A stretch of 64,000 nt of DNA from Anaerolineales bacterium. Lineage in GTDB: Bacteria; Chloroflexota; Anaerolineae; Anaerolineales; Villigracilaceae. Made by a program: the position numbers and the translations under genes. Each line of letters opens with the position of its first letter. The first letter of the stretch is position 1. Under the pieces are notes generated by a model. It had not been told where the DNA came from. It did no database searches and was given only the letters and a program-made list of their open reading frames with translations. Where the stretch lies: positions 62,001 to 126,000 of the forward strand of contig JAEURC010000069.1 of the NCBI GenBank assembly GCA_016789025.1. The letters run 5' to 3'. Shown here in pieces: positions 1 to 64,000 of this stretch.

Positions 1-2377
1 CGCTTAACAATTTGTCCGATAGCGGATCTTCCACCTTCTGTTGGATCACGCGGCGGAGGGGGCGGGCGCCGAATTCGGTATCATACCCAAGGTCCGCGAG
101 GGAGGCGAGGGCTTCGGGTGTGGCGGTCAGGATGAGGTCATGTTCCTTGAGGCGCTCCGCTACTTTATCCAGTTCGAGCGAGACAATCTGCTGGATGTCT
201 TCCTTGTTGAGCGCGCGGAAGATCACGGTCGCGTCGAGGCGGTTGATGAACTCGGGGCGGAACGCGCGCTTGAGCGATTCGTTCAACTTCTTGCGCATGT
301 CTTCATACGAGAGCCGCTCTTCGGTCACTTCATCGCGTTTGAGCGCGAAGCCGAGCGACGATTGTTTCTTGATCACGTCCGCGCCGATGTTGGAGGTCAT
401 CACGATGATCGCGTTGCGGAAATCCACTTTGCGGCCCTTCGCATCGGAGAGGTGACCCTCTTCCATGATCTGCAGCAGCATGTTGTGAACTTCAGGATGC
501 GCCTTTTCCACTTCGTCGAACACGACAATCGAATATGGTCTGCGGCGCAAAGCTTCTGTCAATTGACCAGCCTCTTCGTAGCCGATGTATCCCGGAGGCG
601 CGCCGACCAAACGTGAGGCGGTGTGCCTTTCCATGAACTCGGACATATCGAGTTGGATCGCGGCTTCTTCACTGCCGAACATAAATTTGGCGAGCGTTTT
701 GGTTAATTCTGTTTTGCCGACGCCTGTGGGACCGAGGAACATAAACGAACCGATCGGGCGTTTCGGGTCTTTCAACCCGGCGCGCGCGCGGCGGACGGCG
801 CGTGAGATGGCGATGATGGCGTCTTCCTGTCCGATGATTCCTTTGCGGAGTTCGTCTTCCATTTTGAGCAAGCGTTGCGATTCTGCTTCCGCAAGTTGCA
901 TGAGCGGGACGCCCGTCCACATCGAAACCACTTCGGCAATGTCTTCCGCCGACACGACAGGGCTGTTCGCGCGATCCCAGCCTGTGCGCAGGCGTTCGAT
1001 CTGCTCGCTCAATTCCGTCTCGCGCTCCTGCCATTCGATGATGTCTTCGTTGTTGCCTTCTTCTTGCGCGAGCGAGCGGTTCTGGCGGGCTTGCCTTAAT
1101 TGGCTGAATAAATCCTTGGCATGTTTCGCGGCGGGACTCTTATACATGCGCACGCGAGACGATGATTCGTCGATCAGGTCTATCGCTTTGTCGGGGAGGA
1201 AGCGTTCGGTCACATAGCGAGTGGATAAATGCGCGGCAGCTTCAAGCGCTTCATCAGATATCACAAGGTGATGATGTTCCTCATAAGCGGAACGAATCCC
1301 TTTCAGGATTTGGATTGTCTCTTCCTCGGAAGGCTCGTCCACTTGGATGGGTTGGAATCGGCGTTCGAGCGCGGCGTCCGATTCGATGTGTTTGCGATAT
1401 TCGTCCATCGTGGTCGCGCCGATCACTTGCAACTCGCCGCGCGATAACGCGGGCTTGAGGATGTTCGCCGCGTCTACCGAGGAGCCAGCGGCTCCTGCGC
1501 CGACGAGCATGTGAACTTCATCAATAAAAAGAATTGCTCCAGATTGCTTCAACTCGTCGATCACGCGTTTGAGTCGTTCCTCGAACTGACCGCGATACAT
1601 CGTGCCAGCCACAAGCGAGCCGACATCGAGTTGCAGCAAGCGTTTGTTCATCAATGGGGCGGGAACATCGCCGTCAACGATTCGTTGAGCGAGTCCCTCG
1701 ACGATGGCGGTTTTACCCACGCCCGGCTCGCCGATCAACGCGGGATTGTTCTTCGTGCGCCGCGCCAAAATTTGAATGACGCGCTCGATCTCCATTTGAC
1801 GACCGATGACCGGGTCGAGTTTTTTCTCTTCGGCTTTGGTCGTCAAATCGCTTGCAAGTTGATCAATGAGAGGAGTTTTCTGATTAGGTTGCGCGCCTCG
1901 CGCGGGTCCCGCGCCGGCGGGCGTCGGTGAGGCAGAAGCGGATTCGTTCAGCACGCGGCGAGTCTGCCGGCGGATCTGATCCGGCGTCACGCCGAGTCGG
2001 CGCAACACTTCCAGCGCGGCGCCATCCACGCGGACTAGCCCAAGCAAAATATGTTCTGTGCCGATGTAATGATGACCGAGTCGGCGCGCTTCATCCACGG
2101 CAAGTTCGAGGACTTGCTGCGTGTCGCCCGCGAGTTCCACGCGGCTGGGGTCAAACCCAACCGAACCGGAGGAAACGCGGCGAATCACTTCGCGCACGCG
2201 ATCGGACGTCATGCCGAGTTCGCGCAGGACGCGCCCGGCAACTCCGCCCTCTTCATCCATTAAACCTAACAATAAATGCTCTGTGCCGATATTATTGTTG
2301 CGGGATTGCTCAGCCTCTTGATGTGCCAGGCTCAAAACCCGTCTTGCTCGCTGTGTAAATCGCTCCATTCCAGCCAT
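1..2377 (-). CDS. clpC: ATP-dependent Clp protease ATP-binding subunit ClpC (3' end outside window)
   Basis: Class I AAA+ unfoldase that feeds substrates to ClpP in the cytoplasm. The leftward reading frame opens with ATG at 2377, 8 nt after an AGGAG ribosome site, and runs off the window after 792 residues, so only the C-terminal tip is missing. In order: two Clp N-terminal repeats (residues 1-145), first AAA module with Walker A GEPGVGKT (216-223) and Walker B ILFIDEVH near 282, a middle coiled-coil region (about 400-490), second AAA module with GPTGVGKT near 546, and the start of the D2-small domain. The short middle domain and double Clp_N favour ClpC over ClpB. It diverges from the LOG-family gene at 2517. 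Confidence 0.95.
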
Positions 2378-2442
2378 GATTTTTTCTCCTGAACGTGGAT
2401 GTATTCTACCAAAAAGCCTAACGAGTCGTTGTAGGAAAAAGA

Positions 2443-2471
2443 TTAGAGTTTGTTTACAACACTGATACAAT
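2443..2471 (+). promoter_or_regulatory. possible promoter of the LOG-family gene
   Basis: TTAGAG (2443-2448) and TACAAT (2466-2471) are separated by 17 nt and lie 45 nt before the start codon, in the divergent clpC/LOG spacer. The -10 is good and the -35 is weak. Confidence 0.3.
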
Positions 2472-2516
2472 TCATTGCAAGGTTGAAATTTCTAGCCAGA
2501 GATAAAGGATGATCTT

Positions 2517-3098
2517 ATGCAATCAATTTGTGTCTTCTGCGGATCTTCAGATGCGGTTCATTCCGACTATTTTACTGCGGCGCATTCCCTCGGCATTCTC
2601 CTAGCCAATAAAGGGATTCGCCTGGTCTTCGGCGGTGGCAAAACTGGCCTGATGGGCGCGGTAGCCGATGGCGCGCTCTCTGCCGGTGGGGAAGTGGTCG
2701 GCGTTATCATCCCTTCGATGAACAACCCGGCTCTTGCACATGACGGATTGACCCGTATGGATGTTCCACCTGATATGCACGGGCGTAAAGCTCGCATGCA
2801 CGAACTTGCCGATGGATACATTGCCATGCCCGGCGGTTTCGGCACCTTCGACGAATTGTTCGAAACTATCACCTGGGCGCAGACTGGCGCGCACCAAAAA
2901 CCTGTAGGGTTGTTGAACGTGAGAAATTATTATGCGCCCTTGCTCGCCGCCATGGATTATGCCGTGGAGGAAGGCTTCATTTTTAATGAACATCGCAATT
3001 CGATCTCATGCGACTCTGATCCCGTAAAATTGTTGGATGCGATGGCGAAGTATGAACATCCGCACGAGGCGGTGAAGCGGTGGTTGAGGGAGGGGTAG
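2517..3098 (+). CDS. LOG family protein (TIGR00730 Rossmann fold), putative nucleoside 5'-monophosphate phosphoribohydrolase
   Basis: A 193-residue single-domain lysine-decarboxylase-like (LOG) protein. Family members hydrolyse cytokinin nucleotides or other nucleoside monophosphates to free base plus ribose 5-phosphate. The two signature motifs are intact: GGGKTGLMG (residues 39-47) and PGGFGTFDE (105-113). The Arg and Glu of the second motif region form the active site in characterised relatives. The length is normal and the start has an AAAGGATG ribosome site. It stands alone, divergent from clpC and upstream of an unrelated VOC gene. The in vivo substrate cannot be read from sequence. Confidence 0.9.
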   Translation: MQSICVFCGSSDAVHSDYFTAAHSLGILLANKGIRLVFGGGKTGLMGAVADGALSAGGEVVGVIIPSMNNPALAHDGLTRMDVPPDMHGRKARMHELADGYIAMPGGFGTFDELFETITWAQTGAHQKPVGLLNVRNYYAPLLAAMDYAVEEGFIFNEHRNSISCDSDPVKLLDAMAKYEHPHEAVKRWLREG

Positions 3099-3164
3099 TT
3101 TTGTGGTTGGATAGTCGAGTAGTTGCGTAGTCCGCGCTGTGCATTGCGTAAGTGAGAATGAAGG

Positions 3165-3854
3165 ATGAAAATTTTGCGGCTTGAACTTCAAGCAAAAGAC
3201 TTGCGCGCGCAAGCGGATTTTTATTCCAATGTTCTTGAATTGCCGGTAACATTGGCAACCGAAATATTGGAAGTGCGGGCGGGCGAAACAATCCTGACGT
3301 TTGTGAACGCGGCACCCGATTTCGATGGCGCGTATCACTTCGCGTTCAATATCCCTGCGAATCAACTCCTCGCGGCAAAAGCTTGGATTGCCAGTCGCGT
3401 TCCCTTGTTATGCGATGAAAACGGAAGGGATGATTTCGATTCGTCGAATTGGAATTCGCACTCGGTTTACTTCAAAGACGCAGCGGGGAATGTGCTTGAA
3501 TTTATCGCCCGGCGTGAGTTGAAGAATCCGGTCGAGGGCGAATTTGACAGCCGTCACATTATGAATGTCAGTGAGATCGGCTTGCCATCGGAGGATGTGA
3601 TTGGGTTGGCGGATGAACTCTGCGCAACGCTGGGATTATCCGTTTTTCATCAAGAACCGTATGAAAGTTTTACCCCCGTTGGCGATGATAATGGATTATT
3701 TATCCTGCCGGTCAAGGATCGTATCTGGTATCCCAAATCGGGCGTGCCAGCAGAACTATTGCCGATTGAGGCAATTGTCGAAACCAATGGGCGGCAATGG
3801 GAACTCCGCGGCGTCCCTTATGAGATCATTTTTCAAAGCCCATCCACGCTTTGA
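3165..3854 (+). CDS. VOC (glyoxalase/bleomycin-resistance fold) family protein
   Basis: 229 residues with a first VOC module at about residues 1-115 (MKILRLELQAKDLRAQADFY start, then the metal-site-like segment NVLEFIAR near 110) and a second, more degenerate half to the end. Members are metal-dependent dioxygenases, isomerases or binding proteins, and this one has no assigned substrate. ATG at 3165 follows GAAGG closely. Its last 29 nt overlap the 3' end of the convergent glycosyltransferase gene (3826-3854), so the two transcripts are antisense to each other there. Confidence 0.75.
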   Translation: MKILRLELQAKDLRAQADFYSNVLELPVTLATEILEVRAGETILTFVNAAPDFDGAYHFAFNIPANQLLAAKAWIASRVPLLCDENGRDDFDSSNWNSHSVYFKDAAGNVLEFIARRELKNPVEGEFDSRHIMNVSEIGLPSEDVIGLADELCATLGLSVFHQEPYESFTPVGDDNGLFILPVKDRIWYPKSGVPAELLPIEAIVETNGRQWELRGVPYEIIFQSPSTL

Positions 3855-5064
3855 CTCGCTTCCATGAAGATGGTTTTTCGCGTTTTTCCAACTCCTGTTG
3901 CTTGATCAATTTCCTATAATACTGTTCATGTAGAAGTTGCACGCGCTCATGGTCGTAGTTTTCGGCGAGACGGCGGCTCTCCTCGCCCATTTGTTTTGCC
4001 AGCGCGGGCGCTTCGATGATTTGCGCGATTGCCTCTGCCATGGCGCGCGCGTCACCGGGTTTAACCAGATAGCCATTTTCGCCGTGATGCACCACTTCAG
4101 GGATGGATGTGGCTTCGAATGCGGCGAGGGGCAGTCCGCTTGCGGCGGCTTCGAGGAGCACCAGCCCCTGCGATTCGACTTCAGACGCCATCACGAATAC
4201 GTTCGCAAGGCGATAAACATCGGGCAAACCGTCGTTCATTGACATGTAACCGGTAAAGTGAACCCGGGCTTGTATCTCCAACGCCTTGGCGAGGCTGACA
4301 AGTTTTTCTTTTTCTTTTCCATCTCCCACGATCAGCAAATGCGCGGGCGATGATTTCATCACTTCCGCCGCGGCGTGGATGACGCGTTCAACCATTTTTT
4401 CAGGATCGAGCCGCCCCACGTGCAGGATGATGGGAACGTCGAGGGGTAGATTCAGCCTGCGCCTGGTGGAGGCAGTTTCCCCGTCGGAAAGAGGCGGGTG
4501 AAACAGGCGCGTGTCGATCCCGCATGGGATGGTCTCCGAGTCGATGCCCATGGCGCCGGTCACGATATCGGTCACGGTTTTGGTGGTGGTGATGACCGAA
4601 GTGGATTTGCGCGCGAGGATATCCAGATATTTCCAACCCGCTTTTTCCACGGCTTTGTCCAGCCCGCCCCGGTCGGTGAACACGGCGGTTACATACCATG
4701 GAAGCATGTGAACAGTGAACGTGGTTGGGATGTGGCGCCGCTGTGCGTATTCAAAACCAACCCAGCAAAGAATAGGCTCGTGAGAGTGAATAATATCCGG
4801 TTGAAATTTTTCGAGCGCTTTTAAAATGGAGGCGCGCGGATACACGAGGAATCGTTGACCCACTCGCAAGGGGTGGTACATTGACCTTAGCCGTTGGATG
4901 GTCAGATTTTTTTTGGTGGAAATGTAGGGATGATTTTTATCGCTTGCCGCAATCACCAGCACCTGATGACCGTGTGCCGCCATATCTTGGGCAAGTTGTT
5001 CGACGACGATCGAAGCGCCGCTGATCATGGGCGGGTAGGATTGGGTGATGTACGCGATTCTCAT
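3826..5064 (-). CDS. glycosyltransferase family 4 protein (GT-B fold)
   Basis: 412 residues. The N-terminal acceptor domain begins MRIAYITQSYPPMISGAS, a typical GT4 opening with a glycine-rich loop. The C-terminal nucleotide-sugar domain has the linker ILHVGRLDPEK (about 215-225) and the donor-site E-x7-E region ASEVESQGLVLLEA (about 292-305). It probably transfers a hexose or mannose from a nucleotide sugar to a lipid or polysaccharide acceptor at the inner face of the membrane. It is the last gene of a leftward group with the VTT membrane protein (24 nt away) and the alpha/beta hydrolase, which suggests a role in a cell-envelope lipid. The acceptor is unknown. Confidence 0.88.
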   Translation of the reverse strand: MRIAYITQSYPPMISGASIVVEQLAQDMAAHGHQVLVIAASDKNHPYISTKKNLTIQRLRSMYHPLRVGQRFLVYPRASILKALEKFQPDIIHSHEPILCWVGFEYAQRRHIPTTFTVHMLPWYVTAVFTDRGGLDKAVEKAGWKYLDILARKSTSVITTTKTVTDIVTGAMGIDSETIPCGIDTRLFHPPLSDGETASTRRRLNLPLDVPIILHVGRLDPEKMVERVIHAAAEVMKSSPAHLLIVGDGKEKEKLVSLAKALEIQARVHFTGYMSMNDGLPDVYRLANVFVMASEVESQGLVLLEAAASGLPLAAFEATSIPEVVHHGENGYLVKPGDARAMAEAIAQIIEAPALAKQMGEESRRLAENYDHERVQLLHEQYYRKLIKQQELEKREKPSSWKRVKAWMGFEK

Positions 5065-5088
5065 AGCGGACTCGGTTCAATACTTCAC

Positions 5089-5751
5089 TTACGGCTGGTT
5101 TGCCCTTTGGTAGCGTCGCGCCACGAACCAGCCTGCCACTCCTAAAACGACAAACCCGACGAGGAAGACCCAGATCAGCGCGGGAATCTGGTTGACGTAC
5201 GCGCCGACAGTAACCGTGAGGATACTGGCGATACCGCGCCCCAGCATGTTTGCCAGTAGGAAGCGGCGCGGCTCCATACTGCCAAGACCCGCCACGTAAC
5301 ACATTGCGTCATTTGGGATTAACGGCATCACCAGCGTGATCACGTAAAACGCCACACCCTGACCTGCCGCGCTTTTATCCCAGCGATCGAGGGTGGCGGG
5401 GGCGATCCACTTTTCGGCGAATGGACGCCCAAACTTGCGGGAGAGCCAGAATGCGATCTGCCCGCCCAGCACGAGGCTGGTCCATGTGATGAGGATGCCG
5501 CCGATGAAGCCGTAGATGTATCCGCTGGCGATCATCAATGCCTGACCGGGGATGAAGGCGATAAACGCCTGGAGGATGAAAAGCAGGAACAGTACGGCGG
5601 GTCCCCAATAGCCATATCCGCGAATCGATTCGATCACCGCGTCTAAATTGCTAAACCAGCGCAGAGATTGCATGATGGGCAGGCGATAGACCCATAACAG
5701 GATCAGCGATAAAACGATCGACGAGTAAAGAATGACTTTTTGTAACGACAT
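5089..5751 (-). CDS. TVP38/TMEM64 (VTT/DedA-like) family membrane protein
   Basis: A 220-residue polytopic inner-membrane protein. It has an N-terminal membrane segment (about 7-24), then the VTT core with AFIPGQALMIASGYIYG (about 65-82), a second re-entrant region FYVITLVMPLIPNDAMCYVAG (split over about 135-156) and two C-terminal helices. DedA/VTT proteins are linked to lipid scrambling or undecaprenyl-phosphate recycling. It is middle gene of a leftward trio, 8 nt after the alpha/beta hydrolase stop and 24 nt before the glycosyltransferase. This context fits envelope-lipid transport, but that role is inferred. Confidence 0.85.
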   Translation of the reverse strand: MSLQKVILYSSIVLSLILLWVYRLPIMQSLRWFSNLDAVIESIRGYGYWGPAVLFLLFILQAFIAFIPGQALMIASGYIYGFIGGILITWTSLVLGGQIAFWLSRKFGRPFAEKWIAPATLDRWDKSAAGQGVAFYVITLVMPLIPNDAMCYVAGLGSMEPRRFLLANMLGRGIASILTVTVGAYVNQIPALIWVFLVGFVVLGVAGWFVARRYQRANQP

Positions 5752-5759
5752 GGTTTGAA

Positions 5760-6638
5760 TTATGTGTGCGCCCGCATGAACGCGTTGACCGTCCCATAGA
5801 ATCCTTCGTTCAACTCCTCGAAAGTAAAGGGACGCGGCGGCTGGTGGAAGGGATAGGTGAGCCTCACGACGTTCATATCTGCAAAATGAGTTTCAGCAAT
5901 GTTTAGCGTGGTATCAAAGCGCAAGAGCGGATCGTAAATGGACATGGCGAAATAACAGGGCGTTTTGTGTTTTTCCGAAGGCGGGTCGAACTCCATCGTT
6001 AAAATTTCGGTGATCTGCGAGGAGAGAATGTCGAATGTGGTGGTGGTGGTGCGCGGAAGTTTTCGCTTCAGCGGAATTGTATCCTCAAGTTTGCCGATGG
6101 CGCGCACAAACGTAATGGCGATCGAGAGCGTGCGGGGGTTGCGCGCGAACTTCACAAAGAGGGTCTGTAACCAACGCCGTTTGAACTGCTGGATGACGTG
6201 ATACAACATGGTCAACCGCGTTTTGGAATAGGGAAGCGCCTTCCACCCGAGGCAGGGGGCGATGAGGATCAAACGGTCGATGCGCGCGGAGAGGCGTTTG
6301 AAGGCGCACATGGCGAGGATGCCACCGAATGAAAAACCCATCAGGTTGAAGCGATCGTATCCGAGTTTGTCGGCGAGTTGCTCCACAAGTTCGGCGACCC
6401 GCGCGCTGGAAAACGAGCCTTTGAACGGCGAGGATTGCGCGTGCCCGGGGAGTTCAAAAAAATATACTTTGAACCATTGTCCCATGAACTGGACGAGGGT
6501 GAGCCAGTCTTCCCATTCTGAAATAGTGGCGGGCACCATGATGAGCGGTTCGCCTTCGCCCACTTCTAACACGTGCAGGCGCGAGAGGGGCAGGTCGATG
6601 AAATAGGTTTGATACGATGGCGGCTGAGAGGTGGACAC
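5760..6638 (-). CDS. alpha/beta hydrolase
   Basis: Alpha/beta hydrolase-fold protein of about 292 residues. The nucleophile elbow GFSFGG follows a strand (NLMGFSFGGILAM), the oxyanion segment is MVPATISEWEDW, and a C-terminal His lies near TYPFHQPP. The frame stays open upstream to 6824, but that extension is unlike the family and contains a dispersed repeat. AAGGAG sits directly before ATG 6644 and at ideal distance (6 nt) from GTG 6638, so GTG 6638 is preferred. Substrate unknown; probably an esterase or lipase-like enzyme in an envelope-lipid operon with the next two leftward genes. Confidence 0.8.
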   Translation of the reverse strand: MSTSQPPSYQTYFIDLPLSRLHVLEVGEGEPLIMVPATISEWEDWLTLVQFMGQWFKVYFFELPGHAQSSPFKGSFSSARVAELVEQLADKLGYDRFNLMGFSFGGILAMCAFKRLSARIDRLILIAPCLGWKALPYSKTRLTMLYHVIQQFKRRWLQTLFVKFARNPRTLSIAITFVRAIGKLEDTIPLKRKLPRTTTTTFDILSSQITEILTMEFDPPSEKHKTPCYFAMSIYDPLLRFDTTLNIAETHFADMNVVRLTYPFHQPPRPFTFEELNEGFYGTVNAFMRAHT

Positions 6639-6754
6639 AATCATCTCCTTGATCTGTCCATCTATAGCAGTTTTGATGGGCAAATGCAAGGGCTGGAGGT
6701 TGGGCAATCGCCTTTGGATTTTTGGCTCTACCGTTTTTAATGTGACAACGCTTT

Positions 6755-6794
6755 GCAAACACAAAGGCTTACACTGAGCCTGACGAAGTGACAC
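6755..6794. repeat. dispersed repeat copy (CAGGCTCA family) in a 374-nt non-coding stretch
   Basis: The stretch 6639-7012 has no convincing gene. It holds this 40-nt element, whose reverse complement matches most of 60909-60947 next to surE (shared core CAGGCTCA and GCCTTTGTGTTT). The rest shows no recognisable RNA or conserved ORF. Confidence 0.7.
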
Positions 6795-6999
6795 GATGGC
6801 CACAAAGGAAAACCCGGAAATCAAGACTCTTTTCTCCCTCTGTGTTAAGGCTCGTTCCTGTTAATGAGGGGAGAGCCGGATTTTTATTCGCTGATCTTCA
6901 CAAATCTGCGCGAATTTTCCCGCGAGGGCAGCGCACACTCGCGCAGATGAGCGGACTATGCTCTTGAAGGGTTTTCTAATGCGATTGCCCCGCCAATGC

Positions 7000-7012
7000 T
7001 ATACTCAACTTT
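7000..7012 (+). promoter_or_regulatory. -10 element predicting a leaderless start for the TSUP gene
   Basis: TATACT at 7000-7005 ends 7 nt before ATG 7013 and there is no Shine-Dalgarno sequence, so transcription would start at or beside the start codon. The same spacing recurs at other genes in the window. Confidence 0.45.
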
Positions 7013-7759
7013 ATGCTCCTCCTCGCCTTCCTTGCCGCGATAGGCGCCGGCGCGGTCAACGCCCTTGCCGGCGGCGGGACGCTGATCACGTTTCCCATGC
7101 TTGTCTTTTTAGGAATCCCTCCGGTCACCGCGAGTGTGACGAACACCGTCGCGCTTTGCCCCGGTTACCTCGGCGGGACTCTCGCCCAGCGCAACGATCT
7201 GCGCGGACAGGAAAAACGGTTGCGGCTGATCGTCCCTGCGAGCATCGTCGGCGGCGTGCTGGGCGGATATCTCCTTTTGCAAACGGGAGAAAAGTTGTTC
7301 AGCGACCTCGTTCCCTTTTTGATCCTGCTGGCATCGGGCTTGCTTGCCGCGCAGGATCCGATCCGGGCATGGCTTACGCGTCGACTGGGAGAATCGCATC
7401 ATTCGCTTGAATCGTTCACATGGCTCCCGGTTGGGTTGGCTTCGATCTACGGCGGGTATTTCGGCGCGGGGTTGGGCGTGATGCTCCTTTCCGCGCTGGG
7501 ATTGACCGTCAACGATTCACTCACGCGGTTGAATGCGTTGAAGCAGGCGGTGTCGTTCATTGTCAATGTGGCGGCGGCGGTCTTCTTCCTGTTTTCGGGA
7601 AAAGTCGTATGGACTGTGGCAATTGTCATGGCGGTCGGAGCGTTGCTGGGCGGGATGATCGGCGGCAGGCTGGCTGGTCGCGTCAAACCTTCCGTGTTGA
7701 AGTGGATGGTCATCCTCATCGGCGTTGTCATTTCCATCATCTACTTTTTTCGGGGCTGA
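7013..7759 (+). CDS. sulfite exporter TauE/SafE (TSUP) family membrane protein
   Basis: 248 residues, about eight hydrophobic helices. It starts [20 protein letters not shown] with the TSUP signature glycines and GGTLITFP (about residues 22-29), and the internal repeat has [14 protein letters not shown] (about 147-160). Family members export sulfite, sulfoacetate or other organic anions or take up sulfate-like compounds across the inner membrane. It stands alone between divergent and codirectional unrelated genes, so the substrate cannot be inferred. Confidence 0.88.
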
Positions 7760-7879
7760 ACTTCATTCTCTACCGACATTGTTCGCTTTTTCCGCTTACT
7801 CATCGTCTTTTCATCATTCATCCTTCATCATTCAACCCTCCTGTTTTATAATCCCGCCACAAATTCCAAAGGAGATCTC

Positions 7880-8263
7880 GTGCGAAAAGTTTTATTCATT
7901 CTGTTGCTTGCCAACATCCTGCTCACTGCTTGCGCTTCGTCCGCATCCGACGCGCCCGCGAAAGCGGTTGAAGAGTATCTGAACGCGCTCGTCGCCAAAG
8001 ATGCGGCTCGTCTTCCCACGCTCGTCTGCGGCGATTGGGAGGAGGACGCGCTGATCGAACTCGACTCACTGCAAGCGGTCAACGCGCGGCTCGAGAACGT
8101 GGCATGTTCGCAAACGGGAACCGAAGGCAACTTCGCCCTCGTAGATTGCGCCGGCAGTATCGTCCTCACCTACAACAACGAAGACCAGAACCTTGACCTT
8201 GCGCTCGTCACCTATCAAGTCGTGGAAGAAAGCGGCGAGTGGCTGGTTTGCGGCAAGCAATAG
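7880..8263 (+). CDS. small secreted lipoprotein, function unknown
   Basis: 127 residues. A GTG start follows AAAGGAG. The N-terminal signal peptide MRKVLFILLLANILLTAC ends in a lipobox (LTAC, Cys 18), followed by a Ser/Ala-rich spacer. The mature part (about 100 residues) looks like a small NTF2-like or DUF4878-type fold: AVEEYLNALVAKDAARL and a late VVEESGEWLVCGK strand resemble such domains. It precedes the MBOAT/SGNH group in the same direction with a 72-nt gap and may be an accessory surface component. No specific function can be assigned. Confidence 0.75.
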   Translation: MRKVLFILLLANILLTACASSASDAPAKAVEEYLNALVAKDAARLPTLVCGDWEEDALIELDSLQAVNARLENVACSQTGTEGNFALVDCAGSIVLTYNNEDQNLDLALVTYQVVEESGEWLVCGKQ

Positions 8264-8335
8264 GCTCGAGCAAGTCTCGCAGGTTGCGATCTCGAGTATG
8301 CTCCAACCATTAAACTTGCGGGACGCTTTTTCTTT

Positions 8336-9754
8336 ATGGGACTGAATCAGATCGGCGCTTCGATCCTGACCGCGTTGCTGGTCGGCCTGTGGATGCGCGG
8401 CGCGGCGCGTGGAGTTTTTCTCCTCGCCTTCAGCGCGCTCGCCCTCTTTTGGTTTCAGCCTGCCATTCCGCTCCGTTCCTTTGACTTTTGGATTCCCTCG
8501 CTTTCCATTTTCCTCGTCGTCATCGTTTGGTTCATCACCTCCACTGCCGGCGCGTGGAAGTCTCGCCAAAATATCATCGGGCTGGCTGTCATCATTGGCA
8601 TAGTCGCTCTCGTCGACCTCACGCGTTACATTTTCCCAGACCCGACCCTCACCTCAACCACTCCTCCAAGATTAATCGTCGTCATTGGTTTTTTTGCGCT
8701 TGCAACATTTGCCATTGCGGCATCCACAGTCCTCTCGCGCCGTTTTGCTTTCACTTTAATTCTTGTCATCATCCTGCTTGTCGCAATCCTCCTAATTCTC
8801 AAATCTCCGAATCTCTCGCTCCAACTTAGCGTCTTCTTCCGCTCATTGACCAACCGCCCCCTCGACACTGCCTCCGCGTTGGACTTGCGCTGGCTCGGGT
8901 TTTCATACATTTCCTTCCGTCTCATCCATGTTTTGCGAGATAAACAAACGGGACGCCTGCCCGAACTATCACTGCCTGAATTCGCCACGTATGTTGTTTT
9001 CTTCCCGTCGCTATCCGCCGGCCCCATCGACCGCGCCGAACGGTTCGCCGGAGACCTGCGCGCCGAATTTCGTCTCACGCAAGATGAAACTTTATTGGCG
9101 GGTCAACGTATCGTCGTCGGCTTGTTCAAAAAATTCGTCATCGCCGACACGCTGGCATTGGTGGCGCTCAACGACTCGCTCGCGGCGCAAGTTCACACAC
9201 CAGGCTGGATGTGGTTTCACCTCTACGCTTATGCCTTCCAAATCTACTTCGATTTCAGCGGCTACACCGATATTGCCATTGGCGTTGCGCGTCTCGTGGG
9301 CGTCAAACTCCCTGAAAACTTCACCTCGCCGTATACCAAACCCAACCTCGCGCAATTTTGGAACTCGTGGCACATCACCCTAACGCAATGGATTCGCGCC
9401 TACTTTTTCAACCCCTTCAACCGCTGGATTCGCGGCTACAAATCCCTACCCGCGTGGACGATGCTTCTTGCCGGTCAACTTGCCACCATGCTCATCATCG
9501 GCTTATGGCACGGCGTTACTATTAACTTCATCTTCTGGGGCGCCTGGCACGGACTCGGACTCTTCCTCCAAAACCGCTGGAGCGATTTCGCAAAGGCTCG
9601 TATTGCGGTTACAAATCCGCGCATACAGACAGCCTTGCATATCGGCGGCGTGTTGCTCACCTTTCATTTCGTGGCGCTGGGTTGGGTCTTCTTTGCGCTG
9701 AGCGCCCCCGCGTTATCATTTGAGGTGTTGATGAAGCTATTCGGCATTCACTAA
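8336..9754 (+). CDS. MBOAT family O-acyltransferase (AlgI/DltB-like)
   Basis: A 472-residue polytopic membrane protein with about ten helices. The MBOAT core is clear: SAGPIDRAERF (about 222-232), DFSGYTDIAIG (about 310-320), FWNSWHITLTQWIR (about 341-354) and the catalytic-His region GLWHGVTINFIFWGAWHG (His about 391). These enzymes move acyl groups, usually acetyl, across the membrane onto exopolysaccharide or teichoic-acid-like polymers. It is followed by two SGNH-like genes, the usual partner type (AlgJ/AlgX/DltD), so a surface-glycan acetylation module is likely. The polymer is unknown. The N-terminal half is more divergent than usual. Confidence 0.9.
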   Translation: MGLNQIGASILTALLVGLWMRGAARGVFLLAFSALALFWFQPAIPLRSFDFWIPSLSIFLVVIVWFITSTAGAWKSRQNIIGLAVIIGIVALVDLTRYIFPDPTLTSTTPPRLIVVIGFFALATFAIAASTVLSRRFAFTLILVIILLVAILLILKSPNLSLQLSVFFRSLTNRPLDTASALDLRWLGFSYISFRLIHVLRDKQTGRLPELSLPEFATYVVFFPSLSAGPIDRAERFAGDLRAEFRLTQDETLLAGQRIVVGLFKKFVIADTLALVALNDSLAAQVHTPGWMWFHLYAYAFQIYFDFSGYTDIAIGVARLVGVKLPENFTSPYTKPNLAQFWNSWHITLTQWIRAYFFNPFNRWIRGYKSLPAWTMLLAGQLATMLIIGLWHGVTINFIFWGAWHGLGLFLQNRWSDFAKARIAVTNPRIQTALHIGGVLLTFHFVALGWVFFALSAPALSFEVLMKLFGIH

Positions 9755-9756
9755 CG

Positions 9757-9800
9757 ACCATGGACGATAGACCATGGCTCGTCCATCGCCGCCTGACAGA
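9757..9800. repeat. short palindromic repeat between MBOAT and SGNH genes
   Basis: Contains GACCATGGACGAT and an inverted half (CCATGG...CCATGG). The same core occurs in reverse orientation inside murD near 24525-24550. The first ATG of the SGNH reading frame (9760) lies in this element, so it is not taken as the start. Confidence 0.6.
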
Positions 9801-9804
9801 TAGT

Positions 9805-10914
9805 ATGAATTCTCAAACTCCCGTTCGCCTCCTCCCTCTCCTCCTCAAAGCGACCCTGCTCTTCGTGTTGCTCAACTTCGCATTCATTCTTCTGGATGGA
9901 TTCTCCCTCGGCAAACTCACGCTTTACAACAACATCTTCCCCGGGCGCGAGCGTTTTCCCTTTGGCGAGAATCAGCGCGGCTACAACCTCAGCCTCTTCG
10001 ATCTCGACGCCATGTTTGCATCGCATGTGTTGGTCGGCTCCCCCAAAGCGGACGATGAATTCCGCGTGCTCCTCATCGGCGACTCATCCGTGTGGGGCAC
10101 GCTGCTCACGCCCGAACAAAACCTCGCGGGGCAATTGAACTCGCAATATATTTCCGCATGCGGAAAAACCGTCCACGCCTACAATCTTGGCTACCCGTAC
10201 ATCTCGCTCCTACAAGAGTTGATGATCCTCGACGAGGCATTGCGATACCAACCCGACCTGGTCGTCTGGCTCACCACGTTGGAATCGTTCCCGCAAGATA
10301 AACAACTCGCCGCGCCTCTCGTTGCCAACAGCCCCGAACGCGTGAAAGAATTAATTACCAAATACCAATTGCCTCTCGACCCCAACGACCCGGCGCTGAA
10401 CCATCCCACTGTGTGGGATCAAACGCTCATCGGTCGACGAAAAGAAATTGCAGATCTCATCCGCCTGCAACTGTATGGCGCGATGTGGGCGTCTACTGGC
10501 GTGGATCAGTTCTACCCCGAATCGTACGAACCTGCGCAACTCGATTATGAAAAGGATAATGAATTCCACGGCATCAAACCCGCTGAAACGTTGCAGGGTA
10601 AACTTTCGTTCGAAATCCTCGACGCCGGCATGAACGCCGCCAGCGTACCAACCATCCTCGTCAATGAGCCGATCCTCATCAGTAACGGCGTCAACTCAGA
10701 CATCCGCTATAATTTTTTCTATCCGCGTTGGGCGTTCGACGAGTACCGCGCCACGCTCGCCGAACATGCCGCCGCGCAAGGTTATCTTTACGTCGATCTG
10801 TGGGACCTCGTGCCGATGACCGAGTTCACCAACAGCGGCGTGCACCTCACGCCCTTTGGCGAATCGATGCTTGCCGAAAAGGTCGGCGCATCCATTCAAA
10901 ATTTTTGCAAATAG
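9805..10914 (+). CDS. membrane-anchored SGNH/GDSL-type hydrolase-like protein (AlgJ/AlgX/DltD role)
   Basis: 369 residues from ATG 9805. An N-terminal membrane anchor (about 9-30, LLLKATLLFVLLNFAFILL) is followed by an extracytoplasmic SGNH domain: block I IGDSSVWG (Ser near 93) and the C-terminal dyad NSGVHLTPFGE (His near 347). Such proteins accept the acyl group exported by an MBOAT partner and place it on a polysaccharide. It lies 50 nt after the MBOAT gene and 6 nt before another SGNH-like lipoprotein gene, consistent with one operon. An earlier ATG at 9760 would add 15 residues encoded by a dispersed repeat and is rejected. Confidence 0.8.
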   Translation: MNSQTPVRLLPLLLKATLLFVLLNFAFILLDGFSLGKLTLYNNIFPGRERFPFGENQRGYNLSLFDLDAMFASHVLVGSPKADDEFRVLLIGDSSVWGTLLTPEQNLAGQLNSQYISACGKTVHAYNLGYPYISLLQELMILDEALRYQPDLVVWLTTLESFPQDKQLAAPLVANSPERVKELITKYQLPLDPNDPALNHPTVWDQTLIGRRKEIADLIRLQLYGAMWASTGVDQFYPESYEPAQLDYEKDNEFHGIKPAETLQGKLSFEILDAGMNAASVPTILVNEPILISNGVNSDIRYNFFYPRWAFDEYRATLAEHAAAQGYLYVDLWDLVPMTEFTNSGVHLTPFGESMLAEKVGASIQNFCK

Positions 10915-10920
10915 GAATCA

Positions 10921-11868
10921 ATGAAACAAAAACTATTTTTTACACTGTTATTGACTTCGCTCCTCGCCGCATGTTCGTCGGGTAGGGGGACTCCCGCTGA
11001 AAGTGTCACCGCGACGCATGCCCCGCTTCAATCCGCCAGTGAGGTTGCTCCCACATTGGCGGCTGTTACCGCCTCCCCGGCGATTCCCGCCTCCACTGCC
11101 ACGCCCAAGCCTCCCCTGGAGAAAGACGCGTTCATGGATATGCCGGTCGTCCCAATGGGAGTCAGCGATGCGATGCGCGCAGTCTATCAACGCGGTATCG
11201 AAAACGGCAACGATCCCGCTCGCTTTGCCATCATCGGCGATTGTCAGAATGTCTCGTCGTATTTTCTCTCCGCGTTCGATCACCCAAACGACTATAGGCT
11301 CGGGAGCGAATATGCCTACCTCCAGCCGACGATCGATTATTACCAGGGTTCGTTCTCGCGCGTGAGCCTGGCGGTGAAGGGAGGCTTCAACGCCGCGGCG
11401 GTCATTTCGCCGTTGCGCGCCGACCCGAAATCGTGCAACGCGGGCGAGTCGCCGCTCGATTGCGAATTGCGAACGTGGAAACCGTCCATCGTCTTTGTAA
11501 GTATGGAAACATGGTGGTCGCAAAAACCCGCCGAGGAATACGACAAGTACATGCGCAAAGTATTGGATCGTATCATCGAGTTCGGCGCGGTGCCGATCAT
11601 CGCCACCAAAGCCGATAACCTCGAAGGCGATCACGCCATCAACAACGCCATCGCGCAACTTGCCTACGAATACGAGATTCCCTTGTGGAATTATTGGGCG
11701 GCGGTTCAACCCCTGCCCGATCAAGGACTGAGCGACGACCGTTTCCATCTCACGTTTGCCCGCAATTTTTTCGACGACCCCAAGCGCATGGAAAACGCCT
11801 GGCCTTGGCGCAACCTCACCGCGTTGCAATCGCTAGACGCCGTGCATACTGCGTTCTTGGAAAAGTAA
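10921..11868 (+). CDS. SGNH-like lipoprotein with Cys at the nucleophile position
   Basis: 315 residues. The signal peptide MKQKLFFTLLLTSLLAAC ends in a lipobox (LAAC, Cys 18) and a Ser/Thr/Ala/Pro-rich tether follows to about residue 65. The mature domain begins with FAIIGDCQN (about 102-110), which aligns by eye with SGNH block I GDS but has Cys instead of Ser, and ends with DDRFHLTF (His about 275), the expected Asp-x-x-His block. It probably works with the adjacent MBOAT and SGNH proteins on a surface glycan. Whether it is a catalyst or an inactive polysaccharide-binding relative cannot be decided here. Confidence 0.7.
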   Translation: MKQKLFFTLLLTSLLAACSSGRGTPAESVTATHAPLQSASEVAPTLAAVTASPAIPASTATPKPPLEKDAFMDMPVVPMGVSDAMRAVYQRGIENGNDPARFAIIGDCQNVSSYFLSAFDHPNDYRLGSEYAYLQPTIDYYQGSFSRVSLAVKGGFNAAAVISPLRADPKSCNAGESPLDCELRTWKPSIVFVSMETWWSQKPAEEYDKYMRKVLDRIIEFGAVPIIATKADNLEGDHAINNAIAQLAYEYEIPLWNYWAAVQPLPDQGLSDDRFHLTFARNFFDDPKRMENAWPWRNLTALQSLDAVHTAFLEK

Positions 11869-12079
11869 CCGAATCGAAATGTGCGGCAACGTTCACGTTG
11901 CCTTTGCCTGAGAAATTTGCGCCGTCATGATTCATCTTGTGAATGATTTTCTTTATCATCGGCACAGGCAAGGCGCTTCTTAAGACGCCAAAAAGCCGTT
12001 CAAACCCGTATGATATAATTTTGAACATACAAATTTTCCACTGAACAGTGGGTTAAAACAGCAAGGAGCAAGACGAGAT

Positions 12080-12832
12080 ATGTCCGGTCATTCCAAGTGG
12101 TCCACCATCAAGCGCAAAAAAGGCGCAGCAGACGCGAAACGCGGCGCGATTTTTACGCGGCTCGCCAGAGAAATTTCCATTGCGGCGCGCGAAGGCGGCG
12201 ATCCCGATTCCAACTTCCGCCTCAGACTTGCAGTGGATAAAGCCCGCGCTGAAAACATGCCAAAAGATAATATCGAACGCGCCATTAAAAAAGGTTCGGG
12301 CGAAGACAAAGACGGAGCCGTATTTGAAGAGATCACCTTCGAAGGCTATGGTCCGCATGGTTCGGCGTTGATGGTCACATGCGTCACCGATAATCGCAAC
12401 CGCACAGTGCCAGATATGCGCCATGCCTTTAGCAAATCGGGCGGCAACATGGCGGAGCCCGGCGCGGTCGGCTGGCAATTCGATCGCAAAGCGTATTTTG
12501 CATTTCCTTCGAGCGAGTTATCGTTTGATAAAGCCTTCGAGTTGGGCGTCAACGCGGGCGCGGACGATGTGATTGACGGCGGCGACACGCTCGAAATTTA
12601 CGCGCCGGTCGAATCGTTCAAAACCATCGCCGACGCATTGCATCAAGCCAAAGTCACGCCGGACGAATCGGGCTTGCGCATGGTCGCCAAACAAGAAGTT
12701 GAACTCGATGTGGAAGCCACGTTGAAGTTCATGAAAATGGTCGAGACCATCGAAGAGCTCGACGACGTGCAGGACGTTTTCCACAACGTCAAAATTTCAG
12801 ATGAAGCGCTAGCGGCTCTTGAGGCGGCTTAA
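12080..12832 (+). CDS. yebC: YebC/PmpR family protein
   Basis: 250 residues, full length. Opens with the invariant MSGHSKWSTIKRKKGAADAKRG and keeps NMPKDNIERAIKKG (about 54-67) and the acidic last domain. Family members were annotated as DNA-binding regulators and some act on translation of polyproline tracts. AAGGAG 14 nt upstream supports the start. It is immediately upstream of ruvC-ruvA, the classical yebC-ruvC arrangement, with a small palindrome in between. Confidence 0.95.
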   Translation: MSGHSKWSTIKRKKGAADAKRGAIFTRLAREISIAAREGGDPDSNFRLRLAVDKARAENMPKDNIERAIKKGSGEDKDGAVFEEITFEGYGPHGSALMVTCVTDNRNRTVPDMRHAFSKSGGNMAEPGAVGWQFDRKAYFAFPSSELSFDKAFELGVNAGADDVIDGGDTLEIYAPVESFKTIADALHQAKVTPDESGLRMVAKQEVELDVEATLKFMKMVETIEELDDVQDVFHNVKISDEALAALEAA

Positions 12833-12837
12833 TTTTT

Positions 12838-12863
12838 GTAGCGCCGACTTAAGTCGGCGTTAC
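12838..12863. repeat. GTAGCGCCGACTT palindrome between yebC and ruvC
   Basis: Inverted repeat CGCCGACTT / AAGTCGGCG with flanking GTA/TAC, immediately after the yebC stop. It resembles the AGTCG palindromes after mraZ. No T-run follows, so a terminator role is uncertain. Confidence 0.7.
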
Positions 12864-12870
12864 TTTTGTG

Positions 12871-13350
12871 ATGACCCTCGCCATCGGAATTGATCCCGGC
12901 ACCGCCACCACAGGATACGGACTCGTGCGCCTCATGCCCGACGGCGAACTGGTCGCAGTTTCCTTCGGCATTATCTCCACCCCAAAGGATGCAACCCCGT
13001 CCGCGCGGCTGGAGATGCTCTACACCGATCTGCGAAAACTCCTCAAACAACACAAGCCCGATACATCCGCTGTTGAAAAATTATTCTTCGCGCGTAACGT
13101 GACCACCGGCATCGCCGTCGGTCAGGCGCGCGGAGTTGTCTTGCTCGCGCTCGAACAAGCGGGGATCGAAATTTTTGAATACACCCCTAAAGAAGTAAAA
13201 AACGCGGTGGCGGGCTATGGCTCCGCTGAAAAGCGACAAGTGCAGGAAATGGTGCGCGCGTTATTGCAACTCGACTCCATCCCCAAACCCGACGACGCCG
13301 CCGACGCGCTGGCGGTCGCCATCACGCATTTGAATACGAAGAGATATTAA
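12871..13350 (+). CDS. ruvC: crossover junction endodeoxyribonuclease RuvC
   Basis: 159 residues from ATG 12871 (a GTG codon lies one codon earlier). The RNase H-like Holliday-junction resolvase cuts symmetrically in recombination intermediates. Acidic catalytic positions are present: Asp in AIGIDPGTATTGYG (residue 7), Glu in AVEKLFFARN (about 70), and the C-terminal pair in PDDAADALAVA (about 141-144). There is no clear ribosome site. It is separated from ruvA by a perfect palindrome and a possible leaderless promoter, so ruvA may also be expressed independently. ruvB is not in this window. Confidence 0.95.
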   Translation: MTLAIGIDPGTATTGYGLVRLMPDGELVAVSFGIISTPKDATPSARLEMLYTDLRKLLKQHKPDTSAVEKLFFARNVTTGIAVGQARGVVLLALEQAGIEIFEYTPKEVKNAVAGYGSAEKRQVQEMVRALLQLDSIPKPDDAADALAVAITHLNTKRY

Positions 13351-13352
13351 TC

Positions 13353-13380
13353 GTAGGGGCAGACGGCCGTCTGCCCCTAC
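13353..13380. repeat. perfect 28-nt palindrome after ruvC
   Basis: Half-site GTAGGGGCAGACGG followed by its exact reverse complement, starting 2 nt after the ruvC stop. A near-identical copy lies at 38247-38274. It may form a strong hairpin; there is no T-run. Confidence 0.85.
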
Positions 13381-13389
13381 TGTTTACGG

Positions 13390-13401
13390 TAAAATACAAA
13401 T
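13390..13401 (+). promoter_or_regulatory. -10 element predicting leaderless ruvA transcript
   Basis: TAAAAT at 13390-13395 ends 6 nt before ATG 13402 with no ribosome site in between. Confidence 0.4.
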
Positions 13402-13977
13402 ATGATCTCAACCCTCCGCGGAGAAATTGCGCAAATCGAAGAGACCTCCCTCATCGTCGAGGTGGGAGGCGTGGGGTTGCGCGTGTTCGTCCCTACGCCG
13501 CTACGGATGCGCGTCAAGACGGGCGAGGCGGCGTTCTTGTTCACACATCTCGTCGTCCGCGAAGACGCGCTGACGTTGTACGGATTCGAATCGCAAGCCG
13601 ACCGCGACTTATTCAACATGCTCCTCGGCGTGGATGGCGTCGGTCCCAAAGTGGCGCTGTCCGTGTTGTCAACGATGACGCTCGACGCCATTCAACGCGC
13701 GATCTTCGCCGATGAAGCGGAGTTGTTGAGTCGCGTGCCGGGGGTGGGCAAAAAGACCGCGCAGAAGATGGCTCTTCATCTTAAAGACAAGTTGAAACCG
13801 CTCGATGGCTTGAAGCAGGTCGCCCTGATGTCCGACGCGGATTCCGAAGTCCTCGCCGCGCTGACCGCGCTAGGCTATTCCGTTGTCGAGGCGCAGTCTG
13901 CCATTCAATCCATCCCCAAAGATGCGAGCAAGAATCCCGAAGATCGTTTGCGTCTGGCGTTGCAATATTTTCAATAA
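13402..13977 (+). CDS. ruvA: Holliday junction branch migration protein RuvA
   Basis: 191 residues. The N-terminal OB domain (1-62) begins MISTLRGEIAQIEETSLIVE. Tandem helix-hairpin-helix motifs follow, with LLGVDGVGPKVALSVLS (about 75-91) and RVPGVGKKTAQKMALHLK (about 112-129), and a C-terminal RuvB-contact domain (about 145-191). It binds four-way junctions as a tetramer and recruits RuvB. A terminator follows at 13990. Confidence 0.95.
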   Translation: MISTLRGEIAQIEETSLIVEVGGVGLRVFVPTPLRMRVKTGEAAFLFTHLVVREDALTLYGFESQADRDLFNMLLGVDGVGPKVALSVLSTMTLDAIQRAIFADEAELLSRVPGVGKKTAQKMALHLKDKLKPLDGLKQVALMSDADSEVLAALTALGYSVVEAQSAIQSIPKDASKNPEDRLRLALQYFQ

Positions 13978-13989
13978 TAGATCGCTCAA

Positions 13990-14014
13990 GCCGCCGTCAC
14001 CGGCGGCGTTTTTT
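13990..14014 (+). terminator. rho-independent terminator after ruvA
   Basis: GCCGCCG, loop TCAC, CGGCGGC, then GTTTTTT, 12 nt after the ruvA stop codon. Confidence 0.85.
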
Positions 14015-14045
14015 ACATCTGCCCTGCGCCGAGAGCCTGCTCAAA

Positions 14046-15611
14046 ATGAACGACCACGACCTCCTCGAACAATATGAGCCTGTTCTGCGTTTCGCCAAGA
14101 GCGAGCGCTTCTTCCCGATGGCGGTGGAGCCTTATTTGGAACGATGCCTCATCCTGCCCAGCGGACCGCTCGGCGCGGCGGGCTTGCTCTTTCATTTAAA
14201 TGAACCGCTTGCGACGTTTATCGGCAAACTCGAAGGCGGACAATATTTCTTGCGGTTCATCAATGAGCCGCTGTACGACTCGGATGCGTGGGTGTGGCTG
14301 GGAGTCTTATCCGCTCTCGCAGTGGGCGCGGGATATTATTTTTTCGGCTGGGCAGGCGTGGAGATCGCGCTCACGCTCGCGCTGATCGCCGCGTTGATCC
14401 TCTTCATGCTCGCCTCCACGATTCGACTGCGGATCATCCCCGCCGCGTTCGCCGTGTTGACCTTTACCGCGCTGATGATCGCGCCGATCTGGTTTTTTCT
14501 GCGTCCCAGCGAATACATGAGCGGCGCTGTCGAATATCTCATCCTTCTGCTCGTCTATTTGATTCTACTTTTCTATCTTTCCATCCGCGTGATGAAATTC
14601 ATCTTTGATCATATTATCCCCGAGGGCCCCGGTCTCATCATGGATATGCTCTCGCTCGCCACCGAGACCATCGCGCGCAAATCGTATTATGAATATGCAA
14701 AGATTCTAGAAAAAGATTCACAGCCTGTCTATTACGGGCGCGTCATCCGCGAACAAGATGCAGAGGGGAACAACTGGACGATCCTGCAATATCATTTTTT
14801 CTACGCGTTCAACGATTGGCGTCTCGCCGCAAACGGAATGAATCATCACGAAGGCGATTGGGAGATGACGGCGGTGTATCTCAAGAACGATTCTCCGTAT
14901 GCCGTTTTGTTTTCGCAACACGGCGCGGGCAATATTGCATCGTGGGAGAAGGTTATCAAGGCGAAAGATAAAAATGGCGCGAACACGACTCATCCCGTCG
15001 TCTACGCGGCGCTGGGATCGCACGCCAACTACAGCAAGCCCGAGATCATCCGCTCGCCGAATCTCTACGAAGCGGGACGAGTGCAACGCTTCCTTTATTG
15101 GATAGACGGCTTGATCCACTACCTCTTCCTTTTTTTCAACCCCAGCCAAAAGGCGCGTCAGATCGCGCTCAAGGAGCTCACCGCCAGCCGCACCAACTTC
15201 CTTGCGGAAGATGCCTTCATCTATATGCGCGACGAAACGGATCATTATGTTGTGAGTCTGCCAATGGAGATCGCTTCGGGAGACGGATTCCGCATCGGCT
15301 ACCAGGGCGAAAATTTAAGCGAGCCTGTCCTCAAATCCACCAGCTACCTCAAGCGCGTCATGTCGGACCGTAAAGCGACTCGCCCTTCGATGAAAGAATG
15401 GCGGCGTGTGGTGCTAAACCCCGAACCCGATTGGGTCAATTACAAAGGACTATGGGGAGTGAAAAGCGCGTTGAGCGACGAGTCGGGTCCGCCGGGACCG
15501 AAATGGGATCGCCCCGATAACTTGTTCAACGTCAATCCGCGCGTGAGGTGGGAGAAACCATTAGAGTGGTTGAGGATGTTGGAGAGTCGCAAAAATTCGA
15601 TCGCGAAATAG
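14046..15611 (+). CDS. membrane protein with C-terminal Vps62-like (DUF946) domain
   Basis: 521 residues. The first 80 residues are soluble, then four to five hydrophobic helices lie at about 80-195. A large soluble region from about residue 225 carries ILQYHFFYAFNDWR, NHHEGDWEMTAVYL (about 268-281) and YAALGSHANYSKPE (about 317-330), the HEGDWE...GSHA pattern of Vps62-like domains known in fungi, plants and scattered bacteria. Biochemical function of that domain is not established. The gene stands alone after the ruvA terminator. The membrane-anchored form is unusual; no partner is evident. Confidence 0.65.
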   Translation: MNDHDLLEQYEPVLRFAKSERFFPMAVEPYLERCLILPSGPLGAAGLLFHLNEPLATFIGKLEGGQYFLRFINEPLYDSDAWVWLGVLSALAVGAGYYFFGWAGVEIALTLALIAALILFMLASTIRLRIIPAAFAVLTFTALMIAPIWFFLRPSEYMSGAVEYLILLLVYLILLFYLSIRVMKFIFDHIIPEGPGLIMDMLSLATETIARKSYYEYAKILEKDSQPVYYGRVIREQDAEGNNWTILQYHFFYAFNDWRLAANGMNHHEGDWEMTAVYLKNDSPYAVLFSQHGAGNIASWEKVIKAKDKNGANTTHPVVYAALGSHANYSKPEIIRSPNLYEAGRVQRFLYWIDGLIHYLFLFFNPSQKARQIALKELTASRTNFLAEDAFIYMRDETDHYVVSLPMEIASGDGFRIGYQGENLSEPVLKSTSYLKRVMSDRKATRPSMKEWRRVVLNPEPDWVNYKGLWGVKSALSDESGPPGPKWDRPDNLFNVNPRVRWEKPLEWLRMLESRKNSIAK

Positions 15612-15648
15612 AGTTATTTTATTGAAAGGATTTTAGGAAAAAAAGGAG

Positions 15649-16530
15649 TTATTCAAATGCTGGACATGTCATAATAAGGTAATGTTGCCCATTTTGCTTC
15701 ACCATCCTATATGCAGGAACGGTTTTGAATTCTTGTAGAACAAATTGAAGATATTTGTCTGAGATAATCTTTGAAGGCTCGTTTGACGTAAAAACGAGTG
15801 TGTCCAATGGGATTGATTCGTATGACCACTCTAATGTTGGCGGCGTGGGAGCGGGATCATAATTTGTGAGGGCGGTGTCTTGAATCGGATACACCCATAT
15901 GTATAACTTGTCTGGGAGATAGGGAGTTGATCCTGGCGGTTTGTATTGCCTTACAATTTGAATTGTTTCTTTGATTGGCTCAACTAGATACTGATATTCC
16001 CTTGCCGTGATAACAAATTTTTTCCCTTTTACTGTAACTATTTGCATGGATTCGCCTACAAAGAATGGTGTAGGTGGGATACTTATGAATTCGTCACCAC
16101 CACCGTTAATTAGGAAAAAACCTGTGGATTCAATAGCTGCTAACAGTTTCTCGATTTCCGTTTGAGGTATCATCGTTTCCACAAACTTTGACTCATCAAA
16201 CAGAATCACGCGTCCATTCTCATAAAGAATGAAGCTGAAGGTGTCTAGCCCTGCTAAACATGCTGTGTATCGATCAATGCTATCGTTGGCATCTTGCTCA
16301 TATGATATTAGGATAGAATTTCCCGCGTTGGATGTTGAAGTTGTGGTTGAATATTTTGTTGACGGAGTTTGCGTTGGGGTTTGCAGCGATGGTAATGGCT
16401 TCTGACTCTCGTTCTCGCCGACTGCGGTAGAAAGAATCTTTATTGGTTGTTGGGTGGTAGTTCTAGTGCAACTGAAGAATAGTTGCACTAGAACTGATAA
16501 AAGAACGAAATTCCAAAAAAATTTCCTCAT
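15649..16530 (-). CDS. AT-rich lipoprotein, function unknown
   Basis: 293 residues. The signal peptide MRKFFWNFVLLSVLVQLFFSC ends in a lipobox-like FFSC (Cys 21), then a Thr/Ser/Pro-rich spacer to about residue 70. The globular part contains two paired beta-rich segments (TACLAGLDTFSFILYENGRV and TVKGKKFVITAREYQYL) with no recognised family. Its base composition is clearly more AT-rich than the flanking genes, suggesting recent acquisition. A perfect 15-bp inverted repeat lies over the signal-peptide codons. It is followed leftward by intergenic sequence and convergent to the Vps62-like gene. Confidence 0.65.
   Translation of the reverse strand: MRKFFWNFVLLSVLVQLFFSCTRTTTQQPIKILSTAVGENESQKPLPSLQTPTQTPSTKYSTTTSTSNAGNSILISYEQDANDSIDRYTACLAGLDTFSFILYENGRVILFDESKFVETMIPQTEIEKLLAAIESTGFFLINGGGDEFISIPPTPFFVGESMQIVTVKGKKFVITAREYQYLVEPIKETIQIVRQYKPPGSTPYLPDKLYIWVYPIQDTALTNYDPAPTPPTLEWSYESIPLDTLVFTSNEPSKIISDKYLQFVLQEFKTVPAYRMVKQNGQHYLIMTCPAFE
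16459..16495 (-). repeat. perfect 15-bp hairpin inside the lipoprotein gene
   Basis: AGTTCTAGTGCAACT, 7-nt loop GAAGAAT, then the exact reverse complement. It lies 36-72 nt into the coding sequence and covers the lipobox Cys codon. Confidence 0.85.
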
Positions 16531-16550
16531 TTTGAGTTACTCAATGTGTG

Positions 16551-17486
16551 TTAGCTGGTCTGCCATCTCGCATACACCGCCTGTGACAACAACCTCCCCG
16601 CACTTTGTTCGCGCGTAACCAATTCTCCCATTTCGATTTTACCCCCAAAGCCTTTCATCATATCGTCCATGGCTTGCGCCACGTGGACCGCCGACGCGCG
16701 CACTGCGTAAATCGTTGTCACAACAAATAAGGGGTTATCGCTCAAGCACGCGCGACACGCTTCCAACAGATTCGGCAGGGACTTGTACACTTCCCACACT
16801 TCGCCTTTCGGTCCGCGCCCGAATTTCGGCGGGTCAAGAATAATTCCATCATACTTTACTCCACGCCGAGATTCTCTTTGCACGAACTTCAACGCGTCAT
16901 CCACGATCCAGCGGATGGGCGCGTCGCTCAACCCCGATAACTCCTGATTCTCACGCGCCCAACTCACGGATTTTTTTGAAGCGTCCACGTGGGTCACTTT
17001 CGCTCCAGCCGAAGCAGCGGCGAGAGTCGCCAAGCCTGTGTAGCCGAATAAATTTAAAACGCTCGTTTCCCTTTTTTCTCCGTGAACTCTGTGGCTAATC
17101 AATTCGCTAGACCAATCCCAATGCGACGCGACTTCAGGAAAAACGCCGAGATGCCGACCAGGAGTCGTCATCGCCCAAAAGCGCAAGAGTCCCCCTCTCC
17201 CTGTGGGAGAGGGGTTAGGGGTGAGGGAAAAATCATATTTCATCTCCCACCTCTCCTCGATTTTCCTCTTCACATCCCAATGCCCGCCGCTTTCCTCGCC
17301 CGTAGAAATAAAAACCGCGTCCGCGTTCTTCCACTCGGAGATCAACGCGCGCTTCCACATCGCTTGCGACTCGGGTCGCGCAAAAACATACTTGCCGAAG
17401 CGTTCCAACTTCAACCCATCGCCGCTATCGAGCAGGGCGTAGTCCTTCCATCTCGTGGTTTCAAGCAATGTAAATGAATTCACCAA
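16551..17486 (-). CDS. class I SAM-dependent methyltransferase (RlmI/RlmK-like) with inserted repeat peptide
   Basis: 311 residues. The catalytic domain shows motif I VLNLFGYTGLATLAAASAGA (about 142-161), an acidic ribose-binding Asp in VTHVDASKKSV, and the DPPKFGRG motif (about 218-226) typical of rRNA large-subunit C5 or N2 methyltransferases. An N-terminal region resembles the S9/DUF1 half and no PUA domain is visible. Between KYDF and LLRFWAMTTPG the segment LTPNPSPTGRGG is encoded by a dispersed palindromic repeat (17190-17227). Target nucleotide unknown. It ends 356 nt before the divergently oriented mraZ. Confidence 0.82.
   Translation of the reverse strand: MVNSFTLLETTRWKDYALLDSGDGLKLERFGKYVFARPESQAMWKRALISEWKNADAVFISTGEESGGHWDVKRKIEERWEMKYDFSLTPNPSPTGRGGLLRFWAMTTPGRHLGVFPEVASHWDWSSELISHRVHGEKRETSVLNLFGYTGLATLAAASAGAKVTHVDASKKSVSWARENQELSGLSDAPIRWIVDDALKFVQRESRRGVKYDGIILDPPKFGRGPKGEVWEVYKSLPNLLEACRACLSDNPLFVVTTIYAVRASAVHVAQAMDDMMKGFGGKIEMGELVTREQSAGRLLSQAVYARWQTS
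17190..17227. repeat. CCCTCTCCC/GGGAGAGGG repeat inside a coding sequence
   Basis: CCCCTCTCCC, TGT, GGGAGAGGGG followed by TTAGGGGTGAGGG. It is read leftward in frame as LTPNPSPTGRG. Confidence 0.85.
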
Positions 17487-17739
17487 TTCTCCAATTGCAA
17501 ATTATCAGATCATCGTATCCGGTAGAGGCTGTAATGTGTGACTGCGTCGAGTCTCGCTTTTGAGGTTGCTCTACGGCAAGAGCGACATGAATGTCGCGAT
17601 ACGGCAAACCAATTCATCAACGTAAATGAATTCGTCAATTCTCTAATTCTCCAATCCTCTTTCGCGATCCACGACAGTCTCTAATCTCCAGTCTCTCCAA
17701 TAGGACAACAGAGGGACTTCCCAAACAAGTTACAAAACC

Positions 17740-17767
17740 TTGATTTTTCCCTCAAACGGCGTATAAT
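17740..17767 (+). promoter_or_regulatory. dcw cluster promoter upstream of mraZ
   Basis: TTGATT (17740-17745), 16-nt spacer, consensus TATAAT (17762-17767), 75 nt before mraZ. It is the best sigma70-type promoter seen in the window and abuts the MraZ boxes. Confidence 0.75.
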
Positions 17768-17768
17768 G

Positions 17769-17793
17769 TGGGAAAAAGTGGTACAAAATGGTA
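17769..17793 (+). promoter_or_regulatory. MraZ operator: three 10-bp-spaced TGGKA boxes
   Basis: TGGGA (17769), TGGTA (17779) and TGGTA (17789) are direct repeats with exact 10-bp periodicity directly downstream of the -10. This matches the known MraZ operator form (TGGG-type boxes with 5-nt spacers), so autorepression of the cluster is likely. Confidence 0.75.
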
Positions 17794-17794
17794 G

Positions 17795-17817
17795 GAACGC
17801 CGGCATCCCCGGCGTTC
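17795..17817. repeat. hairpin in the mraZ leader
   Basis: GAACGCCGG, 5-nt loop, CCGGCGTTC, 26 nt before the mraZ start. It could be a dispersed palindrome or a leader hairpin. Confidence 0.6.
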
Positions 17818-17842
17818 ACCAGTTAAAGGATAAATAGCACAA

Positions 17843-18292
17843 ATGTTCCTTAGCCAGTTCCAGCACAATCTCGATGACAAAGGGCGCCTGATGATTCCCG
17901 CGCGCTATCGTGACTTGCTGGCGGCTGGAGCGTTCATCACCCAAGGTTTCGACAAATGCCTGATGGTGATGACCGATGGGTACTTCAAAGAAGTGTACGA
18001 ACGCATCAACAACATGAACATGGCAGACGCCTCTGCCCGCATGTTGCGCCGACTCATCCTCTCGAACGCGTACCCAGTGGAAGTGGACAAAGTCGGGCGC
18101 ATCCTCGTTCCGCAAAACCTGCGCGAGTTCCTCGGCATTGCAAGCGGCGAACTCACGGTGGCGGGGCAGGGCGATTACTTCGAAGTGTGGACTCCTGCCG
18201 ATTGGAAATCGCAGATGGATAAACTGCAGGATGTGGAAGCGAACGCGCAACGTTTCTCCACACTTGATCTTTCAAAGAAAAGCGAGTCGTAG
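17843..18292 (+). CDS. mraZ: division/cell wall cluster transcriptional regulator MraZ
   Basis: 149 residues. Begins MFLSQFQHNLDDKGRLMIPARYR, with two AbrB-like SpoVT/MraZ half-domains; the DxxGR signatures are DDKGRL (about 11-16) and VDKVGRILVPQNLR (about 77-90). It forms a ring oligomer that binds TGGG-type direct repeats. Such repeats lie 50-74 nt upstream of its own start, so autoregulation of the dcw cluster is probable. AAAGGA lies upstream of ATG 17843. Confidence 0.95.
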   Translation: MFLSQFQHNLDDKGRLMIPARYRDLLAAGAFITQGFDKCLMVMTDGYFKEVYERINNMNMADASARMLRRLILSNAYPVEVDKVGRILVPQNLREFLGIASGELTVAGQGDYFEVWTPADWKSQMDKLQDVEANAQRFSTLDLSKKSES

Positions 18293-18328
18293 TGACGACT
18301 TCAGTCGTCATCAGCGACTAAAGTCGCT
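18293..18328. repeat. tandem AGTCG palindromes between mraZ and rsmH
   Basis: TGACGACT-TC-AGTCGTCA (18293-18310) and AGCGACT-AA-AGTCGCT (18313-18328), starting at the mraZ stop and ending 6 nt before rsmH. They would place a double hairpin over the rsmH ribosome-binding region. Confidence 0.75.
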
Positions 18329-18334
18329 ACTACG

Positions 18335-19270
18335 ATGAACACACCGCATAAACCTGTACTTTACAAAGAGATTATACACGCGTTGCAACCTCGTCGCGGA
18401 GGGCGCTATGTGGATGGGACACTCGGCGCGGGCGGTCACGCTCGCGGAATTTTGGAGGCGTCTGCGCCAGATGGGCGCCTGCTCGGTCTCGATGTAGACC
18501 CGCAGGCGTTGGCGATCGCTCGTGAGACCTTGGCTCCTTACGAACATCGCATCCATCTGGCGCAAGCCTCCTACGCGACTCTCTCCGCGCAACTGAAAAC
18601 CCTTCATTGGGAATCGGTTGACGGAATCGTCCTCGACCTCGGCGCATCATCCATGCAATTCGATACGCCCGAGCGCGGCTTCTCGTTTCAACACGACGCT
18701 CCGCTCGACATGCGATTTGGTCCCAGCGCGTTGCAGACTGCGGCAGATATTGTCAACGCTTATTCCGAGAGCGAACTTGCGGATGTGCTGTACGAATTCG
18801 GCGAAGAACGCGACTCTCGCAAACTCGCGCGAGCCATCGTGAAAGCCAGGCCGCTTCATACGACGGGCGAGCTGGTCGCAGTCATTGAGGCAGTTTCCCC
18901 CCGTCGAGGGTCCTTCGGCAGGCTCAGGACTGTCCACCCCGCCACGCGGACCTTCCAAGCGCTGAGGATCGCGGTGAACGACGAGTTGGCGTCAGTGGCG
19001 AAAACGCTTCCGCAAGCCGTAGCCAGCCTCCCCGTCGGAGGCAGACTCGCAGTGATCTCCTTCCACTCGCTGGAAGATCGGATCGTCAAAGATTTTTTTA
19101 GAGAACAAAGCAAAGACCTGATTAATCCGCCTTACGAAAAATTGTACGAAGTGGAACGCAAGGCGACGATAAAAGAGGTAAACCGAAAACCGATTCTGCC
19201 ATCGGAAGAAGAAACGAAAAACAATCCGAGAGCGCGCAGTGCAAAACTTCGCATTGCCGAAAAACTGTAA
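18335..19270 (+). CDS. rsmH: 16S rRNA (cytosine1402-N4)-methyltransferase RsmH
   Basis: 311 residues. Motif I VDGTLGAGGHARGILE (about 27-42), LGLDVDPQAL, GIVLDLGASSMQFD (about 97-110), HPATRTFQALRIAVNDEL (about 205-222) and GGRLAVISFHSLEDR (about 233-247) are intact. A segment SPRRGSFGRLRT directly before HPATR is encoded by a dispersed repeat element (18897-18930). There is no ribosome site because a double palindrome ends just upstream. Second gene of the dcw cluster. Confidence 0.95.
   Translation: MNTPHKPVLYKEIIHALQPRRGGRYVDGTLGAGGHARGILEASAPDGRLLGLDVDPQALAIARETLAPYEHRIHLAQASYATLSAQLKTLHWESVDGIVLDLGASSMQFDTPERGFSFQHDAPLDMRFGPSALQTAADIVNAYSESELADVLYEFGEERDSRKLARAIVKARPLHTTGELVAVIEAVSPRRGSFGRLRTVHPATRTFQALRIAVNDELASVAKTLPQAVASLPVGGRLAVISFHSLEDRIVKDFFREQSKDLINPPYEKLYEVERKATIKEVNRKPILPSEEETKNNPRARSAKLRIAEKL
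18897..18930. repeat. in-frame repeat element in rsmH
   Basis: Contains GTCCTTCGGCAGGCTCAGGA, of the CAGGCTCA family found at 6755 and 60909. It encodes GSFGRLRT and lies in a loop before the conserved HPATR segment. Confidence 0.7.
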
Positions 19271-19278
19271 ATTCATTT

Positions 19279-19365
19279 TTACCACGAAGGGCACGAAGAA
19301 CACCAAGGGGATAAGGATTAAGCCCCCAAGTTGTTTCCTTCGTGACCTTAGTGTCCTTAGTGGTG
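19279..19365. repeat. ACCACGAAGG...CTTAGTGGT hairpin element
   Basis: An imperfect inverted repeat: left arm ACCACGAAGGGCACGAAG, right arm CTTCGTG plus GTGTCCTTAGTGGT. It lies between rsmH and the ftsL-like gene and has relatives at 35959, 40731, 50456, 60388 and 60850. Confidence 0.75.
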
Positions 19366-19404
19366 AAGAATGATCCGACCAATCGCCCAAATATAAAGGT
19401 CGTT

Positions 19405-19866
19405 ATGCAAGCAACACAGATTATCCATGCCTACAAACAAGCCCCCTGGCGCGTGCAACGCCAGTACGTGGGCGCATTTTTGCTTTTCGTCATCGTCGCT
19501 TCGATGATCGCCGCGCTGTACCTCAGCGTGACCGCCCGCGCGGCGGTGACCGGGCGCGAGATCCAGGAACTGCGTGTCGAGATCACCGGCATGCAACGCG
19601 CCAACGCCGATCTCGAAACACAGCTTGCCGATCTTACCTCTACGATCGTGATGCAACAACGCGCTTTTGCGCTTGGCTACCGTCCTGTCAAACCCGGTGA
19701 ATTGGAGTATGTGGCTGTCTCGGGTTTCATTGCCCCGGAGCCATCGATCCTGCTTGCGGCGGAGGATGTGACAAGCCCTGAACGAATCATCCCTGAGGCA
19801 TACACACAATCATTGATCGAATGGTTCGATGAACAGATCAAATTTGGAGGGGCAAAACAGCCATGA
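19405..19866 (+). CDS. FtsL-like small bitopic division protein
   Basis: 153 residues from ATG 19405; an open frame continues upstream to 19342, but that part is repeat sequence. A basic N-terminus (about 1-22) is followed by one membrane helix (about 26-46, GAFLLFVIVASMIAALYLSV) and a heptad-rich region (about 55-85, IQELRVEITGMQRANADLETQLADL), the classical FtsL/DivIC layout. Position between rsmH and the PBP gene is the normal place of ftsL. It would form the FtsQLB-type complex that activates FtsWI. Overlaps the next gene by 4 nt (ATGA). Confidence 0.75.
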   Translation: MQATQIIHAYKQAPWRVQRQYVGAFLLFVIVASMIAALYLSVTARAAVTGREIQELRVEITGMQRANADLETQLADLTSTIVMQQRAFALGYRPVKPGELEYVAVSGFIAPEPSILLAAEDVTSPERIIPEAYTQSLIEWFDEQIKFGGAKQP

Positions 19867-21599
19867 GACGGCAGTATGCCCTCCGTTCGATGACGCTCAT
19901 TGCCGGGTTTGGGCTGGTCGCGCTGGCCGTTCTAGTGCAGATGATCCGCATTCAGAACAGTGAACAGGCGGCGATCTTTCTCTCGCAAGGCGACCAGTAC
20001 GCGGGCGAGTTCCGTATGTTTTACCCGGAGCGCGGCGAGATCTACGACCGCAATGGTCACTTGCTGGCGGGAAATCGAACAGTATATGAAGTGGGGGTGA
20101 GCCTGTCCGAAATGGAAGACCCCGATGCGCTGGCGTTCACGCTTGGCACGTACCTCGGCTTGACGTATGAGGAGGTCTTCAAGAAATTGACTGAATCGCC
20201 GGAGTCCTGGTCTTATGTGGTTATTCAAGATTACGTGGACGCGAACATCGTCGCCGCGTTGCAAGAGCAGATCAAGCAATTGGAAACGGCGAAGGATTTC
20301 CGCTTGCAGGGCATTGCCTTCAAGCCGCACTTCCAACGCAGTTACCCGGAAACTTCGCTTGCCTCGAATGTGCTGGGGTTTGTCACCCGCGATGGTCGCG
20401 GGTATTTCGGTATCGAGGAAAAATACAACGATTTGCTTGCCGGCAACCCGGTGCAGGTGTGGGTGCCGCGCGACCCCAACAAAGCCACAGAGATTCCCCG
20501 CGTGCCCAACGGAACGACGCTCGTCCTGACCCTGAACCGCGATTTGCAAGCCAGGGTCGAATCCATTCTCGATGAGGCGCTGATCGAATACGGCGCGCAG
20601 AATGGCGCCATCGTGGTAATGGATCCTCGCAACGGCGAGATTCTTGCCATGTCGACCACGCCGCGCATGGATTTGAATAAGTACACCAATTATTTTTCAC
20701 TGTATAACGACGGCAGCCAATACAACCGTTCGATCGGAACCGCATACGAGCCCGGCTCCGTAATGAAGGTGTTAACCATGGCGGCCGCGCTGGATATGGG
20801 ACTCGTCAAACCTGAAACTACCTATGTGGATACCGGCTCGATTCAAGTGGGCGGCTTCACCATCCAAAATTGGGATAAAGAAGCATGGGGAGAACAGAAC
20901 ATGGTCGGTTGCCTGCAACATTCGTTGAATGTGTGTATGGCATGGATCTCCACCCAAATGGGTCCCACCGCTTTTTATGGATACATGGAGCGGTTCGGTT
21001 TTGGTCATCCCACTGGGGTGGATCTGGCAGGGGAGGCGATGGGCAGGCTAAAGACGCCGGGCGACTCGGATTGGTACAACGTCGACCTCGGCACCAACGC
21101 GTTCGGTCAAGGAGTCACTGCCACACCGTTGCAGATGCTGATGGCCGCCTCCGCGATCGCCAACGACGGCAAAATGGTCACGCCGCACATCCTATATTCG
21201 ATGTTGCGCGACGGGCATCAATACAACGTCCCATCGCAATACGGCGGTTCGCCGATCACCGCGCAGACCGCGCACACGTTGAGCGAAATGCTGGCGCAGT
21301 CGCTGAACGCCGAATCCTCCGAGGCGTTATTGTCCGGCTATCGCGTGGCTGGCAAGACCGGCACTGCGCAAATCCCCACCGAGTTTGGTTATGATCCAAG
21401 CGTTACCAACGCGTCCTTCATCGGCTGGGGTCCTGTGGACGATCCGCAATTCATGATCTATGTGTGGCTGAACGCGCCGACCTCCTCGATCTGGGGTTCG
21501 CAAACCGCCGCGCCCACGTTTTCTAAAGTTGCCGAGCAGACTGTCATCTTGCTCAACATTCCGCCGGATAATGTCCGGTTCCAACTCACCTCGAAATAA
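19863..21599 (+). CDS. ftsI: class B penicillin-binding protein (FtsI/PBP3-type transpeptidase)
   Basis: 578 residues. Membrane anchor at about 10-28, PBP-dimer domain at about 50-210, transpeptidase domain from about 240. Active-site motifs: SVMK in YEPGSVMKVL (Ser about 299), SLN in QHSLNVCMAW (about 354), KTG in VAGKTGTAQ (about 497). It cross-links septal peptidoglycan as a partner of FtsW. No PASTA domains. Its start overlaps the ftsL-like stop and murF begins one nucleotide after its stop. Confidence 0.93.
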   Translation: MRRQYALRSMTLIAGFGLVALAVLVQMIRIQNSEQAAIFLSQGDQYAGEFRMFYPERGEIYDRNGHLLAGNRTVYEVGVSLSEMEDPDALAFTLGTYLGLTYEEVFKKLTESPESWSYVVIQDYVDANIVAALQEQIKQLETAKDFRLQGIAFKPHFQRSYPETSLASNVLGFVTRDGRGYFGIEEKYNDLLAGNPVQVWVPRDPNKATEIPRVPNGTTLVLTLNRDLQARVESILDEALIEYGAQNGAIVVMDPRNGEILAMSTTPRMDLNKYTNYFSLYNDGSQYNRSIGTAYEPGSVMKVLTMAAALDMGLVKPETTYVDTGSIQVGGFTIQNWDKEAWGEQNMVGCLQHSLNVCMAWISTQMGPTAFYGYMERFGFGHPTGVDLAGEAMGRLKTPGDSDWYNVDLGTNAFGQGVTATPLQMLMAASAIANDGKMVTPHILYSMLRDGHQYNVPSQYGGSPITAQTAHTLSEMLAQSLNAESSEALLSGYRVAGKTGTAQIPTEFGYDPSVTNASFIGWGPVDDPQFMIYVWLNAPTSSIWGSQTAAPTFSKVAEQTVILLNIPPDNVRFQLTSK

Positions 21600-21600
21600 T

Positions 21601-23022
21601 ATGCTCACGATTGCCGATGCCATCGAAGCCCTCACAGGCGCCCGCCCCGCCGCCGCAACGGTGATCACCGAAGCGGTGATCGACTCGCGCCAGGTGATTC
21701 CCGGCTCGCTGTTCGTCGCCATCCCCGGCGAAAAAGCGGATGGGCACGACTTCATCGCCGAAGCCTTCAAGCGGGGGGCATCTTTTGCTTTAACCCAGCG
21801 AGATGTGGACGCTTCTTTCCGGACCTTCGACCTGCGTACCGCCACCCCGGAATCCGTCGCCGCGCAAGATTACAGCATCCCGCTGTGTTTGCGAGTGGAG
21901 AACACGGTTACGGCATTGCAACAGATCGCGCGTTTCTGGCGGCGCAAGTTGAACTTGCGGATCATCGGCGTGACGGGCAGTGTGGGAAAATCGACCACCA
22001 AAGAGATGATTGCCGAGGTGCTTGCCACCCGCTTCCGCACGTTGAAAAGCCCCGGTAACCTCAACAACGAGATCGGTTTGCCGATGACCGTATTGCGCCT
22101 GAGTGAAGGGCATCAACGCGCTGTGATGGAAATGGGATTCTACGTGCCTGGCGAGATCGCCTTTTTGTGCGATATTGCCCTGCCGCAAGTGGGCGTGGTG
22201 ACGAATGTTGGCACAGTCCATGCGGAACGCGCCGGGTCGCAGGAAGCCATCGCGCGCGGCAAAGCGGAATTGGTTCAGGCGCTGTCGCCGGCTCCCGAAG
22301 GCGTGGCAATTCTCAACTTCGATGATGCGTGGGTGCGCAAGATGGAAGAAAAAACGAAGGCGCGAGTCTTCTTCTATGGCTTGTCTCCCGAAGCGCACCT
22401 GTGGGCTGACCATGTGGAGGGGCTGGGCTTGGACGGTATCCGTTTTCGGATTCATTATCAAGGCGAAACATTGCACGTGAAGATCCCGTTGATCGGGCGG
22501 CATTCGGTGCATACCGCGCTTCGCGCCGCGGCGGTGGGTTTGGTGGAAGGGATGAACTGGCAGGAAATTCTCGAAGGCTTGAGCCAGGGTCATATGCAAC
22601 TGCGGCTTGCCGCGGTGCGCAGTGAGACCGGCGCGTTATTGCTGGACGATACGTACAACGCTTCGCCGGAATCGATGCTTGCCGCGTTGAATTTACTGGA
22701 TGAGTTGGATGGCAGGAAGATCGCCGTCCTTGGGGACATGCTCGAACTCGGTCCGTATGAACGAGGCGGGCACGAGATGGTCGGCTTACGCGCCGCGCAA
22801 GTGGCGGGGACGTTGCTCACGCTGGGCGAGCGCGCGCATATCATCGCCGAGGCGGCGCGTAAAGCCGGCATGAAAAAATCGTCGGTGCTGGAGTTTGACA
22901 CCCTCGAACCGCTGGTGGACTGGCTGAATACGAATTTATCGAAGGATGATGTGGTGTTGATCAAAGGTTCGCACGGCTTGCGCATGGATCGCATCACCAA
23001 CGTATTGGAAATACGCTCATGA
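21601..23022 (+). CDS. murF: UDP-N-acetylmuramoyl-tripeptide--D-alanyl-D-alanine ligase MurF
   Basis: 473 residues from ATG 21601 (in-frame ATG codons further up lie inside ftsI). N-terminal UDP-binding domain with SRQVIPGSLFVAIPGEKADG (about 30-49), central ATPase with GVTGSVGKSTTKEM (about 122-135), and C-terminal domain with LLDDTYNASPESM (about 345-357). It adds D-Ala-D-Ala to the UDP-MurNAc-tripeptide in the cytoplasm. Overlaps mraY by 4 nt. The preceding ligase gene murE, usually found here, is absent. Confidence 0.95.
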   Translation: MLTIADAIEALTGARPAAATVITEAVIDSRQVIPGSLFVAIPGEKADGHDFIAEAFKRGASFALTQRDVDASFRTFDLRTATPESVAAQDYSIPLCLRVENTVTALQQIARFWRRKLNLRIIGVTGSVGKSTTKEMIAEVLATRFRTLKSPGNLNNEIGLPMTVLRLSEGHQRAVMEMGFYVPGEIAFLCDIALPQVGVVTNVGTVHAERAGSQEAIARGKAELVQALSPAPEGVAILNFDDAWVRKMEEKTKARVFFYGLSPEAHLWADHVEGLGLDGIRFRIHYQGETLHVKIPLIGRHSVHTALRAAAVGLVEGMNWQEILEGLSQGHMQLRLAAVRSETGALLLDDTYNASPESMLAALNLLDELDGRKIAVLGDMLELGPYERGGHEMVGLRAAQVAGTLLTLGERAHIIAEAARKAGMKKSSVLEFDTLEPLVDWLNTNLSKDDVVLIKGSHGLRMDRITNVLEIRS

Positions 23023-24011
23023 GACATTCCGCGTTGGTGCTCGGACTGGCAATGTTTTCGTTCGTGATGACGGTGATCTGGGGCATGCCGTTGCTCCGCA
23101 TGTTGCGGCACTTCAAGGTTGGCAAGATCATCCGCGTGGAGGAGCCGGACCAGCATCGCATCAAAATGGGAACGCCCACCATGGGCGGCGTGCTGTTCAT
23201 CCTGCCTGTGTTGTTGTTGACGGGCTTGCTCAATGCCGCCGCGTTGATCGGCTTGGATGTGACCGGGCGCTCGGTATTGGTGCCTCTTATCGTGATGGTC
23301 GCGTTCGGCGCGCTCGGCGCGTTGGACGATTGGGAAGGTATTCGCGGTAAACGCCGCGGCGACGGGATGCGCATCCGCACGAAATTTTTGGCGCAGATCG
23401 CGCTGGCGGTGGGGACGGGCATCGTGTTGAAGTTCGTTCTCGATGTGCCGGATATGTTCCTGCCCGGGTATCGCCATGAAATCGAACTGGGCTGGTGGTA
23501 CGTTCCGGTGGCGGCTTTTGTGATCGTGAGCGAATCGAACGCGGTCAACTTCACCGATGGGTTGGATGGTCTCGCCGGGTTGATCTCAGCCACCGCGTTC
23601 GCCGCGTTTGGCGGCGTGGCGCTGATCAGTGGGCAGGTCTATCTCGCGCAGTTCTGTTTCATTATCGTCGGCGCGTTGTTCGGTTTCTTATGGTTCAACG
23701 TGCATCCCGCCGCATTGATCATGGGCGATACTGGCTCGATGGCGCTCGGTTCCACGCTTGCCGTGGTGGCGCTGATGACCGGTCAATGGCCGCTGTTGCT
23801 CGTGATCGCCATCATTCCATTGAGCGAGGCGTTGAGCGTGTCGATCCAGATCGCATACTTCCGCCTTACCAAGGGCAAGCGTTTTTTCAAAATGGCGCCG
23901 ATCCATTTGCATTTTGAATTGCTTGGCTGGAGCGAAACGCAGATCGTGCAACGCTTCTGGTTGATCGGTCTGCTTGCCGCGATGATCGGCATGGGATTGG
24001 CGTTGGTGTGA
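23019..24011 (+). CDS. mraY: phospho-N-acetylmuramoyl-pentapeptide-transferase MraY
   Basis: 330 residues, about ten membrane helices. Typical segments are HRIKMGTPTMGGVLFILPV (about 46-64), the catalytic Asp pair in GALDDWEGIRGKRRGDGM (about 104-121), SNAVNFTDGLDGLAGLI (about 172-188) and FFKMAPIHLHFELLGWSE (about 289-306). It transfers phospho-MurNAc-pentapeptide to undecaprenyl phosphate, forming lipid I. ATGA overlap with murF. Confidence 0.95.
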   Translation: MRHSALVLGLAMFSFVMTVIWGMPLLRMLRHFKVGKIIRVEEPDQHRIKMGTPTMGGVLFILPVLLLTGLLNAAALIGLDVTGRSVLVPLIVMVAFGALGALDDWEGIRGKRRGDGMRIRTKFLAQIALAVGTGIVLKFVLDVPDMFLPGYRHEIELGWWYVPVAAFVIVSESNAVNFTDGLDGLAGLISATAFAAFGGVALISGQVYLAQFCFIIVGALFGFLWFNVHPAALIMGDTGSMALGSTLAVVALMTGQWPLLLVIAIIPLSEALSVSIQIAYFRLTKGKRFFKMAPIHLHFELLGWSETQIVQRFWLIGLLAAMIGMGLALV

Positions 24012-24087
24012 TTTAGCGGTTGAGTAGCGAGCGCGGCTTGCGAGCGTATCGAAACCGCAGTAATTTGTAATTGGTAACTATTTTGTC

Positions 24088-25512
24088 ATGAAAACAAACT
24101 GGAAAGATACCCGCGTGTTGATTTTAGGCGCCGCCCGGCAGGGGCTTGCCCTCGCGCGCTGGCTGTCGCTGCATGGTGCGCGCGTCACGGTCAGCGATAT
24201 GCGCGGCGCGGATGAACTTCGCCTCGCGCGCGAATCGCTCGCAGAATATCAGATCGACTGGGCGCTGGGCGGGCATCCGCTTGAATTGTTGGATTCAACG
24301 GACGTGTTGTGCCTCTCCGGCGGGGTCCCGCTCACGCTGCCCATTGTGGCTGGCGCGCTCCAGCGGGGGATTCCCCTCTCGAACGATTCGCAGATCTTTA
24401 TGGAAGTTGTGCCATGCAAAACGGTGGGCATCACCGGCTCGGCAGGCAAGACAACAACAACGACGCTGGTTGGCGAGATGGCGAAACTGGCAACCACAGA
24501 TGATAGACCGCAGACCATGAGCGCATCGTCCATGGTCCATCGTCCACGATCATATGTCGGCGGCAACATAGGCGACCCGTTGTTGAATTATGTAGACGAG
24601 ATGCAACCCGAGGATGTGGCGGTGCTGGAACTTTCGTCCTTTCAATTGGATCAGATGACGATCTCGCCGAACATCGCCGCGATTTTGAACATCACGCCGA
24701 ATCATTTGGATCGTCACGGCACGATGGATGCGTATACGGCGGCGAAGAGTCGCATTTTGGAATTTCAATCGCAGGACGATATTGCTGTGCTGGGGCGCGA
24801 CGACAAAGGCGCATGGAATCTGCGCGACAAGGTGAAGGGAAAACTATTCGCGTTCAGTTTGAATGAGTTGGAAGAAGGCTTGGACGGCGCCTATTTGCGC
24901 GAAGGATCGTTGAACCTGCGCGACGGCAAGTTGAATATCGCGATCATGCCGCGCGAGAAGATTCATCTGCGCGGAGATTACAACGTGGCGAATGTGCTTG
25001 CCGCGTTCGTCATCGGCTATGCGGCGGGCTTCCCGCTGGAGGCGATGGTTGAAGCGGTGAAGGATTTTCACGGCGTGCCGCATCGCTTGGAATTGGCGCG
25101 CGAGTGGAACGGAGTCCGCTGGTACAACAATTCGATCGCCAGCGCGCCCGAGCGGACGATTGCCGTTATCCGTTCATTTGAGGAGCCGATCGTGCTGTTA
25201 CTTGGCGGGCGCGATAAAGACCTCCCCTGGGAGGAGTTGATGCAACTGGTGCGGGAGCGCGTTGCTTACACGGTGCTGTTTGGCGAGGCGGCGGAAAAGA
25301 TCGAGAAAACTGTAGCCAGCCTCCCTGTCGGAGAGAAGCGTTGTGTGTTTTTCCGTGTGACGGGTTTACGCGAGGCGGTCCGCAAGGCGGCGGAAGTTGC
25401 CAGGCCGGGCGATGTCGTGTTGCTGTCGCCGGGCGGCACAAGTTTCGATGAGTTCAAAGATTTCGAGGAACGCGGAGAAAGGTTTCGAGCATGGGTTCAA
25501 GAACTTTCGTAA
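24088..25512 (+). CDS. murD: UDP-N-acetylmuramoyl-L-alanine--D-glutamate ligase MurD, with inserted repeat peptide
   Basis: 474 residues. N-terminal Rossmann domain (VLILGAARQGLALARWL, about 10-26), ATPase P-loop GITGSAGKTTTTTLVGEM (about 113-130), then ILNITPNHLDRHG and the C-terminal domain with RLELAREWNGVRWYNNSIAS (about 332-351). Between the P-loop helix and YVGGNIGDPLL, about 20 residues (DDRPQTMSASSMVHRPR) derive from a dispersed palindrome (24492-24552). A second repeat-like segment encodes VASLPVG at 25312-25333. It adds D-Glu to UDP-MurNAc-L-Ala. The 76-nt spacer before it has no clear ribosome site. Its 3' end overlaps ftsW by 22 nt. Confidence 0.93.
   Translation: MKTNWKDTRVLILGAARQGLALARWLSLHGARVTVSDMRGADELRLARESLAEYQIDWALGGHPLELLDSTDVLCLSGGVPLTLPIVAGALQRGIPLSNDSQIFMEVVPCKTVGITGSAGKTTTTTLVGEMAKLATTDDRPQTMSASSMVHRPRSYVGGNIGDPLLNYVDEMQPEDVAVLELSSFQLDQMTISPNIAAILNITPNHLDRHGTMDAYTAAKSRILEFQSQDDIAVLGRDDKGAWNLRDKVKGKLFAFSLNELEEGLDGAYLREGSLNLRDGKLNIAIMPREKIHLRGDYNVANVLAAFVIGYAAGFPLEAMVEAVKDFHGVPHRLELAREWNGVRWYNNSIASAPERTIAVIRSFEEPIVLLLGGRDKDLPWEELMQLVRERVAYTVLFGEAAEKIEKTVASLPVGEKRCVFFRVTGLREAVRKAAEVARPGDVVLLSPGGTSFDEFKDFEERGERFRAWVQELS
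24492..24552. repeat. palindromic repeat inserted in frame in murD
   Basis: Contains ATCGTCCATGGTCCATCGTCC and GATAGACCGCAGACCATGAG. The CCATGG-centred core matches the element at 9757-9800 in reverse orientation. The 61 nt keep the murD frame open. Confidence 0.75.
25312..25333. repeat. GTAGCCAGCCTCC element, murD copy
   Basis: 22-nt segment differing at one base from 19019-19040 in rsmH. Both copies are read in the same frame as VASLPVG. Confidence 0.6.
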
Positions 25513-26738
25513 ATGATCGTATCTCGTTTTCGTTGGCGAAGAGTCTCAGTCGCGGGTTGGATGTGCCGCTGGTTCTCACCGTGGTGGCGCTTTCCGTGTT
25601 TGGGTTGATCATGTTGTATTCCGCCTCGTTCGATTTTTCGTTCAATGAATATGGGTCGTCGACGTATATGTTTGCCCGTCAGGCGCGCTGGTTTGGCTTG
25701 GGAATCATCGGAGCGTTCGCGCTTTCGCTCTTCGATTATCACATCTGGCGCAGGGTGGGTGTGTTTGCCATGCTTGGCACAATCGGTTTGCTGGTTGGAG
25801 TGCTGTTGGTCAACGAAGCGCGTCTGGGCGCGGTGCGCGCTTTCCTCAACGGCTCGTATCAACCGTCTGAACTGGCGAAGTTGATCGCGGTGATCTATCT
25901 TTCGGTGTGGTTGTACGCGAAGCGGCACAGCCTGCATGATGTAACCTTCGGGTTAATTCCGCTGGGCGTGATCCTTGGAATGATCTGCGGTTTGATCTAC
26001 CTGCAACCCGACTTGAGCGCGGCTGGCACGGTACTCATCCTTGGCGGTTTGTTGTTTTATCTCGCGGGCGCGGATATTAAACAGATCGTTTTTCTATTAT
26101 TGTTGGCGCTCCTTATCGGCTGGGTGGTGGTGCAATTCAGCGCCACCGGGCGAGACCGTGTTGAATCGTTCGTTGCCGGCTTCCAGGATCCGACGAACGC
26201 GTCATATCACGTGCGGCGTTCGTTCGAGGCGATCATCAAAGGCGGCGTGTTCGGCGTGGGCTTGGGCGAAGCGGACACCAAGTTGACCGGTCTTCCGTTC
26301 GCGCCCACCGACAGTATCTTTGCCGTCGTTGCCGAGGAATTGGGTCTGTTCGGCACGGTTGTGTTGATGGCGTTATATGGCGCGTTGATCTGGCGCGGCT
26401 TGGTTGTGGCGCGTCGCGCGCCAGATATGCTTGGCACACTGCTGGCTTCGGGAGTGATCTTTTGGATCGGTCTGGAAGCGGCGATCAACATGGCGGTGAT
26501 GGTCGGGTTGATGCCGTTTGCCGGGAACGCCCTGCCGTTCATCAGCGCGGGCGGTTCGAATTTGGTTTCCACTTTTTGCGCCATCGGTATTGTGTTGAAC
26601 ATCTCGCGCCAAAGCGGCGAGGTTTCAAAGATCGAAGAAAACGAATGGAGGTCATTCGGTGCGGTTATTGATTTGCGCCGGAGGGACGGGAGGCGGAGTG
26701 TATCCCGCGCTCGCCGTTCACAGCGCGTTGACGGCTAA
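25491..26738 (+). CDS. ftsW: lipid II polymerase FtsW (SEDS family)
   Basis: 415 residues, about ten membrane helices. SEDS hallmarks: LSVFGLIMLYSAS (about 32-44), GSYQPSELAKLIAVIYLSVW (about 122-141), LQPDLSAAGTVLIL (about 167-180), the large periplasmic loop with PTDSIFAVVAEELGLFG (about 265-281) and LPFISAGGSNLVSTFCAIG (about 345-363). It polymerises lipid II at the septum with the FtsI-type PBP. The basic tail after about residue 385 is encoded within the murG start region: the two genes overlap by 80 nt. Confidence 0.93.
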   Translation: MGSRTFVNDRISFSLAKSLSRGLDVPLVLTVVALSVFGLIMLYSASFDFSFNEYGSSTYMFARQARWFGLGIIGAFALSLFDYHIWRRVGVFAMLGTIGLLVGVLLVNEARLGAVRAFLNGSYQPSELAKLIAVIYLSVWLYAKRHSLHDVTFGLIPLGVILGMICGLIYLQPDLSAAGTVLILGGLLFYLAGADIKQIVFLLLLALLIGWVVVQFSATGRDRVESFVAGFQDPTNASYHVRRSFEAIIKGGVFGVGLGEADTKLTGLPFAPTDSIFAVVAEELGLFGTVVLMALYGALIWRGLVVARRAPDMLGTLLASGVIFWIGLEAAINMAVMVGLMPFAGNALPFISAGGSNLVSTFCAIGIVLNISRQSGEVSKIEENEWRSFGAVIDLRRRDGRRSVSRARRSQRVDG

Positions 26739-27750
26739 AGTCACCGACGTGGACACGCTCTGGGTGGGGGGCAAGGGCGGTATGGAGGAATCTCTGGTGA
26801 AACGCCAGGGTATTGCCTTTACCAGCGTCCCTGCCGCCGGTCTGCACGGCGTCGGTCTTACCGCGTTGCCGGGCAACCTGCTCACGCTTGGACGCGGCAT
26901 CCTCGCCGCTCGCCGCATCCTGCGCGAATTTCAACCGGATGTTATGTTCTTTACCGGCGGCTACGTTGCGGCGCCGGTCGCGATCGCCGGGGCATCGATA
27001 CCGATCCTGCTCTATACGCCGGATATCGAGCCGGGGCTGGCGTTGAAGTCCCTCGCCCGCTATGCGGATGTGATTGCCGTGACAACGAGTCAATCGCAAA
27101 AGTTCTTTAAAAAGAAGGTGCGTGAAACAGGCTACCCGCTTCGCCCCGACCTTGCGCTGTGGGACCGATTGACAGCGACTCGTCACCTCGGCATCTCCGG
27201 CGAAAAACCCGTACTGTTGGCGTTCGGAGGAAGCAAAGGCGCGCGCTCCATCAACTTTGCCGTGATCAATCACCTGCGAGACCTGCTTGCCAAGTTCGAG
27301 GTCATTCACTTGACCGGCGACCTGGATTGGCAATATGTCAAACAAATGCGCGAGCAACTGCCGATGGAACTTGCCGCGCGTTATCATGCCATGCCCTACC
27401 TGCACGAAATGGGCGCGGCATTTGCCGTTGCAGATGTGGCTCTTACTCGCGCGGGCGCTTCGGTGTTGGGCGAGTTTCCGTTATTCGGGTTGCCTTCCAT
27501 CCTTGTGCCGTATCCCCATGCCTGGCGTTACCAAAAAGTGAACGCCGAATTCCTTGCCTGGCGCGGCGCGGCGGTCATTTTGGAAGACCACCGCCTGAAC
27601 ACTGAATTGATGATGACCTTGAATGTTTTATTCGAGAACCGGAATAAATTGAAATCCATGCGGGCGGCGATGTTTGAATTGTCACATCCGCGCGCCGCGG
27701 AGAAGATCGCCAGCGCGTTAATCGAACTGGCAGGAGTGAAAAGCCTATGA
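26659..27750 (+). CDS. murG: undecaprenyldiphospho-muramoylpentapeptide beta-N-acetylglucosaminyltransferase MurG
   Basis: 363 residues from GTG 26659, chosen because GGAGG lies 7 nt upstream and because the family N-terminus starts here: LLICAGGTGGGVYPALAV (about 3-20). Other marks are FTGGYVAAPVAIAG (about 96-109), LLAFGGSKGARSIN (about 190-203) and LTRAGASVLGEFPLFGLPSI (about 260-279, donor site). It forms lipid II from lipid I at the inner membrane face. The start lies 80 nt inside ftsW. ATGA overlap with the following gene. Confidence 0.94.
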   Translation: MRLLICAGGTGGGVYPALAVHSALTAKVTDVDTLWVGGKGGMEESLVKRQGIAFTSVPAAGLHGVGLTALPGNLLTLGRGILAARRILREFQPDVMFFTGGYVAAPVAIAGASIPILLYTPDIEPGLALKSLARYADVIAVTTSQSQKFFKKKVRETGYPLRPDLALWDRLTATRHLGISGEKPVLLAFGGSKGARSINFAVINHLRDLLAKFEVIHLTGDLDWQYVKQMREQLPMELAARYHAMPYLHEMGAAFAVADVALTRAGASVLGEFPLFGLPSILVPYPHAWRYQKVNAEFLAWRGAAVILEDHRLNTELMMTLNVLFENRNKLKSMRAAMFELSHPRAAEKIASALIELAGVKSL

Positions 27751-28277
27751 TGAGCATCAATATTGTCTTTTGGATGTACGTCCTGCTCTTTGGGTTCATT
27801 GGAGGCATGCGCGGCTGGGCGAAGGAACTGCTCGTCACATTCAGCGCCATTCTCGCGCTCGCCATCAACCACGTCTTGCGGAAGTTCGTTCCGCTGGTGG
27901 CGGGCATGCAGGATTCAGACATTAACTTGTTTTGGGCGCGCATCATCGTCCTGACCGTGCTTGTCTATTTTGGATACCAGACCGTGGTCAGCATCCAACA
28001 TTTGGCATCGCGAGCGGTGCGAGAGCGTTTTCAAGACACGGTCATTGGCGTCCTGCTTGGCGGCGTGAACGGATATTTCATCGCTGGCAGTGTGCTGTTC
28101 TATTTGGACAAAGCGAAATATCCGTTTTCGCAGATTGTTACCGCGCCAACGGATCCGAACTTGCTCACCAAGATCAACGACATGATGCTGTACATGCCGC
28201 CTGCGCTCCTCGGCGATCCGGGCATCTACTTCGCCATCATCCTCGCCTTCGTGTTCATCATCGTTGTCTACATCTAA
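27747..28277 (+). CDS. CvpA-like membrane protein
   Basis: 176 residues with an N-terminal helix MSINIVFWMYVLLFGFIGG, a GMRGWAKELLVTFSAILAL segment (about 25-43) typical of CvpA (short turn with conserved glycine and charged residues after helix 1), a third helix at about 63-82 and a C-terminal helix (about 155-175). CvpA-type proteins affect membrane integrity and secretion. Translationally coupled to murG by ATGA and followed by murC, so it is an uncommon passenger of the dcw cluster. Function there is unknown. Confidence 0.65.
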   Translation: MMSINIVFWMYVLLFGFIGGMRGWAKELLVTFSAILALAINHVLRKFVPLVAGMQDSDINLFWARIIVLTVLVYFGYQTVVSIQHLASRAVRERFQDTVIGVLLGGVNGYFIAGSVLFYLDKAKYPFSQIVTAPTDPNLLTKINDMMLYMPPALLGDPGIYFAIILAFVFIIVVYI

Positions 28278-28280
28278 ATC

Positions 28281-28328
28281 ATGAACTATCTAATTATCTA
28301 ACTATCTAACTACCAAACTATTGAACTA
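28281..28328. repeat. octamer-like array (CTATCTAA units) before murC
   Basis: Six degenerate 7-8-nt units of the ACTATCTA / AACTACCA type fill the spacer between the cvpA-like gene and murC. They are AT-rich compared with both neighbours, and no ribosome site for murC is left. Confidence 0.65.
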
Positions 28329-28330
28329 AC

Positions 28331-29725
28331 ATGACACACGTCCATTTCATCGGCATTGGGGGCAGCGGACTTTCCGCCATCGCCCGTCTCCTGCTGGAGA
28401 GCGGATACGCGGTGAGCGGCTCTGACCGCGCGCTGACTCCGTTTGCCGAAGAGGTGCGCAAAGCTGGCGCAAGCGTGTACGTGGGGCATCATGCCCGCAA
28501 TGTGGCGGGAGCCGACTGGGTCGTGCGCTCCTCCGCCATCCCGGACGATAACCCCGAAGTGCAAGCGGCGATGCAGAAGAATATCCCCGTGTACAAACGC
28601 GCGGATTTTCTCGGTGAGTTGATGGCAGATAAGACCGGCATTGCCATTGCCGGCACGCATGGCAAGACCACCACCACCGCCATGACCGCCTGGGTATTGA
28701 CCGAACTCAAACGCGACCCGTCATTCATTATTGGCAGTATGGCGAAAAACCTCGGCGTCAATGCCCGCGCCGGCAAAGGCAACTTGTTCGTCATCGAAGC
28801 CGATGAATACGACAACATGTTCCTAGGCTTGAAACCGCAGATCGAAGTGATTACCAACCTCGAGCACGACCATCCCGATTTCTTTCCAACCTTCGAGGCG
28901 ATGACACAATCCTTCGAAACCTTTATTAACCTTCTGCCAGCCGACGGCACGCTGATCGTCTGTATGGAAGACGCTGGCGCAACATCGCTCATTCCATATG
29001 CGCGCAAAGCCGGCAAGAACGTCATTGCCTATGGCGCGCACATGGAGAACACCATCAGCGCGCCGCACTGGGTGATGGCGCGCGACGTGAAGCCCAACCA
29101 GCGCGGCGGCTTCGACTTCGTCGCCTCCTCCAACTTGAAGAGCGCCGGGCTTGAATCGGTGGAAGTGTCGTTACAGGCGCCGGGCGAGCACAACGTTCGC
29201 AATGCCCTGGCAACTCTGGCGATCGTGGATGTGCTGGGACTGTCGCGCGAAAAAGCCGCGAAGGCGTTGAGCAAATTCACAGGAACCGGACGCAGGTTCG
29301 AGTTGAGAGGCGAAGCGAACGGCGTCAGCGTGTACGACGACTATGCCCATCATCCCACCGAGATCAAAGCCACGCTGGCAGGGGCGCGGGCGCGTTATCC
29401 CGAACGCCGCATCTGGGCGGTTTGGCAACCGCACACGTATTCGCGCACGCAGGCGTTATATCTCGAATTTTCGCGCGCCTTCAAAGATGCCGATGAAGTC
29501 ATTGTCACCGAGGTATACGCGGCGCGCGAACCGAAACAGGATTTCACCTCGGCGGAAATCGTCAGCGGAATGCCGCACCCCTCGGCGCGTTACATTGCCA
29601 CGCTCCCGCAAGCAACCGATTATTTACTGAAGAATTTGCAACCCAACGACGTGTTGATCGTGCTATCGGCTGGCGATGCCGACCAGATCTGCGCGGAAGT
29701 TTTGAAAGCCCTACAGGAGAGATAA
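28331..29725 (+). CDS. murC: UDP-N-acetylmuramate--L-alanine ligase MurC
   Basis: 464 residues. N-terminal domain MTHVHFIGIGGSGLSAIARL (1-20), ATPase P-loop AIAGTHGKTTTTAMTAWVL (about 102-120), FVIEADEYDNMFLGL (about 156-170), and C-terminal VYDDYAHHPTEIKATLAGAR (about 336-355) with WAVWQPHTYSRT. It adds L-Ala to UDP-MurNAc, the first peptide-stem step. Directly follows an octamer array; a small unknown gene starts 1 nt after its stop. Confidence 0.95.
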   Translation: MTHVHFIGIGGSGLSAIARLLLESGYAVSGSDRALTPFAEEVRKAGASVYVGHHARNVAGADWVVRSSAIPDDNPEVQAAMQKNIPVYKRADFLGELMADKTGIAIAGTHGKTTTTAMTAWVLTELKRDPSFIIGSMAKNLGVNARAGKGNLFVIEADEYDNMFLGLKPQIEVITNLEHDHPDFFPTFEAMTQSFETFINLLPADGTLIVCMEDAGATSLIPYARKAGKNVIAYGAHMENTISAPHWVMARDVKPNQRGGFDFVASSNLKSAGLESVEVSLQAPGEHNVRNALATLAIVDVLGLSREKAAKALSKFTGTGRRFELRGEANGVSVYDDYAHHPTEIKATLAGARARYPERRIWAVWQPHTYSRTQALYLEFSRAFKDADEVIVTEVYAAREPKQDFTSAEIVSGMPHPSARYIATLPQATDYLLKNLQPNDVLIVLSAGDADQICAEVLKALQER

Positions 29726-29726
29726 C

Positions 29727-29975
29727 ATGACCCGACAAACGCTTCAACTCCGGACCTTGGACCTGTTCCCCCTGCGGAAAGTTTTACTCGCCGCCGGGCG
29801 CGGTGTGCCCTCGCGCGTCCCCTCGTGGAATGCGGACGAACAACTCGCGGTTGAACTTATCGAGAAAATGAAATCTATGCCGGCGTTGGCAAACCCGTTT
29901 GCCGGGCTGGCTGTCGAATCGCCGCGACCGCGCTCTCGCGCCGCGATTCCGGAAATGGCGGGGAGTCATGCCTGA
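29727..29975 (+). CDS. small protein of unknown function in the dcw cluster
   Basis: 82 residues. Begins MTRQTLQLRTLDLFPLRKVL and contains ARG-rich and Ala/Pro-rich stretches; no signal peptide, membrane helix or known motif. The AGGAGAG upstream of ATG 29727 is a good ribosome site overlapping the murC end. It overlaps the next small gene by 8 nt, so the pair is probably co-translated. Its codon use resembles its neighbours, which argues for real coding. It could be a lineage-specific division or wall factor. Confidence 0.55.
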   Translation: MTRQTLQLRTLDLFPLRKVLLAAGRGVPSRVPSWNADEQLAVELIEKMKSMPALANPFAGLAVESPRPRSRAAIPEMAGSHA

Positions 29976-30153
29976 GAAAAAAGATAACGAAAAGCCCGAG
30001 ATCTTCTTCCTGCCTCCGTTGAGGATGCTCCTTTCTTTCTTTGATAAAGACGCGCGCCGCAAGAAAACCGACCAGGCGCATGAAGATGAAAAAGAATCGA
30101 AGGAAAAAACGGTCGAGAAATTGATCGAGAAATTGAACAAGAAGGATGAATAG
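29968..30153 (+). CDS. small highly charged protein of unknown function in the dcw cluster
   Basis: 61 residues from ATG 29968. Starts MPEKKDNEKPEIFFLPPLRM, then a strongly charged Lys/Glu-rich tail (KEKTVEKLIEKLNKKDE) predicted to be a helix. The reading frame stays open upstream to 29899, but the internal ATG overlaps the preceding gene in the usual ATG..TGA manner and is preferred. Function unknown; the position between murC and murB suggests a role coupled to wall synthesis. Confidence 0.55.
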   Translation: MPEKKDNEKPEIFFLPPLRMLLSFFDKDARRKKTDQAHEDEKESKEKTVEKLIEKLNKKDE

Positions 30154-30192
30154 AAAGGAAACGCGCCAGCGCCCCGGCTGACTCGAAAAAAC

Positions 30193-31110
30193 ATGGTTGC
30201 CCTAGCCCGCCCCGTTGACCTGCTCATTGCCAAGTTCGGCGATATGGTGAAAGAGAATGTGCCTCTTGCGCCGTTTACCTCCGCGCGCATCGGCGGTCCC
30301 GCCGATATTTTCGTCACCGTCGATTCGGTTGCCGCGTTGGCGCGGGTTGTCAAATTTCTATGGAAGAACGAACTGCCGTTCAGCGTCATTGGCGGCGGCT
30401 CGAACATCCTCGTCAGCGACAAGGGTGTTCGCGGGGTAGTGGTGATGAACCGGGCAAAGAAAGTCAGTTTTCATGCCGGTGACCAGCCCTCGGTCACTGC
30501 CGAATCAGGCGTGGTGTTCAGTAACCTCGCCAACCGTTGCGCCTCGAAAGGATTTGGCGGCATCGAATGGGCGGCGGCTGTTCCCGGCACTATCGGCGGC
30601 GCGGTGTATGGCAATGCGGGCGCGTTCGGCGGCGATGTGGCTGGAAGTTTGCTCTCTACCGAACTGCTGACCGAAAACGGACGCGAGACATACTCCGTTG
30701 AACGAATGGGATACGGCTATCGCGCGAGTGTTTTGAAAAGCGGCGAGTTGAAAGCCGTAGTCCTGTCGGCAGAGTTGAGTTTGACGAATTCAACCAAAGA
30801 GGATGCGACGGTCAAGATCCAACAATTTAGCGCGCATCGCAAAACGACCCAGCCGCCGGGCGCGAGCATGGGTTCGATGTTCAAGAATCCCGCCGGCGAT
30901 TATGCGGGCCGTCTGATCGAAATCTCGGGCTTGAAGGGAACCCGCATCGGTAACGCGGAAGTCAGCCCGTTGCACGGAAACTTCTTCGTCAATCATGGCG
31001 CGACGCGGGCGGAAGATATCCGCAAACTGGTTCAACTTGTGCAGAAGACCGTGAAAGAGAAGCAAGGCATTGAACTGGAGTTGGAGATCGAGATGGTTGG
31101 CGAGTGGTGA
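30193..31110 (+). CDS. murB: UDP-N-acetylenolpyruvoylglucosamine reductase MurB
   Basis: 305 residues. FAD-binding type 4 domain with FTSARIGGPADIFV (about 23-36), VIGGGSNILVSDKGVRGVV (about 65-83), GIEWAAAVPGTIGGAVYGNAG split over about 125-145, and the C-terminal GASMGSMFKNPAGDYAGRLIE (about 223-243) whose Ser donates a proton, plus Glu in AEVSPLHGNFFVNHG. It reduces UDP-GlcNAc-enolpyruvate to UDP-MurNAc using NADPH. Length and absence of the extra type I domain indicate type II MurB. Its stop overlaps the region of the ddl start. Confidence 0.94.
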   Translation: MVALARPVDLLIAKFGDMVKENVPLAPFTSARIGGPADIFVTVDSVAALARVVKFLWKNELPFSVIGGGSNILVSDKGVRGVVVMNRAKKVSFHAGDQPSVTAESGVVFSNLANRCASKGFGGIEWAAAVPGTIGGAVYGNAGAFGGDVAGSLLSTELLTENGRETYSVERMGYGYRASVLKSGELKAVVLSAELSLTNSTKEDATVKIQQFSAHRKTTQPPGASMGSMFKNPAGDYAGRLIEISGLKGTRIGNAEVSPLHGNFFVNHGATRAEDIRKLVQLVQKTVKEKQGIELELEIEMVGEW

Positions 31111-31118
31111 GTAGAGAT

Positions 31119-32204
31119 ATGAAAAAGAAACTTCGAGTGGCAGTGATCTTTGGCGGACGTTCCGGCGAACATGATGTTTCGCTGATGTCCGCGCGTTCGG
31201 TGCTGTCGGTGCTCGACCCCGCCAAATACGAAGTGACCCAGATTGGAATCACGCGTGACGGTCAATGGCTGACGGGCGCAGATGCGCTTGGAAAGTTCGA
31301 AAGTGGAAAGTTGGAAGAGCTTGAGCGGTTTATCCTTTCGCCTGACCCCTCCGATGTAACTCGTAGCTCGTATCCTGAAATTGACGTTTTCTTCCCCATC
31401 CTCCACGGCACCTTCGGCGAAGATGGCACAATTCAAGGTTTGTTTGAAATGGCAGACGTGGCGTACGTTGGCGCGGGTGTGACCGGCTCCTCTGTGGGCA
31501 TGGACAAAGGCGTGTTCAAAGAAGTGATGCGCGCGAACGATATTCCTGTCGTCGAGTCTGTTTTGGTGTCGCGCAAGGATATCGAAAGAAACATGAACGC
31601 TGTCATCGAAAAGGCTGAGCAGATCGCCGGCTACCCGCTCTTTACCAAGCCTGCCAACCTTGGCTCCTCGGTGGGTGTGACGAAATGTCGCAACCGTTCC
31701 GATTTGCAGGAAGGCTTGATGGAAGCCGCATCGTTCGACCGGCGCGTGCTCGTCGAACGCGGCGTGAACGATGCGCGCGAGGTCGAGGTCAGCGTGCTGG
31801 GCAACGACGAACCATCCGCTTCGGTGTGCGGAGAGGTCCTGCCGAGCCGCGAGTTTTACTCGTACGAATCGAAATACATTGATGGAACCTCCGGCTTGGA
31901 TATACCTGCAAAACTGCCCGCGGATGTTTCCGAACAAATCCGCGCTTATGCCGTGCGCGCGTATCAACTGATCGATTGCGCTGGCATGGCGCGCGTGGAC
32001 TTTTTTGTAGAGAAAGAGACGAACAAGGTTTACCTCAACGAATTGAACACCATCCCGGGTTTCACCAAGATCAGCATGTACCCGAAGCTATGGGAAGCCA
32101 CAAACCTGCCCTATGCAAAACTCGTTGACCGGTTGATCGAACTGGCGCTCGAGCGCAAAGCAGAACGAGATCGAACATCGCATACGTATCGGAGCCGCGC
32201 ATGA
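31119..32204 (+). CDS. ddl: D-alanine--D-alanine ligase
   Basis: 361 residues from ATG 31119; an in-frame GTG at 31104 overlaps the murB stop and is a possible alternative. ATP-grasp ligase with VAVIFGGRSGEHDVSLMSA (about 6-24), PILHGTFGEDGTIQGLFEM (about 89-107), YVGAGVTGSSVGMDKGVFK (about 112-130) and C-terminal RVDFFVEKETNKVYLNELNT (split; about 288-307) with FTKISMYPKLWEA. It makes D-Ala-D-Ala for MurF. ATGA overlap with ftsQ. Confidence 0.94.
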   Translation: MKKKLRVAVIFGGRSGEHDVSLMSARSVLSVLDPAKYEVTQIGITRDGQWLTGADALGKFESGKLEELERFILSPDPSDVTRSSYPEIDVFFPILHGTFGEDGTIQGLFEMADVAYVGAGVTGSSVGMDKGVFKEVMRANDIPVVESVLVSRKDIERNMNAVIEKAEQIAGYPLFTKPANLGSSVGVTKCRNRSDLQEGLMEAASFDRRVLVERGVNDAREVEVSVLGNDEPSASVCGEVLPSREFYSYESKYIDGTSGLDIPAKLPADVSEQIRAYAVRAYQLIDCAGMARVDFFVEKETNKVYLNELNTIPGFTKISMYPKLWEATNLPYAKLVDRLIELALERKAERDRTSHTYRSRA

Positions 32205-33157
32205 ATAATAAAAAATATATGTCCCGAGCCGAACTCGTCCGCTTGAGGCGCGAGAGCGAGCATGCTAAATCGATGGAACGCGCCGCGCGGGAAGCCACGC
32301 GTCCATTGAGCGCGGTGAAGCCTCGCGCTAAAGCCGCGCCAAAGCCAAAACAAAACAAGCGTCGATTCAATATTGCGTTAGCCATGCCGCGCGTCAACTT
32401 GAGGGCGATTCACCTGCCAACGATTCGGTTTCCGCGACCTCGGTTTGGCTGGCGGACATTTTCGCTCCTGTTGGTTGCCGTATTGGGGTTGGCGGTGTAT
32501 TTTTCGTTCACCCGCCCTGAACTGCGCGTTTCGGAAGCGCAGGTGATCGGCAACCAAATTTTGACTCCCGCTGAATTGAATTCGGTGATGGGCGTTGCGG
32601 GTCAACCCATCTTTTTGCTGACCCCCTCCGAGTTGGAGACGCGCCTCTTGCTTAATTATCCGGAGATCTCCGCGGTGCGGGTGAATGTGTCCCTGCCGAA
32701 CCTTGTCACAGCGCATATCGTCGAGCGCAAGCCGTTCATCCGCTGGGAGCAAAACGGCGCGTATACGTGGATCGCCGAGGACGGCGTTGCGTATCGTCCG
32801 CGCGGCGAGATGGTGGGGCTCATTTCAGTGGTGGCTGAATCAGCTCCCCCTGCGATCGGAGGCGGGACGGATCCGCTGGCGCCGACTCCGTATATCACGG
32901 CCGAGATGGTGCAGGCGTTGAAGGGGCTGGCGAGTCACGTTCCGCCCGGCGCGGTGATCTTGTACGATTCGGTCAACGGGTTTGGCTGGAACGACCCCCG
33001 AGGCTGGCGCGCCTATTTCGGCGCAACCGCCAGCGATGTGGAACTGAAGATGCGCGTGTATGAAACGATGGTGAATTCGTTGACGCAGCGCGGCATCCGC
33101 CCGGCGTTGATCAATGTGACGTACCCGACCGCGCCGTATTACAGGATGAATCAGTGA
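32201..33157 (+). CDS. ftsQ: cell division protein FtsQ/DivIB
   Basis: 318 residues. A long basic cytoplasmic N-terminus (1-80, rich in Arg/Lys/Ala), one membrane helix (about 86-104, TFSLLLVAVLGLAVYFSFT), a POTRA domain starting LRVSEAQVIGNQILTPAELN (about 108-127) and a beta domain to the end (YRMNQ). It scaffolds FtsL/B at the divisome. The cytoplasmic tail is longer than in Escherichia coli. It overlaps ddl by 4 nt and is followed by a 102-nt spacer with an octamer array. Confidence 0.88.
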   Translation: MNNKKYMSRAELVRLRRESEHAKSMERAAREATRPLSAVKPRAKAAPKPKQNKRRFNIALAMPRVNLRAIHLPTIRFPRPRFGWRTFSLLLVAVLGLAVYFSFTRPELRVSEAQVIGNQILTPAELNSVMGVAGQPIFLLTPSELETRLLLNYPEISAVRVNVSLPNLVTAHIVERKPFIRWEQNGAYTWIAEDGVAYRPRGEMVGLISVVAESAPPAIGGGTDPLAPTPYITAEMVQALKGLASHVPPGAVILYDSVNGFGWNDPRGWRAYFGATASDVELKMRVYETMVNSLTQRGIRPALINVTYPTAPYYRMNQ

Positions 33158-33171
33158 AGAGAGATGGATAG

Positions 33172-33202
33172 GTAAACAGGTAGACACGTAAACAGGTGAA
33201 CA
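33172..33202. repeat. octamer array (GTAAACAG units) between ftsQ and ftsA
   Basis: Units GGTAAAC, AGGTAGAC, ACGTAAAC and AGGTGAAC in tandem, the same style of short array as at 28281, 46871, 48693 and 60107. Confidence 0.6.
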
Positions 33203-33259
33203 TGGTGTTGTTGGGCGGATTTCTCCGCTTGAGATCACCGGTGAAGATGAAAAGGAAAC

Positions 33260-34492
33260 ATGGAAGAAATTGTAGTTGGCATCGACGTAGGCACGACAAA
33301 AATTTGCACCCTGGTGGGGCGCGTGGAGGAGGATAACCCCATCCGCATCATGGGTGTGGGCATCGAGCCTTCGGATGGAATCCGCAAGGGCATCATCGTG
33401 GACCTCGCCGCCGCGACGCAAGCCATTGCGCGTTCGGTGAAAAAAGCGGAATCGACCTCGGGGTTGGAGATCACCTCGGCGTTGGTGAGCATTGCCGGCG
33501 CGCATGTATCGTCGGTGAACAGTCGCGGCGTATCAGCCGTCAATGGGAAGGTGATCGAGCAATACGATCTCGATCATGCCATGGAACAGGCGCGCGCGGT
33601 CGCGATTCCCAATGACCGCGAGATCATCCACGTGATCCAACGCGGGTTCAGTGTGGATGGGCAGGATGGCATTCGCGCTCCGCGCGGAATGCATGGCTAT
33701 CGGCTCGAAGTGGAGGCGCATATTATTACCGCCTCCGCCGCCACGGTAGATAACCTGCGTCATTGCGTGGGCGCAAGCGGCGTGAAGATTCAAGAGTTTG
33801 TGCTGAACCCGCTTGCCTCCGGTGAAGCCGTGCTTACCGAACAGGAACGTCAGATGGGCGTGGCGGTTTGCGATATCGGCGGCGGCACGGCGGATTTGGC
33901 GATCTACGTCAACGGCGATGTGTGGCATACGATGGTGCTCGCGGTTGGCGGCAATCACATCACCCAGGATATTGCGCATGGTCTGCGCTTGCCGTTTGCG
34001 CAAGCCGAGGAAGTGAAGAAGCAACAGGGTCATGCGGTGCGCAGCGAGGTTGGCTTGGAGGAGTATTTTTCCGTGAGACCGTTCGGCGAAGATAAGCCTG
34101 TGCAGATCAACCGGCAGGAACTGGCAGAGATCATCGAAGCGCGCGTGTCGGAGACCTTTGGGTTGATTCTGCAAGAGGTTAAACGATCGGGATACGACGG
34201 TCTGTTGCCGGCGGGCATGGTGTTGACCGGCGGCACGTCTGCATTGCCGGGCATCAGCCGCGTGGCGAGCGAGGTGTTGGGTATGCCGGTCCGCGTGGCG
34301 CAACCGGAGAATCTCTCCGGGCTGGTGGATCGGTTGAGGTCGCCGGCGTATTCCACCGGTGTGGGTTTGTTGCAATGGGCGCTTTCGATGCAGGATGAAG
34401 ACACGAGCATCGGGCGCGACCGCCGCAGGAAAGGAGAATCACGCATGGGGTTTGGCTATATCAAGAAAATTGTCGGAAGGATTTTGCCGTAG
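33260..34492 (+). CDS. ftsA: cell division protein FtsA
   Basis: 410 residues. Actin-fold ATPase: phosphate 1 motif VVGIDVGTTKICTLVG (about 5-20), SHS2 (1C) domain at about 85-165, phosphate 2 ICDIGGGTADLAIYVNG (about 203-219), adenosine motif GMVLTGGTSALPGI (about 317-330). The C-terminal amphipathic helix FGYIKKIVGRILP is the membrane-targeting sequence. It tethers FtsZ to the membrane. AAAGGAAAC precedes the ATG. The downstream spacer to ftsZ carries a possible additional promoter. Confidence 0.95.
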   Translation: MEEIVVGIDVGTTKICTLVGRVEEDNPIRIMGVGIEPSDGIRKGIIVDLAAATQAIARSVKKAESTSGLEITSALVSIAGAHVSSVNSRGVSAVNGKVIEQYDLDHAMEQARAVAIPNDREIIHVIQRGFSVDGQDGIRAPRGMHGYRLEVEAHIITASAATVDNLRHCVGASGVKIQEFVLNPLASGEAVLTEQERQMGVAVCDIGGGTADLAIYVNGDVWHTMVLAVGGNHITQDIAHGLRLPFAQAEEVKKQQGHAVRSEVGLEEYFSVRPFGEDKPVQINRQELAEIIEARVSETFGLILQEVKRSGYDGLLPAGMVLTGGTSALPGISRVASEVLGMPVRVAQPENLSGLVDRLRSPAYSTGVGLLQWALSMQDEDTSIGRDRRRKGESRMGFGYIKKIVGRILP

Positions 34493-34505
34493 CGAGAGGT
34501 TATCC

Positions 34506-34552
34506 GTCCTGAGTGGAACGGAGCGCAGTCGAAGGACGCTTCGACTACGGGA
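34506..34552. repeat. CAGTCGAAGGA dispersed repeat between ftsA and ftsZ
   Basis: CCTGAGTGGAACGGAGCGCAG then TCGAAGGACGCTTCGACTACGG, forming a TCGAAG/CTTCGA inverted pair. It is related to the TCGAC/CAGCTCA element in the DUF998 gene. Confidence 0.5.
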
Positions 34553-34601
34553 CAACGATCATGTCCCTCCGCTCAGCGCGATGAATATAACTCTTAAAAT
34601 T

Positions 34602-34631
34602 TTGAACTACGGAATCAAAAGCAAGTATCAT
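34602..34631 (+). promoter_or_regulatory. possible ftsZ promoter
   Basis: TTGAAC (34602-34607), 18-nt spacer, TATCAT (34626-34631), 27 nt before the ftsZ ATG; GGAGG follows at normal distance. This could boost ftsZ above the rest of the cluster. Confidence 0.45.
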
Positions 34632-34658
34632 TCAACCAATGTTTGATGGAGGCTCAAC

Positions 34659-35819
<1,161 letters not shown>

Positions 35820-35828
35820 ATAAAAATC

Positions 35829-35862
35829 AGACTTCACAGGTTTTTAAAAACCTGTGAAGTCT
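35829..35862. repeat. perfect 34-nt palindrome after ftsZ
   Basis: Half AGACTTCACAGGTTTTT followed by its exact reverse complement, 9 nt after the ftsZ stop. It could end transcription in either direction. A diverged relative (AGACCTCACA...TGTGAGGTCT) is at 36486. Confidence 0.85.
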
Positions 35863-35958
35863 TGATAACAAATTCGGTCAAGTCCGCCTCCTTTGCCGGA
35901 GCGATTCGGGCGTGCCTGGGCGAGGCATGTCTGAATCGCTCTGCGCGTTTAATTTCTC

Positions 35959-36025
35959 ACCGCTAAGAGCGCAAAGGGCGCGAAAAAATAAATGTTTTCT
36001 TGGCGTTCTTCGCGCTCTTAGCGGT
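35959..36025. repeat. ACCGCTAAGAGCGC hairpin element
   Basis: Perfect 14-nt arms ACCGCTAAGAGCGC (35959-35972) and GCGCTCTTAGCGGT (36012-36025) around an AT-rich loop. Same family as 19279, 60388 and 60850. The rest of 35820-36059 holds no gene. Confidence 0.85.
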
Positions 36026-36046
36026 TCATAAAGAATCATGATGTGC

Positions 36047-36059
36047 TAAAATACGCTCA
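36047..36059 (+). promoter_or_regulatory. -10 element predicting a leaderless transcript
   Basis: TAAAAT (36047-36052) ends 7 nt before ATG 36060; no ribosome site. Confidence 0.45.
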
Positions 36060-36479
36060 ATGAAAGCCAAACTCCCGCAGCCTGTTCACGAATCATACAA
36101 ACGCCATCGCAGGGAAATGATGTGGCAGATTGTCCTCCCCATCGTGTTGACCGCGTTGCTCTTCATCGCCTTGATCGTTCTCATCAGCCTCGCTACATTC
36201 AACCAGGGCGGCGACGTGGGTCGCTGGGCGGCGATCTCCACCATTTGGATCGTGATCCCGGTAATGGTCGCAGGCTTGATCCTTCTTGCGCTGCTTGTCG
36301 CGCTGGTGTATCTGATGAAACGGTTGCTGGGAATCACGCCAACGTACACAGGTCTCGCGCAAGATTACGTGCATCTCGCCTCAAGTTACATCAAACGCGG
36401 AACAGAAATGGCGGTGAAGCCCGTGCTGTTCCTCGACGGCATCGGCGCGAGCCTCAAGGCGTTTTTTGGAAGGAAATAA
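36060..36479 (+). CDS. two-helix membrane protein of unknown function
   Basis: 139 residues. A basic N-terminus (HESYKRHRREMMWQ), helix 1 (about 20-44, QIVLPIVLTALLFIALIVLI), helix 2 (about 58-84, TIWIVIPVMVAGLILLALLV) and an amphipathic C-terminal region (about 95-139) ending in FFGRK. No known family is recognised; the layout is like small scaffold or phage-shock-type membrane proteins. The start has a -10 element 7 nt away rather than a ribosome site. It is probably cotranscribed with the YtxH-like gene downstream. Confidence 0.65.
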   Translation: MKAKLPQPVHESYKRHRREMMWQIVLPIVLTALLFIALIVLISLATFNQGGDVGRWAAISTIWIVIPVMVAGLILLALLVALVYLMKRLLGITPTYTGLAQDYVHLASSYIKRGTEMAVKPVLFLDGIGASLKAFFGRK

Positions 36480-36485
36480 TCAATG

Positions 36486-36518
36486 AGACCTCACAAGTCT
36501 ACAAGACCTGTGAGGTCT
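36486..36518. repeat. AGACCTCACA inverted repeat
   Basis: Arms AGACCTCACA (36486-36495) and TGTGAGGTCT (36509-36518), between two small membrane-protein genes. A diverged copy of the palindrome after ftsZ. Confidence 0.75.
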
Positions 36519-36534
36519 ATCTGGAGAAATTAAT

Positions 36535-36729
36535 ATGAACAAAAACAAAACCCTGCTCCTCGGCGCGCTCCTCGGCGCGTTTGCCGGACTCATCGCTTCG
36601 ATGTTGCTCAACCGCCGTGCCGAGAAGAACGAAAGCGAAACCGCCCTCACCGCCGGCGAGGGACTCAAACTCGGCATGTTGGTCTTCGGTCTCTTGCGGG
36701 CGATCTCGTCACTGGGGGATGAGAAGTAG
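36535..36729 (+). CDS. YtxH-like small membrane protein
   Basis: 64 residues. A basic tip MNKNK, one membrane helix with glycine pattern LLLGALLGAFAGLIASMLL (about 7-25), then RRAEKNESET and a second mildly hydrophobic stretch (GLKLGMLVFGLLRAI, about 43-57). The GxxxGAxxG helix plus charged tail is the YtxH/general-stress style, but the protein is too short for certainty. GGAG precedes ATG at 36535. Confidence 0.6.
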   Translation: MNKNKTLLLGALLGAFAGLIASMLLNRRAEKNESETALTAGEGLKLGMLVFGLLRAISSLGDEK

Positions 36730-36768
36730 TTCGCTGACGCATAGGTTATTTTCTCATGTTCATGGGGG

Positions 36769-36774
36769 TATAAT
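36769..36774 (+). promoter_or_regulatory. -10 element of the VapBC-type operon
   Basis: Consensus TATAAT in GGGGGTATAATTTG, 31 nt before the antitoxin ATG at 36806. A weak TTATTT lies 17 nt upstream. Confidence 0.5.
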
Positions 36775-36805
36775 TTGTCTGCAAGCAAAGAAAGGAGCGA
36801 GTCAG

Positions 36806-37060
36806 ATGGCTCTCGAATTGCACGGAATTGTCAAAGGAAAACAAATAGAGTTGGAACGCGAAACAGGTCTGCCGCTTGGTTCGGCTGTTGTTGTGCGCGT
36901 CGAGCCGAAGCGTCTTACGCTGGAGGAAAAAAGGCGATTGGTGGATGTGGTTCTGGGTTCGTGGGGCGGCGATAAGAGTCTTAAAACCATCTTTTCCGAG
37001 ATCGAGAAGTTGCGCGCTATAGCTCCGCCGCGTGAGGTCAACTTCGATGCGGCATCTTGA
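36806..37060 (+). CDS. VapB-like antitoxin
   Basis: 84 residues from ATG 36806 behind AAAGGAG. Begins MALELHGIVKGKQIELERET, a small beta-rich AbrB-like or DUF-type start, then a helical toxin-wrapping tail (LEEKRRLVDVVLGSWGGDKS and IEKLRAIAPPR). Identity as antitoxin rests on the overlap (14 nt) with the PIN-domain toxin gene and on size. It would neutralise the toxin and repress the operon. Confidence 0.7.
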   Translation: MALELHGIVKGKQIELERETGLPLGSAVVVRVEPKRLTLEEKRRLVDVVLGSWGGDKSLKTIFSEIEKLRAIAPPREVNFDAAS

Positions 37061-37439
37061 TACGAATATCGTTATCGCTTATCTAACTGGCGATCAGGCC
37101 GTTGCAAAGCACATCAAAGACCTCCTGCCGGAGGTGGCAATCAGTTCGCTCGTGCTGGCAGAGTTGAGATTCGGCGCGCGTGCCTCGGTACGAACAGACG
37201 AAAACCTTGAACGATTAGATCAGTTCCTTCAAATTGTAGAGGTTGTAGATTTTGACGACGCAAGCGCTGATGCCTACAGCCGAATCCGTCTGTCTTTGCG
37301 CCGGATGGGACGTCCTACTGGTGAAATGGATTTGCTTATTGCATCTGTTGCCCTGGCGCACAATGCAATTTTAATCACTCACAACACCAAACATTTTGAA
37401 AATATCGAAAGGCTGAATATTGAGGATTGGCTGGCATGA
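37047..37439 (+). CDS. vapC: PIN-domain ribonuclease toxin (VapC family)
   Basis: 130 residues from ATG 37047. The PIN fold acidic residues are present: Asp in RHLDTNIVIAYL (residue 4), Glu in LVLAELRFGA (about 40), the conserved Asp of GEMDLLIASVALAHNA (about 97) and a last acidic position after LITHNTKHFENI. VapC toxins cleave tRNA or rRNA. The gene overlaps its antitoxin by 14 nt and is itself overlapped by ATGA with a gene of unknown function. Confidence 0.85.
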   Translation: MRHLDTNIVIAYLTGDQAVAKHIKDLLPEVAISSLVLAELRFGARASVRTDENLERLDQFLQIVEVVDFDDASADAYSRIRLSLRRMGRPTGEMDLLIASVALAHNAILITHNTKHFENIERLNIEDWLA

Positions 37440-38239
37440 AAACCTTCAAATTCTGGACCCTCGAAAAACAAACCATCCTCATCGAAGGGCGGAAGGAAGA
37501 GATCGCCTGCTACGGCGGATCGAACGTCTCTGTGGAGGATGCGCGGAGAGCCGCGCGGAAAAAGGCGGAAAAGGTCCAGCGCAAGATCGCAGGGGAACAG
37601 CAACTCTTTGAAGATTACCAAGTGGAGATCCGCGAGGAAGTGTTGAAAACGGTTGACGATCACGCCGTCATCACGCGGAATCGTTATGGGGCGCAAGTGT
37701 TGAACGTCGAGAGATTGATGATCCTCGATATTGACGAACCCAAAGCCGCTGGCGGACTTGGCGGATTGTTCAAGAAGAGAGACAAGCGTTCGCGTAAAGC
37801 CGAAATCTTCGACATGATTCGTAAGTTGGCGACGACAAAATATGGGCAATACGGCTTTCGCATCTACGAAACCTATCGTGGAGCGAGAGTCATCGTGCTG
37901 GGCAGGGACTTCGATCCGCGCGACGATGCCACGAAGAAGATGATGGTTGAATTCAACTGCGATTCGCTGTACGCGTTGCTATGCGGAAAGCAGGATTGCT
38001 ACCGCGCGCGATTGACTCCCAAGCCCTCGCGCATCAAAGTGCGCGGAATTAAAGTTAAGTTTCCGCGCGAAGGAACTGATAACCAGCTCGAACAATGGCT
38101 CGCCGAATACGAAAACGCGAGCCGTAATTTCAGCGTGTGTAAATTGGTCGAGCAAATTGGCGCGTCACAGTCTGTGCCGGAGGTGGTGCGGCTTCATGAT
38201 GAACTCACGGGGGTTGGGTATCCGCAAAGATTGGCGTAA
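37436..38239 (+). CDS. conserved-looking protein of unknown function coupled to vapC
   Basis: 267 residues from ATG 37436, which overlaps the vapC stop (ATGA). An N-terminal part MKTFKFWTLEKQTILIEGRK with a charged helix (ARRAARKKAEKVQRKI, about 40-55) is followed by a mixed alpha/beta core containing KYGQYGFRIYETYRGARVIV (about 138-157), CDSLYALLCGKQDCYRARLT (about 180-199) and KPSRIKVRGIKVKFPR. The Y-x-T-x-x-G-x-R-V-I-V plus CxxxxC pattern is distinctive, but I cannot name the family. No membrane or secretion signals. Coupling may be coincidental; a third member of a toxin module is possible. Confidence 0.6.
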   Translation: MKTFKFWTLEKQTILIEGRKEEIACYGGSNVSVEDARRAARKKAEKVQRKIAGEQQLFEDYQVEIREEVLKTVDDHAVITRNRYGAQVLNVERLMILDIDEPKAAGGLGGLFKKRDKRSRKAEIFDMIRKLATTKYGQYGFRIYETYRGARVIVLGRDFDPRDDATKKMMVEFNCDSLYALLCGKQDCYRARLTPKPSRIKVRGIKVKFPREGTDNQLEQWLAEYENASRNFSVCKLVEQIGASQSVPEVVRLHDELTGVGYPQRLA

Positions 38240-38246
38240 TTCATCG

Positions 38247-38274
38247 GTAGGGGCGGACGGCCGTCCGCCCCTGC
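38247..38274. repeat. near-perfect palindrome, second copy of the ruvC-downstream element
   Basis: AGGGGCGGACGG and its exact reverse complement (38249-38272) with flanking GT/GC. It lies between convergent genes and could terminate both. Differs from 13353-13380 at the A/G positions of the arm. Confidence 0.85.
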
Positions 38275-38277
38275 AAT

Positions 38278-39456
38278 TTATTCGCCTTTGATCCTCCCGA
38301 TCAAATCCTCCGCCTTGAACGGTCCCTTTTCCGCGATCAACGCGCGGGCATCGCCAAGTTTTTTCCATACATTCCACAACAACACCCCGCGCACGCGTCC
38401 ATCGGCGAGATAATAGATCACGCCTTGTTTGAATTTATCCTGCCAATCTACCACCGTTTCCATTTCACTGCTCATCTCGCCGACGGCTTCATACCCCAGC
38501 TCGAACAGATCGGAATAAAACATCGGCACGTGATTGTACGTCTCGTTCGCGCCCGCCATATTCCTGCCCGCGAGTTTTCCCATCGCCACGGCGTTGTCTT
38601 CATGCTCCACGCGCACGCGCTTGCCCAACGCGGTGTGAAAAAAGTTGACCGCGTCGCCCGCCGCGAAAACATCGGATGCCGAGGTTTGCAGATTTTCGTT
38701 CACGACGATCCCATTCTCGACGTTCAACCCAGCCTCCTGCGCCAGCGACACGTTCGGGCGGATTCCGATTCCCGCCACGACGCCGTCTGCCTCAATCGCG
38801 CGGCCGCTCCCCGTCTGGATGTTGAAGCGGTCTCCGTCCATTTGAACGCTTGCCACCGTGTCGCCGCTGATCACGTCCACGCCTTTTTCGCGGTAGTAGT
38901 CATTCAGGTGATGAGAAAGTTCGCTGGGGAAAACGCGCCCGCCGATGGCGTCTTCGAGGAAGATCATCGTCACTTGTTTGCCGGTCATGGCCAGCGCGGC
39001 GGCGATCTCCGAGCCGATGAATCCGCCGCCGATGACGACGAAGCGATTCTTTTCATCCGCCATTTTTCGCAGGCGTTGATAATGTTGAAAACTGCGGAAG
39101 TAAACGATATTATTCTCGCCGAACGGTAAACGGATCGGCGAGCCGCCGGTAGCGATCAACAATTTATCGTAAGTGTATTCATCCCCTTTGTCGTCTTTCA
39201 CTGTTTTCTGTTTGGTATCGAGCGCGGTGACTTTGCGCCCGAGCAGTAATTCGGCGCGCTCTTCGGTCTTGCGCCAAATTTTTTCGACCGGGCGTCCCTT
39301 CCATAATCCTTTCGAAAGATTCGGTCGCATGTACGGCGGATCTGATTCCATGCTGATCAAGCCGATGGACCCCTCCGCGTCCAATTCGCGGATGCCGCGA
39401 GTCGCCGCGTCGCCTGCCAGTCCGCCGCCGATGATCAAGTATTTGTAGTGTTTCAT
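38278..39456 (-). CDS. FAD-dependent NAD(P)/ferredoxin-type oxidoreductase (AIF-like)
   Basis: 392 residues. N-terminal FAD Rossmann motif YLIIGGGLAGDAATRGI (about 5-21), NAD-binding motif VVIGGGFIGSEIAAALAMTG (about 139-158), FAD-contact motif ASDVFAAGDAVNFF (about 259-272) and a C-terminal small domain (ADGRVRGVLLWNVWKKLGDA). This is the layout of ferredoxin/putidaredoxin reductases and AIF proteins, which move electrons from NAD(P)H to a ferredoxin or quinone. No ferredoxin partner is adjacent. Confidence 0.88.
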   Translation of the reverse strand: MKHYKYLIIGGGLAGDAATRGIRELDAEGSIGLISMESDPPYMRPNLSKGLWKGRPVEKIWRKTEERAELLLGRKVTALDTKQKTVKDDKGDEYTYDKLLIATGGSPIRLPFGENNIVYFRSFQHYQRLRKMADEKNRFVVIGGGFIGSEIAAALAMTGKQVTMIFLEDAIGGRVFPSELSHHLNDYYREKGVDVISGDTVASVQMDGDRFNIQTGSGRAIEADGVVAGIGIRPNVSLAQEAGLNVENGIVVNENLQTSASDVFAAGDAVNFFHTALGKRVRVEHEDNAVAMGKLAGRNMAGANETYNHVPMFYSDLFELGYEAVGEMSSEMETVVDWQDKFKQGVIYYLADGRVRGVLLWNVWKKLGDARALIAEKGPFKAEDLIGRIKGE

Positions 39457-39513
39457 GGTTGTCCTTTCGTTCGATCGGTGATAATAAAGCCAACATACTG
39501 ACGAAACGACAAC

Positions 39514-39966
39514 CTAATCTCTTCCCTCTTCGGTGAATGGACGGAAGATTTCCATCCAGTTTTCAGCATTGCCCAATGCGTCCCAGCCGAATTGTTTGTA
39601 CAGTCCATGCGCGTCGCGCGTGGCGAGAGTCCAGCGGCGTAAGCCTTGCAGATCGGGATGCGACGTCACAGTTTCGATCAGCCACTTGCCGAGTCCATGC
39701 GAGCGATAGTCTTCATGGACGAAAACATCGCAAAGATAGGCAAAGATCGCGTAATCCGTTACCACGCGCGCGATGCCAATTTGTTTTTCGCCATCGTACA
39801 ACCCAAAGACCAGCGAGTTTTCCAACGCGCGCTCCGTTCGTTCGCGCGGACGTCCCTTTGCCCAATAGGCGCGCGAGAGAAAATCGCAGATCGCGTCTAC
39901 GTCGAGACGGGAATTGTCTGTGCTGATCGTGAATTGACCTCGATGCGCCTCAAATATTTTCCGCAT
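39514..39966 (-). CDS. GNAT family N-acetyltransferase
   Basis: 150 residues. Acetyl-CoA site motif A is visible as VFVHEDYRSHGLGKWLIETV (about 91-110; the Q/RxxGxG/A loop is RSHGLG), preceded by the strand QIGIARVVTDYAIFAYLCDV and followed by WTLATRDAHGLYKQFGWDAL. It acetylates an unknown amine substrate. On this strand TAAACT ends 6 nt before the ATG, predicting a leaderless transcript. Confidence 0.85.
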   Translation of the reverse strand: MRKIFEAHRGQFTISTDNSRLDVDAICDFLSRAYWAKGRPRERTERALENSLVFGLYDGEKQIGIARVVTDYAIFAYLCDVFVHEDYRSHGLGKWLIETVTSHPDLQGLRRWTLATRDAHGLYKQFGWDALGNAENWMEIFRPFTEEGRD

Positions 39967-39978
39967 GGCGTAAGTTTA
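39967..39978 (-). promoter_or_regulatory. -10 element predicting a leaderless GNAT transcript
   Basis: Reading leftward, TAAACT (39978-39973) is 6 nt before the ATG at 39966; no ribosome site. Confidence 0.4.
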
Positions 39979-40068
39979 TCATGGGTGATACCATCGTTAT
40001 CTCCGCGCTGAGCGGAGTGGCGCGTGATGTTCGCGCCGCGAAGTCGAAGCGCAGAAAATAGGAGAATC

Positions 40069-40713
40069 ATGCTCAAGCCCATTCGCTGGAAGACCTTCCC
40101 TCGCGATTTTCTCGTCATCCAATTCGGTTTTCTTCTTTACGGCCTCGCGCTTGCCCTGCTCATCCGCGCCAACTTGGGGACAAGCACATGGCTCGTCTTC
40201 GAGATCGCGCTGGCAGATATTTTCGGGATCACCATCGGCAGGATGACTGTCTTCGTCGGGTTCACCGTGCTGATCCTCGCGTTGGTAATGCGCGAGAAAG
40301 TTGGCTGGGGCACATTGGGAAATATCCTCAGCATCGGTCCGTGGCTTGACCTGTGTTTGTCGTTGATCCCCTCCGCCACTGGGAATTTATTGTTGCAAAT
40401 TCTATTCTTCTTCGCTGGCATCCTCGTGCAGGGAATCGCCACCGCCGTCTACATCGGCGTGGATGCGGGCGCGGGTCCGCGCGATAGCATGATGCTGGCG
40501 ATCCATCGCGTAACGGGAGTCAGTATCCGCCTTGCGCGCGGCGCGCTTGAACTTGTGGTTGTCACCATCGGCTGGCTGTTGGGAGGTCCGCTGGGGGTGG
40601 GGACGCTCGTGTTCGCAATCCTGATCGGACCGTCGGTGCAATGGGCGTTCAAGTTGTTCAACGTCAAGCCGCACCAGCCGGAGCCTGCGGCAGTGGAAGC
40701 AACCGCAGATTGA
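40069..40713 (+). CDS. YczE/YyaS-like membrane protein
   Basis: 214 residues from ATG 40069, selected for GGAGA 5 nt upstream rather than the ATG at 40024. About five helices: FLVIQFGFLLYGLALALLI (about 12-30), a helix with GMTVFVGFTVLILAL near 55-70, LLLQILFFFAGILVQGIATA (about 108-127), YIGVDAGAGPRDSMM (about 129-143, the conserved loop of this family) and GALELVVVTIGWLLGGPLG. Proposed as small integral membrane proteins of unknown transport role, sometimes near non-ribosomal peptide loci. Confidence 0.8.
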   Translation: MLKPIRWKTFPRDFLVIQFGFLLYGLALALLIRANLGTSTWLVFEIALADIFGITIGRMTVFVGFTVLILALVMREKVGWGTLGNILSIGPWLDLCLSLIPSATGNLLLQILFFFAGILVQGIATAVYIGVDAGAGPRDSMMLAIHRVTGVSIRLARGALELVVVTIGWLLGGPLGVGTLVFAILIGPSVQWAFKLFNVKPHQPEPAAVEATAD

Positions 40714-40730
40714 ATAATTTTGCAGTATCG

Positions 40731-40790
40731 GACACCAAGTCACGGAGTTTTTTATTGCCTTTCTCCGCGTTTCTGTGACTCAGTGGTTTG
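40731..40790. repeat. hairpin element of the ACGGAG/CTCCG family
   Basis: ACCAAGTCACGGAG and CTCCGCGTTTCTGTGACTCA form imperfect arms around TTTTTTATTGCCTTT. The remaining sequence 40791-40937 shows no gene. Confidence 0.65.
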
Positions 40791-40937
40791 ATTTCCAAGT
40801 CTTGGCTAAAACTCATCTACATACTTTTAGCGTACCTGTGTCCAAAACAGATTTTCCGCTTAGTACCGATAAAGATTACAATCTTACCTGGCCTGGCAGC
40901 GTAAACGTTGCCGTACTTTGCCATCTATGGAGTTAAC

Positions 40938-43292
40938 ATGACAGACGAAACGCGCATCGATCAACCTTTGCCAACGGTCCCGGAACCTGCGCCAACGAAT
41001 CGTTCGACAGGCGCGTTGGTCTTGTTCCTGTTGTTTGCAATCTTCATGCCGATTTGTTCATTCATATACCATTTTACGCTGTGGTCCATGGAGCAATCGG
41101 CGATCGCCTCCGGCAGTCTTTCGAGCCTCGCCTGGTTCGGGCTGATCGGGCTGGCGGCACAGGCGATTCTCCTTTCGGGAATCATAGTTGCGTTGTGGCG
41201 CTTCACAAGCGATGAGCGTTTCAAGCCGGTCTATGCCGGCTGGCTGGGCGCCTCATTGATTGCTTTCCCATCGTTGACGTTGCGCTTGCTTGGTCCGAAC
41301 AACGACCAGGCTGGTTTCCTCCTCCAAATTTTGATTTGCCTCGTTGCGGCATTCGTCCTTACGCGGGTTCGCGGAATCAAACTGGATTGGCGCGCCGGGA
41401 AAATCTCAACGGCTCTTTTTCTCGCCGCGTTTGGCGTCGCTCCGTTCGTTATCTACGGCGCGCTCGGGTCCCCAACGGATGCGATCCTTGCCCTCATCGC
41501 GGGGCTGTCGTTCGGTTTATGCGCCGCGCTGACAATGGAATCTACCACGGGGAATAAATTCCTCGATGTGTTCGGCATTGGGGCAACGTTATCCCTGCTG
41601 GGTTCCGCTCTCGGTTACGATGGTTCGCAACTGATTTTGCTTGCCATCCTTCCGCCATTTGCGTTTGCCGTTGCCACGGTGATGCCCTCGCGCGCGGCGG
41701 GAATGATCCTCGTTGGCTTGCTCTGCTGGGCGGGCTTGGTATTTTTCGATCCCACCGAATTAACCATCGTGCTCGGCGATATTCTTACGCTTGCCACCAA
41801 GGCTGTTGGCATTGTCATCGGCTTGGGGCTGGCGGTTGGAATCGTCGGGCTGGTTGCGAGTCTGGTAGCCGGACCAGGTTCCCCGTCCGGTGTGAAGCGC
41901 GCGTTGGGTTGGGTTGGCGCCGGCGCGGCATGGCTGGCAGTCATCCTGTTATTTTTCTTCGGAGGGCATCCCGGGTTTTACGGCGATCGCCTCTTCGTCA
42001 TCCTAAAAGATCAAGCGGATTTATCGAGCGTGCGTCAGATCGTGGATGTCGACGAGCGCAGGACAGCCGCGTATCAAACGCTCACTGCTCATGCCAATCA
42101 ATCGCAGGCTGGTTTGCGCGAAACATTCGATGCGGTGGGTGTGGAGTACACGCCGTATTATCTCGTCAACGCGCTGGAGGTGCGCGGCGGAACGCTCGTG
42201 CGGCTGTTCCTGTTTACCCGCCCAGAGGTGGATCGCGTTATTCCTAGCCCGCGCCTGCGCCCGGCGCCTGTGGTCGAAGCGCTGGCGATGGGCGGCGGTA
42301 CTGAAAACCCTCCCAGCGAGACGCAATGGAATGTGACAATGATCGGCGCCGACAAAGTATGGGACGAGTTTGGCGTAACGGGCGAGGGGATCGTTGTCGG
42401 GCAATCAGACAGCGGCGTGGATGGGACTCATCCCGAACTTGCGGAGCGCTATCGCGGCAACGCTTCGGGCGACGATTACAACTGGTTCGACCCGTGGAAT
42501 CACAAACCCTCCCCCTACGATGATGGCGGTCACGGCACGCACACCCTCGGCACGATCCTGGGGCAAAATGGGATCGGCATTGCGCCCGGCGCAGTGTGGA
42601 TCGGTTGCGTCAATTTGAATCGTAATCTTGCAAACCCCGCCTTGTACCTGGATTGTATGCAATTTATGCTCGCCCCGTTTCCGCAGGGTGGCGATCCCTT
42701 TACCGATGGCGACCCAACGCGCGCCGCCGATGTCTTGAACAATTCGTGGGGATGCCCCGAACTCGAAGGATGCGACCCCAACGCCTTACTCTATGGCGCG
42801 GATCATTTGCGCGACGCGGGAATCTTTGTGGTGGTCTCGGCTGGCAACGACGGACCAAGTTGCAATACGGTCAACGCGCCGTTATCGTTGTACGACTCGG
42901 TCTTTTCGGTGGGCGCCATCGACCAGTTCGGTGATATGGCTCCTTTCAGTAGTCGAGGTCCCGTCACTGCCGACGGTTCCGGTCGTATCAAGCCGGATAT
43001 CGTCGCGCCGGGCGTGGATATTCTCTCCTCCACACCGGGCGGCGGATATGGATTCGCCAGCGGCACATCGATGGCGGGACCTCACCTTGTTGGCGTAGTC
43101 GCCCTATTGTGGTCGGCAGACCCATCCCTCATCGGCGATATCGACCGCACTGAACAACTCATCATCGAGACTGCGCGACCTTACACTGGGGATACATCGA
43201 CTGGTTGTTTTGAAGGCGGCGCGCCGAATGCCGCGTTCGGTTACGGCTTGGTGGATGTTTATGCGGCGGTGAAAGCCGCTTTGGATAAATAA
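40938..43292 (+). CDS. polytopic membrane S8 (subtilisin) family serine peptidase
   Basis: 784 residues from ATG 40938 (GGAG 5 nt upstream; an earlier ATG at 40908 lacks one). The first 330 residues form about ten membrane helices. A short region (about 345-440) resembles an I9-type pro-domain. The subtilisin domain has all catalytic motifs: QSDSGVDGTHPEL (Asp about 490), GGHGTHTLGT (His about 530), oxyanion Asn in SAGNDGPS and SGTSMAGPHLVG (Ser about 709). The catalytic domain should face outside. The last 34 nt overlap the convergent aminotransferase gene. Fusing a polytopic domain to a subtilisin is uncommon. Confidence 0.9.
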   Translation: MTDETRIDQPLPTVPEPAPTNRSTGALVLFLLFAIFMPICSFIYHFTLWSMEQSAIASGSLSSLAWFGLIGLAAQAILLSGIIVALWRFTSDERFKPVYAGWLGASLIAFPSLTLRLLGPNNDQAGFLLQILICLVAAFVLTRVRGIKLDWRAGKISTALFLAAFGVAPFVIYGALGSPTDAILALIAGLSFGLCAALTMESTTGNKFLDVFGIGATLSLLGSALGYDGSQLILLAILPPFAFAVATVMPSRAAGMILVGLLCWAGLVFFDPTELTIVLGDILTLATKAVGIVIGLGLAVGIVGLVASLVAGPGSPSGVKRALGWVGAGAAWLAVILLFFFGGHPGFYGDRLFVILKDQADLSSVRQIVDVDERRTAAYQTLTAHANQSQAGLRETFDAVGVEYTPYYLVNALEVRGGTLVRLFLFTRPEVDRVIPSPRLRPAPVVEALAMGGGTENPPSETQWNVTMIGADKVWDEFGVTGEGIVVGQSDSGVDGTHPELAERYRGNASGDDYNWFDPWNHKPSPYDDGGHGTHTLGTILGQNGIGIAPGAVWIGCVNLNRNLANPALYLDCMQFMLAPFPQGGDPFTDGDPTRAADVLNNSWGCPELEGCDPNALLYGADHLRDAGIFVVVSAGNDGPSCNTVNAPLSLYDSVFSVGAIDQFGDMAPFSSRGPVTADGSGRIKPDIVAPGVDILSSTPGGGYGFASGTSMAGPHLVGVVALLWSADPSLIGDIDRTEQLIIETARPYTGDTSTGCFEGGAPNAAFGYGLVDVYAAVKAALDK

Positions 43293-44413
43293 AGTTCGCG
43301 CAGACGCTGAACGCCCTCTTCGATCTTGTCCGCTTCGTACATGACAAAGCATAGCCGCATGTAATTTTTCAATCCGCCATTGCTTGAGAACAACGCGCCT
43401 TGGCGGAAGTCCACGTTGAACGCGCCTGCTTGTTTGCGGAGCGCGCCGATGTCCATGCTATCGGGGAATTTCAGCCAGAAGAAATATCCGCCGCGAGGGA
43501 TGGTGTACTTGGCTTGGGGCAGATGACGACGCAGCGCTTCATCCATCACTTGAATTTGACTCAGATAAATTTGCTTTAGCCTCGCGATATTATTTCCCAG
43601 CCCACCCGATTCGATGACCCCGCGTAGAATCGCGGACGTGAACGGATTCAACCCTCCGCCGCTGTCCATGAGTCCGCTGTTGGCGAATCGTTTGATGATA
43701 TCTGCGTGTGCCTGCATCCATCCGAGTCGCAGACCTGGGGCGAGGATCTTCGAGAACGATCCCAGCGAGATGACGTGTTGCGAGTCAACGAACGCGCCGA
43801 AGGGTTTGGGCGGTTGCTCCGAGTAATTCAATAATTGATAGACCTCGTCCGCGACGATGAGGAAGTTATGCTTCTCCGCGAGTTGCACGATCTGTTCGCG
43901 GCGTTCCTGCGTCAGAGTGTAGCCTGTTGGGTTTTGAAAGGTCGGGATGAGATAAAGGAATTTCGGGGGCAACGAAATAATTTTCTTTTCGAGAGACTCG
44001 GGGATCAGACCGTGTTCGTCGGTTTCGACAGAGACGACATTTAAATGATGGTCCGCGAAAATTCTGAGCGCCAAAAAATAGGACGGCTCTTCGACGAGGA
44101 TCGTGTCGCCGGGCTTCGTGAAAAATGTGCAGACCAAGTCAAGCGCGTTCGAGATGCCCGTTGTGACGAACAAGTTTTCAGCGCTCACAGAGAAGCCGTA
44201 GCCAGCGCCGAGAAAATCCGCCAACGCCGCGCGGAAATATCCATTGCCCTGCTCTACGCCGTATTGCAAAAAGGAGTTGTCGCTTTGCGATAGAGTCTGT
44301 TGCGCGGACTCGCGAATCATATCAAGCGGCAGTACCGAAAGCGGCGGGTTGCCCAAGCCGAGATCAATAACATCGAGCGGAATTTGCGTTTGGACGACGG
44401 GGAGGGGTTTCAT
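43259..44413 (-). CDS. PLP-dependent aminotransferase, class I/II (MocR/2-aminoadipate type)
   Basis: 384 residues. Fold type I aminotransferase: opening VIDLGLGNPPLSVLP, QYGVEQGNGYFRAALADFL (about 50-68), aromatic-stacking region PSYFLALRIFADHH, IPTFQNPTGYTL (about 153-164), DEVYQLLNY (about 190-198), Schiff-base lysine in SLGSFSKILAPGLRLGW (Lys about 225). No helix-turn-helix DNA-binding domain, so it is an enzyme rather than a MocR regulator. Substrate probably an aromatic or dicarboxylic amino acid. TATACT ends 6 nt before the ATG, predicting a leaderless transcript. Confidence 0.88.
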   Translation of the reverse strand: MKPLPVVQTQIPLDVIDLGLGNPPLSVLPLDMIRESAQQTLSQSDNSFLQYGVEQGNGYFRAALADFLGAGYGFSVSAENLFVTTGISNALDLVCTFFTKPGDTILVEEPSYFLALRIFADHHLNVVSVETDEHGLIPESLEKKIISLPPKFLYLIPTFQNPTGYTLTQERREQIVQLAEKHNFLIVADEVYQLLNYSEQPPKPFGAFVDSQHVISLGSFSKILAPGLRLGWMQAHADIIKRFANSGLMDSGGGLNPFTSAILRGVIESGGLGNNIARLKQIYLSQIQVMDEALRRHLPQAKYTIPRGGYFFWLKFPDSMDIGALRKQAGAFNVDFRQGALFSSNGGLKNYMRLCFVMYEADKIEEGVQRLRELYLSKAAFTAA

Positions 44414-44425
44414 GGCGCAAGTATA
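44414..44425 (-). promoter_or_regulatory. -10 element of the leftward aminotransferase gene
   Basis: TATACT (44425-44420, leftward) ends 6 nt before ATG 44413. It lies back-to-back with a rightward TATAAT-like sequence (about 44437-44442) serving the E1 gene. Confidence 0.4.
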
Positions 44426-44474
44426 ATTGGGTTTGTTATAATCCCCTCCAACCCAACCTCAGGAGAAACTCTTC

Positions 44475-46862
44475 ATGCCTAAAAGCAAGGGTTCGGATCA
44501 ACTTCCCCTCGCCAAAGAAGAAATCCTCAACGATTACCGTCTTGCCTACCAAAGCAGGCAGGCTTCGCTTATTGGGCGGCGCGAGGTGTTGAGCGGCAAG
44601 GCAAAGTTCGGCATTTTTGGCGACGGCAAGGAACTTGTCAACATTGCGATCGGGCGCGCGTTCCGCAAAGGCGATTGGCGCTCGGGATATTATCGTGACC
44701 AGACCTGGATGTTCATGTTGAACGTGATGAGCATCCAGGAATTTTTTGCCCAGACGTATGCACACGCCGATGTGAATCACGAATCCAACACGGGGGGACG
44801 TTCGATGAACGCGCATTTTGCGAACCGCTACATCAACCCCGACGGCACATGGACGAATCAAACTGAATCATATAACACCGCGGCAGATGTTTCGCCGACG
44901 GGCACACAGATGCCGCGCGCTGTCGGTCTTGCATACGCTTCGGTGGTGTATCGCGGACTTGAAGTCAATAATCAATTCACGCGCAACGGAAACGAAGTTG
45001 CGTTCGTGAGCATCGGCAACGCGTCTTCATCTGAGGGAATGTTTTGGGAGGCGGTCAATGCCATCGGTGTTTTGCAAGCGCCCGCGGTCATCGTTGTGTA
45101 TGACGACGGTTATGGCATCTCCGTCCCGAACAAATTTCAGATGGTCAAGGAAAACATGTATGAAATTTTGCGTGGCTTCCAGCGCGACCTCGATTGCAAC
45201 AACGGCTACGATCTCTACCAAGTGCGCGGATGGGATTACCCCGCGTTGCTCGAAACGTTTTCCAAAGCGGCGGGCAACGCGCGCGAACATCACGTCCCCG
45301 CGTTGGTGCATGTCAACGAGATCACTCAGCCGCAGGGACACAGCACAAGCGGTTCACACGAGCGATACAAGACTCCCGAGCGACTCAAGTTCGAGGAAGA
45401 CTTTGACTGCGTCCGCAAATTGCGCGAGTGGATCATAGACAACCGCGTCGCTTCGGACCTCGAACTGGTCGCCCTCGAACAAGCGGACTACGAAGCTGTG
45501 GAGGGAATCCGCAAACTGGCGTGGGACGCGTATTTGAATCCGATCCTTGAGGAGCGCGGTCACGTGATGGATATGCTCGACGAGATCGCGGGGAGTTCGA
45601 GTCACGCGTCAGAGTTGAGTCAGCTCAAAGAACGGCTGGCAAACATCCCGTCGGTGGCGAGGCGTGATGTCCATGGCGCGGCGCATGAGGCGTTGCGAAT
45701 CCTGCGCGACGAAGCGAATCCGTCGAAGCAGGTTTTAATCCAATGGAAAAATGAACAGGATGCGATCAACGTGGAGCGGTACGGCTCGCATTTGTACGGC
45801 GGCAGGGCGGCGGTGAAAGAGGTGAAGCCTGAGTATTCCGCGTCGTCGCCGACGATGATGGGATTTGAAGTGATCAACGCGGCGTTCGATTCGATTTTGG
45901 GGCGCGACTCGCGTGTGGTTGCGTTTGGTGAAGATGTCGGTTTTCTCGGCGATGTGAATCAGGGTTTCAAAGGGATGCAGGAAAAATATGGCGTACTGCG
46001 CGTGACCGATACAGGCATCCGCGAGGCGACGATCATGGGGCAGGCGATCGGCATGGCAATGCGCGGACTGCGACCGATCTGTGAAATTCAATATCTCGAT
46101 TACATTTTGTACGCGTTGCAAGTGATGTCTGACGACCTTGCGAATTTACATTGGCGCACCGCAGGCGGGCAAGCCGCGCCTGTGATCGTGCGGACGCGCG
46201 GTCATCGCTTGGAGGGCATCTGGCATTCGGGTTCGTTGATGGCGGGGTTGATCCATCTCGTGCGCGGAATGAATGTGCTGGTGCCGCGTGATATGACTCG
46301 CGCCGCTGGTTTTTATAACACGTTGTTGAAATCGGATGAGCCTGCTGTTGTCGTTGAAGTGTTGAACGGTTATCGCGTGAAGGAACGCCTGCCCAATAAC
46401 ATCGGCGAGTTCACTGTTCCGCTTGGCGTGCCTGAAGTGATTCGTGAAGGGAGCGATGTTACCCTCGTCACCTATGGCGCATGTTGCCGCATCGCGCTTG
46501 ACACGGCGGAGAAATTGTCGAAGGTTGGCATTGAAGTTGAAGTGATTGATGTGCAATCGCTGTTGCCGTTCGATATTCACGGAAAGATCGTTGACTCTTT
46601 GAAGAAGACCAATCGCGTTTTGTTTTTGGATGAAGATGTGCCAGGCGGAACGTCCGCGTATATGATGCAGGAAGTGATTGAGAAGCAGGGCGGGTATTTC
46701 CATTTAGATTCGCCTGCGAGAACTTTATCAGGCAAGGCGCATCGTCCCGCGTATGGTTCAGACGGCGATTATTGGTCGAAGCCGAATGCGGAGACGATCT
46801 TTGATGCTGTTTATGAGATGATGAGTGAGGTTGATCCTGAGAAGTATCCAGTGATTAAGTGA
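44475..46862 (+). CDS. 2-oxoacid dehydrogenase E1 component, fused alpha and beta subunits
   Basis: 795 residues; the alpha part is at about 1-395 and the beta part at about 450-795. Thiamine-diphosphate region is atypical: GNASSSEGMFWEAVN (about 178-192) and VVYDDGYGIS (about 210-219) where many E1-alpha proteins have GDG...NN. The beta part has VAFGEDVGFLGDVNQGFKG (about 476-494) and RVLFLDEDVPGGTSAYM. It decarboxylates a 2-oxo acid (pyruvate or branched-chain) and acylates the E2 lipoyl group. AGGAGA precedes the ATG. E2 follows at 47449 with a four-helix-bundle gene in between; E3 is not in the window. Confidence 0.9.
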   Translation: MPKSKGSDQLPLAKEEILNDYRLAYQSRQASLIGRREVLSGKAKFGIFGDGKELVNIAIGRAFRKGDWRSGYYRDQTWMFMLNVMSIQEFFAQTYAHADVNHESNTGGRSMNAHFANRYINPDGTWTNQTESYNTAADVSPTGTQMPRAVGLAYASVVYRGLEVNNQFTRNGNEVAFVSIGNASSSEGMFWEAVNAIGVLQAPAVIVVYDDGYGISVPNKFQMVKENMYEILRGFQRDLDCNNGYDLYQVRGWDYPALLETFSKAAGNAREHHVPALVHVNEITQPQGHSTSGSHERYKTPERLKFEEDFDCVRKLREWIIDNRVASDLELVALEQADYEAVEGIRKLAWDAYLNPILEERGHVMDMLDEIAGSSSHASELSQLKERLANIPSVARRDVHGAAHEALRILRDEANPSKQVLIQWKNEQDAINVERYGSHLYGGRAAVKEVKPEYSASSPTMMGFEVINAAFDSILGRDSRVVAFGEDVGFLGDVNQGFKGMQEKYGVLRVTDTGIREATIMGQAIGMAMRGLRPICEIQYLDYILYALQVMSDDLANLHWRTAGGQAAPVIVRTRGHRLEGIWHSGSLMAGLIHLVRGMNVLVPRDMTRAAGFYNTLLKSDEPAVVVEVLNGYRVKERLPNNIGEFTVPLGVPEVIREGSDVTLVTYGACCRIALDTAEKLSKVGIEVEVIDVQSLLPFDIHGKIVDSLKKTNRVLFLDEDVPGGTSAYMMQEVIEKQGGYFHLDSPARTLSGKAHRPAYGSDGDYWSKPNAETIFDAVYEMMSEVDPEKYPVIK

Positions 46863-46870
46863 ACAGTTAT

Positions 46871-46944
46871 CAGTGAGCAGTGAGCAGTGAGCAGTGAGCA
46901 GTAAGCAGTAAACAGTGAGCAGTAAGCAGTAAACAGTGAGCAGT
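46871..46944. repeat. heptamer array CAGTGAG x10
   Basis: Ten contiguous 7-nt units (CAGTGAG, CAGTAAG or CAGTAAA) plus CAGT. A 21-nt higher-order unit (CAGTGAG CAGTAAG CAGTAAA) occurs twice. It lies 8 nt after the E1 stop, and inverted units occur on the other side of the next gene (47409-47440). Confidence 0.95.
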
Positions 46945-46957
46945 ATTGGAGGTTGAG

Positions 46958-47413
46958 ATGAGCGGATTGAAACATGCGGAGAGTTTTCGAGATTTGATCG
47001 TGTACCAAAAATGTCGAGCGCTGGCAAAAGAAATAAAAGAACTTTCTCAGTCTTTTCCGCGGGACGAAAAATTTTCGTTGACCGATCAAGTCCGTCGTTC
47101 GTCGCGCGCGATTGGAGCTAATATTGCCGAATCATGGGCAAAACGGCGTTATGAAAAACATTTCATCAGTAAATTGACCGACTCCGATGGCGAGCAAATG
47201 GAAACCCAGCATTGGATCGGCACTGCAATGGATTGCGAATATATTGATCAAAAGACAAACGACCAGTTGATCGTAAAATGCCTCGAGGTCGGACGAATGC
47301 TCAACGGCATGATGGACAAAGCCGATATGTTTTGCGGCGAACCTCCGCGAGGCGTGCGCGAAGAAGCCGCTGTCTATTTCACAGAACCCGACGACAAAGA
47401 CACCGACGACTGA
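46958..47413 (+). CDS. four-helix bundle protein (TIGR02436, S23-type)
   Basis: 151 residues from ATG 46958, with GGAGG 5 nt upstream. Opening region LKHAESFRDLIVYQKCRALAKEI has the FRDLxVYQKA pattern, then FPRDEKFSLTDQVRRSSRAIGANIAE (split; about 33-58) and a tail with GMMDKAD. Relatives occur as rRNA intervening-sequence-encoded proteins, as Avd subunits of diversity-generating retroelements, or alone. No reverse transcriptase or rRNA is nearby here. It interrupts the E1-E2 operon and is flanked by inverted heptamer arrays, suggesting later insertion. Confidence 0.85.
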   Translation: MSGLKHAESFRDLIVYQKCRALAKEIKELSQSFPRDEKFSLTDQVRRSSRAIGANIAESWAKRRYEKHFISKLTDSDGEQMETQHWIGTAMDCEYIDQKTNDQLIVKCLEVGRMLNGMMDKADMFCGEPPRGVREEAAVYFTEPDDKDTDD

Positions 47414-47440
47414 TAACTTATCACTGTTCACTGATAACGG
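47409..47440. repeat. inverted heptamer units after the four-helix bundle gene
   Basis: CTGATAACTTATCACTGTTC and ACTGATAACG. The reverse complement (GTTATCAGTGAACAGTGA) matches the sequence at 46861-46880 before the gene, so the gene lies between inverted arrays. Confidence 0.75.
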
Positions 47441-47448
47441 AGATTCAC

Positions 47449-48672
47449 ATGGCTACTAAAGTACTTGTCCCATTGCTCGGCGAAGGCGTTGAGGAAGTTA
47501 CTGTCATCAAATGGCTCAAAAAGGAAGGAGACTCGGTCAAGGAGTTGGAGCCGCTTCTTGAAGTGAACACTGACAAAGTGGACACTGAAATCCCCGCGCC
47601 CGCGTCTGGGACGGTGTTGAAGATCATGGCGGAGGAGGGAGTCCCTGCGAAGGTGGGGGCGGTGTTGGCGTTTATTGGGAAGGCGGGGGAAACGGTGGAA
47701 AGTGGAGGAGTGGAAAGTGTTTCGGCATCGAAAGTCGAGTCACAAGTCGAAGGTCAAAAGTCTGTGCAAAAACCTTTGACCTTCGACGTTCGACCTTCAA
47801 CCGATTTAGGTTTTATCTCCCCTGTCGTTGCAAAGATCGCGGCGGAGCATGGGGTTAATTTGCAACAAGTGGCTGGCACGGGGTTGAACGGGCGCATCAC
47901 GAAAAATGATGTGCTGAACTTCGTGGAAAGTGGAAAGTCGAAAGTCGAAAGTCGAATCTCACAACCTGCAACCTTCCAACCTTCCAACCTTCAACCTGGA
48001 ACTTTGATCAAACACTCTCCCATCCGCAAGTCCATCGCGGAGCATATGGTCATGTCCAAGCACACATCGCCGCATGTGTTGACCGTGATGGAAGCGGACA
48101 TGGGACGAGTCGCCAAGCATCGCTCAGCCAACAAGGAAATTTTCTCGCGTGATGGAGTCAACCTCACATTCACGGCGTACTTTATGACGGCAATCGTCGC
48201 GGGGTTGAAGAGTTATCCCATTGTCAACTCGTCATGGTCGGATGAAGGCGTGCTGGTTCACAAGGCGGTCAATCTCGGCATGGCAACTTCGCTTGGCGAG
48301 GATGGGCTGATCGTGCCTGTGATCAAGGGCGCGGATAATTTGTCCCTGCTGGCGATGGCGCGGGCAGTGAATGATCTGGCGAACCGCGCGCGGACGAAGA
48401 AACTGCAAACCGACGAAGTGAAAGGCGGCACGTTCACGCTGACGAATCACGGCATCAGCGGATCGTTGTTCGCGTTTCCAGTCATCAACCAGCCGCAATG
48501 CGGGATTTTAGGAGTTGGCGCGATACAGAAGCGCGTGGTCGTTATTGACGATGCGATTGCCATCCGCCCGATGGTGTATCTGTCGTTCGTGTTCGATCAT
48601 CGCATTTTGGACGGCGCGTCCGCGGATAATTTTTTGATGAAGGTGAAGGAGACGTTGGAGGGGTGGAGTTAG
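47449..48672 (+). CDS. 2-oxoacid dehydrogenase E2 component (dihydrolipoamide acyltransferase)
   Basis: 407 residues from ATG 47449 (GGAG 6 nt before). Lipoyl domain residues 1-78 with the lipoylated Lys in VNTDKVDTEIPAP (about 43). First linker (about 82-115) is Ser/Val/Glu-rich. Peripheral-subunit-binding domain ISPVVAKIAAEHGVNLQQV with TGLNGRITKNDV (about 122-157). Second linker (about 158-185). Catalytic domain from KHSPIRKSIAEHM to the active-site FVFDHRILDGASAD (about 382-395). Both linkers are encoded by heptamer-type repeats. It transfers the acyl group from E1 to CoA and forms the complex core. Confidence 0.93.
   Translation: MATKVLVPLLGEGVEEVTVIKWLKKEGDSVKELEPLLEVNTDKVDTEIPAPASGTVLKIMAEEGVPAKVGAVLAFIGKAGETVESGGVESVSASKVESQVEGQKSVQKPLTFDVRPSTDLGFISPVVAKIAAEHGVNLQQVAGTGLNGRITKNDVLNFVESGKSKVESRISQPATFQPSNLQPGTLIKHSPIRKSIAEHMVMSKHTSPHVLTVMEADMGRVAKHRSANKEIFSRDGVNLTFTAYFMTAIVAGLKSYPIVNSSWSDEGVLVHKAVNLGMATSLGEDGLIVPVIKGADNLSLLAMARAVNDLANRARTKKLQTDEVKGGTFTLTNHGISGSLFAFPVINQPQCGILGVGAIQKRVVVIDDAIAIRPMVYLSFVFDHRILDGASADNFLMKVKETLEGWS
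47923..47999. repeat. heptamer array within the E2 linker
   Basis: Five exact 7-nt units (GTGGAAA x2, GTCGAAA x2, GTCGAAT; 47923-47957) followed by opposite-strand-type units CAACCTG, CAACCTT, CCAACCTT, CCAACCTT, CAACCTGG (47962-47999). All are read as protein linker. Confidence 0.9.
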
Positions 48673-48692
48673 GGGGAAAGAGTGAGAATCAA

Positions 48693-48729
48693 GAGGATTA
48701 GAGGATTAGAGATTAGAGACTGGAGACTG
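48693..48729. repeat. GAGGATTA/GAGACTG array after E2
   Basis: Two octamers GAGGATTA then heptamers GAGATTA, GAGACTG, GAGACTG, ending 5 nt before the GTG start of the next gene. Confidence 0.85.
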
Positions 48730-48734
48730 GTTGA

Positions 48735-49202
48735 GTGAGCGAACATAAAGACCATGCGAGTGTGAAGATTCATCCACCTGTATTGTTGGTGATTCATATT
48801 TTTATTGCATGGTTGCTGGGCAGATTTATCGCGTTGCCGATTGTTGTTTCGCCATTATTCAAAAGCATCGGCTTGGGATTGGCGGGAATCGGATTTCTGC
48901 TTGGCTTGCTTTCGTTATACGCTTTCACCAAAGCGCGGACGACGTTGAATCCGCATGGGTCGGTGAGGGCAATCGTTTCAAGCGGAGTGTATCGCTTCAC
49001 GCGCAACCCGATCTATCTCGGCATGGTGTTCATGTTGATCGGCTTCCCGCTTGCGTTCGGGAATGTGTGGGGAATCCCGCTTGCGCCAGTTTTTATTTTG
49101 CTGATGAACAAACTGGTCATCGAGCACGAAGAGGCATATCTGGAGAAAAAGTTTGGGGAGGCGTACACAGGCTACAGGTCCCGTGTGAGGCGGTGGTTGT
49201 AA
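48735..49202 (+). CDS. isoprenylcysteine methyltransferase/phospholipid methyltransferase-like membrane protein
   Basis: 155 residues from GTG 48735. Three to four helices; the last third has the ICMT/PEMT signature GVYRFTRNPIYLGMVFMLIG (about 89-108) and the C-terminal EHEEAYLEKKFGEAYTGYRS (about 133-152), which bind SAM in this family. Methylates an unknown lipid or small substrate at the membrane. Preceded by a heptamer array, with no clear ribosome site. Confidence 0.85.
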   Translation: MSEHKDHASVKIHPPVLLVIHIFIAWLLGRFIALPIVVSPLFKSIGLGLAGIGFLLGLLSLYAFTKARTTLNPHGSVRAIVSSGVYRFTRNPIYLGMVFMLIGFPLAFGNVWGIPLAPVFILLMNKLVIEHEEAYLEKKFGEAYTGYRSRVRRWL

Positions 49203-49219
49203 TTAAGTCGAGTTGAAAA

Positions 49220-49627
49220 ATGATAAAAACCCTGAAATACCTGCCTAAAATATGGACCGCTTTGACTTTCCTTTTATTGATCAGCATTTCAACGCTTCTA
49301 TTCTTCGGTAGAAATTTTCAAAACTTAAGACAAGAACCAATTTTAAATGTACTGCCTGATTTTTACGATCACGTATCAAACCTGTCAATTTCTTTTATTG
49401 GTTACATAACGATCGGCTATTTTGGATTAATGAACGACATGAAAACCAAGCAAATGATCGTAATTGGAATTGCGATCATTATGATCAATCTGGTAGTTGA
49501 ATTTTTCATTTCATTTTTAAATACATCCGATTGGATCGATGCTGTTTATGGAATATGCGGAGTAATGTTTGGATTTATATTCCTCTTCACTGCAAAGAAA
49601 AGCGGATTTAAATTGAATGATTTGTAA
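49220..49627 (+). CDS. AT-rich VanZ-like small membrane protein
   Basis: 135 residues with four hydrophobic helices (about 12-30, 52-72, 78-97, 108-126). VLPDFYDHVSNLSISFIGYI and FLNTSDWIDAVYGICGVMFG fit the DK-H and D-x-x-N-x-x-G pattern of VanZ-like proteins loosely. It is markedly AT-richer than neighbours, so it may be an acquisition. Function unknown. Confidence 0.6.
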   Translation: MIKTLKYLPKIWTALTFLLLISISTLLFFGRNFQNLRQEPILNVLPDFYDHVSNLSISFIGYITIGYFGLMNDMKTKQMIVIGIAIIMINLVVEFFISFLNTSDWIDAVYGICGVMFGFIFLFTAKKSGFKLNDL

Positions 49628-49670
49628 AATGAACACCCAACATGTGCCGCATGAGGCAGTGACTGTAATT

Positions 49671-49692
49671 AGAACGCGCGTTCTGTTATAAT
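49671..49692 (+). promoter_or_regulatory. palindromic operator plus -10 upstream of the dienelactone hydrolase gene
   Basis: Perfect 14-nt palindrome AGAACGCGCGTTCT (49671-49684) just before TATAAT (49687-49692), 22 nt before the start. A dimeric repressor (for example TetR type) bound here would cover the promoter. No repressor gene is adjacent. Confidence 0.5.
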
Positions 49693-49714
49693 CGGGACAA
49701 AAGGAGCGTGTGTC

Positions 49715-50377
49715 ATGTCTATTCAAAAATCCGAAATCAAACTCGATGTGAACGGAAAGAAGGTCAACGCGTATCTTGCCTCTCCCGAGAAAGGCGGACC
49801 GGGCATACTTCTCCTTCACGCGTGGTGGGGGTTCAAGCCGTTCTTCAAAGAAGTGTGCGACCGCCTTGCCGAACAAGGGTTTACCGTCCTCGCGCCCGAC
49901 TTGCGGGACGGTCAGATTGCCAAGACGATTGACGAAGCCAAAGAGTTGATGGAGAAAAGTGATGGTCAACTCGTCGGCGACACGGTGATGGCGGCGAAAG
50001 ATCATTTGCGCGGATTGGTGAATGGCAAGATCGGCTTGGTTGGGTTCTCGATGGGCGGAGCGTGGGCATTGACCACTGCCGCATACAAGCCTGAGCAAAT
50101 CGCGACTGTTGTCCTCTTCTACGGCAACGAAGGCATCGAATATGGAAAGGTCGCCGCCAAAGTGATGGGGCATTATAGCGACAACGACGAATGGGAGCCG
50201 AACGAGTACGTGGAGAACACATTCGCCGAGTTCAAAAAGGCGGGCGTGGACGCGACGCTTCACATCTACCCCGGAGTTGCCCACTGGTTCGTCGAGTCTG
50301 ATCGCCCCGAATACGACGCCGCTGCCGCGCAGTTGGCGTGGGAACGGACGTTTGAGTTCTTGAAATCAAATCTGTAG
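49715..50377 (+). CDS. dienelactone hydrolase family protein
   Basis: 220 residues. Alpha/beta hydrolase with LLLHAWWGFKPFFKEVCDRL (about 32-51), acid EGIEY segment and nucleophile elbow VGFSMGGAWAL (about 110-120; Ser in place of the classical Cys). C-terminal His is in YPGVAHWFVE (about 187). It may hydrolyse lactones or esters, with carboxymethylenebutenolidase as the family namesake. AAAGGAG precedes the ATG. A palindromic operator sits over its promoter, so it is probably an inducible single-gene unit. Confidence 0.88.
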   Translation: MSIQKSEIKLDVNGKKVNAYLASPEKGGPGILLLHAWWGFKPFFKEVCDRLAEQGFTVLAPDLRDGQIAKTIDEAKELMEKSDGQLVGDTVMAAKDHLRGLVNGKIGLVGFSMGGAWALTTAAYKPEQIATVVLFYGNEGIEYGKVAAKVMGHYSDNDEWEPNEYVENTFAEFKKAGVDATLHIYPGVAHWFVESDRPEYDAAAAQLAWERTFEFLKSNL

Positions 50378-50455
50378 ATCGCATTTTTAACGCGACAATT
50401 CGTATCCATGCTATGATCGCGCTATTTGCTCTTATCTAAAATAATCGAGCAATAA

Positions 50456-50550
50456 ACCAAACCACTGAGACACGGAGACACAGAGAAAAGCAATTAAAAA
50501 ACTCTGTAACTCGCATGTCTCGATGATTTTTGGGAGTGTCTCCGTGGTTC
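50456..50550. repeat. ACCACTGAGACACGGAG hairpin element
   Basis: Left arm ACCACTGAGACACGGAGACA, right arm GTGTCTCCGTGGTT, AT-rich loop. It fills most of the 296-nt spacer 50378-50673, which has no gene. Same family as 40731. Confidence 0.85.
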
Positions 50551-50673
50551 AAAATGAAGCGGAAGGATTGCTCGGTTTAATTGTTGATCTGCAATGAGCG
50601 CGATTTACTGTTTTAATAGCGCAATGTAGCGAATAAGATATTCCCCCATCAACTTCCAAACGTAACGAATCCT

Positions 50674-52767
50674 TTACCCCGCGTGAAGAGCCAATTGTTC
50701 CATCGTCGCCACGGGAAACGTAAAGTGGAACGTTGCACCCCTGCCCGAATCGCTTTCGATCCAGATATTTCCCCCGTGTCCTTGCACTGCAAGCCGGCAG
50801 AAGGCAAGGCCGATTCCCAACCCGGGCTTGTTCGAGCCGCGCATGCGCGTAAATTTGTCGAAGACGCGTTCCTGTTCTGCAGGCGGGATACCCGGTCCCG
50901 TATCCTTCACCCACAGATGTACCCAGCCATCTTCATGTTGCGCGCCAACCTGAATTTCGCCTTCGGTAGGTGTGAATTTACTCGAATTTTCCACGAGGTT
51001 GATCAACACGCGCCGCGCCATATCCTCATCCACCCAAATGTGCGGCAGGGAGGGAGGCAGGATGGATTCGAGTTTTTGCCGGCGCCCGTCTGCAACGGGT
51101 TGCATATCCACCACCGCCTGCTGGATGAGAGTCAGCGCATCCACAGGTTTCTGGTTGACGACAGGCTGCCCTGACTCGAGGCGGTTCACATCCAATAAAG
51201 AGTTGACCAGGCGTTGGATGCGCTCGGTGGAATTCTCCGCGATCTTGATAATGGCGAGCACCGTATCGCGATCTTTCTCCGGAACCATCGTGTACAAAAT
51301 ATCAAGGCTCGACGAAATATTGGCAAGTGGCGAACGTAGGTCGTGATAGATCATCGAGGTCAGATCGCCGCGCAGGCCGTCGAGTTCTTTCCTCTGTGTG
51401 ATATCGCGCAGGATCCATTGGATGGCGTCCGCTTCCTCGAACTCGATGCGCCGCGCGTGGACTTCGATGGGCACGTGTGAATCATCCTCTTTGCTCAACG
51501 AAGATTCGTAGGTGCACATGCGGTTCTCGCGCAGGGTTTCGAACTCCATCCCCGTTTTATTCCAATTCACCTCGTGAAGTTGGTCGATACTCAGGGTGCG
51601 CAGAGTCTCATCACTGTAGCCGCTTAACAACACCGCCTGGCGGTTGGCTTCGAGCATCCTCCCATCCCAATCGGTGATGACCATCGGGTCGATACTGTCT
51701 TCAAATAACTCGCGGTAACGCTGATGTGCGGCTTGCAGTTTCTCGAACAGTTGCGCATTCTGGATCGCCGACCCCGCCAGACCGCCGATGCCCGCCATCA
51801 CGAGCAACGCGTCGGGGTCGAAGGATTTCGCAATCGGATTGATCGCCACAAGAACGCCGATCACGCGTCCCTGCGAATGAATCGGGGCGACGAGCAGGGC
51901 GCGCATATCGATGCCGCCGAATCGGTCTTCGTTGTGGAAATCCTTTTCGTGGACGAGGTCGTTTGCCACTACGCCGCGTCCATCGCGCGCCGCGTGACCT
52001 ACAATGCCCACACCCAATGCGGTCTTTCGGCCGAGGATCAACCCTGCGTTCTGCCCGGTTGCTGCGCGAAAGACAACGTGTTCATCCTCGATCATGCCGA
52101 GCGCGGCGGTTTCCACTTGTAACGCTTGAATCGACTGGATGAGAATGCGTTTATGCAGATCCTCCATGCGAAGCGAAACATTCATTGACGACGCGCCTTC
52201 GGCGAGGGCGGTCATCACGCGCGCCTGTCGCTGACTTTCGGTATACAAACGGGCGTTGAGAATTGCAATGCCTGCTTGGTCGGCAATGGCTTGCATCAGG
52301 TCGAGTTGTTCGGTAGTAAAAGCGTTGGGAGCAGTATGTACCAACGTGAGAACCCCTACTAATTTTTCGCGCGCCTGCAACGGCACACAGATTGCTGATT
52401 TCACCCCGGTTTTGTTTAGCGTATCGTCTGGGCGCATCAACCAGCGTTCGTCCTTGCTGGTATCAGGGATATATACGCCGCGCTTGTTGCGAACCACCCA
52501 TCCCGCCAGCCCTCGTTCCATCGTGTCGCGCAATTGCTGGGTGGTATGCTCGTGGACTTGCGACCCGTACACGATCGTCGCATCCACGGCTTTGCCCGAA
52601 TCATCCAATACAACTACACTGCATCGTTCGCCGCCTACGTTCTGGATGGCTTCGTACAACACTCGTTGCAACACTGTGCGTAAATCAAGCGCGGTTGCCA
52701 CCTCGCGGCTAACGTTGTAAAGCAGTTCGAGAAGAGCGCGTGTGCGATCCTGTTCGTTTTTCGACAT
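50674..52767 (-). CDS. soluble sensor histidine kinase with two GAF domains and a PAS domain
   Basis: 697 residues from ATG 52767; the frame is open to 52878, but that stretch overlaps the divergent gene start. First GAF (about 10-160), second GAF (about 180-345), PAS (about 350-470), HisKA with phospho-acceptor His in MIYHDLRSPLANIS (about 473), HATPase with NLVENSSKFTP (N box), DTGPGIPPAEQERVFDKF (G1) and GLGIGLAFCRLAVQGHGG (G2). No membrane segment, so it senses a cytoplasmic signal. No response regulator is adjacent (orphan kinase). TATACT lies 12 nt upstream. Confidence 0.9.
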   Translation of the reverse strand: MSKNEQDRTRALLELLYNVSREVATALDLRTVLQRVLYEAIQNVGGERCSVVVLDDSGKAVDATIVYGSQVHEHTTQQLRDTMERGLAGWVVRNKRGVYIPDTSKDERWLMRPDDTLNKTGVKSAICVPLQAREKLVGVLTLVHTAPNAFTTEQLDLMQAIADQAGIAILNARLYTESQRQARVMTALAEGASSMNVSLRMEDLHKRILIQSIQALQVETAALGMIEDEHVVFRAATGQNAGLILGRKTALGVGIVGHAARDGRGVVANDLVHEKDFHNEDRFGGIDMRALLVAPIHSQGRVIGVLVAINPIAKSFDPDALLVMAGIGGLAGSAIQNAQLFEKLQAAHQRYRELFEDSIDPMVITDWDGRMLEANRQAVLLSGYSDETLRTLSIDQLHEVNWNKTGMEFETLRENRMCTYESSLSKEDDSHVPIEVHARRIEFEEADAIQWILRDITQRKELDGLRGDLTSMIYHDLRSPLANISSSLDILYTMVPEKDRDTVLAIIKIAENSTERIQRLVNSLLDVNRLESGQPVVNQKPVDALTLIQQAVVDMQPVADGRRQKLESILPPSLPHIWVDEDMARRVLINLVENSSKFTPTEGEIQVGAQHEDGWVHLWVKDTGPGIPPAEQERVFDKFTRMRGSNKPGLGIGLAFCRLAVQGHGGNIWIESDSGRGATFHFTFPVATMEQLALHAG

Positions 52768-52801
52768 ACGTCTCGCCAAAGTATAGCACACTCCCCTACG
52801 G

Positions 52802-52813
52802 TACAATTGTCCC
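52802..52813 (+). promoter_or_regulatory. -10 element predicting a leaderless HAD-gene transcript
   Basis: TACAAT (52802-52807) ends 6 nt before ATG 52814 in the 46-nt divergent spacer with the kinase gene. Confidence 0.45.
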
Positions 52814-53482
52814 ATGTCTCTCGACCTCCTGCGTATCCAAGCCCTCTGCTTTGATGTGGATGGCACCCTCAGCGACACCGACGATCTCTACAAGGAAAAA
52901 GTCCGGCGTTTCTTTCCCCAATTTCTATTTGGCGACCCTGACCACGCGGCGCGTCGCTTCGTGATGTGGGCGGAAGCGCCCGGCAATGCCCTGCTTGGGT
53001 TCGCCGACACGCTTGGCATCGACGATGAAATGGTGGCGATCATCGATTGGATGTCGCGGCATCGACATCACTCCGCGAAAAAATTCCTGCTTGTGCCGGG
53101 CGTCGATAAAATGCTGGCGCAACTCAAAGGCAGATATCCGATGTCAGTCGTCAGCGCGCGCGATGAAAAGGGGACGATGCGCTTCCTCGAGCAGTTCGAC
53201 CTCGTGAAATATTTCGATGCGATTGTGACCGGACTCTCGGCGGAACATACGAAGCCTTACCCCGATCCTATCCTGTTTGCGGCAAAAAAGATGGGCGTGA
53301 AGCCTGAGGGATGTTTGATGATCGGCGACACCACCGTAGACATGCGCGCCGGCAAGTCGGCGGGCGCGCAGACGGTGGGAGTGTTGTGCGGCTTTGGGGA
53401 AAAAGAAGAGTTGTTGCGTTTCGGCGCGAATCTAATTCTGGAAAGTACAAGCGATCTTACGAGTGAGTTAATTCGCAACTGA
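52814..53482 (+). CDS. HAD family hydrolase (phosphoglycolate phosphatase-like)
   Basis: 222 residues. HAD motif I CFDVDGTLSDTDDLY (nucleophile Asp about 13), motif II in MSVVSARDEKG (Ser about 114), motif III Lys in HTKPYPDPILF and motif IV MIGDTTVDMRAGKSAG (about 174-189). The C1-type helical cap is at about 20-90. It removes phosphate from a small metabolite. It is divergent from the histidine kinase and its last 15 nt overlap the convergent DUF998 gene. Confidence 0.88.
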   Translation: MSLDLLRIQALCFDVDGTLSDTDDLYKEKVRRFFPQFLFGDPDHAARRFVMWAEAPGNALLGFADTLGIDDEMVAIIDWMSRHRHHSAKKFLLVPGVDKMLAQLKGRYPMSVVSARDEKGTMRFLEQFDLVKYFDAIVTGLSAEHTKPYPDPILFAAKKMGVKPEGCLMIGDTTVDMRAGKSAGAQTVGVLCGFGEKEELLRFGANLILESTSDLTSELIRN

Positions 53483-54094
53483 TCGCAATCGCAGAGCGAC
53501 AACTTCGCTCCATATTAATACAGCCAACATAAAAACGTAAAAAGCCGCGCCTTTGAGCCAGAAGGCGGGAAATGCCAGCGCGACCGTAATCCACGTATAG
53601 GCAGATAAATTTTTCCAGCGTTCATCTTTTTGAAATGCAAAGCCAAGCAGAATCATCGCGGGCATGAGCGTGAGACCTAGAATCACGAACGAGAGGTCGT
53701 GCAATCGTCCATGCCAGGTGGCGGGTGTGACGCGGTTCGTCGGGTCGGTGGTGAACGCGAGACCGGCGAGGGCAAGCCCGGCGCAGGTCAACGCGAGGGT
53801 GGCGAAAAAGGTCAACGATGTGCGAGGCAGGCTTGTCTTGAGCTGAGTCGAAAGGCTGAGGCGGAGCCCGGAAGCGAAGATCGCCATCATAAGTCCGCTG
53901 AGGAGGAAGGTCGCGGTCATGATCCAGCCGAAATCGCCAAGGGCGAGTCCGCTGGGCCAATCGAACGTTGGCGCATTCAACGGATGCCAGCCGATGGAAA
54001 GAAGAAAGTCGAATTTGAAGAGCGTGAGAAGCGCGATGACGGTTGCAAGAAGAATCGGGCCAATAATCCCAACACGCGCCGCAAGTTTGATCAT
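53468..54094 (-). CDS. DUF998 family membrane protein with an inserted repeat peptide
   Basis: 208 residues from ATG 54094. Six helices, with IIGPILLATVIALLTLF at the N-terminus, PSGLALGDFGWIMTATFLLS (about 46-65), a TDPTNRVTPATWHGRLHDLS loop (about 118-137) typical of DUF998, and two last helices. Near residue 84 the sequence LRLSLSTQLKTSLPRTS is encoded by a dispersed repeat (53829-53855). Function unknown. ATGA overlap with the DUF1304 gene upstream. Confidence 0.75.
   Translation of the reverse strand: MIKLAARVGIIGPILLATVIALLTLFKFDFLLSIGWHPLNAPTFDWPSGLALGDFGWIMTATFLLSGLMMAIFASGLRLSLSTQLKTSLPRTSLTFFATLALTCAGLALAGLAFTTDPTNRVTPATWHGRLHDLSFVILGLTLMPAMILLGFAFQKDERWKNLSAYTWITVALAFPAFWLKGAAFYVFMLAVLIWSEVVALRLRSVAN
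53829..53855. repeat. TCGAC/CAGCTCA dispersed repeat inside the DUF998 gene
   Basis: Leftward CCTTTCGACTCAGCTCAAGA, then CAAGCC. It keeps the frame open and lies in a cytoplasmic or periplasmic loop. Confidence 0.6.
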
Positions 54095-54444
54095 CGCGCG
54101 AGGTATACGGTGATCAAGGCCAGCAAGCCGGGCAAAGCTTGAAGATAAAGAATCGTTTTGCTCGTGGTCAATCCGCCATAGATTCCTGCAATGACGACAC
54201 AGCCCAAAAAGAAAACCTGAATGGATGAGTTGCTGTCGAGCAATCCCCACACTAAGCCTGCGGCAAGGAAGCCGTTGTATAAACCTTGATTCGCGGCAAG
54301 CGAGGCGGATGCTTTTGAATATTCGGGTGTCATTTTGAATCGTTTTCTGCCGAAGGGATGGTCCCAGAAAAACATTTCGAGCGCGAGAAAACCGAGATGC
54401 AACACAGCAACCAGAAGAACAAGAATTGTGGCAACGATGTTCAT
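54091..54444 (-). CDS. DUF1304 family membrane protein
   Basis: 117 residues with four helices. It begins MNIVATILVLLVAVLHLGFL and contains EMFFWDHPFGRKRFKMTPEY (about 24-43) and ANQGLYNGFLAAGLVWGLL (about 52-70), both characteristic of DUF1304. AAAGGAG precedes the ATG. Coupled to the DUF998 gene downstream by ATGA, so the pair is one operon. Function unknown. Confidence 0.85.
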   Translation of the reverse strand: MNIVATILVLLVAVLHLGFLALEMFFWDHPFGRKRFKMTPEYSKASASLAANQGLYNGFLAAGLVWGLLDSNSSIQVFFLGCVVIAGIYGGLTTSKTILYLQALPGLLALITVYLAR

Positions 54445-54494
54445 GGCAACTCCTTTTGTGGTTCACGCGATTATACAGCATGGCTTTTCTCACG

Positions 54495-54507
54495 TATAAT
54501 CGGAAAT
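54495..54507 (+). promoter_or_regulatory. -10 element predicting a leaderless enoyl-CoA hydratase transcript
   Basis: Consensus TATAAT (54495-54500) ends 7 nt before ATG 54508; no ribosome site. Confidence 0.5.
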
Positions 54508-55281
54508 ATGCCTTATACATCCATTCTCGTTGAGACACGCGATAACATCGGGTTGATCACCATCAATCGCCCGCAGGCGTTGAACGCGCTGAATCACACG
54601 CTGATGACCGAACTGATGGATGCGCTGGACATCTTCGACAAAAACGAGACGATCGGCGCAATGGTGATTACAGGCAGTGAAAAAGCCTTTGCCGCCGGGG
54701 CAGATATTAAAGAGATGGCGGATAAATCTGCCTTGCAAATGACCCACGAGGATCATATCGCTGTGTTTGGAAAAATTCGCGCGGTGCGCAAGCCGGTGAT
54801 TGCGGCGGTATCGGGATGGGCTTTGGGAGGCGGATTCGAACTTGCGCTTTCGTGCGACATGATCATCGCTTCGGATACCGCCAAGTTTGGTTTGCCTGAG
54901 ATCACCCTGGGCGTTATCCCCGGGGCGGGGGGCACACAGCGACTCGTCCGTGCGGTGGGGAAAGCCCTTGCCATGGAAATGATCCTCAACGACCGAAAGA
55001 TCAACGCGCAGGAAGCGCTTCATTTCGGGCTGGTGAATCGGGTCGTTCCCGTAGGCGACTACCTCAATGACGCCATGAAACTCGCCGAAGAGATCGCCGC
55101 GCGCGCTCCGCTGGCGGCGCGCGCGGCAAAGCGGGCGATCAACCACTCGTATGAATCTTTCCTCAAGGATGGGCTTGCCGAGGAAAAGCAGATTTTCTAC
55201 AACCTGTTCAATTCGGAAGATCAAAAAGAAGGCATGAGCGCCTTCGCGCAGAAACGCAAGCCGCAGTGGAAGGGGAAATAA
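54508..55281 (+). CDS. enoyl-CoA hydratase/isomerase family protein
   Basis: 257 residues from ATG 54508 (the frame is open upstream but runs over the divergent gene). Crotonase fold: oxyanion segments AFAAGADIKEM (about 60-70) and SGWALGGGFELALSCDM (about 101-117), with both catalytic Glu residues in place (GGGFEL and LPEITLGVIPGAGGTQRLVR, about 110 and 130). It hydrates trans-2-enoyl-CoA in beta-oxidation. It is followed one nucleotide later by the AAC(3)-like gene. Confidence 0.93.
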   Translation: MPYTSILVETRDNIGLITINRPQALNALNHTLMTELMDALDIFDKNETIGAMVITGSEKAFAAGADIKEMADKSALQMTHEDHIAVFGKIRAVRKPVIAAVSGWALGGGFELALSCDMIIASDTAKFGLPEITLGVIPGAGGTQRLVRAVGKALAMEMILNDRKINAQEALHFGLVNRVVPVGDYLNDAMKLAEEIAARAPLAARAAKRAINHSYESFLKDGLAEEKQIFYNLFNSEDQKEGMSAFAQKRKPQWKGK

Positions 55282-55282
55282 C

Positions 55283-56080
55283 ATGTTGGACTACATCGAA
55301 CTGAAAAACCTGTTTCAAGACCTGAACATTCCGGCGGACAAACCGGTGATTGTGCACGCTTCGCTCAAGCCGTTCGGGTACATTCAAGACGGCGCAGATG
55401 CCATCTTGCGCGCGCTAATGGGCGCGTTCAATACCATCGTTATGCCCACGTTCACATATTATTCGATGGTCACGCCGCCGAGCGGACCGCCCAACAACGG
55501 CATGATCTATGGCAAGCCTGAGATTCCCAACGAAATGTCCACCACATTCACGCCCACTTTGCGAGCCGATCCGATGATGGGTATTCTGCCCGAGGCGTTA
55601 CGAAACCATCAAGAGGCAAAACGGTCGTCGCATCCCATTCTGTCGTTCGCAGGTATTAATGCTGGCGAGATCCTCGACACTCAACTGCGCGACGATCCGT
55701 TAGCTCCGATCGGCGCGTTGATGGAGCGCGACGGCTGGGTCATTCTCATCAACGAAAACCATACCTCCAACACGAGCATTCACTACGCGGAGAAACTTGC
55801 AGGGCGAAAGCAGTTCATCCGCTGGGCGCTGGTGGATGATCGCACGGTGGAATGTCACAACTATCCCGGCGATTCAGATGGGTTCGGCGCTATCGCGCCA
55901 CACCTCAAAGAAGACACGGTTCGCGTGGACTTGGACAAGGCATTCGTAGAAGCCATGCCAGTCAGACGCGTTATCGATGTGGCGGTGGGTTTAATTAAAA
56001 ACGATCCGCTCGCCTTGTTGTGCGAGCGGAAGGACTGCATGATGTGCAACGCTGTGCGGGGAATTTACGCGGTGGGGTGA
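55283..56080 (+). CDS. AAC(3) family N-acetyltransferase
   Basis: 265 residues. Family marks are VIVHASLKPFGYIQDGADAI (about 22-41), IVMPTFTYYSMV (about 52-63), RADPMMGILPEALRNHQEAKRS (split; about 93-114), HPILSFAGINA (about 116-126) and NTSIHYAEKLA (about 160-170). Founding members acetylate aminoglycosides, but many relatives act on other amines; resistance is not implied. It ends in CERKDCMMCNAVRGIYAVG. Probably in an operon with the hydratase gene. Its stop lies 1 nt from the convergent dnaE stop. Confidence 0.85.
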   Translation: MLDYIELKNLFQDLNIPADKPVIVHASLKPFGYIQDGADAILRALMGAFNTIVMPTFTYYSMVTPPSGPPNNGMIYGKPEIPNEMSTTFTPTLRADPMMGILPEALRNHQEAKRSSHPILSFAGINAGEILDTQLRDDPLAPIGALMERDGWVILINENHTSNTSIHYAEKLAGRKQFIRWALVDDRTVECHNYPGDSDGFGAIAPHLKEDTVRVDLDKAFVEAMPVRRVIDVAVGLIKNDPLALLCERKDCMMCNAVRGIYAVG

Positions 56081-56081
56081 A

Positions 56082-59000
56082 TCACTGAAACGTGATCTCC
56101 TCCACGCGCCAGCTTTCTTCGCCGATCAACTTTTTGAGTCGTTCGAGCATCTCAGGGCAGACGCGCGTGGTGTCGTTGGGGAAGTCTATCAAGTGACCCG
56201 ATCCATTTTCAAATATCTGAAAACTGAATCTATCGCGCCCGTGGAACGAGATCAGCGTGCCGTAGATGGTTTTGATTCGCCGCCTGTCGCGTTCTTTGTC
56301 GCCCGTCGAGCGCAGCATCACGGTGACCTGCTTCGGCGGATGTTTCTGGTCTTCTTCTTTGACCAGCGTGGTGTAAATGGATTTGAGGGATGTGACCACC
56401 GCTTCGCGCGCCGCGTCATCTTGATCCTGCCTCTCATCATTGATCTCAGCCTGAGCATTGATCGCTTCGACGCGCGGCGGCGTGACTTCATCGCTCTTCT
56501 TGAACTTCGGCTCAGGCTTGGACGCGATGGCGACCTCTTCAAAGGAGGGTTGCCATTCGTTGTCCCAACCGTCAGGGAAGTTATCGGGCGGAGGCGGCAT
56601 TCCATCATCGTGGAGCGGGATGTTATCCCGCTTTTCACCACTTGGCGGGATGGCATCCCGCCCCACGGCATACGCAGGTGTTGATTCTGCAACTTGAGGA
56701 ACTAAAACTGGAGGCGGGGTCTGCTTTTGTTGTTGCGCCATCGGCTTCGGTTGCGTGGACTTGATGTTGAGCGGCGTGACGGGCTTGGAGCGTGGAGTCG
56801 CTTGCGAGGGCGAGGCAGGTTTCCCCTGCGAAAGAAGGGGGCTTGTCGCGTCGAGTCGCGTCGAAGCATCATCCACTGATTCTAGAATCTTGATCTCGGT
56901 CCGAATCGCATCCACCAAAATTTTGGGCGGCGTGGAATTGGAATCCACTTTGCCTTCGACGATCACGATCTGACCGACGGTGAGTTGTTCGCGCGTTTGC
57001 GCCCACGTGCGCGGGAAGAGGACGAGTTCGATGTTGCCTTGAATATCTTCGAGCGTGACGAAACCCATCGGCTTGTTGGTCTTGGTCCTGTACGGGCGGA
57101 CGTTGGTGACGAGACCTGCAACGCGAACTTTTTCTTCGTGCGAGGCTTCGCCAAGTTGACCCGAAAAATAACTGACGATCTGCGCGAACGTTTTTTGATA
57201 CGGCGTGAGCGGATGATCGGAAATGTATAAGCCGATGAGTTCGTGCTCCCAGTTGAGCATCTCGCGCTTGTCCACGTTGTTGACTTCGGGCAATGTGATC
57301 TCTTCGACGACGCCCGTTGTTGTGCCAAAGAGATTCATTTGTCCCGCATCCGCCGCGCGGAAGTGCGCGTTGCTGATCGAAACGATTCGGTCGAGCGAGG
57401 CAAGCAACGCGGCGCGATTGCCGAACGCATCCATCGAACCGACTTTGATGAGACATTCCAACGCGCGTTTGCCGACGGCGCGAAGATCCACGCGGCGGGC
57501 AAATTCGTTGAGGTCTTTGAACGTCCCGTTTTGGTCGCGCTCTTTGATGACCAACTCCACCGCGCCCTGCCCCACATTTTTCACCGCGCCAAGTCCGAAG
57601 CGGATGCTGGGTTTTTCTTGCCCTGCGACCGAAGGGGGTGACGAAGGGTCTTCAATTTGAAAATCCCAACCCGAAGCGTTGATGTCGATCGGCAGAACAG
57701 GCACGCCCATGCTCTTCGCGTCTGAAATATAGAACGCGACTTTTTCTGTTTGTCCCGCAGACGCGGAAAGCAGCGCGGTCATGTATTCGGTTGGGTAATT
57801 GGCTTTGAGGTACGCGGTCTGCACCGCGATGACGCCATAATCTGCCGCGTGACTCTTGTTGAATCCATACCTCGCAAACTCTTCCCAATCACTGTAAATG
57901 GACTCGGCAATGCTTTGTTCCATCCCCTGCGTCACTGCGCCTTTTACAAATTTCGCGCGGTGTTTATCAATATCTTCTTTTTTCTTTTTCGAGATCGCTT
58001 TGCGCAACTCATCAGATTCCGATGGAGTGTATCCCGCAAGTTCCACTGCGGCTCGCATGAGTTGTTCTTGATAAACAGGAATGCCGAACGTATCTTGAAA
58101 GATCGGTTGCAACGCGGGGTGACGATATTCCACGTCTGCTTCACCGTGCATACGCGCGATGTAATCGGGGATGAACGCCATCGGACCTGGGCGATACAAC
58201 GCGACCATGGCGATGATGTTATCCAGCGTCTTCGGCTTCATCTGGACGATCCAGCGCGTCATGCCGCCGCCTTCAACCTGGAACAAGCCCGCGGTCTGAC
58301 CCGCGCCCATGATCTCGAAGGATTTCGGATCATCGAGCGGAATATTATTCAAATCAAGTTTGACGCCATGACGTTTCTCGATCAGATCGCACGCCTTTGC
58401 CATGACGCTCAACGTGATGAGCCCGAGGAAGTCCACTTTCAACATGCCGAGCGAATCGAGGATGCCCATTTCGAACTGCGTCACCGTTTTGATCGGCGTC
58501 TCTTCCGAGCCAGACGTCGGACGATGTAACGGCAAATATTCGATCATCGGCTTGTCAGAGATCACCACGCCCGCCGCGTGAGTCCCCGCGTTACGCACAG
58601 TCCCTTCCATGCGAGCGGCGGTATCAATCAATTCGCGCAAGTGAGGTTGTTCGTTATAAATCTTTTTGAAATCAGGGATCGCAAGCGCGTCTTCCATTGT
58701 GGTGTTGCGTCCCGACACGAACGGCACGAGTTTCGCCACGCGGTCTACTTCAGGCAATGGAATATCCATCACACGCGCCACATCGCGCAGCGCGGCTTTC
58801 GTGCCCATCGTGCCAAACGTGATGATCTGCGCGACCTTATCGCTCCCATACTTGCGCGATGTGTATTCAAGCATTTCCGATCGGCGGTCGTCGCGAAAAT
58901 CCAAGTCAATATCGGGCATTGAGATGCGCCCAGGGTTCAAGAAGCGCTCGAACAGCAGATCGTGTTGCAACGGGTCAACGACCGTGATCTCCAACGCATA

Positions 59001-60101
59001 CGCGACGATCGAACCAGCGGCAGATCCGCGCGCGTTGTACCAAATCCCATTTTCGCGGGCGTGACGACACAAGTCCCACACGATCAGGAAGTAGGCGTCG
59101 AATCCCATTTTGTTGACTACGCCCAACTCATACTCGATTCTCTCGCGGACTTTCTGGCTGGTCGCCGATTCCCCATATCTTTTCCTCGCCCCTTCCTCGC
59201 AGAGATGGCGCAGGTAACTCGCCACCGTGAATCCAGCAGGGACGGGAAACTCAGGCAGGTGATAGCCTTTGAACGACAAGTCCACGTTACAGCGTTCGGC
59301 TATAAGGAGCGTGTTGTTCAGCGACTCGGGCACCTCGGCAAAGAGTCGGCTCATCTCAGCAGGCGCGCGGAGGTAGTACGAGTCGTCAGACATGCGCATC
59401 CGCTCGGGGTCCGAAAGAAGCGACTGAGTCTGGATCGCCAGCATGATGTCCTGCAAACGCGCGTCGTCTTGGTTGATGTAATGCACGTCGTTCGTCGCGA
59501 TGAATTTTGCCGAATACTTCATCCCCATTTCGAGAAGTTTTTTGTTTAGGTCGGTGATCTCTTTGATGTTGTGTTGTTGCAGTTCGATGAAAAAGTTCTC
59601 GCGCCCGAAGACATCGTAATACCAATTCATCCGCTTGACGGCTTCTTCGTGATTCCCATCCAACAGCAAACGCGGAATCTCCGCCGACATGCACCCCGAC
59701 GTGGCGATGATTCCCTCGGAATGTTTGGCTAGCAACTCATGGTCAATGCGCGGATAGTAATAGAAGCCATCGAGTTGCGCGGCGGATGAAATCTTGAGCA
59801 GGTTCTTGTAGCCTGTTTCATTTTCAGCGAGCAATAACAAATGCGAGGAGGTTCTATCCAGTTTGGAATCGCGGTCTTGCATCGTCCGCGCCGCCATGTA
59901 CGCTTCCACGCCGATGATCGGCTTGACTCCCTCATTTGTGGCGGCTTTGTAAAAGTCCATCACGCCGAACATCGTGCCATGATCCGTGATGGCGACCGCG
60001 TTCATTTCCAATTCTTTCACGCGCTTGACAAGCTTCTTGATGTTCGAGAAACCGTCGAGCAGGGAATATTCGGTGTGAACGTGGAGGTGGGCGAAGGACA
60101 T
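56082..60101 (-). CDS. dnaE: DNA polymerase III subunit alpha (DnaE), with repeat-expanded C-terminal linker
   Basis: 1339 residues, longer than the roughly 1160 of Escherichia coli. PHP domain AHLHVHTEYSLLDG with TDHGTMFGVM (1-210), palm with catalytic Asp residues in MPDIDLDFRDDRR (about 395-407), HHH and finger regions, tandem helix-hairpin-helix at about 820-900, OB domain with VRVAGLVTNVRPYRTKTNKP (about 985-1004). After about residue 1090 a Pro/Gln/Ser-rich linker contains AVGRDAIPPSGEKRDNIPLH, encoded by two palindromic repeats (56614-56662), followed by a final domain of about 130 residues. Replicative polymerase. Convergent with the AAC(3) gene. Confidence 0.96.
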   Translation of the reverse strand: MSFAHLHVHTEYSLLDGFSNIKKLVKRVKELEMNAVAITDHGTMFGVMDFYKAATNEGVKPIIGVEAYMAARTMQDRDSKLDRTSSHLLLLAENETGYKNLLKISSAAQLDGFYYYPRIDHELLAKHSEGIIATSGCMSAEIPRLLLDGNHEEAVKRMNWYYDVFGRENFFIELQQHNIKEITDLNKKLLEMGMKYSAKFIATNDVHYINQDDARLQDIMLAIQTQSLLSDPERMRMSDDSYYLRAPAEMSRLFAEVPESLNNTLLIAERCNVDLSFKGYHLPEFPVPAGFTVASYLRHLCEEGARKRYGESATSQKVRERIEYELGVVNKMGFDAYFLIVWDLCRHARENGIWYNARGSAAGSIVAYALEITVVDPLQHDLLFERFLNPGRISMPDIDLDFRDDRRSEMLEYTSRKYGSDKVAQIITFGTMGTKAALRDVARVMDIPLPEVDRVAKLVPFVSGRNTTMEDALAIPDFKKIYNEQPHLRELIDTAARMEGTVRNAGTHAAGVVISDKPMIEYLPLHRPTSGSEETPIKTVTQFEMGILDSLGMLKVDFLGLITLSVMAKACDLIEKRHGVKLDLNNIPLDDPKSFEIMGAGQTAGLFQVEGGGMTRWIVQMKPKTLDNIIAMVALYRPGPMAFIPDYIARMHGEADVEYRHPALQPIFQDTFGIPVYQEQLMRAAVELAGYTPSESDELRKAISKKKKEDIDKHRAKFVKGAVTQGMEQSIAESIYSDWEEFARYGFNKSHAADYGVIAVQTAYLKANYPTEYMTALLSASAGQTEKVAFYISDAKSMGVPVLPIDINASGWDFQIEDPSSPPSVAGQEKPSIRFGLGAVKNVGQGAVELVIKERDQNGTFKDLNEFARRVDLRAVGKRALECLIKVGSMDAFGNRAALLASLDRIVSISNAHFRAADAGQMNLFGTTTGVVEEITLPEVNNVDKREMLNWEHELIGLYISDHPLTPYQKTFAQIVSYFSGQLGEASHEEKVRVAGLVTNVRPYRTKTNKPMGFVTLEDIQGNIELVLFPRTWAQTREQLTVGQIVIVEGKVDSNSTPPKILVDAIRTEIKILESVDDASTRLDATSPLLSQGKPASPSQATPRSKPVTPLNIKSTQPKPMAQQQKQTPPPVLVPQVAESTPAYAVGRDAIPPSGEKRDNIPLHDDGMPPPPDNFPDGWDNEWQPSFEEVAIASKPEPKFKKSDEVTPPRVEAINAQAEINDERQDQDDAAREAVVTSLKSIYTTLVKEEDQKHPPKQVTVMLRSTGDKERDRRRIKTIYGTLISFHGRDRFSFQIFENGSGHLIDFPNDTTRVCPEMLERLKKLIGEESWRVEEITFQ
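56614..56662. repeat. paired GCGGGAT palindromes in the dnaE linker
   Basis: AGCGGGAT-GTT-ATCCCGCT (56614-56632) and GGCGGGAT-GGC-ATCCCGCC (56644-56662), two related palindromes 11 nt apart in the unstructured C-terminal linker. Confidence 0.85.
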
Positions 60102-60106
60102 TTTAG

Positions 60107-60176
60107 TTTTGTAGTTTTATAGTTGGATAGTTTGATAGTTGGGCAGTTGAGCCACATAACTATCGAACTAATCGCG
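60107..60176. repeat. octamer array (TAGTTGGA units) upstream of dnaE
   Basis: Units TAGTTTTG, TAGTTTTA, TAGTTGGA, TAGTTTGA, TAGTTGGG, CAGTTGAG in tandem, then ACATAACTATCGAACTA (opposite-strand type). It covers the dnaE promoter region. Confidence 0.75.
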
Positions 60177-60224
60177 ATTATAGCACGGGTGTTCGAGGAT
60201 GAAGTTTAAAATATCTTGTCAAAC

Positions 60225-60252
60225 AAAAAATCCTCCAGCGATTGGAGGATTT
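60225..60252 (-). terminator. terminator after tRNA-Lys
   Basis: Leftward AAATCCTCCA, loop, TGGAGGATTTTTTG: 9-bp stem and T6, immediately after the tRNA 3' end. Confidence 0.85.
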
Positions 60253-60254
60253 GA

Positions 60255-60326
60255 TGAGCGCGGAGGGGATCGAACCCTCAACAAACGGCTTAAAAGGCCG
60301 CTGCTCTGCCATTGAGCTACGCGCCC
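60255..60326 (-). tRNA. tRNA-Lys(TTT)
   Basis: Cloverleaf: acceptor GGGCGCG/CGCGCTC, D arm GCTC/GAGC, anticodon arm GCGGC-CTTTTAA-GCCGT with anticodon TTT (60294-60292 leftward), T arm GAGGG-TTCGATC-CCCTC, discriminator A. The 3' CCA is not encoded. A terminator follows. Confidence 0.95.
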
Positions 60327-60387
60327 GTCATCGAGCGAAGGGCATTCTAACACGGTGGAAAGTGAGCGTCAACGGAAAACCTTGTTT

Positions 60388-60458
60388 TACCGCTAAGTTC
60401 GCAAAGATCGCCAAGAAAAAAAGATTGAATCTTCGCGCCCTTAGCGTGCTTAGCGGTT
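60388..60458. repeat. ACCGCTAAG/CTTAGCGGT hairpin element
   Basis: ACCGCTAAGTTCGC arm and CGCCC plus GCTTAGCGGT arm around an A-rich loop, downstream-side neighbour of tRNA-Lys and 58 nt before trxA. Same family as 35959. Confidence 0.8.
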
Positions 60459-60516
60459 AATTTCCTCACAACGTAAGACAACTAAATTTCAGTGCATCCA
60501 CAAAATGGAGGCAGAT

Positions 60517-60843
60517 ATGGCTGACTTATTGCATGTGAATGAGCAAAGTTTTCAAGATGAAGTGATGAACGCCAGCGAACCTGTGCTGGTAGATTTTAGC
60601 GCGGTCTGGTGCCAGCCGTGTAAAATGCTCGACCCCGTTGTCAAACAACTGGCTGGCGAATGGGACGGCAAGGTGAAAGTGGTGAAGATTGACGCCGACG
60701 AGAATCCCAACCTTGTGATGAAATTCGGCGTGATGGGCATCCCCACCCTATTGTTCATGAAAAACGGCGAGATCAAAGAGCGGATCACCGGCTTTATGCC
60801 GAAAGAGAAACTGATCGCGCGGTTCAGCCCCCACTTTAGTTAA
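60517..60843 (+). CDS. trxA: thioredoxin
   Basis: 108 residues from ATG 60517, with GGAGG 5 nt upstream (an ATG at 60505 is rejected). Redox motif WCQPC (31-35) in DFSAVWCQPCKMLDP, where most thioredoxins have WCGPC. The cis-Pro loop is VMGIPTLLFM (about 72-81), and the usual Lys and Gly residues of the fold are kept. Cytoplasmic disulfide reductase. Stands alone between repeat elements. Confidence 0.93.
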   Translation: MADLLHVNEQSFQDEVMNASEPVLVDFSAVWCQPCKMLDPVVKQLAGEWDGKVKVVKIDADENPNLVMKFGVMGIPTLLFMKNGEIKERITGFMPKEKLIARFSPHFS

Positions 60844-60849
60844 AACCTT

Positions 60850-60947
60850 TTCACCGCCAAGGGCGCGAAGAACGCAAAGAATCAAAAGATAAAAACTTTG
60901 TGTACTTCGTGTCATTTCGACAGGCTCAATGCGAGCCTTTGTGTTTA
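60850..60947. repeat. composite of two dispersed elements between trxA and surE
   Basis: A CACCGCCAAGGGCGCGAAG arm (60850 onward) of the hairpin family runs into the CAGGCTCA element (60909-60947), whose relative in reverse orientation is at 6755-6794. It ends 3 nt from the surE stop. Confidence 0.75.
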
Positions 60948-60950
60948 AAA

Positions 60951-61760
60951 CTATTTCCTCATCAACATATCGAGTTCGGCAAGATCCACGCGAGAGCTCA
61001 TATCGAAACTCATGGGAGAAACGGAAACCATCCGCTTCTTTCGCAGAACATACACATCCGAATCTTCCGGCTCGTTTTCGAAAACCCCGGCTTCGTGATA
61101 GCCAATCGTGCCGGGCTCGTCCCACGATGAACGCTCCGCGGGCATCGGCTCGTAATAGCGTTGACGAGAAATCCGCGTCAATTGCCACGGAGTATCTGAT
61201 CTGGCATCGGAGGGCACCTCAACCTTGAGCAGGTCCACATCGAACGGAAACTTTTTCTCCAGCAACATGCGGGCAAACTTCCCGGCAAACTTCGCGGCTA
61301 TCGGGAATTCCACATCGGTGGAGTACGAAAGGTGATACTTTGAATCGGTTTCCAAAGAGATCGCCAGCGAGGGGATTCCCAGCGACGCGGCTTCGAGTGC
61401 CGCGCCTATCGTGCCGGAGATCGTCACACCTGAAGCGACGTTCTCGCCGTAATTGATCCCCGAAACGACAAGGTCAGGCTTGCGCTTCATCACATCATAG
61501 ATCCCGTGGAGGACAGCCTGCGCGGGACTCCCGCCCACCGCGAACACGCTCCATTCCTGACCGTTGACCTGCACGCGCTCCTCGCGAATGATCCCATCGG
61601 ACGTGTTGGGCAGACTGCGCCCCATGCCGGAAGATTGGTCGCGCGGCGCGGTGACGGTGACATACCCAAGGTCCGAAAGAGAAGCGGCAGCCGCCCAAAG
61701 TCCGGGGGATTGAATCCCATCATCATTCGTCAAAAGGATTTGTGGTTTTGTGGTTGACAT
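60951..61760 (-). CDS. surE: 5'/3'-nucleotidase SurE
   Basis: 269 residues. Metal ligands in ILLTNDDGIQSPGLWA (about 8-23; Asp-Asp), Ser/Asn in SVFAVGGSPAQAVL, and GINYGENVASGVTISGTIGA (about 99-118), as in the SurE nucleotidase fold. It dephosphorylates nucleoside monophosphates. AGGAAGAG precedes the ATG. Codirectional with tRNA-Arg upstream, but separated by its terminator. Confidence 0.93.
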   Translation of the reverse strand: MSTTKPQILLTNDDGIQSPGLWAAAASLSDLGYVTVTAPRDQSSGMGRSLPNTSDGIIREERVQVNGQEWSVFAVGGSPAQAVLHGIYDVMKRKPDLVVSGINYGENVASGVTISGTIGAALEAASLGIPSLAISLETDSKYHLSYSTDVEFPIAAKFAGKFARMLLEKKFPFDVDLLKVEVPSDARSDTPWQLTRISRQRYYEPMPAERSSWDEPGTIGYHEAGVFENEPEDSDVYVLRKKRMVSVSPMSFDMSSRVDLAELDMLMRK

Positions 61761-61787
61761 AACTCTTCCTATCTTTGCTATTGCAAA

Positions 61788-61811
61788 TAAAAAGGAGCGG
61801 ATAACCGCTCC
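61788..61811 (-). terminator. terminator after tRNA-Arg
   Basis: Leftward GGAGCGG-TTAT-CCGCTCC followed by TTTTT, just after the tRNA 3' CCA. Confidence 0.85.
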
Positions 61812-61820
61812 TCATCATCG

Positions 61821-61897
61821 TGGCGCCCTCGGCGCGACTCGAACACGCGACCTATTGCTCCGCAAGCAAGCGCTCTAATCCACTGAGCTACGAGGGC
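61821..61897 (-). tRNA. tRNA-Arg(GCG), CCA encoded
   Basis: Acceptor GCCCTCG/CGAGGGC, D arm GCTC/GAGC, anticodon arm CTTGC-TTGCGGA-GCAAT with anticodon GCG, T arm GCGTG-TTCGAGT-CGCGC, discriminator G and encoded CCA. The outermost anticodon-stem pair is a C-T mismatch. Arg CGY codons are usually read by ACG (inosine), so GCG is notable. Confidence 0.88.
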
Positions 61898-61949
61898 ATT
61901 TGGCAGGCGGGGATTTTAATTCAGATTCAACGAGGGGTCAAGTGAAACG

Positions 61950-63440
61950 CTATGAGCGCCAATGTGGCATAGAGAAGTCATTTCTATGAACTAGTTTTAA
62001 GAATTCGGGGACAACTTCGGGGTCGAATAATTTTCCGGTTTGTTCTTTGATGTATTCGATGGCTTTCTGCTTTGTCCATGCATTCCGATACGGGCGCTCG
62101 GAGGTCAGGGCGTCGTATACATCGGCAATCGAAAACACTCGGGCTGAAAATGGAATTTGCTCGCCCTTGAGATTGTCCGGGTAGCCGGTGCCATCCCATC
62201 GTTCATGATGCCAGTGTGGAATATCGAGAGCAGGGGATAAATAGCTGATCGGGGTTAGTAATTCTACGGCAACGGCGGGATGTTTGCGCATAATGTTCCA
62301 CTCATCTTCTGTGAGCGGACCGGGTTTGAGGAGAATGTCATCAGGAACGGCGACCTTGCCAATATCATGGAGGATGGCCCCACGACGAATATGGATCAAC
62401 TTCTCCTTTGCCACACCCAAAGCAAGAGCAAGTTGCACCGTCATATCTGCTACTCGGCGGGTGCGTCCTTCAGTTTCCCGATCCCGAAAGTCCAAGGTGC
62501 GCAACCAGCCTTCGATGGTCGAATCGTATGCCAAACCCAATTCCGCATTGGATTTTTGCAGGTTTTCGAACAAAATGGCATTGTCGATGGCTATGGCTCC
62601 CCTCCCTGCAAGAATGTCGAGAAATTCAAGCCACGTTGCGTCAGGGTTTAGAATCGATGAATGAAATACCTCCAGCACACCGAGAATGCGTCCCTTTGTG
62701 ATAAGTGGCAAGCCCATGTAGGAGACGAATTTTTCACCTTGTAGATATGAGGGCATGTCGCCGCCCTGCGCGTTCCCGGCGATGTTCGGGATGTGGATAC
62801 GTTTTCTTTCCAATGCTACTTGTCCTGCGTATCCAGTCCCGAGTTTTAGAAAGACTGATGGGTGAGTGCGCGCGCGGAATCCTCTCGATGCCGCTAGAGT
62901 AAGTAGGTTGGTTTCGGGATTCATCAGTAGGAGGGCGGAAGCATTCGCAGGCAAGAGGGCGTTTGTCTGTTCCAGCAGGAGGGGGAGGAGCAGGTTCAAG
63001 TCGAGGTTGGAAGCGATGGCGAGATCAAGGCTTCGCAATCCGGTCATCCGCTGCAACTGTTGTTGCATTCTCAATTCAGATTGTTTGTATTTTGTTATAT
63101 CTCTCGAGAACAAGATCTGTTGAGAGGGGGAAAGGCAGGTTAATCGCCCGTCGAACCAAAATTTCTGGCCATCGAAGGTGGTTAGTGAATACTCAAATGG
63201 AAGAATATGCCCGCTTTGATAAAACTCCTCAAGCCCGCCTGGATATTTGCTGATGGGAAGCAGTTCGCCAATTCGCTGGTAGTGAAATTCCCCTGAAAAA
63301 TTTTCAGCTAGGTGAGGGGCGGTCAGCTTGTAATCTAAGATATTCCCGCGAGCGTCTAATACTACAACCAGATCGGCGGAGGATTTGAGGATCGATTCAA
63401 GCAGGGATTCTGCCGGGCGTGCTGTCAATTGATTGTCCAT
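61950..63440 (-). CDS. PAS-GAF-HD-GYP protein (putative cyclic di-GMP phosphodiesterase)
   Basis: 496 residues. An N-terminal PAS-like sensor (about 15-120), a GAF domain (about 145-300), then an HD-GYP domain: HD pair in ILHDIGKVAVPDDILLKPG (about 350-368), HHERWDGTGYPDNLKGEQIP (about 413-432) containing the GYP motif, and VFSIADVYDALTSERPYR. Such enzymes hydrolyse cyclic di-GMP or another cyclic dinucleotide. No membrane segment. It lies downstream of the two small genes at the right edge with an apparent hairpin between. Confidence 0.9.
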   Translation of the reverse strand: MDNQLTARPAESLLESILKSSADLVVVLDARGNILDYKLTAPHLAENFSGEFHYQRIGELLPISKYPGGLEEFYQSGHILPFEYSLTTFDGQKFWFDGRLTCLSPSQQILFSRDITKYKQSELRMQQQLQRMTGLRSLDLAIASNLDLNLLLPLLLEQTNALLPANASALLLMNPETNLLTLAASRGFRARTHPSVFLKLGTGYAGQVALERKRIHIPNIAGNAQGGDMPSYLQGEKFVSYMGLPLITKGRILGVLEVFHSSILNPDATWLEFLDILAGRGAIAIDNAILFENLQKSNAELGLAYDSTIEGWLRTLDFRDRETEGRTRRVADMTVQLALALGVAKEKLIHIRRGAILHDIGKVAVPDDILLKPGPLTEDEWNIMRKHPAVAVELLTPISYLSPALDIPHWHHERWDGTGYPDNLKGEQIPFSARVFSIADVYDALTSERPYRNAWTKQKAIEYIKEQTGKLFDPEVVPEFLKLVHRNDFSMPHWRS

Positions 63441-63446
63441 CAGGTA

Positions 63447-63520
63447 TTAAAATAAAAACACGGCGGACGCGGGGCACGGTGTATCCCTTGTCACCATGCC
63501 CCCCAATTCCACCGCGTCAC
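63447..63520 (-). terminator. possible terminator after the small right-edge operon
   Basis: Leftward GGGGCATGGTG (63502-63492) pairs with CACCGTGCCCC (63481-63471, one wobble), followed by a T-rich run (TTTTTATTTTA) after a 10-nt gap. The stem-to-T-run distance is longer than usual, so this may instead be a dispersed repeat. Confidence 0.4.
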
Positions 63521-63539
63521 CAAGGGTGAGCCAATTTGG

Positions 63540-63818
63540 TTAGACACCTTGCAGTGCCTGGTTTACCTGTTGGGCAAAATCAGCCAGATCTTCAGCCCGT
63601 ATCGATTTGATGATGGATACTTCTCGATCGGACAGGGCAAAGGGTTGACCCAAGTATCCGTTCGCGAGCGCTTCTTCCGGGGTTTTGAGGAGTGTTTCGC
63701 GGAATTGCCCGCTAACTACAGCTGCGGCAAATAAGCGATGGAGTCCTCCGCGTTTGGCGGGTTGCTGGCTATAGCCCATGGATGGTTTTTTGTAGGTGTC
63801 AAAGGTGAGCAATGCCAT
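63540..63818 (-). CDS. small protein resembling the leader part of Nif11/NHLP-type peptide precursors
   Basis: 92 residues. A basic, aromatic N-terminus (MALLTFDTYKKPSMGYSQQP), then a helical domain HRLFAAAVVSGQFRETLLKT, PEEALANGYLG (about 47-57) and LSDREVSIIKSIRAEDLADF (about 62-81). The FRxxLLxxPExALxxGY...LxxxExxxIxxIxAxxLxxFA order is what I recall from Os1348/Franean1_4349-type and Nif11-related leader regions, but no core peptide follows: the protein stops at QALQGV. TAGGAG lies 7 nt before the ATG. It is 28 nt downstream of the repeat-peptide gene. Assignment is by pattern only. Confidence 0.55.
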   Translation of the reverse strand: MALLTFDTYKKPSMGYSQQPAKRGGLHRLFAAAVVSGQFRETLLKTPEEALANGYLGQPFALSDREVSIIKSIRAEDLADFAQQVNQALQGV

Positions 63819-63846
63819 GGTAATCTCCTAGCTCGAAATCAATAGC

Positions 63847-63969
63847 TTACCGGCCGCCAGTGCAACCATCGGCAGGGGATCGGCGCCCACCAGTGCAACC
63901 ATCGGCAGGAGATCGGCGCCCTCCGGTGCAACCATCGGCAGGTGTATGCAGAGAGAATTTATTGTTCAT
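63847..63969 (-). CDS. 40-residue peptide with three PADGCTGGRRS repeats (putative multi-core modified-peptide precursor)
   Basis: Leftward ATG 63969, after GAGG 9 nt upstream, to TAA at 63847. The product is MNNKFSLHT followed by PADGCTGGRRS, PADGCTGGRRS and PADGCTGGR. DNA repeat unit is 33 nt (11 codons). The five variable positions among copies (Thr, Gly, Gly, Arg and Ser codons) are all third-base synonymous in this frame, whereas the alternative leftward frame would change amino acids. Each repeat carries one Cys, one Thr, one Asp, a GG and an RR/R, fitting repeated cores with protease sites. It has no Nif11-like leader of its own. No named family is recognised. The region upstream is outside the window. 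Confidence 0.75.
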   Translation of the reverse strand: MNNKFSLHTPADGCTGGRRSPADGCTGGRRSPADGCTGGR

Positions 63970-64000
63970 GGGATATTTCCTCTTTCTTTCAAATTTTTCC

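Follow-up and report, generated by a model that had tools for sequence, protein, structure and literature searches.

The repeat peptide gene

We examined a 64,000-nucleotide stretch of DNA (the window), which spans positions 62001–126000 of contig C37 in genome G000, so that contig coordinates equal window positions plus 62000. An open reading frame on the minus strand at 63847–63969 has an ATG start, 40 codons and a stop, and translates as MNNKFSLHTPADGCTGGRRSPADGCTGGRRSPADGCTGGR. Its ribosome-binding site, AAGAGG, is read from the sequence at 63979–63984 (minus strand) and is likewise present before the homologous genes; both frame and ribosome site are as the original prediction described them. 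Three 11-residue repeats had also been reported. Two are full copies of PADGCTGGRRS (63910–63942 and 63877–63909, minus strand), and the third (63850–63876, minus strand) has nine residues, PADGCTGGR, lacking the final RS and running directly into the stop codon. Positions 63857–63942 form the top-scoring tandem repeat of the window (period 33, score 151).

The five nucleotide positions said to vary between the copies were listed correctly, and each is the third base of its codon. This pattern extends to six related repeat genes, in which third positions make up 30 of the 31 columns that vary between copies (binomial p ~1e-13 with columns treated as independent; for the G018 gene only the three inner copies with an identical peptide were taken). 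Between the orthologues of G000 and G019, dS is 0.45 and dN 0.012, and pairwise dN/dS among the single-core peptides described below is 0.03–0.30. Copies and orthologues are under strong purifying selection, which bears out what had been proposed from the synonymous differences within this one gene. Within most genes the copies are identical in protein sequence while the core differs between species, meaning that the copies change together. The frame is real and looks translated.

The peptide family matched no family in Pfam or NCBIfam, no published description of it was found, and an Rfam search of the peptide region gave nothing. No secretion signal was found in the repeat peptide, which has no membrane helix.

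The surrounding gene cassette

Since the contig extends to 140,982, the neighbourhood beyond the window end could be read as well. The order on the minus strand at this locus is regulator, repeat peptide, NHLP-clan protein and HD-GYP protein. The regulator, an AfsR-like STAND/TPR/BTAD protein of 1066 aa, lies beyond the window end at C37:126063–129263 (minus strand). It has TPR repeats, AAA/STAND-like ATPase matches and a BTAD domain (PF03704, 1.6e-15); no Pfam match for an OmpR-type DNA-binding domain was found beside the BTAD, and residues ~840–930 resemble one by eye.

The gene after the peptide (63540–63818, minus strand) encodes a protein of 92 aa, Os1348-like and of the NHLP clan, that has no core peptide. 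It matches NF038399 with an E-value of 2.6e-7 and 30.6 bits, which is below the curated cut-off of 40, and PF14407 with an E-value of 4.3e-5. NF038399 is also matched by 49 of 50 homologues of this protein, with E-values up to 0.001. Against Os1348 itself (6lk7) the sequence E-value is 0.95, and the weak structure model (pLDDT 71) gave no Foldseek match. The last cassette gene encodes a PAS-GAF-HD-GYP protein (61950–63440, minus strand; GAF and HD_5 matches), which by its domains is a probable c-di-GMP phosphodiesterase.

Upstream of the regulator are ordinary genes, for an inositol monophosphatase, a response regulator, an arginase family protein, a 7TM-PAS-GGDEF protein, an amidohydrolase and parts of an oligopeptide permease. 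The radical SAM, YcaO, ATP-grasp, lanthipeptide or transport/protease genes thought worth looking for past position 64000 did not appear: no radical SAM, YcaO, LanM, ATP-grasp or peptidase-transporter gene was found in the cassette and the eight upstream genes (neighbours within ~10–15 kb). PADLOC, run on four cassette proteins, returned no defence match. The oligopeptide-type permease and binding-protein genes lie 6–11 kb upstream of the regulator on the same strand (L002, 11736–16969), and could be an importer, but catabolic genes lie between them and the regulator.

Relatives and distribution

A search with the NHLP protein of 152 genomes of the family found 89 places in 83 genomes, and the peptide lies within 1.6 kb of the match at 81 of these. 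Among the other eight, three carry a diverged peptide and a contig end interrupts one. The single-core peptide profile, run alone on raw six-frame DNA, matches 73 of the 152 genomes, and an NHLP match is near 90 of 94 peptide places, repeat forms included; the two independent six-frame searches thus agree on the pairing. Weak peptide matches a few kb from a cassette (E > 0.002) are noise, because the real peptide at those places is the membrane form. Across 400 genomes of the phylum the peptide is all but restricted to the order, and a second family contains diverged members.

In each locus read from the window's genus, the peptide gene sits between the regulator and the NHLP gene, and orthologues in this same position carry one, three or five cores. 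G019 has three copies of PADGCTGGRRS, G024 five of PADASTTGRRS (no Cys), G011 three of PSDGGVGGRRS, G018 five units around PSDGGSSTRRS and G022 three of MPADGGGGGRRR, while G016 has the single core TPSDGGGGGH. At seven other loci of the genus the peptide has 46–47 aa, with a membrane helix and one core at the C-terminus, for example MKNTFAHLQLLVAKIDRRYIQFAYFAFILAGLVLTKAPSDGGGGPF. An orthologous frame is therefore present in other genomes in both single- and multi-core form, as homologue searches had been expected to reveal if the gene were real.

A scan of named genomes gave 54 loci, mostly in Anaerolineales MAGs. Most have a peptide of the form MKNKLxLLxxSxxKINRQHIQLxFVxxSLAMLVLGxGAPxDGGGxGR, followed by DUF5317, NHLP and HD-GYP genes, and all 50 loci where the sequence leaves space for a regulator have one upstream. 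The general cassette is a STAND/TPR/BTAD regulator, the peptide, often DUF5317, the Os1348/NHLP-clan protein and the PAS-GAF-HD-GYP protein, with the HD-GYP homologue downstream of the NHLP gene in most loci. It is a previously undescribed cassette that is widely conserved in Anaerolineales (Chloroflexota), and the evidence for it is DNA from MAGs.

More distant regulator-peptide cassettes were seen in five genomes (L221–L225 in G074, G058, G009, G096 and G112), with peptides ending in GAPE-type cores and regulators ~30–34% identical to that of the window. Because four of these genomes also hold a first cassette, the regulator-peptide pairs seem to be a paralogous family.

DUF5317

The DUF5317 cassette gene matches PF17248 (2.9e-30). 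GxGAP, or a one-residue variant, stands at the helix end in 29 of 29 peptides with a recognised DUF5317 gene, and L135, read by eye, is a 30th such case; the motif is missing from all 13 peptides without a DUF5317 gene. This match may represent only one or two evolutionary events, because the loci are related. In DUF5317 cassettes the next gene begins at the stop codon of the peptide. We infer from these sequences that DUF5317 may act on or with the membrane end of the peptide, for example in its release. The primary cassettes in the window's genus lack DUF5317, whose loss probably came before that of the helix. Its structure model is good (pLDDT 87.5), but no relative was found in the PDB, and no published description of DUF5317 was found.

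Two control genomes, those of Thermotoga maritima and Thermus composti, have DUF5317 as well. A density-dependent peptide effect has been reported for T. maritima.

Promoter

Beyond the window end, between the regulator and the peptide, we found a predicted two-box operator (C37:126014–126039, minus strand) and a -10-like element, TATCAT (C37:126002–126007, minus strand). Two TTTGnAnCC boxes precede the peptide start in 39 of 42 loci, all at a period of 12 bp, and in 38 of those 39 a TAnnnT -10-like element is located exactly 10 bp beyond the boxes. Plain shuffles gave the pattern in 5 of 2100. The boxes vary between clades (GTAGCC, GCATCC, GAAGCC, GCAGTC, GTACCC); the two vary together in nearly all loci, as would be expected of sites for a bound protein.

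The window's genome has a single copy of the operator, even with three mismatches allowed. A blind scan for it matched 38 of the 152 genomes (reversed control 0), and the peptide was the first gene at ~27 of the 30 sites fetched. At two places (L189, G117:C3:156237; L194, G132:C6:762964) a perfect two-box operator and -10 have no peptide gene after them, and these are possibly further targets of the regulator. SARP promoters have two direct repeats in register with the -10, classically at a period of 11 bp (PMC10936776, PMC5930380); the boxes described here share the direct repeats and the register, but have a period of 12.

Evolution of the core number

The ancestral peptide is ~47 aa long, with one membrane helix and one C-terminal core, GAPxDGGGxGR. 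Its basic N-terminus suggests, by the positive-inside rule, that the helix is oriented N-in/C-out. In the regulator tree, the helix-less peptides covered group in a single clade (SH-aLRT 96), whose sister group has the helix and a single core. Read most simply, this tree means a single loss of the helix in the window's genus, followed by a three- to fivefold multiplication of the core with Arg-Arg linkers.

Whole genes have been duplicated too, giving two tandem genes at L111, three in G146 and five in G033. The five membrane-peptide genes in G033, Ca. Desulfolinea nitratireducens, are ~270 bp apart (L217, G033:C92, 1345–2572); four of the peptides end in GAPTIGGGGGG and one in GAPSVGGGGIG. 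Such a repeated rise in copy number, both within and of genes, would be expected if the product is released.

A candidate peptide signal

We propose, at about even odds (probability roughly 0.5), that the peptide is a multi-core form derived from a small precursor, the product of the first gene of a conserved Anaerolineales signalling cassette. A processed peptide ligand best fits the combination of a conserved C-terminal core, a rising core number, a STAND/TPR activator with an operator and a c-di-GMP enzyme. In such a system, the regulator would bind the operator and switch the operon on. A protease would free the C-terminal core, at the membrane for the ancestral form and at the Arg-Arg linkers for the repeat form, where cleavage would yield about [S]PADGCTGGR; an Arg-specific protease acting at these linkers could leave a terminal Arg, as is found at the end of most single-core peptides. 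The freed peptide would then bind as a ligand, most likely to the TPR region of the regulator, closing a feedback loop, and the HD-GYP protein would turn the signalling state into lower c-di-GMP.

A more specific version, which we hold tentatively and think somewhat less probable than its being wrong, posits a family of cell-cell signalling peptides in Chloroflexota, unrelated to RRNPP, whose pheromone precursor is membrane-anchored or multi-core and has the STAND/TPR/BTAD activator as both receptor and autoregulator. In this version the system would also be linked with c-di-GMP, and the NHLP-clan protein would be a partner whose function is new. Against the signalling proposal, no co-evolving region emerged when the divergence of core and regulator was compared window by window (partial r -0.16 to 0.18; one core in the comparison, that of L120, was mis-cut). 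The missing secretion signal of the helix-less form, the spacing of the boxes by 12 rather than 11 bp and the hint of RiPP chemistry in the NHLP partner count against it too. Tandem pheromone copies are documented in the Rap-Phr systems, which have TPR receptors (PMC11343458). Our literature searches found neither a peptide signalling system nor a BTAD-peptide system in Chloroflexota.

RRNPP systems likewise have a TPR transcription regulator adjoining a short precursor (10–100 aa) with a C-terminal core, and in some members the cores are multiplied in tandem (PMC11343458, PMC10075063). They differ in being from Bacillota and in having receptors of 250–500 aa, whereas the receptor candidate here has 1066 aa with STAND and BTAD; in addition, the helix-less form lacks a Sec signal, and the receptor role is a prediction from sequence.

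The strongest rival, which we consider unlikely, is that the peptide stays in the cell as an AfsS-like effector, a small regulator switched on by a SARP-like protein. In Streptomyces, the large SARP AfsR, with STAND/NOD and TPR regions, activates the small gene afsS via a two-box direct repeat (PMC10936776), and AfsS has 63 aa with three 12-residue repeats (PMC2267785). The window's cassette likewise sets a large STAND/NOD, TPR and BTAD regulator next to a small gene that it is expected to activate, with a two-box direct repeat before the -10 and a product of about three short repeats (AfsS is compared by description), and the helix-less repeat form lacks an export signal. However, the regulator here has a reversed domain order, with the BTAD at the C-terminus, its boxes are 12 bp apart rather than 11, and the cassette adds NHLP, DUF5317 and HD-GYP genes. 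The ancestral product is a membrane peptide whose single core is predicted to face outward, and a released product fits better with the duplication of whole genes, which reaches five copies.

The original prediction saw a multi-core modified precursor. Multiple cores and selection at the peptide level hold up, but modification finds no support: the Cys-Thr-Gly-Gly taken as its sign gives way to repeats without Cys in the sister genes, such as that of G024, some sister genes have no Thr or Ser in the core, and only P-x-D and small residues are kept. With Cys and Thr not conserved and no modifying enzyme near, the RiPP reading is unsupported; our verdict is only partial because the next gene encodes a distant member of the Os1348/NHLP clan, which is known from RiPP precursors. 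As a RiPP or bacteriocin precursor, the gene would encode modified, exported antimicrobial cores, and the NHLP-clan protein would serve in trans as a leader or partner. The near 1:1 pairing with this protein, its weak matches to NF038399 and PF14407 and the multi-copy cores fit that idea, as does the effect that Os1348 itself has on antibiotic activity in Pseudomonas (PMC7726476), but this 92-aa neighbour contains no core, conserved modifiable residues are not plentiful in the separate peptide, the cassette has no maturation, modification or export genes, and HD-GYP and STAND proteins are signalling parts. We therefore judge it improbable.

It is less probable again that DUF5317 has the membrane peptide as a subunit or clamp, with the helix-less repeat forms being relics or having a new role. 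The association of GxGAP with DUF5317 speaks for this, but the peptide persists after loss of both DUF5317 and the helix, and its P-x-D core is then still conserved and has multiplied, which indicates an independent role for the core. A nascent chain that arrests translation to control the next gene would also be a small membrane peptide with a conserved C-terminus, and the abutting next gene in DUF5317 cassettes would suit it; we think this very improbable, given that the cassette peptides listed have no RAPP/RGPP/RAGP-like C-terminal motif (PMC12992588), that such a motif needs no three to five copies and that the next gene differs between clades. A non-coding tandem repeat or DNA element, to which the 33-bp array might point, is refuted by frame conservation, with the third-position pattern and low dN/dS recurring in five other repeat genes and the single-core family.

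Filamentous Chloroflexota shape flocs and granules in wastewater plants, and the cassette is a concrete, testable set of candidate receptor, promoter and peptide. If the signalling proposal is right, it offers STAND/TPR/BTAD regulators a possible ligand class and would give core-less Os1348/NHLP proteins and DUF5317 a job. The cassette also records a stepwise change from a single-core membrane precursor to a multi-core one.

Elsewhere in the window, at 46858–46945, ~12 tandem copies of a 7-bp unit (AGTGAGC/AGTAAAC-like) lie directly after a gene end, ahead of another apparent coding region.
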